Shown in pieces: positions 1 through 64,000 of a DNA stretch of 64,000 nucleotides. Position 1 is the first letter of the stretch, and each line of letters opens with the position of its first letter. The notes beneath the pieces were generated by a model, which had not been told where the DNA came from, searched no databases, and saw nothing but the letters and a program-made list of their open reading frames with translations. The DNA is from Williamsoniiplasma luminosum (GTDB lineage: Bacteria > Bacillota_I > Bacilli_A > Mycoplasmatales > Mycoplasmataceae), in contig NZ_CP024963.1 of the NCBI RefSeq assembly GCF_002803985.1, positions 682,001 to 746,000 of the forward strand, written 5' to 3'. The translations under genes and the position numbers were made by a program.

Positions 1-404
1 TATTACACGAAATGGTGCATCAATATTGTCATCAAATCGAAGTCCGAGATACTTCATCGAATGGAAGACATAATCGAAAATTTAAATATTATGCAGAACA
101 AGTGCATTTAAAAGTGCATAGCCCAATAATCAAACATATCGGTTATACAACCGATGTGTCTGAATATTTGAATAAATATTTTGAAGACCTTGATATTGAT
201 CATACAAAAATAAATGCTTTTAAAAATGTCAATTGACTTAATAATCATGCAGATTTACAAGCTGAAATTGAAAAAATGCTTGCTGAAAAACCAAAGAGAT
301 ATAAATATGAATGTGGTTTGTGTTTTTATGATTTTAGTTCCAAGCATGATATGGAATTAAAATGTCTGAAATGTGAAAATCCACTTGTTAAAAAATCTCT
401 TTAA
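1..404 (+). CDS. SprT-like zinc metalloprotease-family protein (5' partial)
   Basis: The reading frame enters from the left edge; the first complete codons read LHEMVHQYCHQI, which contains the HExxH zinc/catalytic motif of the SprT-like family, followed by DTSSNGRHNRKFKYYAE, typical of that family. TGA at about 234 is read as Trp and the gene ends at TAA (402-404). The C-terminus carries two CxxC pairs (CGLC and CLKC), a zinc ribbon like that of bacterial SprT and eukaryotic Spartan relatives. The family is linked to protein or DNA-protein crosslink processing, but the bacterial role is not settled. The upstream third lies outside the window. A strong terminator follows. Confidence 0.8.
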
Positions 405-407
405 TTG

Positions 408-446
408 AAAAAAACTTCCATTTCTTGTTAAAAAGGAAGTTTTTTT
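408..446 (+). terminator. Rho-independent terminator after the SprT-like gene
   Basis: AAAACTTCC (411-419) pairs with GGAAGTTTT (435-443) and the stem runs into a T tract ending at 446. It separates the SprT-like gene from udk. Confidence 0.8.
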
Positions 447-497
447 CCAGAGAATAATTTTGATCTCGATAAAACATAAATAAATGTCAAAGAAATT

Positions 498-526
498 TTA
501 GATTTTTTAGGTTTTTGTTTTATAAT
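498..526 (+). promoter_or_regulatory. Predicted promoter of udk
   Basis: A perfect -10 box TATAAT (521-526) lies 17 bases after TTAGAT, a weak -35. A GGAG ribosome-binding site (534-537) precedes the ATG at 547. The -10 is clear; the -35 is only a partial match. Confidence 0.55.
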
Positions 527-546
527 GCTATATGGAGTAAAAAACA

Positions 547-1176
547 ATGAACCATAAACCTGTATTTTTAATTATTATTGCTGGAGGAACTGCTTCTGGT
601 AAAACAAGTGTTGCTACTAAAATTGCAAATCAAATTTTGAAAGATAAATCAGTGAGTTATTTATCAATGGATAACTATTATAAGGATTTTTCAAATTTAA
701 CTTTGCAAGAAAAACAAAACTTAAACTTTGATCACCCAAATAGTTTTGATGTTGACCTTTTGTGTAAAGATTTAATCAAACTAAAAAATCGCCAAGCAAT
801 TAAACTGCCACAATATAATTTTGTCACTCATTCTCGTGAAAAAGAATGAACAGAATTTGCTCCAGCTGATGTCATAATTTTAGATGGAATTTTAGCTTTA
901 CAAATTCAAGAAATTATGAAATTAGGAGATTTAAAAATTTTCATCAAAACAAGTGATGATATTCGTTTAATCAGAAGATTAGAGCGTGATATCAAAGAAC
1001 GTGGTCGTACTTTTGACAATGTGATTGAACAATATTTAACCACAGTTAAACCGATGCATGATGTTTTTGTTGAACCAAGTATTAATCAAGCAGATATAAT
1101 CATTCCTTTTCATGACGGAAATGAGATTGCCATTGATCTTGTTGCAACAAAAGTGCGAGAAATCTTAGCAAAATAA
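547..1176 (+). CDS. udk: Uridine kinase
   Basis: The 209-residue protein phosphorylates uridine and cytidine to UMP and CMP using ATP or GTP, a pyrimidine salvage step in the cytoplasm. It has a Walker A loop GGTASGKTS (K19), the segment SMDNYYKD, the conserved NFDHPNSFD stretch, and VIILDGILAL. Length is normal for the family. One TGA at 847-849 encodes Trp and splits the gene under the standard code. The ATG at 547 has a GGAG site 9 bases upstream. The gene stands alone between two terminators with its own -10 box, so it is probably monocistronic. Confidence 0.95.
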
Positions 1177-1219
1177 AAACTTCAAAAAATGAATTAATTC
1201 ATCAATAAAACCATAATTT

Positions 1220-1276
1220 AACAATAAAATAGTGCATTTTTTACAAAAAAAATGCAATTTCTATTTTATTGTTTTT
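1220..1276 (+). terminator. Long hairpin terminator after udk
   Basis: AACAATAAAATAG at the left pairs with CTATTTTATTGTT at the right (about 1261-1273). Inner TGCATTTTT and AAAAATGCA pair as well, and T-rich sequence follows. A and T tracts on both sides would let it act in either direction. Confidence 0.7.
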
Positions 1277-1331
1277 GTGCTTTGATAAAATTAATATGAC
1301 TTAATAAAAAGTCTAGAAGAAGGTCATATTT

Positions 1332-1925
1332 ATGAAGCGTTCTTTAAAATTTTCAAATAATCTTTTTCATTTATTCTCTTGTTTTTCGTTTTTAATTGTC
1401 TTTGCTTTTCTCATCGTTTTAGTGATTCATGGTTTTACAAACCTAAATTTCTTAACAGATAATGGCAATGTTTGAGCAAGCTGATGAAATTGAATGGATT
1501 ATAATTTAGTGAATACTCAAAGTTGATTACATGTTGTGCTTTGATTGAGTATGATTTTTATGATTTTTAATATTCTGATCACATTATCTGTTTTAGTCTA
1601 TCGTCAATTAAATGTTAAAAATGGTGTTAGTCAAAAACACCAAAATCTTTTGGCTGTTTTTGGTTTAATCTTTTCGGTTGCTTTGCTAATTATGTTTGCA
1701 GTTATTTATAGCAGAATTGATAAAGCAGCCAACGATACAAATTCGCTTTTGAAAATGTTGGATTTTATTAAAACCCCACCAGACGGTGATAAAACCCTCG
1801 GTCCTAACTCTCCAATTACAATTGTTTTAGTTTCTGGAATCGTCATTTCTGGGGTTGCAGCAGTCATGACTGCAAGTGTTTTTTTCCAATTTAAAAAAAC
1901 CAAAAAAGTTGTTGAAAAAACATAA
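1332..1925 (+). CDS. Hypothetical four-helix membrane protein
   Basis: I do not recognise a family. The 197-residue product starts at ATG 1332 after an AGAAGG site and ends at TAA 1925. Six TGA codons near residues 46-70 encode Trp, so only the second half is open under the standard code. Hydrophobic segments lie near residues 18-36, 68-90, 104-124 and 160-182. A short soluble loop with a PPDGDKT stretch lies between the last two, and the C-terminus is lysine-rich (FKKTKKVVEKT), probably cytoplasmic. It lies alone between two terminators, so context gives no clue to function. Confidence 0.75.
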
Positions 1926-1933
1926 AATTTTAA

Positions 1934-3967
<2,034 letters not shown>

Positions 3968-3976
3968 GGGGTTATT

Positions 3977-6757
<2,781 letters not shown>

Positions 6758-6807
6758 AATCTTTTTTCTTTTTTTCTTGTTAGAATATTAAGAAGGAGGT
6801 AAAGAAA

Positions 6808-7407
6808 GTGAGTAAATTATTAGTAATCAATGCTTCATCAACTCCTTGTGAAAAATCATACACAAAAGGATTAACTGATTTATTTTTAAAATATTATCAA
6901 GAACTTAATCCACATGATGAAGTTATTTATTTAAACTTAAATAATGAGAAAATGGCTGGCATCACGTTAACGACGGCGAATGCTGTAACATATTGGAACC
7001 AGGAAGATGCCCACAAATATATTCAACAATTAAAAGATGTTGATAAGGTTGTGGTCACTTCACCAATGAACAATTTTAACATCTCCGGATTAATGAAAAA
7101 TTATTTGGATCATGTTTTGTTAGCGAATGAAACATTTTCTTATAAATATTCAAAAAAAGGAGAGGCGATTGGATTATTACCGCATTTAAAAGTGCAAATA
7201 ATCACGACTCAAGGCGCACCATTTGGATGATATACATGAGGTAATCATACTGAAAATTTAAAAGGGACATGAGAATTTGTCGGAGCTAAGGTAAATACAC
7301 CAATCTTATTAGCAGGCACAAAACTTCCACCTTTAAATCAAATGAGTCCAAGTGAGGCAGCATTAACATTAGAAGAGCAAATTAAAAAAGGAGCACGTGA
7401 ATTTTAA
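6808..7407 (+). CDS. azoR: FMN-dependent NADH-azoreductase
   Basis: Flavodoxin-fold FMN enzyme (AcpD/AzoR family) that reduces azo compounds and quinones with NADH. The 199-residue protein shows the N-terminal LLVINASSTP phosphate-binding start, SPMNNFNISGLMKNYLDH (flavin binding), and TTQGAPFGWYTWGNHT with two TGA-encoded Trp. The start is GTG 6808 behind a perfect AAGGAGGT site (6793-6800). The stop TAA overlaps the ATG of the next gene by one base, so translation is likely coupled. Confidence 0.9.
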
Positions 7408-8339
7408 TGAACAATTATAGTAGAGTACCAAGGGGTTTTATATATATTGCCCAATATCTTGGTATCTTCATGGCTGTGATGATGTTTGGAATGGCGTTTT
7501 ATTTTTTCAATAAACACACCAATTCAACACCCAGTTATGTCGTAACATCAGGGATAGGATTAGCTATCATCACTTATTTTGCATGAAAATCAATTTATGC
7601 TGGAGTTTGAATCATCATCTTTGTTAAGAATAACACTGATGAAGTAATTTCAGACAACAGATTTATTATTTCAGCACTAAGTTTATCATTGGGTGGAATT
7701 TTCACACCCTTCATCATGGCATCAATGCCAAACGAAGAGGTAAAATCATCAATTAACCCACGTTACACAATCGCCAAAGTCATGGGACCAATTGCTTTAA
7801 TTGGTTCTGTGATTGCGATTGGAAGTTTCTTTATTTTTACAATGACAGGGGCTTCAAAAATTGCTTTTGCTGACATTTTCAATAAAACAGTTGTCGGAGT
7901 TGGACCATTAATCTTGATGATTTTCTTAGGTTTAATGTTTGTGATTGGTTTAATTACATCAATTTTCTTTTTACCAAAAAACACTCAACAAGAATTTAAC
8001 GATCATGATTCAGCAAAAGCTAAAATTATGAATGGAATTTCAATTGTTTGACTTGTAATCATTACTTTAGAATTAATCGGAGTTCTGATTATGGCAATCA
8101 TTCGTTTGATTGGGGCAATTATGGATATCTTTTATGCAGCAAGCAACAACAGCGGAGCTTGAAAAGTTTTCGCAATCTTTGCAGCTTTAGCAAGATTATC
8201 AATGACTTTATTGTATGTCACATATATTTTCCAAATCACTATTGCAACAATGAGAGGTATCTGAGCAAAAGATGGCGTTCATATGTTGAAATATGAGAGA
8301 TTAGCACATAAACAACAAGAAAACTTAAACGCGAGATAA
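7407..8339 (+). CDS. Hypothetical polytopic membrane protein
   Basis: The family is not recognised. The ATG at 7407 shares its A with the TAA of the azoreductase gene, implying translational coupling. The 310-residue product has about six or seven hydrophobic segments, the first near residues 10-32. The later part contains a polar loop with LPKNTQQEFNDHDSAKAK. Four or more TGA codons encode Trp. The C-terminus is basic and polar (EHKQQENLNAR-like, probably cytoplasmic). Co-transcription with a flavin reductase is the only functional hint, and a weak one. A terminator pair follows directly. Confidence 0.75.
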
Positions 8340-8348
8340 TCGCGTTTT
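8330..8348 (+). terminator. First hairpin of a tandem terminator
   Basis: CGCGA pairs with TCGCG across the stop codon of the preceding membrane gene and runs into TTTTTG. Short but GC-rich for this genome. Confidence 0.6.
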
Positions 8349-8387
8349 TGCTTGCTTGAAAGCAAGTTTGAAATAAAATAAATTTGC

Positions 8388-8427
8388 AATAAATTTTGTT
8401 TGTCAGCACAAACAAAATTTATTTTTT
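8388..8427 (+). terminator. Second hairpin of a tandem terminator
   Basis: AATAAATTTTGTTTG (8388-8402) pairs perfectly with CAAACAAAATTTATT (8409-8423), followed by a T tract. It lies immediately upstream of the recD2 promoter. Confidence 0.85.
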
Positions 8428-8447
8428 TATTCCAAATGGATATCTAG

Positions 8448-8453
8448 TAAAAT
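8448..8453 (+). promoter_or_regulatory. -10 box of recD2, placed for a leaderless start
   Basis: TAAAAT at 8448-8453 ends seven bases before the ATG at 8461, so transcription would begin at about 8460. No Shine-Dalgarno sequence lies between. The -35 region falls in the terminator T tract and is weak. Confidence 0.45.
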
Positions 8454-8460
8454 ATTTAAG

Positions 8461-10668
8461 ATGGAACACAAAATTATACGTGGTTATATTACTAAAATAT
8501 TAACTAAAAAAGATAACGGTTGAGCAATGGCGCTTTTTTGCATGGAAAATAATGCTAAAATGCAAATCAAAATCAAAGGTTCAATTTCAAGTATGAAAAT
8601 AAAAATGCTTTATGAAATTCAAGGCACAATTGAAGAACACGCTGTTTATGGGAAGAGTTTTAATGTGATGAATTTTAAACCAGCTCCAGTTAATTCCCCA
8701 GAAGCCGTGATTAATTTTTTATCTGGAAATAATTTTCCAGGAGTTGGAAAAAAATACGCCAAATTAATTGTTGAACACTTTAATGAAAACACCATTGCTA
8801 AAATTAAAGAAAATTATCAAGCACTTTATAGTGTCAAAGATTTACCAAAACATTTAGCAATGATCATTGAAACGCAATTAAAAATGATGGATCAAGAAAA
8901 TCATTTACAAATTTTATTTTATGAAAATGGGTTGAAAATTGATATTTATAATTCAGTCAAAATTTTGTGTGAGTCAGAACGAGAAGCAAACGTTGTTTTT
9001 GAAAATCATTTTTTTAGTTTTGCTCAAAGACACAAAATTAAACCTTTCAACGAAGTTGATAAGGTGGCGGTGCATTTTGGTTTAGATGTGAAATCCAGCG
9101 AAAGAATTGGTTATTGAATTCAAAAAAATGCCGTTGATATCGCTTTTAATAGTGGTGATACATATACCTCATTTGGAATTATCAAGCGAAAAACAATCAA
9201 GGATTTAGCACTAACTGAAGAAGAATATGAACAAGGATTAACTTATGCTTGTGAAAATAATTTAGTCTATATTGATGGTGAAAAATTTTACTCAAGCGAA
9301 GCTTGAGAAGATGAACAAGTCATTGTTGATTCACTGATTGAAATCTTGAAACAAAAAACGACAACCAAATTAAAACCAGATTATGAAAAAGAAATAAAGG
9401 CCATCGAAAAAGAGATTGCTTTTGAAACTGGAATTTTAAATTTCAAATATGATGATGATCAAATCAAAGCCTTAACAATTTTTATTCAAAATCCGGTGAC
9501 CTTAATTACTGGTGGTCCTGGAACTGGGAAAACACGTTTGATTCAAGGGATGATCAAGTTGTATGAAAAAATTTATCGCAAGACAAATTATACAATTGCC
9601 GCTCCAACTGGTAAGGCGAGTGCGAGATTGAAAGAAACATTAAAATTAGCAATTCCCGGAACAATTCATAAATTATTAGAAGCTGATGAAAAAGATAATT
9701 TCAGAAAAAACAAAGACAATCCCTTAACTTATGATTTGATTATCATCGATGAAATTTCAATGGTTGATAATCATTTATTTGCAAATTTATTAAATGCCAA
9801 AGGCGAGTTAAAAAAAATCGTTTTAGTTGGGGATTATAATCAATTACCATCAGTTAGTTATGGAAACATTTTTGAAGATTTAATTCGTTCAAATGTTTTC
9901 AAAAAAGTCAAATTAAATCAAATTCATCGTCAAAAAGAAGGCAATGGAATCATTGCTTTGGCCAAAGCGATTGAAACCAACACCATTGATGAATTTGATT
10001 GAGAAGGGCATAGAGAAATCGAAACTCTTTTTGATAGTAATGTTGAAAAAATGTTAAAAAATATTCAAGTTGATTATCAATATCAATTAGAAAATATTAA
10101 GCATTCACCTTTTGATTATCAAGTTATTGCCCCGATGTATGGTGGAAATATGGGAATTGAAAATTTAAACACTTTTATTCAAGCAAGCTTTAATAAAAAC
10201 ATTACTCAATCAAAAGAGGTGTATGATCGTAATCGTTATCGTTTTGCCAAAAACGATAAAATTATGTATTTGAAAAATGAATCAACAATGGATTTAACAA
10301 ATGGTGAAATTGGAATTATTCAAAATTTAAAAATGGAGCATAAAAAATTTATTCATGCTGATGTTAAATTTGACAATGGTAAAATTATCACACTTAAACC
10401 AGAAAATTTTAACGATGTTTCTCTGGCTTATGCTGCAAGTGTGCACAAAACCCAAGGAAGTGAATATAATCGAGTGGTCCTTGTGATTGAACCAGGTCAT
10501 GCTAGTTCAATGTTTTTGAATCAAAAATTAATTTATACAGCGATTACTCGGGCAAAAGAAAAAATTATGATTGTTGGTAATTTCAACACTTTAATTCAAG
10601 CAATTAAAACTCAAGCCAGAAGTCGAAAAACCACAATCATCGATAAATTGAAACAACAAATAATTTAA
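8461..10668 (+). CDS. recD2: RecD2-type DNA helicase (RecD/TraA family)
   Basis: Superfamily 1B 5'-3' DNA helicase of the RecD2 class found in bacteria without RecBC; it is linked to replication-fork and repair functions. The 735-residue protein has an N-terminal OB-like region (IIRGYITKILTKKDNGWAM), helix-hairpin-helix segments around FPGVGKKYAKLIV, Walker A GGPGTGKTR (K357), Walker B LIIIDEISMVD, QLPSVSYGN, and C-terminal AASVHKTQGSEYN and AITRAKEK. All helicase motifs look intact. ATG 8461 is the first possible start and has no ribosome-binding site; the promoter position suggests a leaderless message. No recB or recC gene is in the window. Confidence 0.9.
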
Positions 10669-10702
10669 GGTATAAAATTAATTTAGAAAAGAAGACAAAC
10701 AT

Positions 10703-11842
10703 ATGATTTTAAAAAATGCAAAAATAGTGCTTGAAGATGAAATTCTGGAAAATGGTTATTTAATTATTCACGATAACAAAATCAAAGCGATTGGTCAAGG
10801 AAGTGTAGTTGAAGATGGAATTGATTTAAAAGGTAAATGAATCTTACCTGGTTTTATTGATTGTCATGTTCATGGTGGATATGGAGTTGATTTCGAAACC
10901 GGTGATCAAGATCGTTTTCAAACTTTTGCCAAAGCTGTTGGACAAGAAGGAATTACTAAATATTTACAAGCTAGTGTCACAACTGATGTTGTGACAATGG
11001 AGAAAAATTTTAAAGCGTTTGGTGTTTATATGAACACCAAACGCGAAGGTTCAATTTGTCTTGGAGCACATATGGAAGGACCTTTTATTGCAGTTGAAAA
11101 AAAAGGTGCTCATGATGAAAAATTACTCATCAAACCAAATATTGAATTAACCAATCAAGTGATCGAGTGATCAAATCATCATTTGAAAATGATGACATAT
11201 GCTGGAGATTTACAAGATGGAAGTTTTACCAAATTTTTAATCGAAAACAAAATTGAACCTTCAATTGGTCACACCAATATGCTTGCATCAGAATTTGAAA
11301 AAGATTATTTATTAGGTGCCAAACATGTCACACATTTATTTAATGGAATGAGTGGGATTGAACATCAAAGACCTGGATTGGTTGTTGGAGCAATCAATCA
11401 CAGAGATGTTTTGGTCGAAGTGATCAGTGACGGCATTCATTTACAACCCGAAATTTTAAGATTTATTTATCAAGTTAAGGGTGCTGAAAATATTTGCATT
11501 ATCACTGATGCAATGAATGCTAAAGGCTTGGCTGATGGTGAATATTTCTTAGGTCAATTACCAGTTATTAAAACTGGAATGAAAGTATGTTTAAAATCCA
11601 ATGGAGTTTTGGCTGGAGCGGGAGCCACTTATGATCACAATGTCAGAACGATGAAAAAATACACCAATGCTTCAATGAATGAATTGATCAAAATGACATC
11701 AATCAATATTGCAAAACAATTAAATATTTTTGATCAAACAGGATCATTGGCACCAAATAAATTAGCAGATCTTGTTGTCTTAGATCATGATTTGAATGTG
11801 GAAATGACAATCGCAGAAGGGAAAATAGTTTATGAAAAATAA
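10703..11842 (+). CDS. nagA: N-acetylglucosamine-6-phosphate deacetylase
   Basis: Amidohydrolase that converts GlcNAc-6-phosphate to glucosamine-6-phosphate and acetate, feeding amino sugars to glycolysis. The 379-residue protein has the metal-binding DCHVHGGYG (H55, H57), MEGPFI with the ligand Glu, IGHTN, the substrate loop LFNGMSGIEHQRPG, and the catalytic Asp in CIITDAMNAKG. Length is normal. ATG 10703 follows a weak purine-rich site AAAAGAAGA; a TATAAA sequence upstream may be its -10 box. The 3' end overlaps the next gene by 11 bases. No nagB is in the window. Confidence 0.93.
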
Positions 11843-12461
11843 TAATCCTAAGTTTTATACAAGACTAAAATATTTAGCAACCATTTCATCAACGCTTTTA
11901 AGCATTTGATTTGTTTTACTGATTATTGGTGTTTTTAAAAATAGTCTTAGTTGAATAGTTTTAATTGCCATTGGAAGTGCATTTGCATTTATCACCTTAA
12001 TTAGTTTGGCTCTTTATTTTTACTTACGTTTTAAATTCATGCATCAAAGTCAATACGAACATACTAAAAAAGATTTGCTAAAATGATCTTTGGCAATGAT
12101 TAGTTATTCACTTGGTTGACTATTTGCAATCATCAATTTGATGGTCATTTTAGCGCATGATAAAATTTCAATTTTAAACCTAAAAATTATTTTAATTGTG
12201 ATGGGAATTATCATGATTATCTTTTTTGTTTTAGCCTCAATTTTGGAAATGATGTCCCGCATTAATGAACATAGTTTTTTTAATCAACAAGAATATCAAA
12301 TGCTTCAAGAACAAAAAAAACGCAAGAAAAAAGACATCATTTCCAACGAAAATTTATCAAATGAAACTTATAATCATCGCACAAAAGAAGCTGAAATCTT
12401 CTTGAAAAAAAATAATAAAAATCCATTTACAGATGAAAATAATCGTAAAGAAGGCGAATAG
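11832..12461 (+). CDS. Hypothetical membrane protein coupled to nagA
   Basis: The family is not recognised. The ATG (11832) lies inside the last codons of nagA in another frame, so expression is probably coupled. The 209 residues give four hydrophobic segments (about 17-38, 42-65, 84-106, 116-138), the first, second and third with TGA-encoded Trp. A long polar C-terminal tail follows, rich in Lys, Asn and Glu (from KKRKKKDIISNENL to the end), probably cytoplasmic. A similar 'four helices plus charged tail' plan occurs elsewhere in the window (gene at 1332) without obvious sequence similarity. Confidence 0.7.
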
Positions 12462-12514
12462 ATATTTTTTTAAATTTAAAAAAGATTTTCGTAATTATTG
12501 GTGAAAACAAGAGT

Positions 12515-12520
12515 TATAAT
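12515..12520 (+). promoter_or_regulatory. -10 box of ldh
   Basis: A perfect TATAAT lies 23 bases before the ldh ATG, with AAAGAGA as the ribosome-binding site. No convincing -35 is visible. Confidence 0.5.
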
Positions 12521-12543
12521 AATTATCGAAAAGAGAATATTAT

Positions 12544-13500
12544 ATGAAGAAAACACCAAACAAAGTAGTTTTAATCGGAGCAGGAGCGGTTGGAACTTCA
12601 TTTCTGTATGCTGCAATAAATCAAGGACTAGCAAGTGATTATGTTTTAATCGATGCATTCCCACAAGCAGCTGAAGGAAATGCAATTGACTTATCTGACA
12701 CAATGTCAGTTTTACCATTTCCAGCCACTACAATTAAAGCTGGGGATTATGCAGATTGCAAAGATGCTGACATCATTGTGATCACAGCTGGGAGACCACA
12801 AAAACCAGGAGAAACTAGATTAGACATGGTTGCTGGAAATGCTGTGATCATGAAAACAATTGCTGAAGAAATTGTCAAATCTGGATTTGATGGAATTACA
12901 ATCATCGCTTCAAATCCAGTTGATGTTTTAACATCAGTTTATCAAGAAGTAACTGGATTTGACCAAAATAAAGTGATTGGATCAGGAACAACTTTAGACT
13001 CAGCGCGTTTAAAAAGATTGATTGCTGATAAATTAAATGTTGGTGCTCAATCTGTTGATGCATATTTAGCAGGTGAACATGGAGATTCAGCAGTTGCTGT
13101 TTGATCACATGCTGTGGTTATGGGTCAACCAATTTCGAAATATATCAAAGATGGGAAAATCACTCAAAAAGAATTGGATGAAATTCGTGATCAAGCAGTT
13201 CATATGGCATCAAAAATCATTGAATTAAAACGTGCCACATTTTATGGAATCGGAGCCGTGCTGACAAGAATGTGTCGCGTGATTTTAAGAGATGAAAAAG
13301 AAGCATTGATGGTTGGGGCTAAATTGAATGGTGAATATCACAACAATGATGTTTATACTGGAGTTCCCGCAATCATTGGGGCCAATGGAATTGAACAAAT
13401 TATTGAATGAGAATTAACTCAAGTTGAACAAAAACAATTTGATGCCTCAGTCGCGACTTTAAAAGCAACTTTAATTAAAGCTCGAGAAGCAATTAAATAA
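12544..13500 (+). CDS. ldh: L-lactate dehydrogenase
   Basis: Reduces pyruvate to L-lactate and regenerates NAD+ in fermentation. The 318-residue protein has the Rossmann loop GAGAVGTS, the substrate loop RPQKPGETR with catalytic Arg, ASNPVDVLT, and catalytic His179 in GEHGDSAV. VWSH and EWELTQ contain TGA-encoded Trp. The active-site and Rossmann signatures fit LDH rather than malate dehydrogenase. It has its own -10 box and a terminator directly after, so it is monocistronic and probably strongly expressed. Confidence 0.94.
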
Positions 13501-13507
13501 TTAATTT

Positions 13508-13532
13508 ATGGAGCTTGGGCTCCATTTTTATT
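13508..13532 (+). terminator. Rho-independent terminator after ldh
   Basis: ATGGAGC (13508-13514) pairs with GCTCCAT (13519-13525), followed by a T tract. Confidence 0.85.
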
Positions 13533-13560
13533 GGTGATATTTGCTGAGATGTTTTATAAT
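13531..13560 (+). promoter_or_regulatory. Predicted valS promoter
   Basis: TTGGTG (13531-13536) and TATAAT (13555-13560) are separated by 18 bases. Transcription would start near 13567, leaving a leader of about 70 nucleotides before the valS ATG. Confidence 0.5.
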
Positions 13561-13587
13561 AAAAAGAGACAAAAATCACAAGTTGAC

Positions 13588-13625
13588 TTATCCTTATAAA
13601 AGACTTTATAAGGATAAACATTTTT
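13588..13625 (+). promoter_or_regulatory. valS leader hairpin with T tract (candidate attenuator)
   Basis: TTATCCTTATAAA (13588-13600) pairs perfectly with TTTATAAGGATAA (13605-13617) around an AGAC loop, and TTTTTT follows at 13620-13625. It sits inside the short valS leader, just before the GAAAGGA ribosome-binding site. The leader is much too short for a T-box. It could be an intrinsic attenuator or an RNA stability or protein-binding hairpin. Confidence 0.6.
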
Positions 13626-13638
13626 TGAAAGGACAATA

Positions 13639-16275
13639 ATGAAAAAAGAATTAGAAACCAAATATAATCATCTTCCAGTGGAAGCTGATAAATATGAAAA
13701 TTGAAACAAAAAAGGTTTATTTAGAGCTGATGTCAGCTCTAAAAAACCACCTTTTTGTATTGTGCTTCCACCCCCAAATGTCACTGGTAAGTTACATTTG
13801 GGTCATGCTTGAGATGGTAGTTTACAAGATGCAATTATTCGTTTTAAAAAATTAAATGGTTTTGATACTTTATTCATTCCTGGAACTGATCATGCTGGAA
13901 TTGCGACTCAAACCAAAGTTGAAGCAATGTTGAAAGAAGCAACTGGGAAAAATCGTTTTGATTTTGGAAGAGAAGCATTTTTAAAAGAAGTTTGAAAATG
14001 AAAAGAAAAATATTCGCAAACTATTCACGAACAATGAGCCAAAATGGGGTTAAGTTTAGATTATTCAATGGAAAACTTTACTCTAAATCCGCAAGTTAAT
14101 GAATTAGTTAAATTTGTCTTTGTGGAAATGTACGAAAAAGGATTAATTTATCGAGGAAAAAGAATTGTCAATTGAGATCCTGTGCAAAAATCAGCGATTT
14201 CAAATATCGAAGTAATTTATCGTGAAACTGTTGGTAAAATGTATCATTTTAAATACCAACTTGTTGGTAGTGACGAAGTTTTAGAAATCGCCACAACTAG
14301 ACCAGAAACGATGTTTGCTGACCAATGTGTGGTTGTGAACCCAAAAGATGAACGTTATACAAAATACATCGGTAAAACGGTGATTAATCCGGTCAATCAA
14401 CATCAAATCCCGGTCATTGCTGATGACTATGTGGAGATGGATTTTGGAACTGGAGTCATGAAATGTACTCCAGCTCATGATTTAAATGATTTTGAAATCG
14501 GTGTGCGCCATAATTTAGCCAAACCAATATGTTTAAATGAAGATGGAACAGTTAATGCGATGGGTGGAGAAATTTATCAAGGTTTAGACCGTTTCGATGC
14601 TCGAGAATTGATTATTCAAAATGCAATCAAAGCAAATACTTTAATTAAAATCGAAGAAATCACTCATCAAGTCGGTTATTCTGAACGCACAAATGCAATT
14701 GTTGAGCCATATTTATCAAATCAATGATTTGTTAAAATGGATTATTTTTCTCAACAAGTTTTAGCTTTACAAAATAGTGATGAGGCAATTAATTTTTTCC
14801 CTTCACGTTTTAATCAAACATTAAAACAGTGAATGGAAAACAGTTTTGATTGAACTATTTCGCGACAATTATGATGAGGGCATCAAATTCCTGCTTGATA
14901 CAATAAAAATGATCCAAGCAAGATTCATGTCGGAATGAATGCTCCGGTTGATGCTGAAAATTGAAGCCAAGATGAAGATGTTTTAGATACATGATTTAGT
15001 TCTGGATTATGACCTTTTGCAACTTTATTATGAACAAAAGAAACTCCAGGTGAGTGATTCGAGAGATACTATCCAACAAATGTTTTGGTAACAGGATATG
15101 ATATTATTTTCTTTTGAGTTGCCAGAATGATATTTCAAGGCCAACATTTTACAAAGCAAAAACCATTTAATGATGTTTTAATTCATGGGTTAGTGCGCGA
15201 TGAATTCGGCAATAAAATGTCCAAATCATTGGGAAATGGAATCGATCCAATGGATGTGATTGAACAATATGGAGTTGATTCATTAAGATTTTTCTTATTA
15301 ACTAATTCCACTCCTGGTTTTGACATTAAATATAGTGAAGAAAAAATTCGTCATGCTTGAAATTTTATGAACAAACTTTGAAATGCTAGTCGTTATGTTT
15401 TGATTAATCTTGATGAGCATTTCAAAGTTAATGACCAATTAATTTTTTCAAAGCATCATGAAAATACAATTGATCTTTGAATTTTAACCGAATTAACTAA
15501 AACCATGAATAATGTCAAAACATTAATCGATAAATATGAATTTGGATTGGCTGGAAAAGAAATTTATGATTTTGTTTGGTCAAAATATTGTAGTTGATAT
15601 ATCGAATTTGCCAAAGTTAATTTGAATGCATCAAATCCTGAAATTGTTGACCAAACAAAACAAGTTTTGTTTTATGTTTTAAAAAATATTTTGATCATGT
15701 TGCATCCGTATGCACCATTTATCACTGAAGAAATTTATCAATATTTAAATTTAAAAGATTCAATCATGAACGAAGAATGAATAATTCAAAGTTTTGATTA
15801 CAATACAGATTATATTAATGTCATGATTAATCTGATTACTGTGATTCGCGAATTTAGAAATACCAATAATATCAAAAATGCCATTCCTTTGAATTTCTAT
15901 TTAAACAATTTAAATCAAGAACATCAAAAACTTTTTGAACAATATTTAAACGTGATGAATCAATCATTAAAAGTTTTTGTCAATGCTCAAATTCATCTCG
16001 AAAAGATTAATGATTCAAACATTAGTTCAATTTCAATTGAAGAATACTTTTTAGAAATTCAAACCAAACAATTTATCAATCAAGATGATTTAATTCAAGG
16101 TTTAAAAGACAAAATGCAAGAATTACAGCAAGAAATCAAACGTAGTGAAGCAATGTTAAATAATCAAAATTTCATTGCCAAAGCAAGTGTTGAAAAAGTT
16201 GATGCTGAAAAAGCAAAGTATGCAAATTATCAAGAACAATTAGCCTCAATTAAAAATAAATTAAAAAATATGTAA
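13639..16275 (+). CDS. valS: Valyl-tRNA synthetase
   Basis: Class I aminoacyl-tRNA synthetase that charges tRNA-Val. The 878-residue protein contains the HIGH-type motif in [15 protein letters not shown], an editing (CP1) domain with [11 protein letters not shown] and [18 protein letters not shown], and the KMSKS motif [11 protein letters not shown]. The C-terminal arm is a Lys/Glu-rich coiled coil ([17 protein letters not shown]), as in other ValRS. More than 20 TGA-encoded Trp codons make it look broken under the standard code. ATG 13639 has GAAAGGA upstream. The leader carries a hairpin that may regulate it. Confidence 0.95.
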
Positions 16276-16314
16276 CATTTAACAACTTTTTTTCTAATCC
16301 TATATAGGAGGATT

Positions 16315-16443
16315 ATGAAAAAGGCAGTTGTTATTTTTATTATATTTATCGGTTTACTTGCTGGTGCACTCGCTTTTTCATTGAAAAATAAAAGTGAACA
16401 TCAAAATCAAGTTACAACAATTAAAAATACCGCAAAGGATTAG
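16315..16443 (+). CDS. Small single-span membrane peptide upstream of comEC
   Basis: A 42-residue open frame starts at ATG 16315 behind an excellent AGGAGG site (16304-16309). It encodes a short basic start, a hydrophobic stretch (VVIFIIFIGLLAGALAF) and a polar tail ending at TAG 16443. It reads as a signal anchor. It overlaps the GTG start of comEC by 50 bases in a different frame. Because comEC itself lacks a ribosome-binding site, this peptide may serve mainly to bring ribosomes to the comEC start. I do not recognise the sequence. Confidence 0.6.
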   Translation: MKKAVVIFIIFIGLLAGALAFSLKNKSEHQNQVTTIKNTAKD

Positions 16444-18484
16444 AGCGATTGATCCATTTGTGATTTTATTTATTTCAAGTGTCGCCACTTTGTATTTTTT
16501 TGCGAATAATTTATATATCTTTTTTGGTGTCTGTTTAAGTTTGCAACTATTTTATGTCAGTCTCAAAGTGCGACAAAGATGGTTTTTAGGGGTAGTTTTT
16601 GTCATTGTTATAATCGTTTATTTACTTTATTTTTTTATTTTGAAAAGTAAATTTAATTTAGACTATGAGTTTCATCAAACAAATTTTCAGGTTGTTAAAA
16701 CCTCGCAAAATTATGTGATTGGTGAATATAATTTCAACAAATTTTATATCCCGATGATGGATCATAAATATATTGTTGGTCAAACTCTTCGCATTGATGG
16801 GGTGGTTCAAGAATTAAAACCAACAAATAATAGTTATGATTTTGATTTTAATAAATATCTTCAAAACCAAAATGTTTTTAAAGCAATTAAAATCAAAAAT
16901 ATTGTAAGTATTGAAGATAATAATTTAAAATATTTAATCAATAAATTCATTTATAACAATATTCATAATGAATTAATTTTAAAGTTGGTTTTTCAAAAAA
17001 ACACAGAACTCCATGAAGCAAAAGGTGAATTACAAAAAATGAGTTTAGCTTATTTGTTGAATTTTAGTGGGATCAACATGTATGTTTTTTCATTTGTGAT
17101 CAATCGCATATTTTTCAAGTTTAAAATTAATCCACAGTTTAAAATTCCAATTCACCTTTGCTTAATCTTGTACTTATGAATGATTGATTTTCCATTAGTC
17201 ACAACAAGAATTATTTTTGGTTATATTATTTTAAATCTTTTTGTCATTACAAAAATCAGTCCACATAAAACAGCACGAAATGTTCTAACATTATTGTCTT
17301 TAGTGCTTGTACAACCTAATTTTTTTAGTTCAAATGCTTTGCCTTTTTTGGTTGTGGTAATGTTATTTTTGAACCCAATTCAAAATCATATTGGTTGAAG
17401 AAAAACAATCATTCAAATCATCAAACCATTATTGATCTTTATTCCAATTCAAATTTTTATGGATTGGCGTTGAAATTTTACAGCCCCAATCCAAACCATA
17501 ATAATTCAACCAGTTATCTCGTTTTTGTATTTGTTCTCATTTCTTTTTTGATGAATTCCCAATATCGAAGTTGTTTTTACATTTTTGACGAATTCGTTTA
17601 ATTCGCTGGTTGAATTATTGAGCAAAATAAATTTAATTTGAAATTTTGGTCAACCCCCATTCTTGATGCTTGTGGCATATTATCTGGCATTTTATTTATG
17701 GTCAAAACACATGAAAATGAAAACTTGTTGATTTATTTGAATCGTTGTAACTTTACTATTTTTATTTTGGACGAAAATATTTTTGTCAAATGAAACTTTG
17801 ACAATGTTGAATATTGGTAATGGATCTAGTTTTGTTTATATCAATAAATGAAAAAATCTGGTTTTAATTTTTGATGCTGGAACAGGTCCTGGGTTTAATA
17901 AAAGTAGTATGAGTGATTATTTGATGAAAATCGGAATTAATCATGTTGACATTGCATTTATCTCGCATAATCACGATGATCATTACAATAGTTTAGAAGC
18001 TATTCAATCCAATTTAAATGTTCATGAAGTGATCAAAAACAATACTGAGCAAAACTACATTGAGATTAAAGGGGTAAAAATTTGGTTATGGCATTTAAAT
18101 AAAATGGAAGATGAAAATGATAATTCATTAGTTATTTTAGTTAAAGCAATTGAAAAAAACTTTTTGTTTGTTGGTGATTTGACAAAAAAAGGAGAAGGCG
18201 AAATGTTGAAAAATCCAACATTTACATATTTAATTCAAAACACGTTTATTGACCTTTTCCAACTGGGACATCACGGAAGCAAAACTAGTAGCAGTGAAGA
18301 ATTTTTATTACTAGTTAATCCTCGAATGACTTGAATTAGTGCTGGGTTAAAAAATAATCATCATTTCCCAGATCAAGTAACAATTGATAAATTAAATGAG
18401 TTTAAATTACCTTACAAAATAACTGGTAAAAATAATAATTGAACTTTCAATTTAAGCAAAGATACTTTCTATAATTGACAATAA
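16394..18484 (+). CDS. comEC: ComEC/Rec2-family DNA uptake channel protein
   Basis: Membrane protein of natural competence that carries single-stranded DNA across the membrane. Read with TGA as Trp, one frame of 696 residues runs from GTG 16394 to TAA 18484. Hydrophobic segments lie near the N-terminus. An OB-like region follows (LRIDGVVQELKPTNNSYDF), then the competence membrane domain (MSLAYLLNFSGINMYV) and a C-terminal metallo-beta-lactamase domain with SHNHDDHYNS (HxHxDH), FLFVGDLTKKGE and QLGHHGSKTSSSEEF. All metal-site motifs look intact. The GTG start has no ribosome-binding site, so it probably depends on the overlapping small gene. Confidence 0.88.
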
Positions 18485-18485
18485 A

Positions 18486-18517
18486 AAATCTACAATTTCT
18501 TGTAGATTTCTTATTGT
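18486..18517 (+). terminator. Bidirectional terminator between comEC and rpsT
   Basis: AAATCTACAA pairs with TTGTAGATTT (18500-18509) around TTTC. A and T tracts flank it, so it can serve the two convergent genes. Confidence 0.75.
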
Positions 18518-18528
18518 TTTAATTTAAA

Positions 18529-18774
18529 TTAAACACTCATTAAGCGTGATTTTTCACGAGCCGCTTTATTAGTTTTAAAGATTCCTTTTGAATAACCTTT
18601 GTCAATTAATGAAACTGCATCTTTAATTAATTCATCTTTGTTTGCAGCATTTTCAGATTTTGCAATCATAGCTTTTTTAATTGCTGTTTTTACTTCAGAT
18701 CTTAAAGATTTATTAGCTAAACGTGATTTTTCATTAGTCTTAATTCTTTTTTCTTGCGATTTAATATTTGCCAT
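18529..18774 (-). CDS. rpsT: 30S ribosomal protein S20
   Basis: An 81-residue basic protein that binds 16S rRNA. The start MANIKSQEKRIKTNEK and the helix-rich Lys/Arg/Ala composition are typical of S20. On the minus strand the ATG follows AAGGAG at good spacing and a TATAAT -10 box. It is transcribed alone, convergent with comEC and divergent from holA. Confidence 0.95.
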   Translation of the reverse strand: MANIKSQEKRIKTNEKSRLANKSLRSEVKTAIKKAMIAKSENAANKDELIKDAVSLIDKGYSKGIFKTNKAAREKSRLMSV

Positions 18775-18816
18775 ATTTCTCCTTATTTTAATGTTATGAT
18801 TGCTAACACAAAATAG

Positions 18817-18822
18817 ATTATA
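18817..18822 (-). promoter_or_regulatory. -10 box of rpsT
   Basis: Minus-strand TATAAT lies about 43 bases before the rpsT ATG; the -35 is not clear. Confidence 0.45.
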
Positions 18823-18923
18823 TCAAAAAAACACATAAGTAAATAAGAAAAATTAACAAGTTTTGCTAATTCTTAATTCATTGCGACTTATTTGTTAAAA
18901 TAGATATGAAAAGAGGGCAAAAA

Positions 18924-19895
18924 ATGTATTTTATTTATTCAGATGATAACTTTTTATTAAAAAAACAAACGCAAAAAATCATTAAAACAATAACTGTTGA
19001 AAATGTTGAAATTGAATCTTACTCTTTTGTAGAAAATTCGATGGAAGAAATTATCAATGCGCTTCGTTCATACTCTTTTTTTACTGAGCAAAAAATCATT
19101 ATTTTAGAAGATGCTTGGTTTACAACTGATGCCAAAAAACCCCTTCACAAAACTTTTTTAGCCAAAACTTTTTTAGAAGTTTTGGCTCAAGGATTTAATG
19201 AAAATAACATCTTAATTTTTACAGTTGAAAGTAATAAAATTTCTAATAAATCAGCAATTACAAATTGGCTGACAAAAAATGCTAATGTTGAATATGTTGC
19301 AAAATTAAATGAACAACAAATCAAAAATTACATCAATCAAAGTTTTGTTAGAAAAAACAAAACGATTGAAAATCAGGCAATTGACTTTTTAGTTGAATTA
19401 TTACCAAATGAAATGCAAATCATTAATTCAGAAATTACCAAGCTCTTAAAATTATCAACCACAAATCTGACACTTGAAGATGCTCAAAAAAACACGACGA
19501 ATTATTATGAACATGATATTTTTCAATTGGTAAATGATTTTTTATCAAGCAATATCAATAACTTCATTGTCCAATATCAAAACTATAAACTTTTTAACGC
19601 TGATAACATTGGGCTATTCGCGTTAATGGGAAATAATTTAAGTATTTTAAGAGACGCTTTGATCCTTGACCAAAAAGGTTATTCCAATGCTGAAATTGCT
19701 GGAAAACTTGAAATTAATCCATATCGATTAAAAATGTTATTAATGATAAAGAAAAACTCAATCAATCAATTAAATGATAAAATAAAAATGTTGTACAATC
19801 TTATTAAACGAATTGTTACTGGACAAGCAGATACACTGATTATTCCAGAATATGAGTTGATTAAGATTATGAGATCAGGGGAGGTCCAATGATAG
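18924..19895 (+). CDS. holA: DNA polymerase III delta subunit
   Basis: Clamp-loader delta subunit, which opens the beta clamp. The 323-residue protein begins MYFIYSDDNFLLKKQTQ, shows SYSFFTEQKIIILEDAW and contains the helical C-terminal domain seen in HolA. An upstream in-frame ATG (18906) exists, but ATG 18924 is preferred: GAGGG (18913-18917) is six bases before it and the family normally begins at this point. The final TGA is read as Trp, so the true stop is TAG 19893-19895. The last seven bases overlap the next gene. Confidence 0.88.
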
Positions 19896-21388
19896 ACGCT
19901 AAAAAAGTTTATAAAAGTCTAGTTTATCTTTCACTAAACATTATCAAAAATGAAAAACTACGTTTTGAAATTTTTGATAAAGCTAATTTTCGCAATGATT
20001 TTGTTGCTCAAATTAACAACATGTTAACTTTGGAAAAAGATTTTGATGTTAATATGGATGATGTTCAATTAGCTCAAACTTTTGCTAAGGCAATTGTCAA
20101 GATTACTGAATCAAAACAAAGATTTGAAAAAAATGAAAAAACAATTGATGAAATTTATGCAGAATATTCATCATTTTTATCAGAAACAATCAAACAATTT
20201 GAAGTTGGCAGAAACGAATTAGTTAATGAAACACTTAAAATAACTGAAGAAGATATTTTATATTCAGCCATCATGAATGAAGCAATTAAATCTAAATACA
20301 AAGATTTAGAAAAAACTCAAAAAGCTGAAGAAGAAAAAAACAAACAAGCTGAAGAGGCTGCTAAAAAACAACAAGAAGAACCTAAGAAGAACAATCAAAA
20401 CACCAATCAAGGTCAAGGTCAAGGTTTCTTTGGTGGATTTGGTGGACCACAATATCAAGGTCAAGGGATTGGTGAAATGCCGATACCTCCATCTAGAGAT
20501 CCGAGATTTTATCCATATAATGCAAAACCACAATGAATGCCAATAACAAAAAAAGTAATCGCAATAATTGTTGTGATTGCATCAATAATCCTATTGATAA
20601 ACAATATTTATATGATGACAATAAAAATCACATTTCCAGAAGCTTATTGAAGAGAATTTTTATTTAATAAGATTCCACCCAATTTTAATGATGAAGCATT
20701 TTGAAAAAGTGTGTTAAATTTGAAATTGATAACTGATTTAGGAGCAGGAAAAGTTGTTAATATACCTTTTGATTTACAAGGTATTGGATTTAAAAGTGTT
20801 TTTAATTTTATACTTGGAATTTTACCAGCAATTTATATTTCTTTTGATGCATTTAGAAAACCGAGATCAATAAAAGAAAAATACCGAATGAATTTTTTCC
20901 CAGTTATGTTTGTAGTAATTTTTTTAGGAATGTCACTATTTCCAGTCATCAGTGTTCTGACTGAAGGAAACATTAAGGATCTATTTAAAAATAATCCTTT
21001 CTTAAGAGCTGGAGCAGATGGTCAAACTTTATTTGCAACTGGTACAAAACTTAATTTTGATGGATTGTGAAATTTATTATCAAATGATTATGGTCACAAA
21101 TTCTCAACTGTATCTATCTTTTCAATTATGAGTCTTGTTTTCATTTCTCTTTCATTAGTTGCTGCAATTACAATTTTGGTTTTAAACCCAAAATTAGATC
21201 GTCAAAAACAAATGAGAGCAAATGCTGAATTTCAAAAAGCAATGATGTATATGTCTCAAGGACAAAGCTATCAAATGGACCAATCACTTTATGATAATCC
21301 AGATGAAGTGATTATTAAAAATCCATCTAAGTTTTCAATTTGATGAAACAAAACTTTCAAAAAAAAGAAAGATTCAGACAAAAAATAA
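19889..21388 (+). CDS. Large hypothetical membrane protein with Gln/Gly-rich linker
   Basis: The family is not recognised. Reading TGA as Trp joins three pieces into 499 residues. Residues 1-165 are helical and charged, ending in a Lys/Glu coiled-coil stretch. Residues 165-215 form a low-complexity linker with repeats such as QGQGQGFFGGFGG and PQYQGQG, then PIPPSRDPRFYPY. A hydrophobic segment follows at about 222-244, with three or four more between about 305 and 430. The tail is basic (FKKKKDSDKK). The plan suggests a cytoplasmic sensor or scaffold domain tethered to a small membrane domain. It overlaps holA by seven bases and probably shares its transcript. Confidence 0.75.
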
Positions 21389-21405
21389 TCTTTATCGTTT
21401 ATCTT

Positions 21406-21431
21406 AACTCAAGAATATTCTTGAGTTTTTT
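21406..21431 (+). terminator. Rho-independent terminator after the large membrane gene
   Basis: AACTCAAGAATATTCTTGAGTT is near-perfectly self-complementary between 21406 and 21427, and a T tract follows. Confidence 0.85.
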
Positions 21432-21466
21432 CATGCAAATGGTTTAAAATTAAACAAGGAGAACAA

Positions 21467-21745
21467 ATGAGTTATTATTACAAACATAATTACAGTTTTT
21501 CTTATCATGGGATGCAAAGAGTGAAAGAAAGACTCAACATGAAAGGTGTTGAAGATTTTAAAGTTAAAGACGAAGTCATGAGACTGATAAAATTATCAAA
21601 CAGTCAATTCGAAACAAGATATGATCTTTATATTTCAGCTGGAAATAGTCAGCTGTATTTTGTCATTAACAAAGAATCAAATTTAATTGTTACTTGTACA
21701 AAAGTATCTGTTGAAAAACAATTAGAATTGATGGGTGGTTGGTAA
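21467..21745 (+). CDS. Small conserved-looking protein of unknown function
   Basis: A 92-residue soluble protein with a good AAGGAG site before ATG 21467. It begins with a Tyr/His-rich stretch, then SYHGMQRVKERLNMKG, a middle helix, and two strands YISAGNSQLYFVI and NLIVTCTKVSV. The HGxxRxxER pattern plus a late beta-hairpin resembles DUF4258-like small proteins, some of which have a RelE-like fold, but this is only pattern resemblance. There is no antitoxin-like partner: the next gene, one base away, is coaE. It is probably co-transcribed with coaE. Confidence 0.7.
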   Translation: MSYYYKHNYSFSYHGMQRVKERLNMKGVEDFKVKDEVMRLIKLSNSQFETRYDLYISAGNSQLYFVINKESNLIVTCTKVSVEKQLELMGGW

Positions 21746-21746
21746 A

Positions 21747-22316
21747 ATGATTTTAGGAATTTTTGGTTTTACCGGTTCTGGTAAAACCACTGTCACTAAG
21801 TATATTACTGAAAAATACAATTTTAAAGCAATTGATTTAGACGTGATTAGTCGTGAAATCATGGATTTAGAAGAGAGTCAAAACTTTGTCAAAATGACTT
21901 TTCCGCAAGCTTATAATATGCAAACTCAAAAAGTTGATCGTAAAATATTAAGAGAAATTATTTTCAATTCACCAATTGAAAATCAAAAGTTGTCTCAATA
22001 TATGTGACCTAAAATCAAAGAACATGTGATTCAAACAATTACTTCATCGAAAGAAAATATCATTATTGATGGAGCGATTCTTCCAAAATTAAATATTCCG
22101 ATTGACAAATATATTTATGTTTCAGCAGACCAACAAGATTTATTGCATCGAATCAAAGTGCGGGATAATGCAAACGAAAATACAACCTATGAACTATTAA
22201 AATATCAAGGTGAACTACTATACGAAAGTGTTAAGGATTTTGAAATCCATAATAATTCAAGTATTGAAAAGCTTTATCAACAAATAGAAATAATTATGAA
22301 AAAAATTAAAGATTAA
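21747..22316 (+). CDS. coaE: Dephospho-CoA kinase
   Basis: Final step of coenzyme A synthesis: phosphorylates dephospho-CoA with ATP. The 189-residue protein begins MILGIFGFTGSGKTT (Walker A), followed by AIDLDVISREIMD, where most relatives have a DAD or DLD motif. An in-frame GTG lies 12 bases upstream (21735), but ATG 21747 gives the usual N-terminus. The start is one base after the stop of the preceding gene. Its TAA overlaps the stop codon of the convergent dinB gene by three bases. Confidence 0.85.
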
Positions 22317-23551
22317 TCTTTAATTTTTTTTAATTCTGTGGCATAAAAAAGTTTGTTTTTCTTTAATTTAAAATTAATGTCTTCGATTAATTCATCCACT
22401 TTCGGATGATGAAGAGGGTGGAATTCTTTGTCTAAATCATCAAGATTTAATTGCGAATAATTCTGAAATGGTTTTAAATTAGCAACAAAAACTCCAATTA
22501 AGGCAACACGTTTTCCGACTTCATAAAGATCATTCAAACACTCTAAAATATTTGAATAAATTGTTTCAAAATTAATAGTTGGTTCAACCAATGTGGTTTG
22601 TTTGCGCTTATGTTTTAAATGTTTTCTTTTATCAAAAGTTGATCTTTCAGGATTGCTTCAATGATATCTTAAAATGATTCCCATAGTCTTGGCTTGCAAT
22701 CTTTCGGTTAGCATTTTTTCAACAATCGTTTTAGTTAATGAATGAATCACGATTTCAATTTCTTCTAAATTGCTGATTGGTTGAACTAAAGTTCTTTCAT
22801 TGGAAATCGATTTTGAAATATTGCGTGATAAATCAATTTCATCATTTCCATATCCTAATGCATGATTAACTAAAATTAATCCATGTTTACCTAATTTATG
22901 TTCTAATTCTGATGGATTAATTTTGGTTAAATCCCCAATTTTAACAACATGAAAAAGATCTTTTAAAATTTCTTCAGTAGCAATTCCCACCCCGTACATT
23001 TTATTAATGTTTAGGTTTCAAATTTTATTCGGAATCTCGTCTTTTTTGATAATTGTAATTCCATTAGGTTTGTTCATATCACTACCCATTTTAGCCAAAA
23101 ATTTATTGTAACTGACCCCAATCGAACAAGTTAAACCAATTTGTTGTTTGATCGCGTTTTGCATTTTTAAAGCTAGTTTTCGAACAGTTCCATATTTTTT
23201 TCAAATGTTTGAAACATCAACATATGCTTCATCAATCGAAACAACTTCAACCATAGATGTAAATTGGGTTTTAATCACATTTCAAATTTGAGCAGAGATT
23301 GTTTGATATAATTCAAAATCAGGATTTAAAACGACTAAATCCTTACATAATTGTTTTGCTTTATTCAATGGCATTGCCGCTTTGACCCCATATGCACGTG
23401 CTTGATAATCAGCTGCACTAATTATTGACTTTGGATGATCATGGGCAACAACAACCGCTTTATTGCGTAATTCTGGGTGTTGTAATTTTGAAGCAGAAGC
23501 AAAAAAAGCATCCATATCAATTAGAAAGATTACTTTTTGTGTTTTACTCAT
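22313..23551 (-). CDS. dinB: DNA polymerase IV (Y-family)
   Basis: Translesion polymerase of 412 residues. The palm motifs DMDAFFAS and SIDEAYVDV carry the metal-binding acidic residues, and CSIGVSYNKFLAKMGSDMNKP is the Y-family fingerprint. A helix-hairpin-helix region (MYGVGIATEEIL) and the little-finger domain follow. TGA-encoded Trp occurs at several places. I see no clear QxxLxLF beta-clamp motif at the C-terminus. It is last in the nusB-xseA-xseB-dinB run and its stop overlaps that of coaE on the other strand (TTAA, 22313-22316). Confidence 0.9.
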
Positions 23552-23565
23552 TAAATTTACCTAAA

Positions 23566-23778
23566 TTAAATTTCAAATTCTTCAATTTGATGATCTTCTA
23601 AAACTTTTTGAACTTTGCCTTTGTATTCTTCTAATGCTTTTTTTGCAGCATTAATTTTTTGTAAGTTAGTTTCAAATAATAAAATTGCTTCATCCATATT
23701 AATTTCTGAATTGGACAATTTATTTAAATCAATTTTGATTTCTTCAATTAATTGATTGTATGTTTTTTCTGTATTCAT
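23566..23778 (-). CDS. xseB: Exodeoxyribonuclease VII small subunit
   Basis: A 70-residue helical protein that activates XseA. It shows TYNQLIEEIKIDLNKLSNSE, the start of the XseB helical repeat, and a coiled-coil end rich in Lys and Glu. Its ATG shares one base with the xseA stop (TAATG), so the two subunits are translationally coupled. Length matches the family. Confidence 0.85.
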   Translation of the reverse strand: MNTEKTYNQLIEEIKIDLNKLSNSEINMDEAILLFETNLQKINAAKKALEEYKGKVQKVLEDHQIEEFEI

Positions 23779-24992
23779 TATTTATGCTCCTTTTTGATTT
23801 TTGTGACAACAGCCTCGATGTGACTATCTTTAGTTTTTATCCCTAACTGATCACCGATTTTAATATTCGAATTTGTTGAGATGATTTTTCCACTCATTTC
23901 AGTTACTAGTGCAAAACCACGTTGTAAAGGAATTAAGGGATCAAGAATTATTTGTTGCTGATTTAAATTCATTAATTCCTGTGTTTTATGCATCAAAATT
24001 TGTTGCATGTGCCGATTATTTATTTGATAAATATTCTTTAATTCAATCTCTTTTTGATTGACAATATTTTTGGTAATCAAAGAGTTTCGTCCAATAATTC
24101 TGTTTAAAAATAGTTCTGATTCTTGAATTTTACTGTTGATTATCGCTTGATAATCAACATAATAATTTTGTAAATTTCTTTTTAATTCAGCAATGTTTGG
24201 AGTTGTCATTTCTCCAGCACTAGTTGGGGTTGGTGCTCTAAGATCAGCAACATAATCACTTAAAGTGTAATCTGGTTGATGGCCAACAGCCGAAACTGTG
24301 GGAATCAAAGAATTTCTAATTGCTTTTAAAACTTCAATTTCATTAAAAGCTCATAAATCCTCATAACTTCCCCCACCTCGACCAATAATTAAAGTGTCAA
24401 GTGGAATCGAAAAGTTGTTGGCAGCATCTATTTTTTTAGCAATATCAAATCTTGCTTGTTCACCTTGGACTTGAGCTGGAAATAAATAAATATTGGCAAT
24501 TGGGTATCTTCTTTGAATCGTTGTAATTAGGTCATGAATGGCAGCCCCACTAGCAGCTGTGATAATTCCAATATTTGTTGGAAAGATTGGAATAGGTTTT
24601 TTGATTGATTGATCGAATCAACCATTAATCTCTAATCAGGCATATCTTTCATCATATAATTTTTGTAATTCGCCTTTACCTTCTAATTGCACGTCACGTA
24701 CTTCAAAAGTGATGGTTCCACCAACAATGTAAAAACTAAATCTCCCTTTAACAGTGATTTTCATTCCGTTTTCTGGATTTCAACGTTTCATATTATCAGC
24801 ATTACTTTTTCAAACAACAGCTTTGATAGTTGCACCTTCATCTTTGATTGAGAAATAAATATGACCTGATTTATTAAAAGTTAAATTTGATATTTCCCCA
24901 GTAATATAGAGGTTATTTAAAAATTCAGGAGCTTCAATATATTCTTTTAAAAAAGCATTAATCTCAGTGACCGAGTAAATTTTTTGTTCCAT
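23778..24992 (-). CDS. xseA: Exodeoxyribonuclease VII large subunit
   Basis: Catalytic subunit of ExoVII, which degrades single-stranded DNA. The 404-residue protein has an N-terminal OB fold (YSVTEINAFLKEYIE, GHIYFSIKDEGATI), the nuclease core with GIITAASGAAIHDLI and LIIGRGGGSYEDLWAFNE, and SAVGHQPDYTLSDYVADLRAPTPTSA. Most relatives read GHETD where this one reads GHQPD; the His and Asp are kept. A coiled-coil C-terminus follows. It starts five bases after nusB and is coupled to xseB by a one-base overlap. Confidence 0.9.
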
Positions 24993-24996
24993 ATTA

Positions 24997-25410
24997 TTAG
25001 TCTTCTTTGTTGATTTTATCTAAAACAGCATTGACAAAACCAAATTCAAAATCTGGTTCTAAAGATTTTGTTAAATTCACGATTTCGTTAATGATTAATG
25101 CTTTGGGTTCATCTGTCATGGTGATTTGGTAAGCACCAACAATTAATAATGCTTGAATCAAAGCAGGAATTCTTTCTCATGTTCAATCTTTGGTAAAAAC
25201 TTCAAAAATAATTGTTTTTAATTCTCCCATATTAGCAATTATTTCTTCGATATCATCAATAATTTGTTCATTATGTTTTGAAATTTGAACTTCGTCTAAA
25301 ATTTCTTGTCTCATTTTAGAATTTGAAAGTCTTAATAGAAAAGCACGATAAAAAAAGTGGGCTAATATATTTGTTTTAGTAATTAAACTGGTCTCTTTTT
25401 TTTCTTTCAT
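24997..25410 (-). CDS. nusB: Transcription antitermination factor NusB
   Basis: RNA-binding helical protein acting with NusE on rRNA antitermination. The product has about 137 residues and ends at TAA 24997. TWERIPALIQALLIVGAYQI and KALIINEIVNLTKSLE are the NusB core, with one TGA-encoded Trp. Two ATG codons are adjacent: the first (25413) is only three bases from AGGAG, the second (25410) is six, so the second is preferred. A TATAAT lies about 20 bases upstream. It heads the run with xseA, xseB and dinB. Confidence 0.82.
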
Positions 25411-25445
25411 CATGTGCTCCTATTTCTATGTAAAATTATACCAAA

Positions 25446-25474
25446 TAAAAACAGCAAGTTATTTGCTGTTTTTA
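25446..25474 (-). terminator. Terminator at the end of ribF-nfo
   Basis: On the minus strand AAAAACAGCAAA pairs with TTGCTGTTTTT, which runs into T-rich sequence. The stem contains the last codons and the stop of nfo. Confidence 0.75.
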
Positions 25475-26343
25475 AAAGGGTCACTTCATTGTTTGTTTAA
25501 TAAATCTTGGATTTCAGCTTTATAAGGTGATTGTTCATTGACAAATGGGGTTTCTAAAATTTTGGGAATTTCTTTGAAATCTTCATCTCACAAAATCTTG
25601 AGTAAATTATCAAAACCAATTGTTCCATAACCAATGTTTTCATGGCGATCCTTGTGCGAATTTAAAGGATTTTTTGAATCGTTTAAATGGAAAACCAAAA
25701 CTTTTTCTCGACCAATTTTTTGATCTATTTCTTGTTTAATTGCTTCTCAATTATTCAAATCATAACCAGCATCATTCATATGACATGTGTCCAAACAAAT
25801 TCCTAAGCGTTCTTTTTCTTCAACTTGATTTAACACAAAACTCAATTGATCAAAATTAATTCCAACTTCAGTTCCTTTACCACTCATCGTTTCTAAAGCA
25901 ATTTTAGTTTTATAATTCTCTTTAAAAACTTCATTTAATCCTTGAATTAATTTGTTCAAAGCTTGATTAGGATCACCTTTTGTAAAAGCTCCAGGATGTA
26001 AAACTAAAATTTCGATCCCAATATCATCACATCTTTGCATTTCTTTTTTCAAAAATTCAACACTAAAATCTCAAGTACTTTGAGAAACTGGATTCGAAAT
26101 ATTAATGATATACGGAGCATGCACAACCAAATCTTTTGGATCAAGATGATGCTCTTTTAAAATTTCGTGCATTTGTTCAATGTTTAATTCACTTGTTGGT
26201 TTTCGATTGGAATTTTGGGGCGGTCCTGTGTAAATCATGAAAGTATTTGCTCCATCATTGATCGCTGTTTTGACCGATCCAATCAAATATTTTTCTAAAG
26301 CATTCATCGAAACATGTGATCCAATTATCGGGTATTTTTTCAT
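25459..26343 (-). CDS. nfo: Endonuclease IV (AP endonuclease)
   Basis: Zinc-dependent AP endonuclease of base excision repair, 294 residues. Metal ligands are seen in order in [73 protein letters not shown]-encoded Trp lies in three or more places. The ATG shares one base with the stop of ribF (TAATG), so the genes are coupled. Its own end is folded into the terminator. Confidence 0.93.
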
Positions 26344-27191
26344 TATTGCTCCTTCTTTATTTTTGCAATCATTTTTTGTTTATCAGAAATGAGTAGTGCT
26401 TTTAATTGTTCTAAATTTTCAACTTTGATGTTTTCGCGTTCAAAATCAATTAATTCAATTTGAATATTTCACCCATAAATATCTTTGTCAAAATCTAAAA
26501 TATGCACTTCAAAAGTCAAACCTTTACTTGGATGGCATCAATAATCAGCCATTCCTCAATATGTGTTTTCATCATTTGGTAATTTAACTTTTGTTAAATA
26601 AACCCCTTGTTTAAATGGCATTTCCCCTTTTTGAATATTAGCGGTGGGAAAATTAATTGTTCTTCCTAGTTGTTGGCCTTTAACCACAAATCCAGAAAAA
26701 TTATAATTTGCCCCAGTCAAGCTTTGATAACCTTTTATTTCGCCATTTTTTAATAAAGTTTGTGCTTTTGAAAAAAGTGAATCTGCTGTTTTCAAAAGCG
26801 TAACTGGTAGCATTTTTGTCTTCGTCATTGTTTGTTGGATTGCATCAAAAAATGGGTGATCTACATTAATGATAATCTTTTTAAAATGTAACATTGATTT
26901 AAATGATTCAAAATTTCAAAAATCAGGATTTTTGAAATTAGGAACAATAAAAGTTAGAAAATCATGAATTCCGTATTTCTCCATTTGAGAGATAATTGCA
27001 TTTTCACTGATCACTTTTAAACGATCATCCACGACAATGTTAATCAAGGTAAGTTTTTCTTGACTATCGATTCCTAATTTAATAATTTCATCTTCAACAT
27101 TACTTCATTCAGACCAATTTCCGACTAAACCAATACTTGGTTCTAAATGTAACATGATCATTGTCATGGGGTTATAAATTATTTTGTTCAT
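26343..27191 (-). CDS. ribF: RibF-like flavokinase with a degenerate FAD-synthetase domain
   Basis: RibF normally makes FMN from riboflavin (C-terminal kinase) and FAD from FMN (N-terminal nucleotidyltransferase). In these 282 residues the kinase half looks intact: GFVVKGQQLGRTINFPTANI from residue 167, GVYLTKVKLP, and FEVHILDFDKDIYG with the catalytic Glu. The N-terminal half lacks the expected GxFDGxHxGH motif; the corresponding region reads HLEPSIGLVGNWSEWSN. The later SSTxIR motif is also not recognisable (SLFSKAQ). I infer riboflavin kinase activity and doubtful FAD synthesis. ATG 27191 follows AGAGGT and a TATAAT. Confidence 0.8.
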
Positions 27192-27247
27192 TTCAGACCT
27201 CTTATAATATTATAAAAGAAAAACACCAATTGGTGCTTAAATTCTAA

Positions 27248-27323
27248 TGGTGCCTGATGCGGGGATCGAACCCACAACCCACTGATTAAGAGTCAGTTGC
27301 TCTACCAATTGCGCTAATCAGAC
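27248..27323 (-). tRNA. tRNA-Lys (anticodon CUU)
   Basis: On the minus strand a full cloverleaf can be drawn. The acceptor arm GTCTGAT pairs with ATCAGGC, the D arm is present, the anticodon stem ACTGA/TCAGT encloses CTCTTAA (anticodon CUU), and the T arm carries GGTTCGATCC. The 3' CCA is encoded. It reads the Lys codon AAG. Total 76 nucleotides. Confidence 0.96.
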
Positions 27324-27333
27324 ATCTAAAATT

Positions 27334-27362
27334 AGTTTAGCACTACTTTACATTTTTGACAA
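27334..27362 (-). promoter_or_regulatory. Promoter of tRNA-Lys
   Basis: Minus-strand TTGTCA (27357-27362) and TAAACT (27334-27339) are exactly 17 bases apart, and the -10 ends about 11 bases before the tRNA 5' end. On the plus strand the same core reads TTGACA (27356-27361), a perfect -35 pointing toward mtlA. Confidence 0.65.
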
Positions 27363-27406
27363 TTTTTAAACACGAACAAAAATTGATCTTTAACATATCC
27401 TGATCT

Positions 27407-27452
27407 AACAACAAAAATAGCTAAAATTTTTAGCTATTTTTGTTGTTTTTTG
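27407..27452 (+). terminator. Strong plus-strand hairpin terminator with no obvious plus-strand gene before it
   Basis: AACAACAAAAATAGCTAAAA (27407-27426) pairs perfectly with the matching arm at 27428-27447, and T follows on the plus strand only. The nearest upstream gene, tRNA-Lys, is on the other strand. It may end a short leader RNA before mtlA or stop antisense transcription. From 27453 to 27588 there is an imperfect A/T palindrome (about 27484-27508) and the mtlA ribosome-binding site, but no gene. Confidence 0.7.
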
Positions 27453-27588
27453 AAATTTAAAACCATGAAAAGTTTAGTAAAGATTTTTTTGTCTTTTTAA
27501 AAGTCAAAAAAAGCTATCCACAATCTTGTGTTTAGAAATTTTTCGATTTTTTTTCTTTAATATAGAAATTGAAAGGAGATTTAAAAAA

Positions 27589-29163
27589 ATGGAAGAAGTT
27601 ATAAAAGAGATAAATTCTAAAAACGAATCGAATCCAACCAAGCTTTTCTTGAAAAACAATTTTAACAAAATTATTGTGATGCGAAGAGTCCAAAAATTTG
27701 GTGGATGATTAAGTGCGATGATTATGCCAGTCATTGGTGTGATTATTGGTTGAGGATTACTATCAGCATTCTTTATTCCTGATGGATGAACACCCGTTAA
27801 AGCAATTAGTGACCATGTAACAGGAAATTTAATGACTTATTTAATTCCAATTTTAATTGGATATCAAGCCGGTAAGCTTGTTCATGGTAACCGTGGAGGG
27901 ACTATTGCCGCCTTTGTGGTTTTTGGAGTAATTGTTGGAAATCAATTCAATCCTGGATTTGCAGCAGATTCTAAACCAACCCCACAATTTTTGGGTGCAA
28001 TGATCTGTGGTCCAATTGGGGCTGGAGTTTTAAAAGGTTTTGATAAATTAATCGAAGGAAAAATTAAAGAAGGATTTGAAATGTTGGTCAACAACTTTTC
28101 ACTAGCCATCCTTGGAGCAGCAATGTGTTTGGGAGCCTTTTATGGTATGCCTTATGTAATTAATGGTATTTCACATGTTCTAGGTATCATTGTTAAAGCA
28201 GCCATTAATGCAAAATTAATTTTCTTGGCAGCCTTAATTATTGAACCAGCGAAATTACTATTCTTAAATAATGCAATTAATCATGGTGTGTTAACCCCAC
28301 TTGGTCTAGATATGGCTAGAGAAACAGGTAAAAGTATTTTATTCTTACTTGAAGCTAATCCAGGTCCTGGATTAGGTATGTTAGTTGCAACAATCATTTT
28401 TGATAAAAAATCAAGAGGACAAGCAGCAGGAGCAAGTGTTATTCATTTCTTTGGAGGTATTCATGAAGTTTACTTCCCATTCGCATTAATGCGTCCAGCA
28501 TTAATAATTTCACTACTAGGTGGAGGATTAGTTGGAGATGCAATATTCCAAAGCTTTGGTGCAGGTTTAATTGGGCCAGCAAGTCCAGGTTCTATTATCG
28601 CGGTTTATGCCATGACTAAGTCCGAAGCTCTAAATTATGCTGGTGTTTCGGTTGGAATTATCGGGGCTGCGGCAGCTAGTTTAGGTATTGCTTCATTGAT
28701 CTTTTTGATTAATCGCAAGAAATACAAAAAAATGGGTCAAGAAGAATTACAAGCTTCAGGACAAAAAGTTGTTCAATTAAAAGGTAAAGAATCAAAATAC
28801 ATTAAAACTGATGTTAAAAAAGCAAATGTTGAAGTTGTAAAATTAGATTCAATTCCAAAAACAATTATCTTTGCATGTGAAGCTGGAATGGGTTCTAGTG
28901 CAATGGGTGCTTCAATTTTGAAAAAGAAATTTAAAGAAGCTGGGATTCCGATGAAAGTATTGAATTACGCAGTTAAAGAATTGCCAACTGATGCTGAATA
29001 TGTCATTACCCAAGAAAAATTAACTGAATTGGCGAAAAATAAAGCACCAAATGCAGTACACAAAAGTATAAACAATTTCTTAAATAAAGAATTCTATGAC
29101 AAAATTATAGATGAGATTAAACTAGAAATGGATAAAAGTAATGAAGAAGGAAAGACAAAATAA
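27589..29163 (+). CDS. mtlA: Mannitol-specific PTS permease, EIICB
   Basis: Membrane transporter that imports mannitol and phosphorylates it to mannitol-1-phosphate. The 524-residue protein has an N-terminal EIIC domain (MRRVQKFGGWLSAMIMPVIG, GGIHEVYFPFALMRP), then a linker and an EIIB domain with phospho-accepting Cys430 in IFACEAGMGSSAMG. It lacks a fused EIIA, which is supplied by mtlF three genes downstream. GAAAGGAG (27571-27578) lies before ATG 27589; three early TGA codons encode Trp. The last 23 bases overlap mtlR. Confidence 0.93.
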
Positions 29164-30991
29164 AATTTTGTACATCTTTTTAAGTTATAAAACAATCAAT
29201 AAATATACATTAAAAAATCATTTAGATATAAGTTTTAAGACTCTGGATAGAGATATAAACGATTTGAATGATTTTTTAAAACCCATTAAAACGTATATTA
29301 GTAAAATTGATGATAACTATATCTTGATGAATGCTCAAACACACTTAATTCTGAACTTTACTAAATTAAATGATGAATTTTTAATGATTAGTGAACGCTT
29401 GATTTTTATAATCTTAGAAATTTTAAAAAATGAACATGTTCAGCAAGCTCGCTTACTTGAAGATTTACAAATTAGTAAAAATATTCTAGTTGAAGATTTA
29501 CAAAAACTAAAAATCATTTTAGAAAAATATGATCTTGAATTATTGTGAGAGAAAAAAGGGATTACAATTCCTGATCTTAGCATTGAAAAATTAATTCCGA
29601 TTATTTCCAATAATGCTGTTGATATCATCTTTTTAAAAAAGAATTCAACCTTATTACAATATGGTGATTTAAGCCAATTATTTTCAGAATATATTTATAA
29701 AAAGTTAGTTCGCTATTTTAAAATTGACAATTTTAAAATTATTTATAATCACTTAGTTAATTTGATTATTGACCAACAAAATTTAAGTGAAATTAATATT
29801 GCAATTATGGCGATGAAAATTACCTTCTATTTAAATCATTCCAAAAATAAAAATTTAAATTTATTAGATTCTATTAATTTTAAAAAAGATTTAAATAATT
29901 TATATCTTTCTCCGCATGATCAAAATATTTTAAACAGCATCTGACTTAAAGAAGATTACAAAACCAATATCTTATCTTGTGTTCAAGAAATTGAAAATGA
30001 AATTGAAAAATTATTTCACCACAAATTATTGCTAGATGAATATATCGAAGAAAGATTAACTCAGCATTTAATCGCAAACATTTTCAATGATAAAGTTGAT
30101 GATTTAATCATTGAAGAATACAAACAAAATCTTTATAAATATAAGAATAACTATTTTGAAATTTTCACAATTATTGCTTTGGCAATCGAAAAAAACTTTG
30201 CAAATCAAGATTTAAATCTTGCCTTAACATATGAATTATTTATACACATCATAATTTATTTAAATACCTTATTGGCAAATGTTGAAGCTAAAATTTTAGC
30301 GGTTTGTGTTGGGGGAATGGGTCAAAGTTTTATGCTTAAAAGTTTTTTAAAATCTTTATATCCAAAATCTGAAATTGAGACATCTTCTCTTTCCCTAATC
30401 AACAAAAAGAAATTGCCAGAATATGATTTGGTCATTTCAACCATTGATATTGGAAATTATAAAAATGCAAATTTAATTCAATTTCCCATTGCCTCAATTT
30501 TAAGCCAACGAGAACAATTGAGTTTTTTCATAAATTTAAAAATTTATGAAAAATTAATTGGTCACAACAAAATTAAAAAAATCTTTAGTCCTGAAAACGT
30601 GCTAATTAATCAAAATGCCAAAACAAAAGAAGAAGCGATTCTAAAATGCGGAAATTTACTGAAAGAATTGGGTTATATCACCGATGAATATATTGATTCA
30701 ATGCTTGAAAGAGAACGTCATTTTTCAACTTATATCGGAAACTGAATTGCGATTTGTCATGGCATGGATGGACGTGGGGTTTTGGACAATGGAATTGTGA
30801 TCATTCACTTTGAAAAACCAATTATGTTTGAAGATCAACCAACACATTTTTTAGTTGGGTTGTCTGCTAAAAATAGTCAATACAATGATTTTTTTGAAAA
30901 AATGAGCATCAAACTGTTAGAAATTGATTTTGTTGAAGAGTTATTGAAGCACCCTTCAAGAGAAAGAATATTTAAGGAATTTGAATTATAA
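29141..30991 (+). CDS. mtlR: PRD-type mannitol operon transcriptional activator
   Basis: A 616-residue activator of the MtlR/BglG-related group, controlled by PTS phosphorylation. The N-terminus is a helix-turn-helix region (NKYTLKNHLDISFKTLDRD, then a second HTH-like part near residues 85-130). PRD-type helical domains follow (around ERLTQHLIANIF). Next come an EIIB-like domain with Cys389 in AVCVGGMGQSF and an EIIA-like domain with His540 in GNWIAICHGMDGRG. The start ATG lies within mtlA, and no good ribosome-binding site is visible, so translation is probably coupled. EIIB and EIIA sites let it sense mannitol flux and general PTS state. Confidence 0.9.
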
Positions 30992-31016
30992 TTTAAATAA
31001 AGGAGTCGAAATTATT

Positions 31017-32144
31017 ATGAAAGTATTACATTTTGGAGCAGGAAATATCGGTCGAGGTTTTATTGCCCCAATTCTATTAAAAGATCAAAATATTGAACAT
31101 ATCAAATTTACAGATATTAACAAAAATATGATTAGTCACATTAATGAAGTCAAAGAATTTCATGTCATTGAATTAGGAGAAACCAAAAATATTATCAAAA
31201 TTGATAATAAAATAAGTGGTGTTTCCAATGAAGATTTATTTTTAAACAATGATTATAAAATTGATATTTTAACAACATCAATTGGAGCATTAGCCTTAAA
31301 ATACATTGAAGATATTGTTGTTAAAATTATCAAAAATAAAGAAAATAACAACGAAAAATTAATTATTATGTGTTGTGAAAACGGGGATAAAGTTTCTTCG
31401 ATGTTCAAACAACAAATTCAAAAACTTTATAATTTTGATGAAAATTTAATCGCTTTTGTTGATGTAATGGTCGATAGAATTGTCCCAGACCAGAAAAAAA
31501 CTAATATTATTGATATCGAAGTTGAACAATATTATTCATGAATTGTTGATGAAACACAATGACCAACAACAATCCCGCGCATTTCTTCATTGAAATATTC
31601 AAAAAATATGGATGCTGAAATTGCCAAAAAAATTTGATTATTAAATGGAGGTCATGCTAGTTTATGTTGAGCTGCTTACAAATTAAATCAATTTAATCCC
31701 CCATTTACAAACGCAAGTTTAAAAATTGAGACTTTGAAAAAATTTCTAGTCGCCTATTTAAATGAAGTTGGTCAAATTTTTTCAAAACAATTTAATTATG
31801 ATTTGGATGAAGTTAAAAAATTTATTAATCAAACGATTGAGCGTTTTGAAAACATTTACATTCAGGATCATTTAGAAAGAGTTGGCAGAAATTTAATCTT
31901 AAAATTACAACTAGAAGAAAGAATTTTAAAACCATTCTTACTTGGACAAAAATTAGGATTAGAAACAAAAAATATTCAACAAAGTATTTTAAACGCCCTT
32001 GATTACACCAACGAAAATGATAACGATGGCAAAATTATTGCCCAAATGCATGCCAACCATCAAACCAAGGCAATGATGTTGAAAACAATTATCAAAGACA
32101 TTACAGATGAACAAATAGAGTTTATTTTAAATATAAATAATTAA
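31017..32144 (+). CDS. mtlD: Mannitol-1-phosphate 5-dehydrogenase
   Basis: Oxidises mannitol-1-phosphate to fructose-6-phosphate with NAD+. The 375-residue protein begins MKVLHFGAGNIGRGFIAPIL (Rossmann fold). It contains VMVDRIVPDQ, LLNGGHASLCWAAYK and the C-terminal HANHQTKAMML segment, all typical of MtlD. AAAGGAG (30999-31005) lies 11 bases before ATG 31017, slightly far but usable. Several TGA-encoded Trp occur between 31539 and 31672. It lies 25 bases after mtlR in the same operon. Confidence 0.95.
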
Positions 32145-32162
32145 AATCAGGAGACAGAGAAC

Positions 32163-32582
32163 ATGTTAAAAAAAGAACACATATTTTTAAATCAAAAATT
32201 TAATTCCAAAGCAGAAATTTTAAATGATATTTTTTTAAAATTTAAAAAAGAAAAGGTCGATCCCGTTTATATTGATTCAATTTTAGAGCGGGAAAAATTA
32301 GCTTCCTTTTATATTGGAAATAAAATTTCGATTCCTCATGGAACTTATGAAGGAATGCAAAGCCTAAAAGAATCTTTAATTCTGTTTTACCATTTGAAAA
32401 ATGAGGTTATTTGAGATGGAGAAATCGTTAAAATTGTGATTGCTTTAGCAATCAAACCCGAACATCAAATGGAAGTTCTGCAAAATATTGCAGTTAATTC
32501 AATGGACGAAGAATTTTTTGAAGATTTAATCAATTTTCCAACTCTTGAAAAAATTGAACAATTAACAAGTTCAAATGAATAA
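32163..32582 (+). CDS. mtlF: Mannitol-specific PTS EIIA component
   Basis: Transfers phosphate from HPr to MtlA. The 139-residue protein has the phospho-accepting His59 in NKISIPHGTYEG and the family segment REKLASFYIG before it. One TGA-encoded Trp follows residue 83. It completes the mannitol operon, and the codons at its end lie next to a strong terminator. Confidence 0.93.
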
Positions 32583-32633
32583 AATAACTCAACTTCAAAC
32601 CATTTTAGTTTGAAGTTGAGTTATTTTGTTTTT
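32581..32633 (+). terminator. Terminator of the mannitol operon
   Basis: AAAATAACTCAACTTCAAAC (32581-32600) pairs perfectly with the arm at 32608-32627, followed by GTTTTT. The right arm also encodes the last residues of the convergent small gene. Confidence 0.9.
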
Positions 32634-32874
32634 CAATTTGAGCAATTTTGATTTCAACTCTAAAAAGTTCAACCTTGACCTTAGTGATCGATTCACTGAT
32701 GCTTGAATTCTGACGTTTTTTTTCTAATAAATAAATATAAACAATAAAACCAAACAACGGAAATAATCACCATCATCGTAAATGGCCTTTAAGTTTACTA
32801 TCCAATTCTTTGATTAATGCATTTAATTCTTTTTGTTGGCGATATAAATCTGCTAATTTTTCATTGTTGTTCAT
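32605..32874 (-). CDS. Small single-span membrane protein of unknown function
   Basis: An 89-residue frame visible only with TGA as Trp. ATG 32874 on the minus strand follows AAGGA. It has a charged helical start (MNNNEKLADLYRQQKELN), one hydrophobic segment (RWWWLFPLFGFIVYIYLL, two of the three Trp from TGA), a basic EKKRQ flank and a polar helical tail. The stop TAA lies inside the mtl terminator, so the last residues are encoded by its stem. I do not recognise a family. Confidence 0.65.
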
Positions 32875-32958
32875 TGTAATCCTTAATTTAAAAGTAATTT
32901 AACTAATTAAAAAAATATTAAAATCGGTCGCATAATTTCCTTTTATTACATTTAATTA

Positions 32959-32964
32959 TATAAT
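32959..32964 (+). promoter_or_regulatory. -10 box of plsY
   Basis: TATAAT lies 28 bases before ATG 32992, with AAGAGGA as ribosome-binding site. No clear -35. Confidence 0.45.
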
Positions 32965-32991
32965 CTTTTTGTTGAATAGTTAAGAGGACAA

Positions 32992-33819
32992 ATGTATTAT
33001 TTAGGAATTATATTAGCATCAATCATCGGTTATTTTATCGGATCGATATCATGATCAATTATTGTTGTTAAATATGTTAAAGGGATTGACATCAGAGCTG
33101 TTGGCTCAAAGAATGCTGGTGCTACCAACACCACAAGAGAATTAGGAAAATATTGAGGTTTTATTGTTGCCCTTTTAGATGGATGTAAATCAGTTGTAAC
33201 TGCTTTAATTGCAATGCTGTTTTCAATGATTCCCAATGATTTATTTAAAGAAACAAGTTACTTTATTCCCATGTTGTTTGTTTTGATTGGGCATTGTTAT
33301 CCAATTTATTATAAATTTAAAGGTGGTAAAGCAGTTGCTTCATTTATGGGGTTTTTATTTGTTGCTAACCCATTTTATTTTGGATTCTTTCTACTGGTTT
33401 GATTTGTTGTTGTTTGAAAAACAAGAAAAGTGAGCATCGCAAGTATTGTAGCTGCACTTGCCACTTGTTTAATCTTCATCTGGTTACCTTGAATTAATGG
33501 GATTAATAGTTTTAGTGGTGGTTGAAATAGTTGAGAGCAATGACAAGGTGTATGATCAAATCCGTGGTTAAGATTTAGTTGAATTAATTATTTACATCAA
33601 CTAACCGCACCAATTAGTCATCACCAATTTGCTGAAAATATTTTAGCAATTAATACAATGATTTTAATGGGAATGACAATGCTAGCATATCGTCACTTCC
33701 CAAATATTATTCGCATTAAAAATCATAAAGAACCAAAAACTTTTCCCACTCTAACTCCAGAACAAAAGTTAGAATACAAAAAACATATTAAAGATCGTTC
33801 TAAAAAACAAAAAAAATAA
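32992..33819 (+). CDS. plsY: Glycerol-3-phosphate acyltransferase (acyl-phosphate type)
   Basis: Polytopic membrane enzyme that acylates glycerol-3-phosphate with acyl-phosphate, the first step of phospholipid synthesis. The 275-residue protein shows the motifs IGSISWSIIVVK, GSKNAGATNTTRELGK and GHCYPIYYKFKGGKAVA. It is longer than bacterial PlsY of about 200 residues, owing to an extra Trp-rich loop (GGWNSWEQWQGVWSNPW) and a basic tail of about 40 residues. Its stop lies in the following terminator. Confidence 0.92.
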
Positions 33820-33843
33820 TTCGGATTTCCGAATTATTTTTTT
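33811..33843 (+). terminator. Bidirectional terminator between plsY and the UPF0154 gene
   Basis: AAAATAATTCGG (33813-33824) pairs with CCGAATTATTTT (33829-33840). T and A tracts flank it. It contains the stop codons of both convergent genes. Confidence 0.85.
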
Positions 33844-34088
33844 GCTTTTTTCATGGCGTTGATGGTTTTTTTAATGTCACCTTCACTAGGTTTACGACCC
33901 ATGCTCATATACATGGCACGAATTTGACCTTCAGTAATTGGGGGGTTGTCTTTCAATTGTTTTTTAACAATCAACCTGGTTACAAAGAAACCAATGATTG
34001 CCCCAACAATAATTCCTCCAATAATCACTCCAACAAGTGTCCCTGCTAAAGCTCCGCCTTCTAGGCTTGCCAATATTGTTAAATTCAT
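33834..34088 (-). CDS. UPF0154 (YneF-like) membrane protein
   Basis: An 84-residue protein with one N-terminal membrane segment (GTLVGVIIGGIIVGAIIGFF) and the UPF0154 signature KKQLKDNPPITEGQIRAMYMSMGRKPSE. Function is unknown in the family. It lies three bases after tkt in the same direction, so it is probably co-transcribed. Confidence 0.9.
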   Translation of the reverse strand: MNLTILASLEGGALAGTLVGVIIGGIIVGAIIGFFVTRLIVKKQLKDNPPITEGQIRAMYMSMGRKPSEGDIKKTINAMKKAKK

Positions 34089-34091
34089 TAA

Positions 34092-36077
34092 TTATGCGTC
34101 CTTTCTTGTTTTAAGTGTTTTAATAATTTGTTCAGAGATATTTTCAACATTGAAGCCGAATTTATCCATGACCACATCTCCAGGTGCTGATTCACCAAAA
34201 CGATCAATTCCAAATGATAAACCATTTTCACCAACGTATTTAGCTCAACCATAAGTTGTTCCCATTTCGATTGAAACACGTAATGATTTTGCATTTAAAA
34301 TTTGGGCTTTATAATTGGCATCTTGTTTTTCAAATAAAAACATTGATGGCATTGAAACAACACTAGTTGCAATTTTTTTCTTGTTTAAAGCATCAGCAAC
34401 TTTAACAGCTAAATCAACTTCACTACCAGTGGCGATCAAAGTTACTTTAGCATTTGCTTTTGCTTGTAAAACATAAGCACCTTTGCTAACTTCTGCAAAA
34501 ACATCTTGATGTTTTTGCTCAGTTAAATCTTGTCTAGTTAAAACAATACTTGTTGGTGTTTGCTTTGATTCTAAACCAATTTTGTAAGCAGCCATTGTTT
34601 CAGCATAATCAGCTGGACGAATGACATTGTGATTAGGAATTGTTCTTAACATTGCCAATTGTTCAATTGGTTCATGTGTTGGACCATCTTCACCAACAGC
34701 CACAGAATCATGAGTTAAAACAAATAGTTGTTGTAATTTCATTAATGATGCTAAACGTAAAGCTGGTTTCATGTAATCTGTAAAAACAAAGAAAGTTGAA
34801 GCAACTGGAAGAATTCCTCCATGTGCTGCCATTCCGTTATTAATCGCAGTCATTCCAAATTCTCGCACACCATACATCACGTTTCTTCCAACGCGATTTT
34901 TAGGAGTAAAATCTCCATCTAAACCTTTGATTTTAGTTGATGATGATAAATCAGCACTTCCACCCAACATTGTTGGGTTAGCGCGCATAACATTTTCAAA
35001 AATTGACCCAGAACTAATTCTTGTTGCTTGAGTTTTTTGAGGATTGGCAGTTTCTACTTCTTGTTGCGGGAAGTTTCATTTACCATCAATTGCATTCATT
35101 AATTCTTCATATTCGTTTGGGTATGAAGTTTGATATGAATTTAATAATAATTCTCAATTTTTGAAAGTTTGTTTTCCACGTTCCATCACAATTTTTTCAT
35201 AAAACTCATATGTTGATTCTGGCACTTCAAAATCTTTGTATTTTCATCCAAAAAATTCTTCTGTGTGTGCTAAATCTTTTCCTAAAGGAGCTCCATGCAC
35301 AGCACTAGTTCCTTGTTTTGTTGCACCTAATCCAATCACTGTTTTGATTTCAATATATGTTGGTAAATTTGATTTCTTTGCTTTTTCAATTGCTTTGGAA
35401 ATCGCAACAACATCTTCGCCATCTTTGACCAAAATGGTGTTTCATCCAGCTGCTTTAAATCTTTTGTGCATATCTTCTTTGTTAGCTTTGCTAACTTCAG
35501 AATCTAGTTGAATATCATTTGAATCATGAATCACAATTAATTTATTTAAAGTTTGGAATCCAGCAAAAGAAATCGCTTCTTGACTAATTCCTTCTTGTAA
35601 ATCTCCGTCACCAACTAAAACAAAAGTATGGTGATCAATAATGTCTAATCTTGCTTTATTGAATTTAGCGGCCAAAAAAGCTTCAGCCATTGCCATTCCA
35701 ACTCCCATTGTAACCCCTTGTCCTAAAGGACCAGTTGTAACTTCAACTCCATCAGTTAACCCTAATTCAGGGTGACCTGGAGTGTTTGAACCTCATTGTC
35801 TAAAGTTTTTTAAATCGTTAATTGAAACTTTAAAACCAGCAAGGTGCAGCATTGCATAAAGCAATGCTGATCCATGTCCTGCACTCAACACAAAACGATC
35901 ACGATTAAATCATTTAGCTTCTTTTGGATAAAGGTTCATATTCTCTGTAAAAAGAGAGTAAATAATTGGTGCTGCTCCTAAGACAATTCCAGGATGTCCA
36001 GAATTGGCTTTATTTACAGCTTGAATACCAAGCATTCTGATTGCGTTTAAGTTATCATTTCCTTTGTTATTTTTCAT
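34092..36077 (-). CDS. tkt: Transketolase
   Basis: Thiamine-diphosphate enzyme of the non-oxidative pentose phosphate pathway, 661 residues. It has [38 protein letters not shown], the ThDP motif [35 protein letters not shown] and [10 protein letters not shown]. Trp at several sites comes from TGA. Its 5' end overlaps the DUF896 gene by 11 bases and its stop is three bases before the UPF0154 gene, so the three form an operon. Confidence 0.95.
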
Positions 36078-36312
36078 TTTTACCATCTTTCTTTTTTGTT
36101 ATTTCGTTGCCTTGTTCATCAACAATTTTAATATTTTCTAATTGTTGTTTAACTCCTTGGCGAAATATACTAATATATTTATTTCTCAAGAGTTCACGAA
36201 GTTCTTTTTCTTCATCGTTTAATTCTCGAGTTTTTGCAAGTTGGGCAAATTCATTGATTTTAACAATCAATTCATCCATTTGCATTGCTTCTACTTTTTC
36301 ATTTTTCTTCAT
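36067..36312 (-). CDS. DUF896 (YnzC-like, UPF0291) protein
   Basis: An 81-residue helical protein with KINEFAQLAKTRELNDEEKELR and IFRQGVKQQLENIKIVD, the DUF896 core. The function of the family is unknown. ATG 36312 is the first possible start; a stop in frame lies 12 bases upstream. The promoter places the transcript start on or next to this ATG, with no ribosome-binding site. A later start at Met10 or Met12 would also keep the core. It leads the operon with tkt and the UPF0154 gene. Confidence 0.85.
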   Translation of the reverse strand: MKKNEKVEAMQMDELIVKINEFAQLAKTRELNDEEKELRELLRNKYISIFRQGVKQQLENIKIVDEQGNEITKKKDGKNEK

Positions 36313-36318
36313 ACTTTT

Positions 36319-36347
36319 ATTTTAATTACAATTTGGATTCATTACAA
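36319..36347 (-). promoter_or_regulatory. Promoter of DUF896-tkt-UPF0154, placed for a leaderless start
   Basis: Minus-strand TTGTAA (36342-36347) and TAAAAT (36319-36324) are 17 bases apart. Counting seven bases from the -10 puts +1 at 36312, the A of the ATG. Confidence 0.6.
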
Positions 36348-36387
36348 AATTTGTTGTCCTTAATAATTTATTTATTTCAAAGATAAT

Positions 36388-36424
36388 AATCATTTTGACT
36401 GAAATATTTTCAGTCAAAATGATT
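36388..36424. repeat. Perfect 17-bp inverted repeat
   Basis: AATCATTTTGACTGAAA (36388-36404) and its exact complement (36408-36424) enclose TAT. It lies between the end of yqeH and the DUF896 promoter. The T tract on the minus strand is weak (ATTATCTTTG), so it may be a poor terminator for yqeH or a protein-binding palindrome. Confidence 0.7.
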
Positions 36425-36453
36425 TATATTTGCTTATAAAACAATATTAATTC

Positions 36454-36493
36454 AAGAAAATGAACAAATGCCTAACATTTTGTTAATTTTCTT
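36454..36493 (-). terminator. Imperfect hairpin, possible yqeH terminator
   Basis: AAGAAAATGAACAAATG (36454-36470) pairs with the region 36476-36493 with one mismatch and one bulge. Tail on the minus strand is TTGAATTAAT, so termination is uncertain. The rest of 36313-36543 shows only the DUF896 promoter and the palindrome at 36388. Confidence 0.4.
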
Positions 36494-36543
36494 ATTCTTC
36501 CCTTCTTTTATAATCTTTTAAATTATAAACCCAAAACCGCATT

Positions 36544-37644
36544 TTAGATTAATGCTTTTCTCAAATAAATCATTTTTTCAAAATCATTTTTATATTTTTC
36601 ATTCAGAATGGTGATGGAAAATTCCATCTTTTCAAAATTTTTCAACGATACTCACCCTAATCCTGAAATAACAATATCAATTTCTTTATCTTTGATATTT
36701 TTTAATTTTCAAAGATATGGATTGATTGTTGAATCGATTAATTGGGGCTTTAATAGATTCAAATTCTTTTCTCAATATCGAACAACATTTTCGGTTTTAG
36801 TTCTGTGAATATCAATTTGAGATGAACTATAAAAATGAATATCATTAGTTTTGTTATTTTTAAAATCAAAGTTAATTGAGAAAAAACCACCAACAACAAT
36901 ACTTTGACCACTCTCTAATTGATATGTGTATTGTTTCATTTCTTTTTTGAAATAGAAATATTTCATTTGATCAACACTTGCTAAATTAGAAAGACTATTT
37001 TTTTTATTAATTCCAGGAGTGTCAAAAAAACTAATTTCATCATCTAAAGCAATTTTTATTTCATTTAAAGTTGTATTAAAAAACGGTGAAATGACTGTTT
37101 TAGATGTTAAGTTAGCTTCTCTTAATAAAGCTGTTATCAAACTTGATTTCCCAGCATTGGAAAAACCAATAAAGTATTTATTACCTTTTTCTTTTTTAAC
37201 AAACCCTAACAAATGTTTAATTGAGTCTTGATTAAAACTTGAAACAGTTGTGAATTTTAAATCTTTAATTTCTGAATCTGAAAATGCTTCTTTAACATAA
37301 TTTAAAATTTTAGTTTGTTTAATTGATTTGGGCATTAAATCAATTTTATTCACCAAAACAATAACTCTTTCATTTTGGATCAAGGCTTCTAATTTAATAT
37401 CTCTTGAATTTTTGATGTCTAAAACATCAATGACATAAAAAATTATTTTAGAATCTTTTCTTGAAACAATTTTTTTGATATTTTCAAAAAATGGTTGAGT
37501 TTCAATTTCATAAGAATTATATTCACCATAATTTTTCATTTTAAAACATCTTAAACAATAGTCATTTTCCATTTTTATTGCAAAACCTATTTTTTTTGAA
37601 TCTTGAATTTGTAATTCAACTCCACAGCCAACACATGTTTTCAT
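36544..37644 (-). CDS. yqeH: Circularly permuted GTPase YqeH, ribosome biogenesis
   Basis: GTPase needed for 30S subunit assembly, 366 residues. The N-terminal zinc finger is CVGCGVELQ with YCLRCFKMKNYGEYN. GTPase motifs occur in permuted order: G4 LVNKIDLMPKS, then G1 GFSNAGKSSL, then G3 FFDTPGI. This permutation defines the family. The C-terminal part carries two TGA-encoded Trp. It starts ten bases after the stop of the DEDD-like gene, with GTAGGAG between, and is probably co-transcribed with it. Confidence 0.93.
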
Positions 37645-37654
37645 TTCTATTCTC

Positions 37655-38569
37655 CTACTTTAAATATTTATTATTTTTGCTATAACCAAATTCATATCAA
37701 AAATCTAATAAATATAACATTTTTAAAACATCATTATAGCAATGCACTTTGGCTTTTTTTACATCTTTATTTCATTGTAAAAAATCTAATTGATTAGGTT
37801 CTGGCAAACTTAAAAATTTTAAAGCACTCATTGATAAACCATAAATGTCATCATGATCTTCTAATTTAGAAGAATTAAAAACTTCAACAAAATATTCAAA
37901 AAATTTCTTCAAACTCGGAATTTGAATTGTTTCCATTCCAAGTGAACCTTTTTTTAATTTTGCTGGATCATAGAATTCTTCTCCATTTTCTTTTTTATTA
38001 ACAAATGACATAGATTTACCTAAAATATCATAAACATCCAATGTATTTACAGAATATAGGCCTGTAATTGGATCTTTAATAAATAATGAACTTTTTTTAT
38101 TTTTTAATAGAGCTTTATTTTCATTGATTCAAGAATTGAAAATTTCTTTATCATTGCTTGAACCAGCCAAAACAATCGTTTTGATTTTTTTGGCAATTAA
38201 CATATTCAAAAAACTTTTAACCATATGATTATATTGAGTATAAAAATCATATTTTTTATCATTGTGTTTGCGTTTTATAGTCATCGATTTAATTGCTTGA
38301 TGATTATTTCTGAGACTTATTTCTTTGAAATTTTTTGCAAAGGAATACTGAATGATGTAAACCAACGATTTATTTTTTTTATTATACAATGGATTTTTCA
38401 TGTCAGTTTTATCATGAGAACGATTAAAAAACTCAGTATCTAAGATAATGATTGGCAATTTAATACTATTAAGATTTTTAACTAATTCTTCTTTATCTAA
38501 GAAGAAACCTTGATGATCATTGATTTTAAATTCATTTTCGGTTACTTTTTCAATTTTTTTTAGCTTCAT
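37655..38569 (-). CDS. DEDD-exonuclease-like protein of unknown role
   Basis: Reading TGA as Trp joins two pieces into 304 residues. I do not recognise a named family, but the acidic motifs of DEDD 3'-5' exonucleases can be placed: IIILDTEFFNR (D44, E46), VLAGSSNDKEIFNSW (D140) and, near the end, KVHCYNDVLKMLY (H276, D280). The last motif is H-x3-D, whereas DEDDh enzymes have H-x4-D and DEDDy enzymes Y-x3-D. The gene is tightly joined to yqeH, which would fit RNA processing, but that is inference. Spacing and context are the only further clues. Confidence 0.7.
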
Positions 38570-38627
38570 TTTTCCTCTATCATAATATATATTTTACATT
38601 TTTATTTTTTTAAAGTATTTAAATTTA

Positions 38628-38633
38628 TATAAT
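38628..38633 (+). promoter_or_regulatory. -10 box of the gene at 38652
   Basis: TATAAT lies 18 bases before ATG 38652; GAGG (38641-38644) is the ribosome-binding site. The divergent gene starts 82 bases away, so this short A/T-rich region holds both promoters. Confidence 0.45.
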
Positions 38634-38651
38634 TAAACTAGAGGTACAAAT

Positions 38652-39383
38652 ATGAATGAAAAAAAATTACTAAAAGAAGTGATCGACAATTCTATAATCG
38701 AATGATTTAAATTGACTTCAAATCAAGAGTTGAACAAAGTTAGGGAAAATTTACAAGTTATTAAATCCAATTTGCCATTGTTTGAAAAATCAATAGATTT
38801 TGATGGAGAACTGCGCAAAACCGAAACTCAATTTGGAGCAATTCAAACAGTTGCTGACATCAAATTCCTAGTTTCAAAACCAGAAATGAGTTTAGAAACT
38901 ATGATGTTAGGAGATATGTCTAAATTAATGGAAAATATGTTTTCTAACATGTTTAACTCTTTTAATAAAGGTGTTAATTCTGTTTTAAACATCAGAACTG
39001 TTCTTGATGAAAAAATTGGATTAGAAGAGCCCTTTGATCAAATTGATCCAAAAGATATTGAATATTTATGTTTTGTAGAATTGAAAAAAATTCACGAAAA
39101 ATTAAAAGATTTAATTAGCTCTGATCAAAACGATTGTGAAAATGTTTATTCTGAATATGAACAAATGGTAAACAGCACTGACTTGGATTTTATAATGCAA
39201 AAAAATGAAATGATCCAAAGATATTATTTAAAATTAAAACCAAATCATGTTATGGAAAATATGATGATTGGTGGAACTGATGAAATGCAAAAAGAAATTC
39301 TTGCCTTTCAAAATGTTGTAAATATCACTGGTGAAATTGAGTTATTTATTAAGCTGTTCAAGATTATAAAAGCAAAAATATAA
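38652..39383 (+). CDS. Hypothetical helical protein
   Basis: The family is not recognised. ATG 38652 gives 243 residues with one TGA-encoded Trp near residue 18. It is soluble and mainly helical. A Met-rich centre (MLGDMSKLMENMFSNMFNSF) and a Met-rich motif near the end (HVMENMMIGGTDEMQ) stand out. It is divergent from the DEDD-like gene and convergent with ruvB, whose stop is one base away. Its stop lies in the shared terminator. Confidence 0.7.
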
Positions 39384-39408
39384 GTTATTTCAAATAACTT
39401 ATATTTTT
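39375..39408 (+). terminator. Bidirectional terminator between the gene at 38652 and ruvB
   Basis: AAAATATAAGTTATTT and AAATAACTTATATTTT flank a single C; T and A tracts lie outside. It contains the stop codons of both genes. Confidence 0.8.
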
Positions 39409-40326
39409 TATGTATTCAATTCCTTGCTCGGTTATAACTCTTCCTTTTGGTGTTCTAATTATGAATGAATTCCTAATTAACAAAGGTTCAATAAAATGTA
39501 AAATATGATCTTGATTTAAATTTAAATATTGAGACATGTTATTTAAACCTAAAATTTTATGCGAATTTAAATAATTTAAATATTTAATATCATTCAAAAT
39601 TAAACCTTTGGGATATATTTCCATTCTATGTAAAATGTCATGTAAATATTTTTCATCAACTAAATCTTTATCATCGTTAATAACAAAATCATGAATTCGT
39701 TTCAATAAATTAATTGCAATTCTTGGTGTGCTTCTTGAATGATTAGCCAAAATTTTTGAACATGATGGTGCAAAATTTAAATTTAGTTTTTGTGCATTAA
39801 TCATGATTAAATCTTCAATTTCATTTAAATTATAATTGTCCAATTCAAATTTAATTGGAAATCGATTCAAAAATGGATCGGCCAATCTGCTAATTTCTGT
39901 TGTTGCAACAATTAAAGTAAAATCAGGTATTTTTAAATTAATGATTTTTGAATTGTATTCTTTTCCAATGATTACATTCAATTTTCCATCTTCTAAAATC
40001 GGATATAGCACTTCTAATAATTCTTTAGATAGAGCATGAACTTCGTCAATAAATAAAATGTCATTTTCTTTAATAAAAGATAAGACAGAAACCAAATCAC
40101 TTTGTTTTTGCAAACTTGGTCCGTTTAAATAATGCATTTTAACTTTTAAAATTTTGGCTAATAAAAAGGCTAATGAGGTTTTACCCATCCCACTTGAACC
40201 AGATATAACTATATGATCCAAAACTTTTTTTTGTTTAATCGCGGAGTTAACAAAAACTTTTAAATTTTGAATAATTTTTTTTTGGCCAAAATATTCAGCC
40301 CATGTTTCTGGTCTAAAGTTGTTCAT
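39385..40326 (-). CDS. ruvB: Holliday junction helicase subunit RuvB
   Basis: Hexameric AAA+ motor that drives branch migration with RuvA. The 313-residue protein has the RuvB start RPETWAEYFGQKKI, Walker A SGSSGMGKTS, Walker B ILFIDEVHAL, sensor 1 VATTEISRLADPFLNRF, and the C-terminal winged-helix end RNSFIIRTPKGRVITEQG. Canonical GPPGLGKT is replaced by GSSGMGKT, which still fits the P-loop. Its start overlaps the end of ruvA by 14 bases. Confidence 0.93.
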   Translation of the reverse strand: MNNFRPETWAEYFGQKKIIQNLKVFVNSAIKQKKVLDHIVISGSSGMGKTSLAFLLAKILKVKMHYLNGPSLQKQSDLVSVLSFIKENDILFIDEVHALSKELLEVLYPILEDGKLNVIIGKEYNSKIINLKIPDFTLIVATTEISRLADPFLNRFPIKFELDNYNLNEIEDLIMINAQKLNLNFAPSCSKILANHSRSTPRIAINLLKRIHDFVINDDKDLVDEKYLHDILHRMEIYPKGLILNDIKYLNYLNSHKILGLNNMSQYLNLNQDHILHFIEPLLIRNSFIIRTPKGRVITEQGIEYIKNISYLK

Positions 40327-40879
40327 AATTTAACTGTGATAATTTTTTCAAGCTATTTTTTAATAATTCATCTAAACTTAGTTTAGGATCAATTAACTTA
40401 ATCACTGAAAAAATCTCTTTCTTTTTATAACCCATTTTTTCTAAAGCATTGTAAACATCCAATTGTTTGTTGTTAAATTCATAATTAAAATATTTTTTGT
40501 TTAATTCAAACAAAATATTTTTTGCAGTAAAAGTTCCAATCCCTCTGATTGACAAGATTTTTTCAAAATCTTGTTTTTCGATAATTTGCATTCAAACATC
40601 CAATTCGAATTTTTCCAATATATTGACAGCCGTTTTCGGCCCCACAGTTCTGATTTGTACTAAATCATTAAAAGCATCTCTCAATTTTTCATCAAGAAAC
40701 CCATAACTATATTTTTGAAATTCCGTTTCAAAATCAACAACATATAATTTAATATTTTCACCAACAATAATTTTCTCATTTTTCAGATTGATGAAAATAA
40801 ATTTAAAACCTTGGTTGTTATTTTCTAAAATAATTTCTTCATTTTGTATTTTTATTACTTTTCCAATTAAATAATCCAT
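40313..40879 (-). CDS. ruvA: Holliday junction binding protein RuvA
   Basis: Tetrameric junction-binding partner of RuvB, 188 residues once the TGA at 40592 is read as Trp. It has the N-terminal OB fold (MDYLIGKVIKIQNEEIILEN), helix-hairpin-helix motifs VQIRTVGPKTAVNILEKF and LSIRGIGTFTAKNIL, and a C-terminal helical domain III (NALEKMGYKKKEIFSVIKLI). The domains are complete. No ruvC is in the window; Mollicutes often use RecU instead. Confidence 0.92.
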
Positions 40880-40901
40880 TTAATCCCCTTAATAGATTAG
40901 G

Positions 40902-40941
40902 AAAAAATAAAAAAAATAACCCTTTTTTCGGTTATTTTTTT
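40902..40941 (-). terminator. Terminator after rpsU
   Basis: On the minus strand AAAAAATAACC and GGTTATTTTTT form the stem and a long T-rich tail follows. Confidence 0.8.
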
Positions 40942-40944
40942 AAA

Positions 40945-41109
40945 CTATTTGTATTTACGGTTTTGTTTTTGCTTGTAAATACGTTTTTCTTTTTTACTTA
41001 AGTGGTATTCTCGTTTACGAGCTTCTGCCTTATTAGCAGATGCTACTTTTTGGAAACGTTTTAACGCTTTTTCAATTGGTTCACCTTCGTGGACTGTAAT
41101 TGATGCCAT
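40945..41109 (-). CDS. rpsU: 30S ribosomal protein S21
   Basis: A 54-residue basic protein missed by length cut-offs. It begins MASITVHEGEPIEKALKRF and continues with ARKREYHLSKKEKRIYK, the S21 pattern. ATG 41109 follows an AGGTG site. It is followed directly by its own terminator. S21 is near the mRNA platform of the small subunit. Confidence 0.93.
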   Translation of the reverse strand: MASITVHEGEPIEKALKRFQKVASANKAEARKREYHLSKKEKRIYKQKQNRKYK

Positions 41110-41166
41110 TTTTAAATTCACCTGCCAATTCTCTTATATTATTCTACACAAAAATCAGAGGAAAAA

Positions 41167-42375
41167 CTACTTAATTTTTTTGCTATTTAATTTAATCTCT
41201 TCATTATTTTCGTTTCTTAAATAAATAATTGTTTGCAGATTTCCAAAAAAATCATTTTGGTCCTTAATATCATAAATAACATAATCTTTATTTTTATAAT
41301 TTAAAGTATTACCAATTTTTAAATCACCATTATGATTAATAACGTTTGATGTGGTTGGAAAACCATATTCCTTTTCGTTCAAAGTAAGAATCGTATCGGT
41401 CCCGTATTTGGCTTCCATATCCTTTAAAAAATCAAAAGCTTGTTGGGTTTCAACGTTTTGATCATCTTCATCATTTGTTTCAAAATTTGTGTCAAATTCT
41501 TCTAACTCATGATTAAAAAATGCTGTATCATCTAAATTTTGAGTTCCATTATCTTCTTCTAAAGTTGAATCAAAAATTTCTGGATTAATTGAATATGTGG
41601 GTTCAAAACTAGCAGATTGTTCATCCACAATATCTTTAAAAGTTATTTCTTCAGTTTTTGATTCCAATATAATCGTTGTTGTTTTATCGTCAGTTTCAAT
41701 TTCATACAAGGTTTGATTTAGTTCTAAATCACTTGACTCTGATGGATGATTTGAATTAAAGATTTTTTGTTTTTCTTCAAACGAAAGGGTGAAATCGTTC
41801 AAAGATTCATCTTTATCATAATCAGAAAAAATATCACCAAAATCTTTATTGATTGTCGGATCTTTATCAAGCATGATAGTTAAAGTTTCTTGTAACTCTT
41901 CATCTGACATACTATCAATAACTTGATCCATAATTTTATTAGCATCAATTTTTTGCGGAATAATCGGCTGTGATTCTTCATAAGAATCACGCATCATTTT
42001 TGACAATTCTTCAATTCTGGCTTGTTCTTTTCTTCTTTGTGCAACTAGTGCTTCATTATTATTATCACGGTCTAAGTGATTTTTTTCATCTTGTAAATTT
42101 GTTGGTTGAATATTTTCTTCTGGGTTTGATGCAATTTGTTCAATGCGTTTTTTATATTTTTCAAAAGCATTACTTTTGTCTTTGTTTTTATCGTTCAATC
42201 AAATCACGTACATGATATAGCGTCTAATTTCTAAAATCATATAATCATCATAGCCATAAAGTTCATTCGAGAGTAAACTAAAAATAGCATCCTCGCCTAA
42301 ATTTAAATCGACTAATTCATCAATTTTGTTTCTTATTTTTTGGGTTAAATATTCATCAATCAATACTTTTTTCAT
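41167..42375 (-). CDS. Hypothetical acidic protein
   Basis: The family is not recognised. ATG 42375 follows AGAAGG and gives 402 residues; a TGA-encoded Trp near residue 58 hides the first 59 residues under the standard code. Residues 1-85 are helical (YLTQKIRNKIDELVDLNLGE). Residues about 110-330 are strongly acidic, rich in Asp, Glu, Asn and Thr, and probably disordered. The last 70 residues look like a small beta-rich domain (LKIGNTLNYKNKDYVIYDI). It could be a cytoskeletal or scaffold protein. It sits between the P-type ATPase and rpsU. Confidence 0.75.
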
Positions 42376-42423
42376 TTTGTACCTTCTTATCTTTTTAATT
42401 ATAACTTACAAAATAATAAAAAC

Positions 42424-42449
42424 TAAAAAAGTAAGGTTAACCTTACTTC
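42424..42449 (-). terminator. Terminator after the P-type ATPase gene
   Basis: AGTAAGGTTAACCTTACT (42430-42447) is a perfect palindrome; on the minus strand it runs into TTTTTT. Confidence 0.75.
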
Positions 42450-42453
42450 AAAA

Positions 42454-45342
42454 TTACAATTTTTTACTTTTTCTTTTGGTTTTTGCCAAAGCGATTTTTT
42501 CATCTTCTTCAACCATTTTAGAAACGATATGACGATTTCTTTGTCATGCTTCACGACTTCAATGATAGGCATAAAAAGTAATGAAATCTCAAAGCAAAAT
42601 TCCAATTGATGGAACGAGTGCTAATCCAATTGCAGCAAAGAACATGGCAATTGTATTTTGATTTCACCCATGTTCACCAAAACTGATTAATTTAAATACA
42701 TGATCATTTAAAACAGGAGTGAAGATAAAAATTATATTCAATAATAAAGCAATTAAAGAAGCATACACTAATGGTTTTGAAATTGAAAAACTAATTTTAT
42801 TGGTCGCTTTTCAATTCGATAATTTGATCAAGTGGGCAAAAATTAAGGGAGCAAAAGTGATTGAAATAAATAACGCTGTGCGTCCAAAAATAATTGCATT
42901 TTCTTGTTGGGCAACTGAGAAATTAGCACTATGAATAACTTCTCATCATCATGAAGTTTGACCCTTTGAAATTTCCAAAATTAAAGCTTCTGGGGTAAAG
43001 GCCATTCCTAAATAAAATGCTCCCACAGAAACAATGGTCATGACGATCACAATTTTCAAAATTGGAATTAGTAAACCGTTGAGTAAACCGTTACTTCCGG
43101 TTTTGGGTGGTAAATTCATCAATGTTGAATCTAATGGCCCCATCCCAATGGCAATGGCTAAACATGATTCCACAACTAAGTTGACATACAAAATATCAAC
43201 AGCGTTCAGTGGAGCGGTGTTATTGATTATTGATAAAATCAAGATTGTTAAAACGTTCGCAAAATTATATCCCATCAACAAAACAATTGAACGTCTAATT
43301 TTTTGAAAAACGTTTCTCCCTTCGTTAACACCTTTCATAATGGTACTGAAATTATCATCGGTTAAAATTACATCAGCGGCTTGTTTAGCAACATCAGTTC
43401 CAGTAATTCCCATTGCCACTCCAATTTCAGCTTTGGCAAGGGAAGGAGCATCATTTACTCCATCTCCAGTCATCGAAACGATATTGCCTTTTTCTTGAAG
43501 TAAATTCACAATTCGCACTTTGTGTTCCGGATTAACCCGCGCAAAAACTTTAATATTATCAATGATTCTTAAAAGGTCAACATCACTCATTGCTTCTAAA
43601 ACATCCGAGCTCATCACTTCATATTCGGTATATGCTAAATTTAAATCTCGAGCAATTGCCAGTGCAGTAATTGCGTGATCACCTGTAATCATCACAACTC
43701 TGATTCCAGAGTTGTGAGCTTCTGCAACTGCTTGAACTGCTTCAGGACGGACAGGGTCGATCATTCCAACAGCTCCAATAAAAATTAAGTTTTGCTCCAA
43801 ATCATCTTGATTGTCTAAATCATCATAGCCATCATTATAAGCAAATGCTAAAACACGCAATGCTTGATCAGATAGTTTTTTAGCATGATTTAGAATTTCT
43901 TTTTTTAATTTTGGCGTAAATTTCATGATTTTGTTATCAATCAAAATTCTAGTTGTGACGTGCAACAACTGATCGATTGCACCTTTGGTGAAAATAATAT
44001 TTTCACCATTGACTTTGTTGACTGTACTCATCAATTTTCTTTCACTATCAAAAGGCATTTCATCAATTCGTTGTCATTTTTTTCGAGCGACAGTTTCATG
44101 AACGCCCATTATTTCAGCAAAATCCACTAATGCTAATTCAGTTGGATCTCCAATTCTTTCTTCACCTTCAGTGACAGAGTCATTTGGTAAAACTAAACCT
44201 TTTAACATCAGATCTTTGTGTTCATCTAAATTAGTATCAATAAATTCTTGATCAGTTAAAATTTTGTTATTTCAAATCATTCTTTTAACAGTCATTTTAT
44301 TTTGGGTTAGCGTTCCGGTTTTATCAGTACAAATCACATTAACACTTCCCAAAGTTTCAACTGAAGATAATTTTTTAACGATTACATTTTCTTTAACCAT
44401 TCTTTTAGTTGAAAAGGAAAGTGTGATTGAAACAATCGCGCTTAAAGATTCGGGAATCACCCCAATTGCCAAAGTTATTGCAATAATTAAAAAACTAGAT
44501 CAACCATCTTTTTCACCAATCACCATCATGATTGTGAAAAAAAGCACTCCAATGGTTACAGCAACCAAACTAATTCAGTAACTAAATTTTTTGATTTTTT
44601 TGGCTAGTGGTGTTTCTTTATCTGAGTTTTCATTAATTGTTTGTGAAATTTTACCAATTTCAGTATTAATTCCAGTTTTGGTCACAACCCCAATTCCACG
44701 ACCAGTCGTGGTAAAAGTTGACATAAAAACAACGTTTTTTAATTCAGCTAGAATTGGTGTTGAATTTTGTTGTTGATTTGATTTTTCAACTGGTAATGAT
44801 TCACCAGTTAAAACAGATTCATCAACCATTAAATCTGAAGCTTCAATAATTCTTAATTCTGCTGGAATGTATTTTCCAGCTTCTAAAATAACAATATCTC
44901 CAACCACTAAATTTTCAGCATCAATTTCTTTTTGTTGTCCATCACGAATCACAACAGCTCGTGGTTTAGATAAGGATTTTAAAGCATCAACAGATTTCCG
45001 CGCTTTCATCGTTTGGACTGTTTGCAAAATCGCATCAAGTACAACAATTAAAATAATAACAATAAATTCAATAAAATCTTCTCATGTCATCGCTTCACTT
45101 CAACGCCCAAACCTTGGGGCAAGAACCGAAATGATTGCAGCTGTCATCAAAAGAATTTGAATTGGTTCAATTAAACTCAATCCAAAAATAATGTATCAAG
45201 GTCTTTGTTTTTTAATTGGTAAAACGTTGCGACCATTAATTTTTAAACGTTGATTAACTTCTGTTTCATTTAAACCATTTTTATAATCAGTTTTTAAACT
45301 CGATTCTGTTTCTTTTAAATTGTTATTTTCAAAATTATTCAT
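42454..45342 (-). CDS. P-type cation-transporting ATPase (calcium-pump type)
   Basis: Membrane ATPase of 962 residues, most like bacterial PMR1/SERCA-type Ca2+ pumps (type II). It shows VDESVLTGESLPVEKS in the actuator domain, GVIPESLSAIVSITL in the ion-binding helix, the phosphorylated Asp340 in CTDKTGTLTQNKMT, IFTKGAIDQLL for nucleotide binding, VMITGDHAITALAIA, and MTGDGVNDAPSLAKAEIGVAMG. About ten membrane helices are expected. TGA-encoded Trp break the frame into four or more pieces under the standard code. It starts two bases after engB, so the two are co-transcribed. The exact ion is inferred. Confidence 0.9.
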
Positions 45343-45344
45343 TA

Positions 45345-45938
45345 TTACTCTCTTCCATCTAATAATTCTACAAGTACATTATAAACCAAATTAATGTTGG
45401 TTTTATTCGTGTTAGATACTTTTAAAAAGGTATCATTTTCATCAAAATTAAGAATTTTTTTGATACTTTTTTCATTTTTTTGAATGTCATTTTTTTTCAA
45501 TTTATCTAATTTTGTTCCAATCATCAAAACTTTTAAATCAACTTCTTTTAAGAAGTTGTACATTTGTAAATCATCAGCTGTTGGATCGTGTCGCATGTCA
45601 ACTAACATACAAACTCCAACAAGATTATTTCGATTAGTTAAATAGTCATCCATCATTTCACCAAACGCCATTTTTTGAGCAAGATTAACCTTGGCATAAC
45701 CATATCCTGGAGCATCAACAATTCTAAATTGACCATTATTAATATTAAAGAAATTTAATAATCTTGTTTTCCCGGGAGCAGAACTAGTTTTGGCTAATTT
45801 ATTTTGATTAGTGATCGCATTGATAAAAGTAGATTTACCAACATTAGACCTTCCAACAAAGCAAATTTCATCAACCCCATCGTCTATTCATCCACTTTTA
45901 TCAGCAGCTGATTTAATAAATGTTGCAGTTTTAATCAT
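45345..45938 (-). CDS. engB: Ribosome biogenesis GTPase EngB (YsxC/YihA)
   Basis: Essential GTPase for 50S assembly, 197 residues. Motifs: EICFVGRSNVGKSTFINAI (G1), TSSAPGKTRLLNFF (G2), VDAPGYGYAKV (G3), LMIGTKLDKL (G4). One TGA-encoded Trp lies at residue 17. The ribosome-binding site overlaps the stop of the upstream gene (TAAGGAG), indicating coupling. Confidence 0.93.
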
Positions 45939-45947
45939 TTTTTCTCC

Positions 45948-46502
45948 TTAATCAAATTTATTAGGAATATTTAATTCCTTAATCAAATCTTTTATCTTGT
46001 AATTATACCTTATTTTAGCTTTTTCAATGTTGCCAATAACCTCTTGGTCTTTTCACATAATCACAATTCATTTTCTTTTCAAATCATTTTCAATACTCAT
46101 CAGTTCTTGAACTGGAATCATTGAATCTAAAAAAACTAAATTATTGTTTTTGAAAATAAAAATGATTCCAGACATCAATTTTCTTTCAAATAAGATAATA
46201 AAAATTGAAAACGTAATCATTCCAATTGAAAATGAACCAATGATTCAATTAAAAGCTGTTAATTTGAATGTATTGGCAACATGAACAACAAAAATGATAG
46301 TAATAACGAGAAAAAAACTTACAAAACAACAAATGATGATTCAATGTATTAATCACATTTTACGATTTTCTCAAAAAACTACTTCCTGTTGTTGAAATTT
46401 TTTAAGTTGAAAAATATCATTTGTTGTTTTGTAAAGAAAAAATGCAGTAATTATAAAAATTACAATTGTCAGAACAAATGTTGAAATTGCGATACTATTC
46501 AT
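45948..46502 (-). CDS. Hypothetical membrane protein (cluster gene 3)
   Basis: Visible only with TGA as Trp: 184 residues from ATG 46502 to TAA 45948. Three hydrophobic segments lie near residues 5-24, 50-76 and 85-108, then a soluble part with a strand-rich start (MSGIIFIFKNNNLVFL) and a basic helical end. It overlaps the preceding gene by eight bases, and its stop forms part of the engB ribosome-binding site. I do not recognise a family; its soluble half may be related in plan to that of its neighbour. Confidence 0.7.
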
Positions 46503-47133
46503 TTTTTTCTCCTTTGATTAGATTATTAATAATTAAAACAATGATTGGATCAATTAACAAAAAATCATAAACACTTTTTTTTGTATGCAATATAACTCCT
46601 TTGAATAAAGTTTTTCGATTAGGAATCATCGAAATATAAGCTTTAAGCACATCGTTTAAATTGATTTCTAAATTTGCTTGACCCTCTCTTTGAATAATAA
46701 TTCTTTTATTTGACACAAAAATGTTTCCTTTGGATTGATTTGCACTTGATTTTAAAAACAATTTATAAGCTGATTTTAAAGGTAAAAAACTTTCATTGTC
46801 ATAATAATCATCGAGAAAATCAGCTTGATAATCGTATTTTTCCATATTTTTAAATTGCTTATTTTTTTTAGTTGAAATATTCATTTCAATATCAGATTCT
46901 AAAAATAAAATTTTCTCGCCTTTTGGTAATTGTCAATTTATCTTAATTGGTTTGATTTGTTTAAAATCAAACTCTAATTTCATATTTTCAAAGTCTTGAA
47001 AATATTTTTTTCTTTCAGCAATTAGTGGGGTGTGTTTTTTGGAATAAAAAAATGCTAAAAAACCAACAAAAATTAATGTTGCTAACCAGATTCCACCTAT
47101 AATAATTAACGCTAGAATTTTAACATCTATCAT
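46495..47133 (-). CDS. Hypothetical membrane-anchored protein, PH-like end (cluster gene 2)
   Basis: 212 residues after reading the TGA at 46933-46935 as Trp. One membrane segment near residues 8-30 is followed by a cytoplasmic region. The part SKGNIFVSNKRIIIQREG and NLEINLNDVLKAYISMIP, with a late helix, resembles bacterial PH/GRAM-like domains, where 'G.l.lTnkRii' is common. That is pattern resemblance only. It lies five bases after gene 1 and overlaps gene 3. Confidence 0.68.
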
Positions 47134-47138
47134 TTGTC

Positions 47139-47819
47139 TTAATTTTCTTCATCCATTTCTGACAAGCTTTGTTCTCAAAAGTTTATCAATAAAATAATTG
47201 ATTCATTAAAAATTAATCAATTAAAAATTTGGGCAATGTTACTTTCTTTGATTTTGAATTGATTCATTAGTAATTCGATTAAAATCGAATTACCTTCATT
47301 AAATTCGTTGAAATCTTCTTCTTTGATCAAAATATTTAAAACCTTATTAAAAGCATCATCAACTTTTAAACCTTGATTAATTTCATTTTTAATTGATAAA
47401 TATTTTTCTTTGATCAATTCAATAACTTGAGCTTTGCTAAACTCAATAATTTGTTCTTCAGTCTCGTTTTCATCATTGTCAATATTAGAAATTATTTCGT
47501 TTAATTGACCATCATTTTCTAAAATTTTTGCTAAATTAGTTGCTAAATATAAATATGACATAACCTTAAATTGGTCTAAATTGGCTTTTGAAGCAATTGT
47601 TTTTTCGAAATCCTTGGCTAAATTCACCAAAGTTTCAGCCGTGCATTCAAAATCTTCTAATTTTTCTAGATCATTAAAATTATCAATTAATATGTTCAAG
47701 CGACTAGTATCGACTTGTTCTTGTCTTAACTCTTCTTCTAAAAATTCTAAATTTGCAATTATTAAACCTAAAGCTGGTTCAAAAAAATTTAACTCTAATT
47801 CTTTTTTATTTATACTCAT
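47139..47819 (-). CDS. Hypothetical acidic helical protein (cluster gene 1)
   Basis: 226 residues, soluble, mostly helical and acidic (for example ISNIDNDENETEEQIIEF). Two TGA-encoded Trp occur in the last 30 residues. ATG 47819 follows a strong AGAGGTGG site, making it the likely first gene of the transcript that runs through the two membrane genes to engB and the ATPase. I do not recognise a family. Confidence 0.7.
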
Positions 47820-47902
47820 AGGCCACCTCTTATTATTCTTTCATTTAAATTATATCTCATATTACTTTTATATATAATCTAATATAGAGCAAAGGAGAGT
47901 TT

Positions 47903-48610
47903 ATGATCGAATTTTTAAAATTAGCAGAGATAAAACCACAAGATATCAACAATTTAAGACACATTTCACCATGGTGAAATAAAATGATTAATAAGCAAAT
48001 TAAGAAGTTGCAAAAAATCATGTTGAACTTCAAAACTAACCCGTTAGATTTTTGAAAACAAGAGCGTTTTGAAGTGGATGATTATGAATTAATGTTTAGA
48101 TCAATTAATAATTATTTAAATTTTTATAATCAGAAAATTAGTCACATTTTAACCAGTAAAAAAGCATTTAAAAAATTTGAAAAATGAATCGCAACTTATG
48201 CAAACACTTTAGGGTTTGCATCAGGGATTTATTTCATGATGCAATATTTTAACCACCTTGAAAATAATGAAGTAGAAGATAAAAAAGCATTTGCAATTGA
48301 GTTATCAAAAAAAAGATTAGATGATGTTTATGATCGTTATAAAAGAGAGATTAAAAAAATCTTGCATCATGATGATGAATTAGCACAAATTTATAAATTT
48401 GAAATGGTTGAATTCAAAACCGAAAAAAACATTTATATTGATTACCAATTAATTTTTAAAACGATTGTCAAATTTATTACTAATTTAAATCTGCAAAAAA
48501 AATTAGATGATAATGTCTTTTTGAAAGTTTTATATCACACAATTATTGTTGCCAACTTTATTCACGCTTATGTTTACTTTTCAACAAATTTAATTAAAAG
48601 AATAATATAA
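47903..48610 (+). CDS. Hypothetical protein
   Basis: 235 residues from ATG 47903 (AAAGGAG upstream) to TAA 48610. Three TGA codons in the first 100 residues encode Trp, so only the C-terminal half is open under the standard code. It is basic and helical (NKMINKQIKKLQKIM). A moderately hydrophobic stretch near residues 96-112 and one near 212-226 may touch the membrane. It is divergent from the acidic gene at 47139 and leads into the Pr6Pr-like gene 19 bases on. Confidence 0.7.
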
Positions 48611-48629
48611 TCTAGTGCATGGAGGCAAA

Positions 48630-49574
48630 ATGAAATTTAATTTAAAACAAGAATTTAAACAACAATATTTGATGGACTGAAAATTTTGATTCAAAGCGTT
48701 AGCTGGTTCATTCTTATTATGTTTAATTATCGCAATGTATATTAAAGGTTTAGTTGAAATCGGAGCATTGAAAAATAAATTAATCGAAAATTTAAAAAAT
48801 ATGGACGGTTACAAACAATCTGAAGTTATTGCATATTTAAATACTTTAAAAGGGACTGAACTTTATGACAAAATGACATGAATTTCTTTAAATATGAACT
48901 TTGTGAATGAAAGTGGAAGTTTAGATAAAGTCTTAAAAGGCTTTATGATTGGTGCTAATTTTGGTGATTCAACAATTCAAACATTCTCATACTTTACAAC
49001 TTTAAGTAATATTGCAGTTGGAGTTTGATTGCTGTTAGCAGCATTCAAACCTCAAAATGAAGGTAAAAAAGGTTTCTTAAGTTATGGCATGACTTTGGTT
49101 GTAACAACTTATATCACAATTACAATGTTGATTTATAACGGAATGTTATTACCACAAATGCTAGCGTCTGGTCGAAACTTAACCCCCGTTGGTTGATTAG
49201 AAAGTGTTGTTGAACATATGGTGATGCCACTTGCATTTATTCTTTACATTTGTTTCTTCTTCAAATCAGAAGTTTGTTATACAAAAAAACAATTTATGAA
49301 AAAAGAATGATGAAAACAACTTTTAGTTTTAGCAATTTATGCAGTTTACATTATGGTTCGAGGAGAAATGCGATACCAAGGTGAAAAACCAAAAAGTACA
49401 CAATACCCTTACTTTTTCATGGATATTCATGCTGATAATATGATGGGAATGCCGGGATGAGCATGATTGATTATTGCAATGATCTTCGTAATTGCTATTT
49501 GTTTAGGTTTCTCAATGATTTATCACATTATTTTGACAAAAAGAAACAGCAAAAACATTAACCAAGTAAATTAG
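48630..49574 (+). CDS. Pr6Pr-like polytopic membrane protein
   Basis: 314 residues, with nearly a dozen TGA-encoded Trp, so no long frame exists under the standard code. ATG 48630 follows GGAGG. Six or seven membrane segments can be drawn. The second segment region SYFTTLSNIAVGVWLLLAAF, then VEHMVMPLAFILYI and TQYPYFFMDI, match the pattern of the Pr6Pr (FAR-17a/AIG1-like) membrane proteins common in Mollicutes. Function is unknown. It is co-directional with the gene at 47903 and ends at a long terminator. Confidence 0.72.
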
Positions 49575-49584
49575 GTTTACTTTA

Positions 49585-49654
49585 AAAACAAAAAAACTCT
49601 TTTATACGAGCGATAATCTCAAAATTATCAAGTATCAAAAGAGTTTTTTTGTTT
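49585..49654 (+). terminator. Long branched terminator after the Pr6Pr-like gene
   Basis: AAACAAAAAAACTCTTTT pairs with AAAAGAGTTTTTTTGTTT over 18 bases. The interior forms a second helix, GATAAT with ATTATC. It is longer than the other terminators here. Confidence 0.75.
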
Positions 49655-49661
49655 GGAAAAT

Positions 49662-49697
49662 TAGAAATAAAAAAGCACAATGTTTGAACATTGTGCT
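49662..49697 (-). terminator. Terminator of hisS-aspS
   Basis: AGCACAATGTT (49674-49684) pairs with AACATTGTGCT (49687-49697); on the minus strand a TTTTTT tract follows. Confidence 0.85.
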
Positions 49698-49717
49698 AAC
49701 TGATGCATGAAAATTAA

Positions 49718-51451
49718 TTATTTCTTTTTAGCTGTCAGAGCAATATTTAATTCTTCTAATTGTGCTGAGCTGACATAATCAGGGGCATTGCTCATCGGAT
49801 CAATTCCTGATGAATTTTTAGGGAAAGCAATGACATCACGAATTGATTCAGCGTGACTTAATAACATTGCAATACGGTCTAAACCAAGAGCAATTCCGGC
49901 ATGATATGGTGCCCCATATTTATAAGCATTGATAAATCAACCAAAATTAGATTCAATTGTTTCTGGAGGCATTTCAATTGCTTTAAACATACGATCTTGA
50001 ATGCTTGGGTCAGTAATTCGTTGACTTCCGCCCCCAATTTCAAATCCATTTAAAACGATATCATAAGCATTGGCAAGTGCTTGTTTTTTGTTTAAATCAA
50101 AATCTTGTAACGATTCTTTTTTAGGCATTGTAAATGGATGGTGAGCAGCCACATACCTGTTTTCTTCTTCACTAAATTCAAATAATGGGAAATCTACAAC
50201 TCAAAGAATTTCATATTTATTCGGATCAGCTAAATTAAATTGTTTAGCTAAAGTTGTGCGAATTGCCCCCATTGCTTGAGAAATGATTTCATATTTTTCC
50301 TTATTAACTAACAATGTTCCTTTATTTTGAATGTTAAATTCTTTTAAGATTGCTGCTTTTTCTTGTTCAGACAATTGACCAGCAATTGAACCTGTTCAAT
50401 TGCCATTTTCATATTTAACAAATCCCAAATTATTTAAATGGTTTTGTTTAGCCACTTGTTCAAGTTCTGCTATTTGAGTTTTGTTTAATAATTCATCAAT
50501 CATAACACCTTTAATTTTTGCGTTTTGATCAGAATTTATTTGGAATAACTTGATTTGGTTTTCAGCAAAAATGTTTGTTAAATCATGAATTTTTAAATCA
50601 TATCTTAAATCAGGTTTATCAACTCCATAAAGTTCAATCGCGTCTTTATATTGGAGTCTTTTAAACGGGGTTGATAATTTAACACCTTTGATTTCTCAAA
50701 GAATTTCTTTCATTAAATTTTCAATAATGAAAATGATGTCTTCACCAGTGGCAAAACTCATTTCCATATCCAATTGAGTGAATTCGGGTTGACGATCAAT
50801 TCTTAAATCTTCATCTCTAAAACATTTTACAATTTGATAATAGCGATCAATTCCAGAAATCATTAACAACTGTTTATATAATTGTGGCGATTGTGGAAGG
50901 GCATAAAATTTATTTTCATTTAATCTTGATGGGACTAAGAAATCTCTTGCCCCTTCTGGGGTTGCTTTTCCAAAAATTGGGGTTTCAACTTCTAAAAAAT
51001 TTAGATTTTCTAAATTTTTTCGAATTACAGAATTTAATTTAGCTCTTGTAATTAAATTCTGTTGCATGTTTGGACGACGTAAATCTAAATATCGGTAAGT
51101 TAGTCTGGTGTCTTCTAAAGATTCAATCTGATCTTCGATTTGAAATGGAGTTAATTCAGCTTTATTAATAATTTTGATTTCATCAACTTTAACTTCAATC
51201 TCTCCAGTTGATAAATCATGATTTTTAGCTTTGCGTTCAAGAACGATTCCCTCAATTTCAATGACAAATTCAACTTTGATTTCTTTTGCTTGTGACTCGT
51301 CTAAAATAAGTTGGGTGATGCCATAACGATCTCTGATGTCAACAAAAGTCATTCCACCCATTTTACGAATTTTTTTAACTCATCCTTGCAAAATGACATT
51401 TTGGTCAACGTTTTGGATTGTTAATTGACCACAATTATGTGTTCTTTTCAT
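49718..51451 (-). CDS. aspS: Aspartyl-tRNA synthetase
   Basis: Class II synthetase, 577 residues. N-terminal anticodon-binding OB fold (GGMTFVDIRDRYGITQLI), motif 2 region (CFRDEDLRIDRQPEFTQLD), the bacterial insertion domain, and motif 3 near the end (GLALGLDRIAMLL-type sequence around 49870). LPQSPQLYKQLLMISG is typical. The ATG shares one base with the stop of hisS. There is no gatCAB gene nearby to judge whether it also charges tRNA-Asn. TGA-encoded Trp occurs in several places. Confidence 0.94.
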
Positions 51452-52710
51452 TATTTACCTGCTTTCATTTCTTCTACTAAATCTGAAATTTTAACTTCAG
51501 TTTGGGTTTTATTAATTTGATTTTTAATCACAATTTTTTGGGTTTCGATTTCATTATCACCAATCACAATCACATTTTTTGCTTGTAATTTTTCTGCTTG
51601 TTTAAAATTTGATTTTAAACTTCGGTTTAAATAATCTGTTTCAACTTTAATGTTGTTATTTCTTAAATCTCTAATGATTTCTAGATTTAAAATCATTGCT
51701 TCTGGGCTTAAAGCAATTGTATAAAGATCAATTCCATGATCATGATTTAAATTAATTTGATTTTCTTCTAAAATCAAAATTAATCGTTCCACTCCCATTG
51801 CAAAACCAATGGCTGGTAAATCAGGACCATCTAAATCTTTGACCAAATTGTTATATCTACCTCCAGCAATAATTGTTGATTGAGAACCTAAACTTGATTC
51901 TAAATATTTTAATTCAAAAATTAAACCTGTGTAATAATCAAGACCTCGCACTAAACGTTGATTAATGTTAATTTTCAAGCCAATTTTTTTACCAGCTTCT
52001 AAAATCTGTTGGAATCTTGCTTCATCTTCTTTTGATAAAAAACTGGTCATTTTAGGAGCAGTTTTAAATTTATTGAAATCAATTTTGCAATCCAAAGTTC
52101 TTAAAGGATTTTTATGAATTCTAACTTCGCAATCATCACATAAATCATCAAAATCAACTAAAAATTTTGTTAATTCTTTAATGTAAATTTCACGTTGTTT
52201 GCCAGTCACCAAATAATTAAGATCTAATTCTACTTTAGTATCGATTTTAATTGCTTTTGTGATTGAATCTAACATTGCAAGAATTTCAATATCTTGATAA
52301 ACACTATCAACACCAAGAATTTCTACGCCAATTTGTTCAAATTGGCGATAGCGTCCAGTTTGAGGTCTTTCATATCTAAACATTGGACCAACATAATAAA
52401 GCTTTAATGGAAGAAATTCTGGGGCGTATAATTTGTTTTCAATCAAACTCCTCACAATTGGGGCTGTGCCTTCGGGACGTAAAACAAATTCACGACCTTT
52501 TTTATCGAAAAATTCATACATTTCTTTGGATACAACATCACTTGTTTCTCCGACAGAACGGACAAACAATTCCTTTGCTTCAAAAATTGGTGTTCTTATT
52601 TCATTTAAATTATATGTTTTCAGAACGTTTATAATTGTGTTTTCTAAATCATTATATTGTTTTGATTTTATTTCGAAAATATCTTGGGTTCCTCTTGGTT
52701 TTTGAATCAT
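51451..52710 (-). CDS. hisS: Histidyl-tRNA synthetase
   Basis: Class II synthetase, 419 residues, with no Trp codon at all. It begins MIQKPRGTQDIF and shows REFVLRPEGTAPIVRS, motif 2 PMFRYERPQTGRYRQFEQIGVE, the HisA motif LVRGLDYYTG and motif 3 AIGFAMGVERLIL. AAGGTGAT precedes ATG 52710, and a TATAAT lies about 35 bases before it. The leader is too short for a T-box. It is coupled to aspS by a one-base overlap, as in many Firmicutes. Confidence 0.96.
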   Translation of the reverse strand: MIQKPRGTQDIFEIKSKQYNDLENTIINVLKTYNLNEIRTPIFEAKELFVRSVGETSDVVSKEMYEFFDKKGREFVLRPEGTAPIVRSLIENKLYAPEFLPLKLYYVGPMFRYERPQTGRYRQFEQIGVEILGVDSVYQDIEILAMLDSITKAIKIDTKVELDLNYLVTGKQREIYIKELTKFLVDFDDLCDDCEVRIHKNPLRTLDCKIDFNKFKTAPKMTSFLSKEDEARFQQILEAGKKIGLKININQRLVRGLDYYTGLIFELKYLESSLGSQSTIIAGGRYNNLVKDLDGPDLPAIGFAMGVERLILILEENQINLNHDHGIDLYTIALSPEAMILNLEIIRDLRNNNIKVETDYLNRSLKSNFKQAEKLQAKNVIVIGDNEIETQKIVIKNQINKTQTEVKISDLVEEMKAGK

Positions 52711-52745
52711 TTTATCACCTTAATCACTATGTTTTTAACATATAA

Positions 52746-52751
52746 ATTATA
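52746..52751 (-). promoter_or_regulatory. -10 box of hisS-aspS
   Basis: Minus-strand TATAAT follows ATG directly (ATGTATAAT); the -35 is unclear and lies near the relA terminator. Confidence 0.45.
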
Positions 52752-52763
52752 CATTAACTAAGT

Positions 52764-52793
52764 GAAAATAAAAAAAGTGATGTAAATCACTTT
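52764..52793 (-). terminator. Terminator after relA
   Basis: AAAGTGAT (52774-52781) pairs with ATCACTTT (52786-52793); T-rich on the minus strand. Confidence 0.75.
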
Positions 52794-52798
52794 AAAAT

Positions 52799-55075
52799 TT
52801 AAGATTCCATTTCACGTTCAACAGTTTGGATGGCTGAAAGTGATTTTAAAGTACTCATAATCATCGATAATTGATCAGAATTTTGGACTTTAACTTTGAT
52901 TGTTCCTGTTGCTAAAAGTTTCTTTTCATCATTTGAAATTTTGATCGAATTAATCGCTGTTTTAGTACTAGTTAATGCTTTGGAAATATCATAAATTAAA
53001 TTTGGTTGATCATTGGCAAAAAATTTAATTTTGGTAATGTAGAAATTTTTTTGAAACATGTTTGGGTTTCAACTAACATCAATTGTTCTTTCGTTTTCCA
53101 CAACATTTGGACATTGAACAAGATGAACTTTAATCCCATGCCCTTTTGAAACATAACCAATAATGTTTTCTGTTGGAATTGGTAAACAACAAGATGCGAT
53201 TTGGACTTTCAAATTATCAATTCCACTCACTAAAATATCATTTTTGTAATCATTATTAACTGTTTTTTTAGCACTATTCATTGATTCCAGCGCAATCGCA
53301 TCTTTGGAAATGCTGTGATCAATAAAAACTTGATCAACAGCATTGGCAATTGTGTATTCACCTCGATGAATACCAAGGAAAAAATCTTCCATACTTGAAT
53401 AACCTAATTTTTTGATTTTTTCTAAAATAATATTTGGATTATCTTTTTTACGTTTCAATTCATGTTGATTGATATATGAAATAATATTATTTTCAATTCG
53501 ATCAGCGATAATTTTGTTTTCATCTTTTTTATCTTTGATATTAGCTTCTTTCATTTCGCTAATTAAATATTTTTTAATCCGATTTCGAGCATTACTCGTT
53601 TGAACCATTTTTAATCATTCATGAGTTGGGTGTTGTTTGGAAGAAGTTTTAATTTCAACAAGTTGACCAGAATTTAAAATAGTGTTAATTGGGTAAAAAA
53701 TTCCATCAATTTTAGCACCCATCGCGTGTTGACCAACTTCTGTATGAATACGATAAGCAAAATCCAAAACTGTTGAACCAAATGGCAGTGAAATAATTTT
53801 TTTGTCTGGGGTTAAAATATAAATCATTTCTGTGAAAAAGTCTTGCTTTAAGACTTTTTCAATATTTTCTTCTTGATTATCATTTCCAGATGATTGATCT
53901 AAATCAATAATTCTTTTAAAAATATCGATTTTTTCATCAATTTCTTTTTGTTTTTTATTGATATCAATTTTCTCATCAGTTTTGTAAGCTCAATGGGCGG
54001 CGGCTCCAGTTTCAGCAATATCATCCATTCCCTCTGTTCTAATTTGAACTTCAAAAATATTTCCAAAATGGTCTGAAAGTGTTGTATGTAAAGATTGATA
54101 AACACCATTTTTTGGTGTCGCAATATAGTCTTTAAACCTTCCCGCAAGTGGGGTGTATTTATTGTGTAAAAAACCTAAAATTTTATAACAATCATCATTG
54201 CTTTTAGCAATGATTCTAATTGCTAAAAGGTCTTTTAAATCTTCAAATGAATGATTAAATTGATGCATCTTACGATAAACAGAATAGATAGTTTTCGGGC
54301 GACCAAAAATATCAACAATTTTAATATGTTTTTCTTTTCTTAAATATGATTCAATTTCAATCATTAAGTGATTAATGGTTTCGTAACGTTGAACCTCATT
54401 GGTTTTCATTAATTCTTGAATTTTGTTATATTCTTCTGGATTCAAAATTTGAAACGACATATCTTCTAAGGCAGTTTTAACTTGCTTCATTCCAATTCGA
54501 TGAGCAATTGATGAATAAGTTTCTAAAGTTTCCTTGGCAATAATTTGTTGTTTTTCTTTGGAAAGATTTTCAATCGTTAACATGTTGTGTAAACGGTCGG
54601 CAAATTTAATAATAATCACCCGAATATCTTTAGCCATTGATAAATAAATTTTTCTTAAATATTCACCTTTTTGTTGCTCACGGTTTTCCTTGGCAAAATA
54701 ACTAACTTTAGTAATTGCTTCAACTAAACCGGCAACTTCTTCACCGAATTTATTTGCCAACATCGGAGCAGTGATCGGAGTGTCTTCTAAAATATCGTGC
54801 AATAGTCCGGCAATAATTGTTTTTGGTCCCATTTTGAATTGGGCTAAATAATAAGCAGTTGACAACGGGTGAAAAATATATGGATCATTATTTTTGCGTT
54901 TTTGGCCTTTGTGATTCAGTTCAGCAAAAATATAAGCGTCTTTAATTGCTTTTAAATCCTTTTTAGAACTAATATAAGTTTGTAAAATTCGATTCAATTG
55001 TTCAAATTGTTCAATTTGAACAATGTCTAGTTTTTTTCTGGTTCATTTAGTTCGATTGATTGAAATTAATGCCAT
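52799..55075 (-). CDS. relA: Bifunctional (p)ppGpp synthetase/hydrolase
   Basis: Long RelA/SpoT homologue of 758 residues that makes and breaks the alarmone (p)ppGpp. Hydrolase motifs PYIFHPLSTAYYLA, GLLHDILEDT and KFADRLHNM are intact. Synthetase motifs GRFKDYIATPKNGYQSLH-like and FEVQIRTEGMDDIAE are intact. A TGS domain (IYILTPDKKIISLPFGSTVLDFAYRIHTEVG), a cysteine-containing zinc-finger region (VQIASCCLPIP) and a C-terminal ACT domain follow. Full domain set suggests ribosome-linked regulation. ATG 55075 follows AAGGTGAT; a TGA-encoded Trp is at residue 11. Confidence 0.93.
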
Positions 55076-55109
55076 CGTAATCACCTTTGTTTCTATATCA
55101 TATATTTTA

Positions 55110-55141
55110 CAATAAAAATAAAATGGCCAAAGCCATTTTAT
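55110..55141 (-). terminator. Terminator after secDF-apt
   Basis: ATAAAATGGC (55118-55127) pairs with GCCATTTTAT (55132-55141) around CAAA; T-rich on the minus strand. Confidence 0.8.
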
Positions 55142-55142
55142 C

Positions 55143-55658
55143 TTAATATTCAACTAATGCTTGAAAGCGGATATCATCAAAATTAATATTTGGATGTAAT
55201 TTTGTTAAATCACCAACAACACTTAGACCAACAATTTTAGCATCTTGCATTTTGACAAGTTCTCTGATTGCCTTAATTGTGCCTCCGGTTGCAAGAATAT
55301 CATCAACAATCACAACTTTGTCACCATTTTTTAAATCATCTTGATGAACTTGTAAATGGTTTGACCCATATTCTAAATCATAACTCACATCAAAAACTGG
55401 TCTTGGTAATTTGCCTGGTTTGCGAATTAAAACTAATTTCTTTTTAGTTTTATATGCAACGGCACTGGCGAAAATGAAACCGCGTGCTTCGGGGGCAACA
55501 ATTGCATCTGCTTGGCAATCTAAAACAAATTCTGACATTTGATCAACAACTTGTTGAAAAACCTCAGGGTTAGTCAAAATTGGGGTTACATCTTTAAAGT
55601 CGATACCTGGAAGCGGAAAATGTTGAACATCTAAAATATATTTTTTAATATCGATCAT
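55143..55658 (-). CDS. apt: Adenine phosphoribosyltransferase
   Basis: Converts adenine and PRPP to AMP (purine salvage), 171 residues. It has FPLPGIDFKDVTPIL, the loop VAPEARGFIFASAVA, LIRKPGKLPR and the PRPP-binding motif KVVIVDDILATGGTI. GGAGAG follows the secDF stop and serves as the ribosome-binding site, eight bases before ATG 55658, so apt is co-transcribed with secDF. Confidence 0.95.
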   Translation of the reverse strand: MIDIKKYILDVQHFPLPGIDFKDVTPILTNPEVFQQVVDQMSEFVLDCQADAIVAPEARGFIFASAVAYKTKKKLVLIRKPGKLPRPVFDVSYDLEYGSNHLQVHQDDLKNGDKVVIVDDILATGGTIKAIRELVKMQDAKIVGLSVVGDLTKLHPNINFDDIRFQALVEY

Positions 55659-55666
55659 TTTCTCTC

Positions 55667-58600
55667 CTAATCATTAATTCCAGCAATAATTTGTTCTTCA
55701 GCTGAAACTTTCATTTTTGTCACAAATTTTTTGTACGCATATTTCATTCTAATGCGTTGTCTTTCTAATTTTACCCAGATTGGTAAAACAATACATAACA
55801 TCACAATAATTGTCACAGGCACTCCAACTAGCATAGTTACACCCATAATTGCAATTGGGGGTAAAGTTACTGCTGCAACTAATCCAACTAACATATAAAG
55901 AATTGAAATCACAACAGCTCTGTAAAGTCCAAATTTAAAGACTTTGTCAAAAACTTCTGATAAAAATTTATTCTTGTTAGATTCAATTTTTATTTCTTGT
56001 TTTAATTCATAAATTGCCACACGGCTTTTTTCAATCAATGCTTTTTTCTCTTGAATAAATGCTTGTTTTAATTCTTTATAAAGTTTTTTATCTTTCAGAT
56101 CTTCAGTGTGTTCTTCAAATTTATTCTTATGTTCACGAATCGCTTTTCTTAGATCTTTTCTGATGTGTTTGATTTTAATTTGTAAATCAATTTCAGTTTC
56201 AAAACTTTCATTAATTTCTTCTTCGTTTTTAGATTTAATGATTGATTTTCCTTTGCCTAAAAATAAGATTCCAGTTGCAAAGGCAAAACTAATGACAGCC
56301 ATTGCTCCTGCTAAAATTTCGATTGAGAAAGGAATTCTTAAAACTAATACAATTGTAACTACAAGTGCTAAGGCGATAATTATTCCTAAAGCTAAAGCCA
56401 CATAATAAGTTCATTTAAATCTAATTAACATATAAACAAATAAGGCTAATAAAACAATTGCAATTGTAATTAAAATTTCTTTAATTTGAGTGAAAGTTGT
56501 TAATGGTGAAATAGCAAGTACCAAGATCTGACCTTCTGCATTTTGAGTAGGAACAGTGTCAGGTGTATAGTTACCACTTTTACCAGCTAATCTATAAATT
56601 ACATTTCTAAATTCTGTAGATTTATTAATAATATCTGATGTTGTTTCAAAAGAAACTCAAGGTCTCTTTTTCTCAGTATTTCAAGATAGATCAATTGCTG
56701 AATAATCAGGACCAGATGAAATTTTCAAGTTTTTCATACGAACGATATTGTTGTTACCAGATAAATTATCTAATAAATTATTCGCGAAAATATAGCGATA
56801 CATTCTTTCGACTGATAAAGATGAGTATTTTTCTGGATTAATTTTTTCACCTTCTTTAAGTGAATTTTTTAATTCATTTTCCACTTCTTTGTCAATGGCA
56901 CGCAATTTATCAGTTATTTCTTTATTAGTGTTTTCATCAAATTTAAAATCAATAATTCCATTTTTAACTTGACCTTGGAATTCAGATACATAATTACCTT
57001 GAATGTAAGTGGTTGTTCCACTTCCAAAATTTGGTGAGTAATTTAGTCCTGCTAAACCAGTTACTAAACTTGAAATAAATAGTAAGACACCAGTAATAAT
57101 TAATGTGATGATTCCAATTTTTTTAGAATTACTTTCCAATTTAACAATTTTGTTTTCTTTAATTTTATTAATATCGTTGACTGGAGTTTGGTCTCATTCA
57201 CTTGTTAAGTGTGATAAAAATTGAACTTTCTTTAACAAGTGTTTGTGGAATTGTTGTTGAAAGAAATTTTGTTTTTTATCTTGGTTCGAAATTTTTGCTA
57301 ATTTAAGTTCTGAATGTTTGATTTTTTTAGTTCATTTTTCAAATTGCTTTTGTTGTTGTTTTTCATATTTCGCTAATTTAGCTTGATAAATTTTGGCATT
57401 TTTTGCTTTTAATTTATCAATCTGATCTTGAATTTTCTTAATTTTAATTAACTCGTTAGAACTCAATTGTTTTTTAAATGAATAAGCTTCAATTTTCTTT
57501 TCTTTATATTCAATTAAACTGTGGCAAATAAAACTTCCTTGATAATCGACACTTGTGTCGATTGGTAATAATCATGAAACTTTATTTAAAATTTGCGTTT
57601 TAGTTGTAAAGTAAATTAAAACTCTTAAAACTATGATACTGAAAATGAAAACAAAGAATAATCCTAATGCTGTAATTGTTGCAAAGTTTTTTAAGAACCC
57701 TGATCCAATTCAAAATAAGATGATTGATGGCAAGATTGTGGCTAATAAGACATCAACCCCAATTCCTAATGTTTCTTTATGTGAAATATTAAATGATGTT
57801 GTTAAAGGTCTTTTTTCAATGTAAATATTGGTTTTAAAACTTTCAAAGAGCACAATACTAATATCAAAGGATAAACCAACAACAATAAATAAGATGGCAA
57901 TAAATTCTGGACCAAATGAGATTGAAAATATCACACTCATTAAAATGGTTAAAGAGCCAATAATTGCTGCAATGATAATTGCAAATAGCCCCAATAGGCG
58001 ATAAAAGAAAAGAATAAAGATTGCAATCGCGATGGCAATAAGAATTAAAATTGTTAATGAAACAATAAACATTGTAGTGCTAATGATTGATTGTGCATCT
58101 TCAATTGACATCACTGTAAAAATTAAATTTTTAGTTGTTTGAGCAATTTTGGCTGTTACTTGTTTAGCAGTTGTATAGTTTTTAGTTGGAATAAAGAAGT
58201 TGTTGCTTAAAATTGAAGCACCACCTGTGCTTGGTTGTTGAGTTTCTTCTTTAATGGTTCCTGAAAAAATAAAGTTGTTTTTAAATAAGTCTTCTTTAAA
58301 ACTTGTTCTAATTTCTTTTTTAGTTTCATCATAAATTACAGGAACTATGTATTTGGTTAAAATATTAAATGCTTTGGTAACATTCATTTTTTGGCCATTA
58401 TATTCAATCTCTTTTGAATATCTTCCAGATTTTTTTGAATCAAAATCTTGGCCAATTGAGTTTGAATCGTAAATGTATTTATTAATATCATTATTGAATG
58501 CAAATCTATGGTTTGAATCACCATCAGCAAAGAATGCTGTTTTTAGTTGTTCTGCTGTACTTGAATTTTCTTCATTGAATAAATTAGCTTTCTTATCAAT

Positions 58601-59467
58601 TTCTCAACTTCCAGATGTTGTTTTTTTTCATTTTTTACCTGTAAAAAAATCATTAAATACATTTTTGACAGTTGTTTTTTCTTCTTGCTTTTCAATTTTT
58701 TCAATATTGCCTTTGATTCCACTAATTGCTTCAAACAATGCTGCAATAAATTTTTCTCTATCTTTATCGGTTGTGGCAAAACTTAAATAATTTCTAAAAG
58801 TATCCAATGCATTAGAAGCATCGACAAGAAAAGTTAAAGCTGGTGTTGATGCTTTTTGTTCTGTGGTTGCTGTGATCATTTTTTTTAAATTATCATTTTG
58901 TAAATCGAATTGAATAAAAGGGTAGTTATTTTGTCCAATATGTTTAGAAACAGCAGAAGAAGCACCAATAATTTTGCTAACTGCTTCTTTTTCGACTAAA
59001 TCAGTTTTAAAACCAAGTTTTGTCATCAATTCAGAATTTAGCATTACATCTTCATTGTTGTTTAAAATAAACAACCCACCAGTTGATTGAATAGCATTTT
59101 TAAATAATTCTTGGTTATTAGAATAAAGTTCTTTTGGAGCATAAACAATTGCACGTGATTTACCAGCAATATCAACTTGAATATTTCCATCTGAAAAAGG
59201 TGATAATTTAGATTGTAAAGCTTCCGCTCCTTCTTTAGAATCTCCTGGTTTTAAACTTCATTCATCATCCTTACCACTTCTCTCTGATTTAGAGACATTA
59301 ACAATGGCTTTAAAATTCCCATGATATTGATATCCTAACTTCATTCCGTTTGATGCTTGGATAGCAGAAAAAATCAAACCAAAAAGAAGAGCCAAAAAAA
59401 TGAAAGCTAGTATTAACATATGAATAATTTTTTTGGTTTCGATTTTTTTATTTTTCATTAATTTCAT
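55667..59467 (-). CDS. secDF: Fused protein translocase subunit SecDF (Mollicutes variant)
   Basis: Proton-driven accessory of the Sec translocon. One continuous code-4 frame of 1,266 residues covers five open pieces. An N-terminal membrane segment (residues about 13-37) and a large extracytoplasmic domain come first. The SecD membrane block at about 425-620 contains IVVGLSFDISIVLFESFK. Then comes a Lys/Gln-rich cytoplasmic linker with coiled-coil character at about 670-760, longer than in other SecDF. The SecF half begins with a membrane segment near residue 785 and ends with RIPFSIEILAGAM and a coiled-coil insertion. TATAAT lies nine bases before ATG 59467. Met at 59458 is an alternative. 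Confidence 0.9.
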
Positions 59468-59476
59468 TCTTTTTTA

Positions 59477-59482
59477 ATTATA
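59477..59482 (-). promoter_or_regulatory. -10 box of secDF, near-leaderless
   Basis: Minus-strand TATAAT ends ten bases before the secDF ATG; +1 would fall near 59470, three bases before the start codon. No Shine-Dalgarno sequence and no good -35 are seen. Confidence 0.45.
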
Positions 59483-59526
59483 AACTATTTTTTTATTTTG
59501 ATTTTTAGTAAGTTTGTTTTTTATTC

Positions 59527-61086
59527 CTAATTTTCTTGGTTTTTTGCTTTATTCGCTTTCAAATCAGTTTTTGTTTGTAATTTATATTCTTTACGAATTT
59601 GTTCATTTTGTTCTTTAATTGTTTTTAAAATGGCTTCATCTTCAATTTTTTTGGATCATTCTTTGTTATTTTGAATTTTATGTAAAATGAATTCATCTTT
59701 TTTTCCAGTCTTTAATTCAATATTTTCCCTACCTTTAACTCCTCTTGTTCTTAAAACGTTAAAGTTCATGTCAGGGTCTAGAGCTGCCACTCCTTTTTCT
59801 AAAGCTTTTCAGTTAATAACAGTAATTGTAATTACTAATGTGTGCTTATTGGCAATGGTGTGTGGACTTTGCATTTTTGATTCTCATTCAAAAACTTCAT
59901 TTCGATATCCTGAATTGAATAAAAATCTTTTAACATCTTCTGGTTTGGTTGTAGAGATGAAAATGGTACGGAATTTATATTTAGGATAAATTGCAGTGAT
60001 TACCAATGATTGAACAATAATCAAAATCACTGAAGCAAATCATGAAGGACCTAAAATAAATTTAAATTGCATTAAAAGTGTACTTCCATTTGAATAACCT
60101 TCAAACATTGAGTCAGCTGCTAGATAACCAGCTATTTGCATTCCGGATTCACGAGTGCCATTAAATTTTTCTGCTAACTCAATAATTTTACTTGGCACAA
60201 ATGGAGAATGATTGCCTGGTGCAGCTCAACTTTTAATACCATCAACCATTTGATATCATTGATCATTGGTTAAATTATTTAAAACATCTAATTTAATTGG
60301 TTCATTAATATCTGCGGTTTTTAACAAAAACGTATTCATAATAACCACAAGTGTTAAAATAACAAAATTTAAATTACGATTAATTGAACCAATATTTTTG
60401 TTTTTGCGGGTTGAAAAATACATGGTAAGAAAATCACTTCCTCCAGACGAAGAACCGATTTTATAAACCAATGCATAACTAGCCCCTAAAACCAGACCTC
60501 CAATTACTGCAAAAACAAATAATCAAATTGCTGAGTTTCATTCATTGGGAATTTTAGAAATCAATTGGTAATTAATGATCATATGTCATTCAGTTGGATT
60601 AATCACTGGAATAAATCTAATTATTCAGTCAAATGCTGTTGAAAACAGGATATACAACAAAGTTGTTAATGTAAATCTAAAACCTAATTTTCAAAATCCA
60701 AAAATTACTAATGGAATATTTAAAGCAGCATAGTAGACGAAATATAAACTCGATTGGTTTTCAACATTATGTGTACTTATAATTGCTAAAAAACGGGTTA
60801 TAGAACCTAACCCTCCAGGAAATAATCCTGTTTTTCCAGTTGTCGAAATAAAGTAGTTTAATGCAATTGTGGTCATTAAAGCACCAAAAGCAACCATCAT
60901 CACGTCTTTTCAAAATGCTTGGCGCAAATACATTTTTTTTTCTAAAAATTTTTGCGCTTTAAGCATTAATTGATCTTTGTTTTTTTGAAAATTAGGCAAT
61001 GCCTTAATTTTCGCTTCATGCTCATTAGTTAAAGTTAAGGTCTTTTTTTTCTTGGTTTGTTCATCAAAAATAATAATTCTTCTCAT
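59527..61086 (-). CDS. YitT-family membrane protein with DUF2179 domain
   Basis: 519 residues. A charged cytoplasmic start of about 60 residues is followed by six membrane segments. Family signatures are NIPLVIFGFWKLGFRFT and GGLVLGASYALVYKIGSSSGGSD, and the C-terminal DUF2179 domain reads FRTIFISTTKPEDVKRFLF to RTRGVKGREN. A basic coiled-coil tail follows. Function of YitT proteins is not established. It lies 20 bases after the helicase gene in the rpoD-trmK-nif3-helicase run and may be co-transcribed with it. Confidence 0.88.
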
Positions 61087-61106
61087 AATATTCTTCCCGT
61101 TATTGA

Positions 61107-62465
61107 TTATTCGTCAAACAACACTTCGCGGCGTTTTTTGTACTTATCTTTTTTAATTTTATCAATAGATTCTTGAATATGTTTTCTTCTTTTCTTCTTT
61201 TTGATTTGATCAAGTTCAGCTTTACGTTTTTTCTTATAACCTGGTTTAATTTTAACATTTTTATATTTATTCAAAACTTGTTGTGATTCATTGTCAACAT
61301 CAACTGGTTTTTTCTTCTTGGTTTTGGGAGTAATTTCTGTTAATTGACCATCATTAAATTTTGCAATCGCAAAATTAATCCCCAATTGTTCAAGTTGTTG
61401 AATTTGTGCTTTATTTTCAATGTTATCTAAAATATAACTAATTCCATGCAATTTATTTCTTCCAGTTCGTCCAGAACGATGGATATAATAACTTAAATCT
61501 CTTGGTAAATTAATTGAAATCACATGTGTCACACCTTCAATATCAACCCCACGTGCAGCAACATCAGTTGCGACAACGTATTTGAATTCATTATTCTTAA
61601 TTCTTTTTAACATTGAAGTTCTAGTTCTTGGTTGAAGATCTGCATGCATTTCTCCAACATGATCAACTCCTTGTTTTCTTAAAATATGAACAATTTTAGA
61701 AACATCATTTTTATTGTTAACAAAAATTAAAACTAAAAATGGATTAATTGATTTAACAATATTTGCCAAAGTCAATTCTAATTCTTTGTTTTTTGTGTCA
61801 ATCAAAATGTGTTTAACATTACTAGTTGAAGGTTTTGATTGTGAATCATCAACAAAATAACTATTTTTAATATATTTTTTTAAATAATGTTGTAACGGAC
61901 TGTTGATTGTGGCTGAGAAAAAAGATAAAACTAAATCTTTTTTCATTTTATGGAGAATAAAATCAACTTCTTCAATGAAACCTAAATCGAAAATCATGTC
62001 GCATTCATCAACAACAACATAGTTTGCACTTGTTAATTTTAAAGCGTCCATTGAATATAATTCATTCAATCTAGTTGGAGTTCCAATTGCGATTGTTGGT
62101 TGTTTTTTATTCAGTGCTTCTTGGTCTTTTTTGATATCTTCTCCCCCAATATAAAGTCCAACCGAAATTCTTGGTTCATGTTTTATAAATGGTTTAACAT
62201 TTTCAAATATTTGTTTGGCTAATTCTCGTGTTGGAACAATAATTAAAGCTTGAACTTTATTAGGTTGTTCAAAATCAATATTATTTAAAATAGGCAACAA
62301 AAAAGAATGTGTTTTACCTGTTCCAGTATGTGCTAAAGCAATCACATTCTTATGTTTTTTGATCAATGGAATGACCTTTTCTTGGATTGATGTGGGGTTA
62401 GTAAAATGCAGATCATCCAAAGTATCATTTACATATTTTTTGAAACTAAAATTTTTAAAGTTCAT
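61107..62465 (-). CDS. DEAD-box RNA helicase (DECD variant)
   Basis: ATP-dependent RNA helicase of 452 residues. Motifs: Q motif PTSIQEKVIP, I AHTGTGKTHS, Ia IIVPTRELAKQI, Ib GTPTRLNEL, II VVDECDMIFD (DECD at 153-156 in place of DEAD), III FFSATI, V VATDVAARGVDIEGV, VI YYIHRSGRTGR. A Lys-rich tail of about 80 residues likely binds RNA. The gene has no Trp codon. AGGAG precedes ATG 62465. It lies nine bases after the Nif3-like gene. Confidence 0.93.
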   Translation of the reverse strand: MNFKNFSFKKYVNDTLDDLHFTNPTSIQEKVIPLIKKHKNVIALAHTGTGKTHSFLLPILNNIDFEQPNKVQALIIVPTRELAKQIFENVKPFIKHEPRISVGLYIGGEDIKKDQEALNKKQPTIAIGTPTRLNELYSMDALKLTSANYVVVDECDMIFDLGFIEEVDFILHKMKKDLVLSFFSATINSPLQHYLKKYIKNSYFVDDSQSKPSTSNVKHILIDTKNKELELTLANIVKSINPFLVLIFVNNKNDVSKIVHILRKQGVDHVGEMHADLQPRTRTSMLKRIKNNEFKYVVATDVAARGVDIEGVTHVISINLPRDLSYYIHRSGRTGRNKLHGISYILDNIENKAQIQQLEQLGINFAIAKFNDGQLTEITPKTKKKKPVDVDNESQQVLNKYKNVKIKPGYKKKRKAELDQIKKKKRRKHIQESIDKIKKDKYKKRREVLFDE

Positions 62466-62474
62466 ATTTTTCTC

Positions 62475-63260
62475 CTATTTTTTATATTGTCTTTGGATAT
62501 CATATCCTAAAACAATAACTTCTTTGTTAAACGCATTTGTTAATATTTTTTGTAAATCAATTACAAAATGATTTTCCATATAATGTCCTAAATTTAATAA
62601 ATTTATTTGGTTATCATTTGCATAAATTCAATGATGCCACTTAACTTCACCAGTTACAAAAGTTGCATTTTGTAATTGATTTACAACCATTGATTCACTA
62701 GCACTTCCGGGAACTAAAACAAAATTTTGAATCAATGTATTGTCATTTCAATTTAAATTTACCAAATCATCATTTGAAGCAAATATTTGCTTCATTTTTT
62801 CTCTTAAAACTTTTAAAGCAATAGGAGATCTTAATTTAATTTCTGTTCCTTCTTTAAATTTTCCAAAGGCACTAATCTTTTTAACATGAAAATGTTCATC
62901 GAAGATATTTAAAATCGGATTGTTTGGAGAATTATCAAAATTTGTATGAATTGAATAAACGTCAATATTGTGACTATTTAATTTTTTAATCATTATTTTT
63001 TTAGCTTGGTTCTTTTTTTCATCACTTAATTCTGCAAAAACAAAAGGGTGACGCGAAATAATTAAATCCACTTTTTCTTGAATCGCCATTTCAACAACTT
63101 GGTTATTGATATCTAAACATGTCAATATTTTTTGAACATCTTTGTTAATATCAAAATCTTTTTTTGGGTTAATGATTTGTAAACCAACCTTGTCTCAATC
63201 AGCTGCTAAAGAAATCGGGAATTTCTTATCTAAATATTTTAAAATTTTGATTAATTCCAT
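62475..63260 (-). CDS. Nif3-like dinuclear metal-centre protein (YqfO type)
   Basis: 261 residues of the NIF3/GTP cyclohydrolase I type 2-like family, function unknown. It begins MELIKILKYLDKKFPISLAADWDKVGLQ and has DLIISRHPFVF, where most relatives have HHP; here the first His is Arg70 and H71 remains. VYSIHTNFDN and TGEVKWHHW are also present. TGA-encoded Trp occurs in the first 25 residues. Its ATG overlaps the end of trmK by ten bases, and the neighbours match the Firmicutes order rpoD-trmK-yqfO. Confidence 0.88.
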
Positions 63261-63922
63261 AATTGAACATATTCCTTCATTTGTTTTATTTTATTGAAAA
63301 GCTTTAATTTGGCATCTTCATCATTTTCAATTTTTAAAAATATTTTTTCTAAAAATTGAATTTGGTTTTCTAAATATATTTTATACTCCAAATTTTGCTC
63401 AAACCATTTAAAGTCTCCTAGAAAAATATTTTCTAGTTTTTTTGCTGGTTTTTGTTTATTAATTCAAATTAATCAATAACGATGTTTTTGGTCAATGAAG
63501 AAACTTTCATATTGAATAAAATAATTTTTAGCAATTGTAAATTTTCTGATTTGTTCAATTTCGGTGTTTGAACAAATCAAATAATTTTTAATTTTATCAT
63601 TATCCTTGTTAAGAATTTCGAGAATTGTTCCACTACCTAAACCTGCTAAAAAACAATATTCTATTTCATCACTAATTTGAGTGGTGAATGCCAATCCATC
63701 ACTTAAAATGGTTGGGATTTCTTTTTGAAAATTGTGCTTTTGAATATTTTTTTCAGCAATTTTTAAAGGTTTTGCATTAATATCAACGGCATAAACTTTT
63801 TTAACAATTTTATTTTTAATTAAATTGATTGGTAAAAGACCATGATCAGTTCCGATATCTGCTGCAACAAAATCACCAGGTGGAATTAAATTTACAAGTG
63901 TTTGCAATCTTTTTGAAAGCAT
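63251..63922 (-). CDS. trmK: tRNA (adenine(22)-N1)-methyltransferase
   Basis: SAM-dependent enzyme that makes m1A22 in tRNA, 223 residues. It starts MLSKRLQTLVNLIPPGDFV and has the SAM motif ADIGTDHGLLPINLI, AVDINAKPLKIAE, and CFLAGLGSGTILEIL. TGA-encoded Trp are at residues 150 and later. A C-terminal coiled coil (FLEKIFLKIENDEDAKLKL) is expected for TrmK. It begins one base after the stop of rpoD. Confidence 0.92.
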
Positions 63923-63923
63923 T

Positions 63924-64000
63924 TTAACCTTTATAAAATTCTTTCAACAATTTACCAAGTTTGTTGGCATTATTCGGTGCTTTTAATTTGCGTACTGTTT
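63924..64000 (-). CDS. rpoD: C-terminus of the primary sigma factor (partial)
   Basis: The last 24 codons on the minus strand read VRKLKAPNNANKLGKLLKEF and end at TAA 63924. This matches the end of sigma region 4.2 (RKLRHPSRS.KL-type) of RpoD/SigA. The gene continues off the window. The identity rests on this short piece plus the conserved rpoD-trmK-nif3 order. Confidence 0.75.
   Translation of the reverse strand, partial: TVRKLKAPNNANKLGKLLKEFYKG

Follow-up and report, generated by a model that had tools for sequence, protein, structure and literature searches.

A conserved, unnamed family of predicted stand-alone DEDD-type exonucleases encoded beside yqeH in Spiroplasma-group bacteria

The window analysed here is a stretch of 64,000 nucleotides from Williamsoniiplasma luminosum (NZ_CP024963.1, positions 682,001 to 746,000), whose genome of 1.03 Mb needs genetic code 4 for its reading frames. 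Within it lies an unnamed gene, here called NUC, which stays open over its whole length under that code, with three TGA codons read as tryptophan (Table 1). A sequence-only reading of the locus had placed its end ten bases before yqeH, and indeed 10 bp separate it from the yqeH start at 37644 on the same strand. The yqeH product narrowly misses the cut-off of TIGR03597 (297.1 bits against 297.4) and lies above that of Pfam YqeH-like_C. The 17-pair hairpin behind yqeH suggests a two-gene transcript, and we infer that NUC and yqeH share one. Three terminator-like sites were found between 36000 and 39500, two of them being this hairpin counted once per strand, against 0.6 expected from shuffled sequence; promoter-like sites in the stretch (21 found, 27 expected) are not above chance. 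On the other side of NUC, the divergent gene P243 runs on the opposite strand and separates NUC from ruvB. Its product has no Pfam match and no PDB fold match at E <= 0.001.

Table 1. Features of the NUC locus, in positions of the window
Feature	Positions	Strand	Basis
NUC, predicted stand-alone DEDD-type 3'-5' exonuclease, 304 aa	37655..38569	-	ORF, conservation, predicted model, fold matches
Codons D44-T-E46, motif I, strand beta-1	38432..38440	-	D, E 29/29; model strand 40-49
Codon D140, motif II, near start of helix alpha-B	38150..38152	-	D 28/29, E 1/29
Codon D178, D-I/V-Y, end of strand beta-5	38036..38038	-	29/29; 22/22 rows including remote relatives
Codons H276-C-Y-N-D280, motif III H-x3-D, in helix alpha-C 260-295	37730..37744	-	H, C, D 29/29
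yqeH, GTPase of 30S assembly	36544..37644	-	TIGR03597 E 1.8e-88; Pfam YqeH-like_C
17-pair stem-loop between yqeH and next gene, terminator-like on both strands	36388..36424	.	Terminator scan
Promoter-like site upstream of NUC, weak	38584..38613	-	9/12 matches
P243, divergent neighbour, predicted all-helical	38652..39383	+	Model pLDDT 85.1

A search with the single NUC protein gave matches in 29 of 60 genomes, its own included. The 37 genomes of its own family account for all of these matches; the 23 from other families gave none. A 24-row profile run across the order reached 51 of 298 genomes, namely 44 of the same family plus weaker matches in five f5 and two f7 genomes. A 20-row profile run across the class reached 26 of 395, namely 24 carriers of the same family together with G028 (E 1.6e-7) and G628; in G628 the match covers only profile positions 3-48 inside a larger protein that is DUF2779-like by eye. 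The closest named relative found is that of Williamsoniiplasma lucivorax, with 75% identity across the entire protein. Comparison with a 76%-identical orthologue (L002) gives a dN of 0.159 and a dS of 1.27 (dN/dS about 0.13), which indicates purifying selection on NUC.

The family has no name in the collections searched. Pfam gave no family match for 24 members, and neither PF13482 nor PF11074 is among the 20 families listed for them at E up to 10, in a search where the HMMER filters drop most weak matches. Individual members gave weak matches, to eRF1_2 and Rad4 among others, which were discarded as noise, being inconsistent between members and, for the window protein, below cut-off. NCBIfam holds no model near its cut-off for the window protein, and PDB sequences gave no meaningful match to phmmer with NUC or to hmmsearch with two profiles. 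A viral or mobile origin was set aside, as a scan of viral contigs contained no relative and a PHROGs search with the window protein gave no match at E up to 1. No literature on the family was found among open-licence papers, for some queries among the best matches only (15 of 472; 12 of 1,638; 8 of 54; 8 of 29). The terms sought did not lead to a NUC orthologue in a transposon study of M. florum (PMC5893858), and the main text of PMC6609329 contains neither 'exonuclease' nor 'YqeH'. NUC represents a real, conserved, unnamed and uncharacterised family of predicted exonucleases of a known kind in Spiroplasma-group bacteria.

The acidic motifs D44/E46, D140 and H276-x3-D280, pointed out from the sequence as fitting a DEDD nuclease, are where they had been placed and in DEDD order, and they are retained in orthologues. 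D44, E46, D178, H276, C277 and D280 are invariant in all 29 sequences, and D140 is Asp in 28 and Glu in one (L028). The 24-row alignment has 25 invariant columns for the 304 positions, and four of these hold D44, E46, H276 and D280. The probability that a random draw of positions would find all four invariant is 3.6e-5, so these residues are more than a chance pattern. D178, within a D-I/V-Y motif, is an additional invariant residue that was absent from the sequence-only list.

The AlphaFold model of NUC, built with eight sequences, is confident (pLDDT 89.2, pTM 0.89). It comprises strands 40-49 (with D44 and E46), 68-78 and 94-97, helix 109-126, strand 131-134, helix 138-150 (with D140 close to the start), strand 176-178 (whose last residue is D178), a region of mixed structure, and the long helix 260-295, on which H276 and D280 lie one turn apart. 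The order of elements by DSSP in this model, b1-b2-b3-aA-b4-aB-b5-aC with the motifs on b1, aB and aC, is the core order of DEDD exonucleases (PMC11194089). VIA-align, a second look at the top 1000 of Foldseek, lists 50 entries, which are B-family polymerases (Z 10.8-12.8, rmsd 3.3-4.7, 168-201 residues aligned), and together with the core order this bears out the RNase H-like core that the sequence-only reading had made the test of its proposal. Foldseek itself gave 46 PDB matches at E <= 0.001 (best 3.2e-5), which are B-family polymerase entries as well, with TMq of only 0.27-0.40 and rmsd of 8-22. NUC is 9-15% identical to the listed polymerases. Among predicted viral proteins, NUC is matched best in fold by a YprB RNase H-like protein (TMq 0.49). 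MrfB is absent among the PDB fold matches listed by Foldseek and VIA-align, which has no bearing either way. As modelled, NUC has a DEDD exonuclease core and resembles the exonucleases of B-family polymerases.

The last motif is what sets NUC apart from the better-known branches of the superfamily. In classical DEDDh enzymes, the His stands five residues before the last Asp (H-x4-D). RNase T, DnaQ and oligoribonuclease, which belong to this type, have the superfamily core in common with NUC, but the H-x3-D spacing in 29/29 sequences led us to reject NUC as one of them. The NUC profile shows no similarity to a set of seven DnaQ-like sequences, but this comparison has little power, since DUF2779 was not similar to that set either. 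With the DEDDy enzymes RNase D and NrnC (Y-x3-D), NUC shares the last-motif spacing and the long last helix, whereas His replaces their Tyr in 29/29. The exonuclease of B-family polymerases carries, as NUC does, D-x-E, the motif II (Exo II) Asp and then D-x-Y. These proofreading domains, the best fold matches of NUC, likewise have their last Asp in a long helix; contrary to NUC, they have Tyr four residues before it, and NUC has no polymerase domain. The description of the last motif as intermediate between the DEDDh and DEDDy patterns was thus accurate.

This H-x3-D arrangement is that of Bacillus subtilis MrfB (YprB; PF13482 / COG3359), a DNA-repair exonuclease in which it is formed by H258 and D262 (PMC11194089). 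Both proteins have D-x-E, the motif II Asp, a His four residues before the last Asp and a long last helix, and MrfB is described as similar to B-family polymerase exonucleases, as is the NUC model (PMC11194089). The DEDDh His typically lies in a loop, and MrfB, with its long last helix, is structurally nearer to DEDDy enzymes, yet uses His (PMC11194089). The two differ in that PF13482 is missing from the families listed for NUC, and in that only 9 residues follow alpha-C, which leaves NUC without the C-terminal TPR domain of MrfB. Activity on ssDNA is significantly lower in the MrfB mutants H258A, D107A and E109A, and some of it is kept in D262A and D172A; of the mutants tested on dsDNA, all three (D107A, D172A and D262A) show no activity (PMC11194089). 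The residual ssDNA activity makes the precedent not uniform. Both PF13482 and DUF2779 are counted among presumed 3'-5' exonucleases (PMC3985635). Nine PF13482 loci were inspected, and most look PolC/DnaQ-like by eye.

The best explanation of these likenesses, given the predicted model, is that NUC belongs to the structural branch formed by the proofreading domains of B-family polymerases and YprB/MrfB. With its catalytic residues kept in 29 sequences, its modelled core, its polymerase and viral YprB fold matches and the MrfB precedent, NUC is very probably a DEDD exonuclease in fold and chemistry, stand-alone, two-metal and 3'-5', and this part of the earlier proposal of an RNA exonuclease in ribosome maturation stands. 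Against it count the low Foldseek TMq values, the activity left in MrfB D262A and D172A, and the substitutions seen in L028 and in remote relatives.

Two-metal hydrolysis is established for the DEDD superfamily. By analogy with MrfB, metal A would be held by D44, E46 and D280 and metal B by D44 and D140, and H276, which precedes D280 by one helical turn, would activate the nucleophilic water. Metal binding, catalysis and the 3'-5' direction of NUC are thus predicted properties.

The remote relatives show how far these positions vary. Those of f5 (L068, L069) have D-F-E, a motif II Glu, D-x-Y-D and H-N-Q-N-D, so that H-x3-D is kept. Those of g7 (L186 in G028, L190 in G035) and one of f7 (L066) have Lys at the H276 position, and in motif II the aligned f5 and g7 relatives, two of each, have Glu. 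The g7 genes (L186:1498-2256 and L190:3146-3925), which combine Lys for the catalytic His with the motif II Glu, lie immediately upstream of ruvA-ruvB; a different ORF occupies that place in G009 and G017. In f7, the L066 gene (4099-4974) ends its motifs in K-C-K-N-D, and the L067 copy (4037-4780) is broken. Beside these f7 genes stands a 478-aa protein that resembles an IS transposase; the one beside the L066 relative has no Pfam match.

Once these remote relatives are included, a similarity to DUF2779 (PF11074) emerges. A 22-row profile matches 20 DUF2779 domains with E 1.2e-4 (probability 54.6, score 38.8), colinear over about 220 columns and with the motifs in register, whereas the best of 40 column-shuffled controls scores 25.6. 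Seven neighbourhood families, compared with the 24- and 20-row profiles, gave E values of 0.08-0.86. All 20 DUF2779 proteins inspected have Y-C-x-x-D, a motif II Glu and ORFs of 532-746 aa, against H-C-x-x-D, Asp in 28/29 and 304 aa in NUC, the Cys after the H/Y position being common to both. It is tempting to see in NUC a divergent DUF2779 relative whose DEDDy Tyr became His, a descent compatible with either an RNA or a DNA substrate, and the presumed 3'-5' exonuclease activity of DUF2779 (PMC3985635) agrees with it. However, the signal needs the remote relatives (without them, a score of 22.2 for the 24-row alignment stands against a shuffled maximum of 21.1), PF11074 is not among the Pfam families listed for the members, and DUF2779 is a separate gene in 60/60 genomes of the order sample, so that we put this descent forward only tentatively. 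A DUF2779 protein is encoded at G000:C1:772787-773209 (L120), and this presumed exonuclease domain is kept throughout the order's sample.

What NUC acts on is the weakest step of our interpretation, and the evidence comes from the gene neighbourhood. It was surveyed in 40 loci from 44 same-family carriers, on stretches that reach only about 6-7 kb, and because the genomes are related, the counts overstate independence. In 28 of the 40 loci the gene that follows NUC, at no more than 150 bp, is yqeG or yqeH, and in 35 one of the two is found within 7 kb. A YqeH match is present in all 29 NUC carriers, and G012 has neither NUC nor yqeH, with ruvAB and (by eye) yqeG remaining. Together with the hairpin behind yqeH and the position of the f5 relatives behind tuf, these observations point to RNA as the substrate and to maturation or clean-up of the small subunit alongside YqeH, to which we give slightly less than even confidence. 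A ribosome role is plausible but unproven; the gene context behind it is fair, but ruvB too is often near. That YqeH-type GTPases act on the small subunit is supported by PMC11260468, in passages that name no exonuclease partner. YqeH is reported from all Spiroplasma-group species (PMC4014445), and its function is given as perhaps dispensable in the minimal genome of M. mycoides (PMC4993169).

The association with YqeH is not without exceptions. G058 has a NUC relative and no YqeH match, and 16 of the 45 genomes with a YqeH match lack NUC in the single-protein search; among these 16, G028 and G035 have the ruvAB-linked relative, and G040 and G053 carry an f5 relative, their YqeH matches being short and confined to the GTPase domain. 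The sequence-only reading had also looked to Mollicutes lacking RNase R, and a role there is not supported: RNase R is above cut-off in 53/60 genomes, including all 29 NUC carriers (a tally of 59/60 includes short S1-like matches), so NUC is no replacement for it and that candidate was rejected.

A second translation-gene context is seen in f5, where the relative directly follows tuf in L068 (3073-3879) and follows tuf plus a nitroreductase gene in L069 (3188-4075), L070 and L071. In L072, fusA, tuf and the nitroreductase gene were tagged and a text filter left the relative untagged; fusA in the f5 loci was tagged by a short motif only.

Alternatively, NUC could be a DNA-repair exonuclease of the MrfB kind, linked to RuvAB rather than to YqeH, which would trim the 3' ends of DNA during recombination or excision repair. 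The best functional precedent does act on DNA (PMC11194089), and the best fold matches are exonuclease domains of DNA polymerases. In the neighbourhood, ruvB lies upstream of NUC on the same strand in 25/40 loci and, beyond the surveyed stretches, 6.5-12 kb upstream in G013, G014, G026 and G036, and the G028 and G035 relatives directly precede ruvA-ruvB. Contrary to this, G003 has NUC with only a weak ruvB match (E 3.8e-9), and in G004 and the g4 genomes ruvB is far off or on another contig (broken in G031), yet NUC overlaps yqeH there. P243, encoded on the opposite strand, intervenes between NUC and ruvB in the window; it is a divergent neighbour of NUC in 31/40 loci and was not detected in the other 9. 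The tuf-linked f5 relatives also speak against a repair function. Counting the four further ruvB neighbours took an RNA role from evenly balanced to just below and raised DNA repair a little, to a level at which we still regard it as doubtful. As NUC stays against yqeH in the g4 genomes and G004 with ruvB far away, the ribosome side is slightly better supported than the ruvAB side. A role other than RNA processing or DNA repair is unlikely.

It is very improbable that NUC is an RNase H-like protein devoid of catalytic activity, serving only to bind nucleic acid or ribosomes, even though the g7 and f7 relatives have Lys for H276 and the inactive POLA1 exonuclease domain (PMC11194089) is among the best fold matches, since the catalytic positions are invariant in 29 sequences bar one D-to-E change, which is not expected of a dead enzyme.

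Taking the small-subunit reading one step further, one may picture an exonuclease-GTPase pair of the Spiroplasma group, in which NUC, with its MrfB-type H-x3-D motif, would be made together with YqeH and would trim or destroy the 3' ends of pre-16S rRNA on particles marked by YqeH. In this specific form the proposal is speculative, and we consider it rather unlikely to be right in full.

Mollicutes serve as the reference for minimal cells, and a main gap in minimal genomes lies in the genes whose function is unknown. The NUC family gains here a predicted fold, a predicted active site with an experimental precedent in MrfB, and possible partners in YqeH, RuvAB and P243. It adds a lineage with a conserved H-x3-D variant, and the relatives in which this His is replaced by Lys offer a natural test of the role of that residue. 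If true, the exonuclease-YqeH pair would represent a nuclease of small-subunit maturation or quality control not described in the open-licence papers found.
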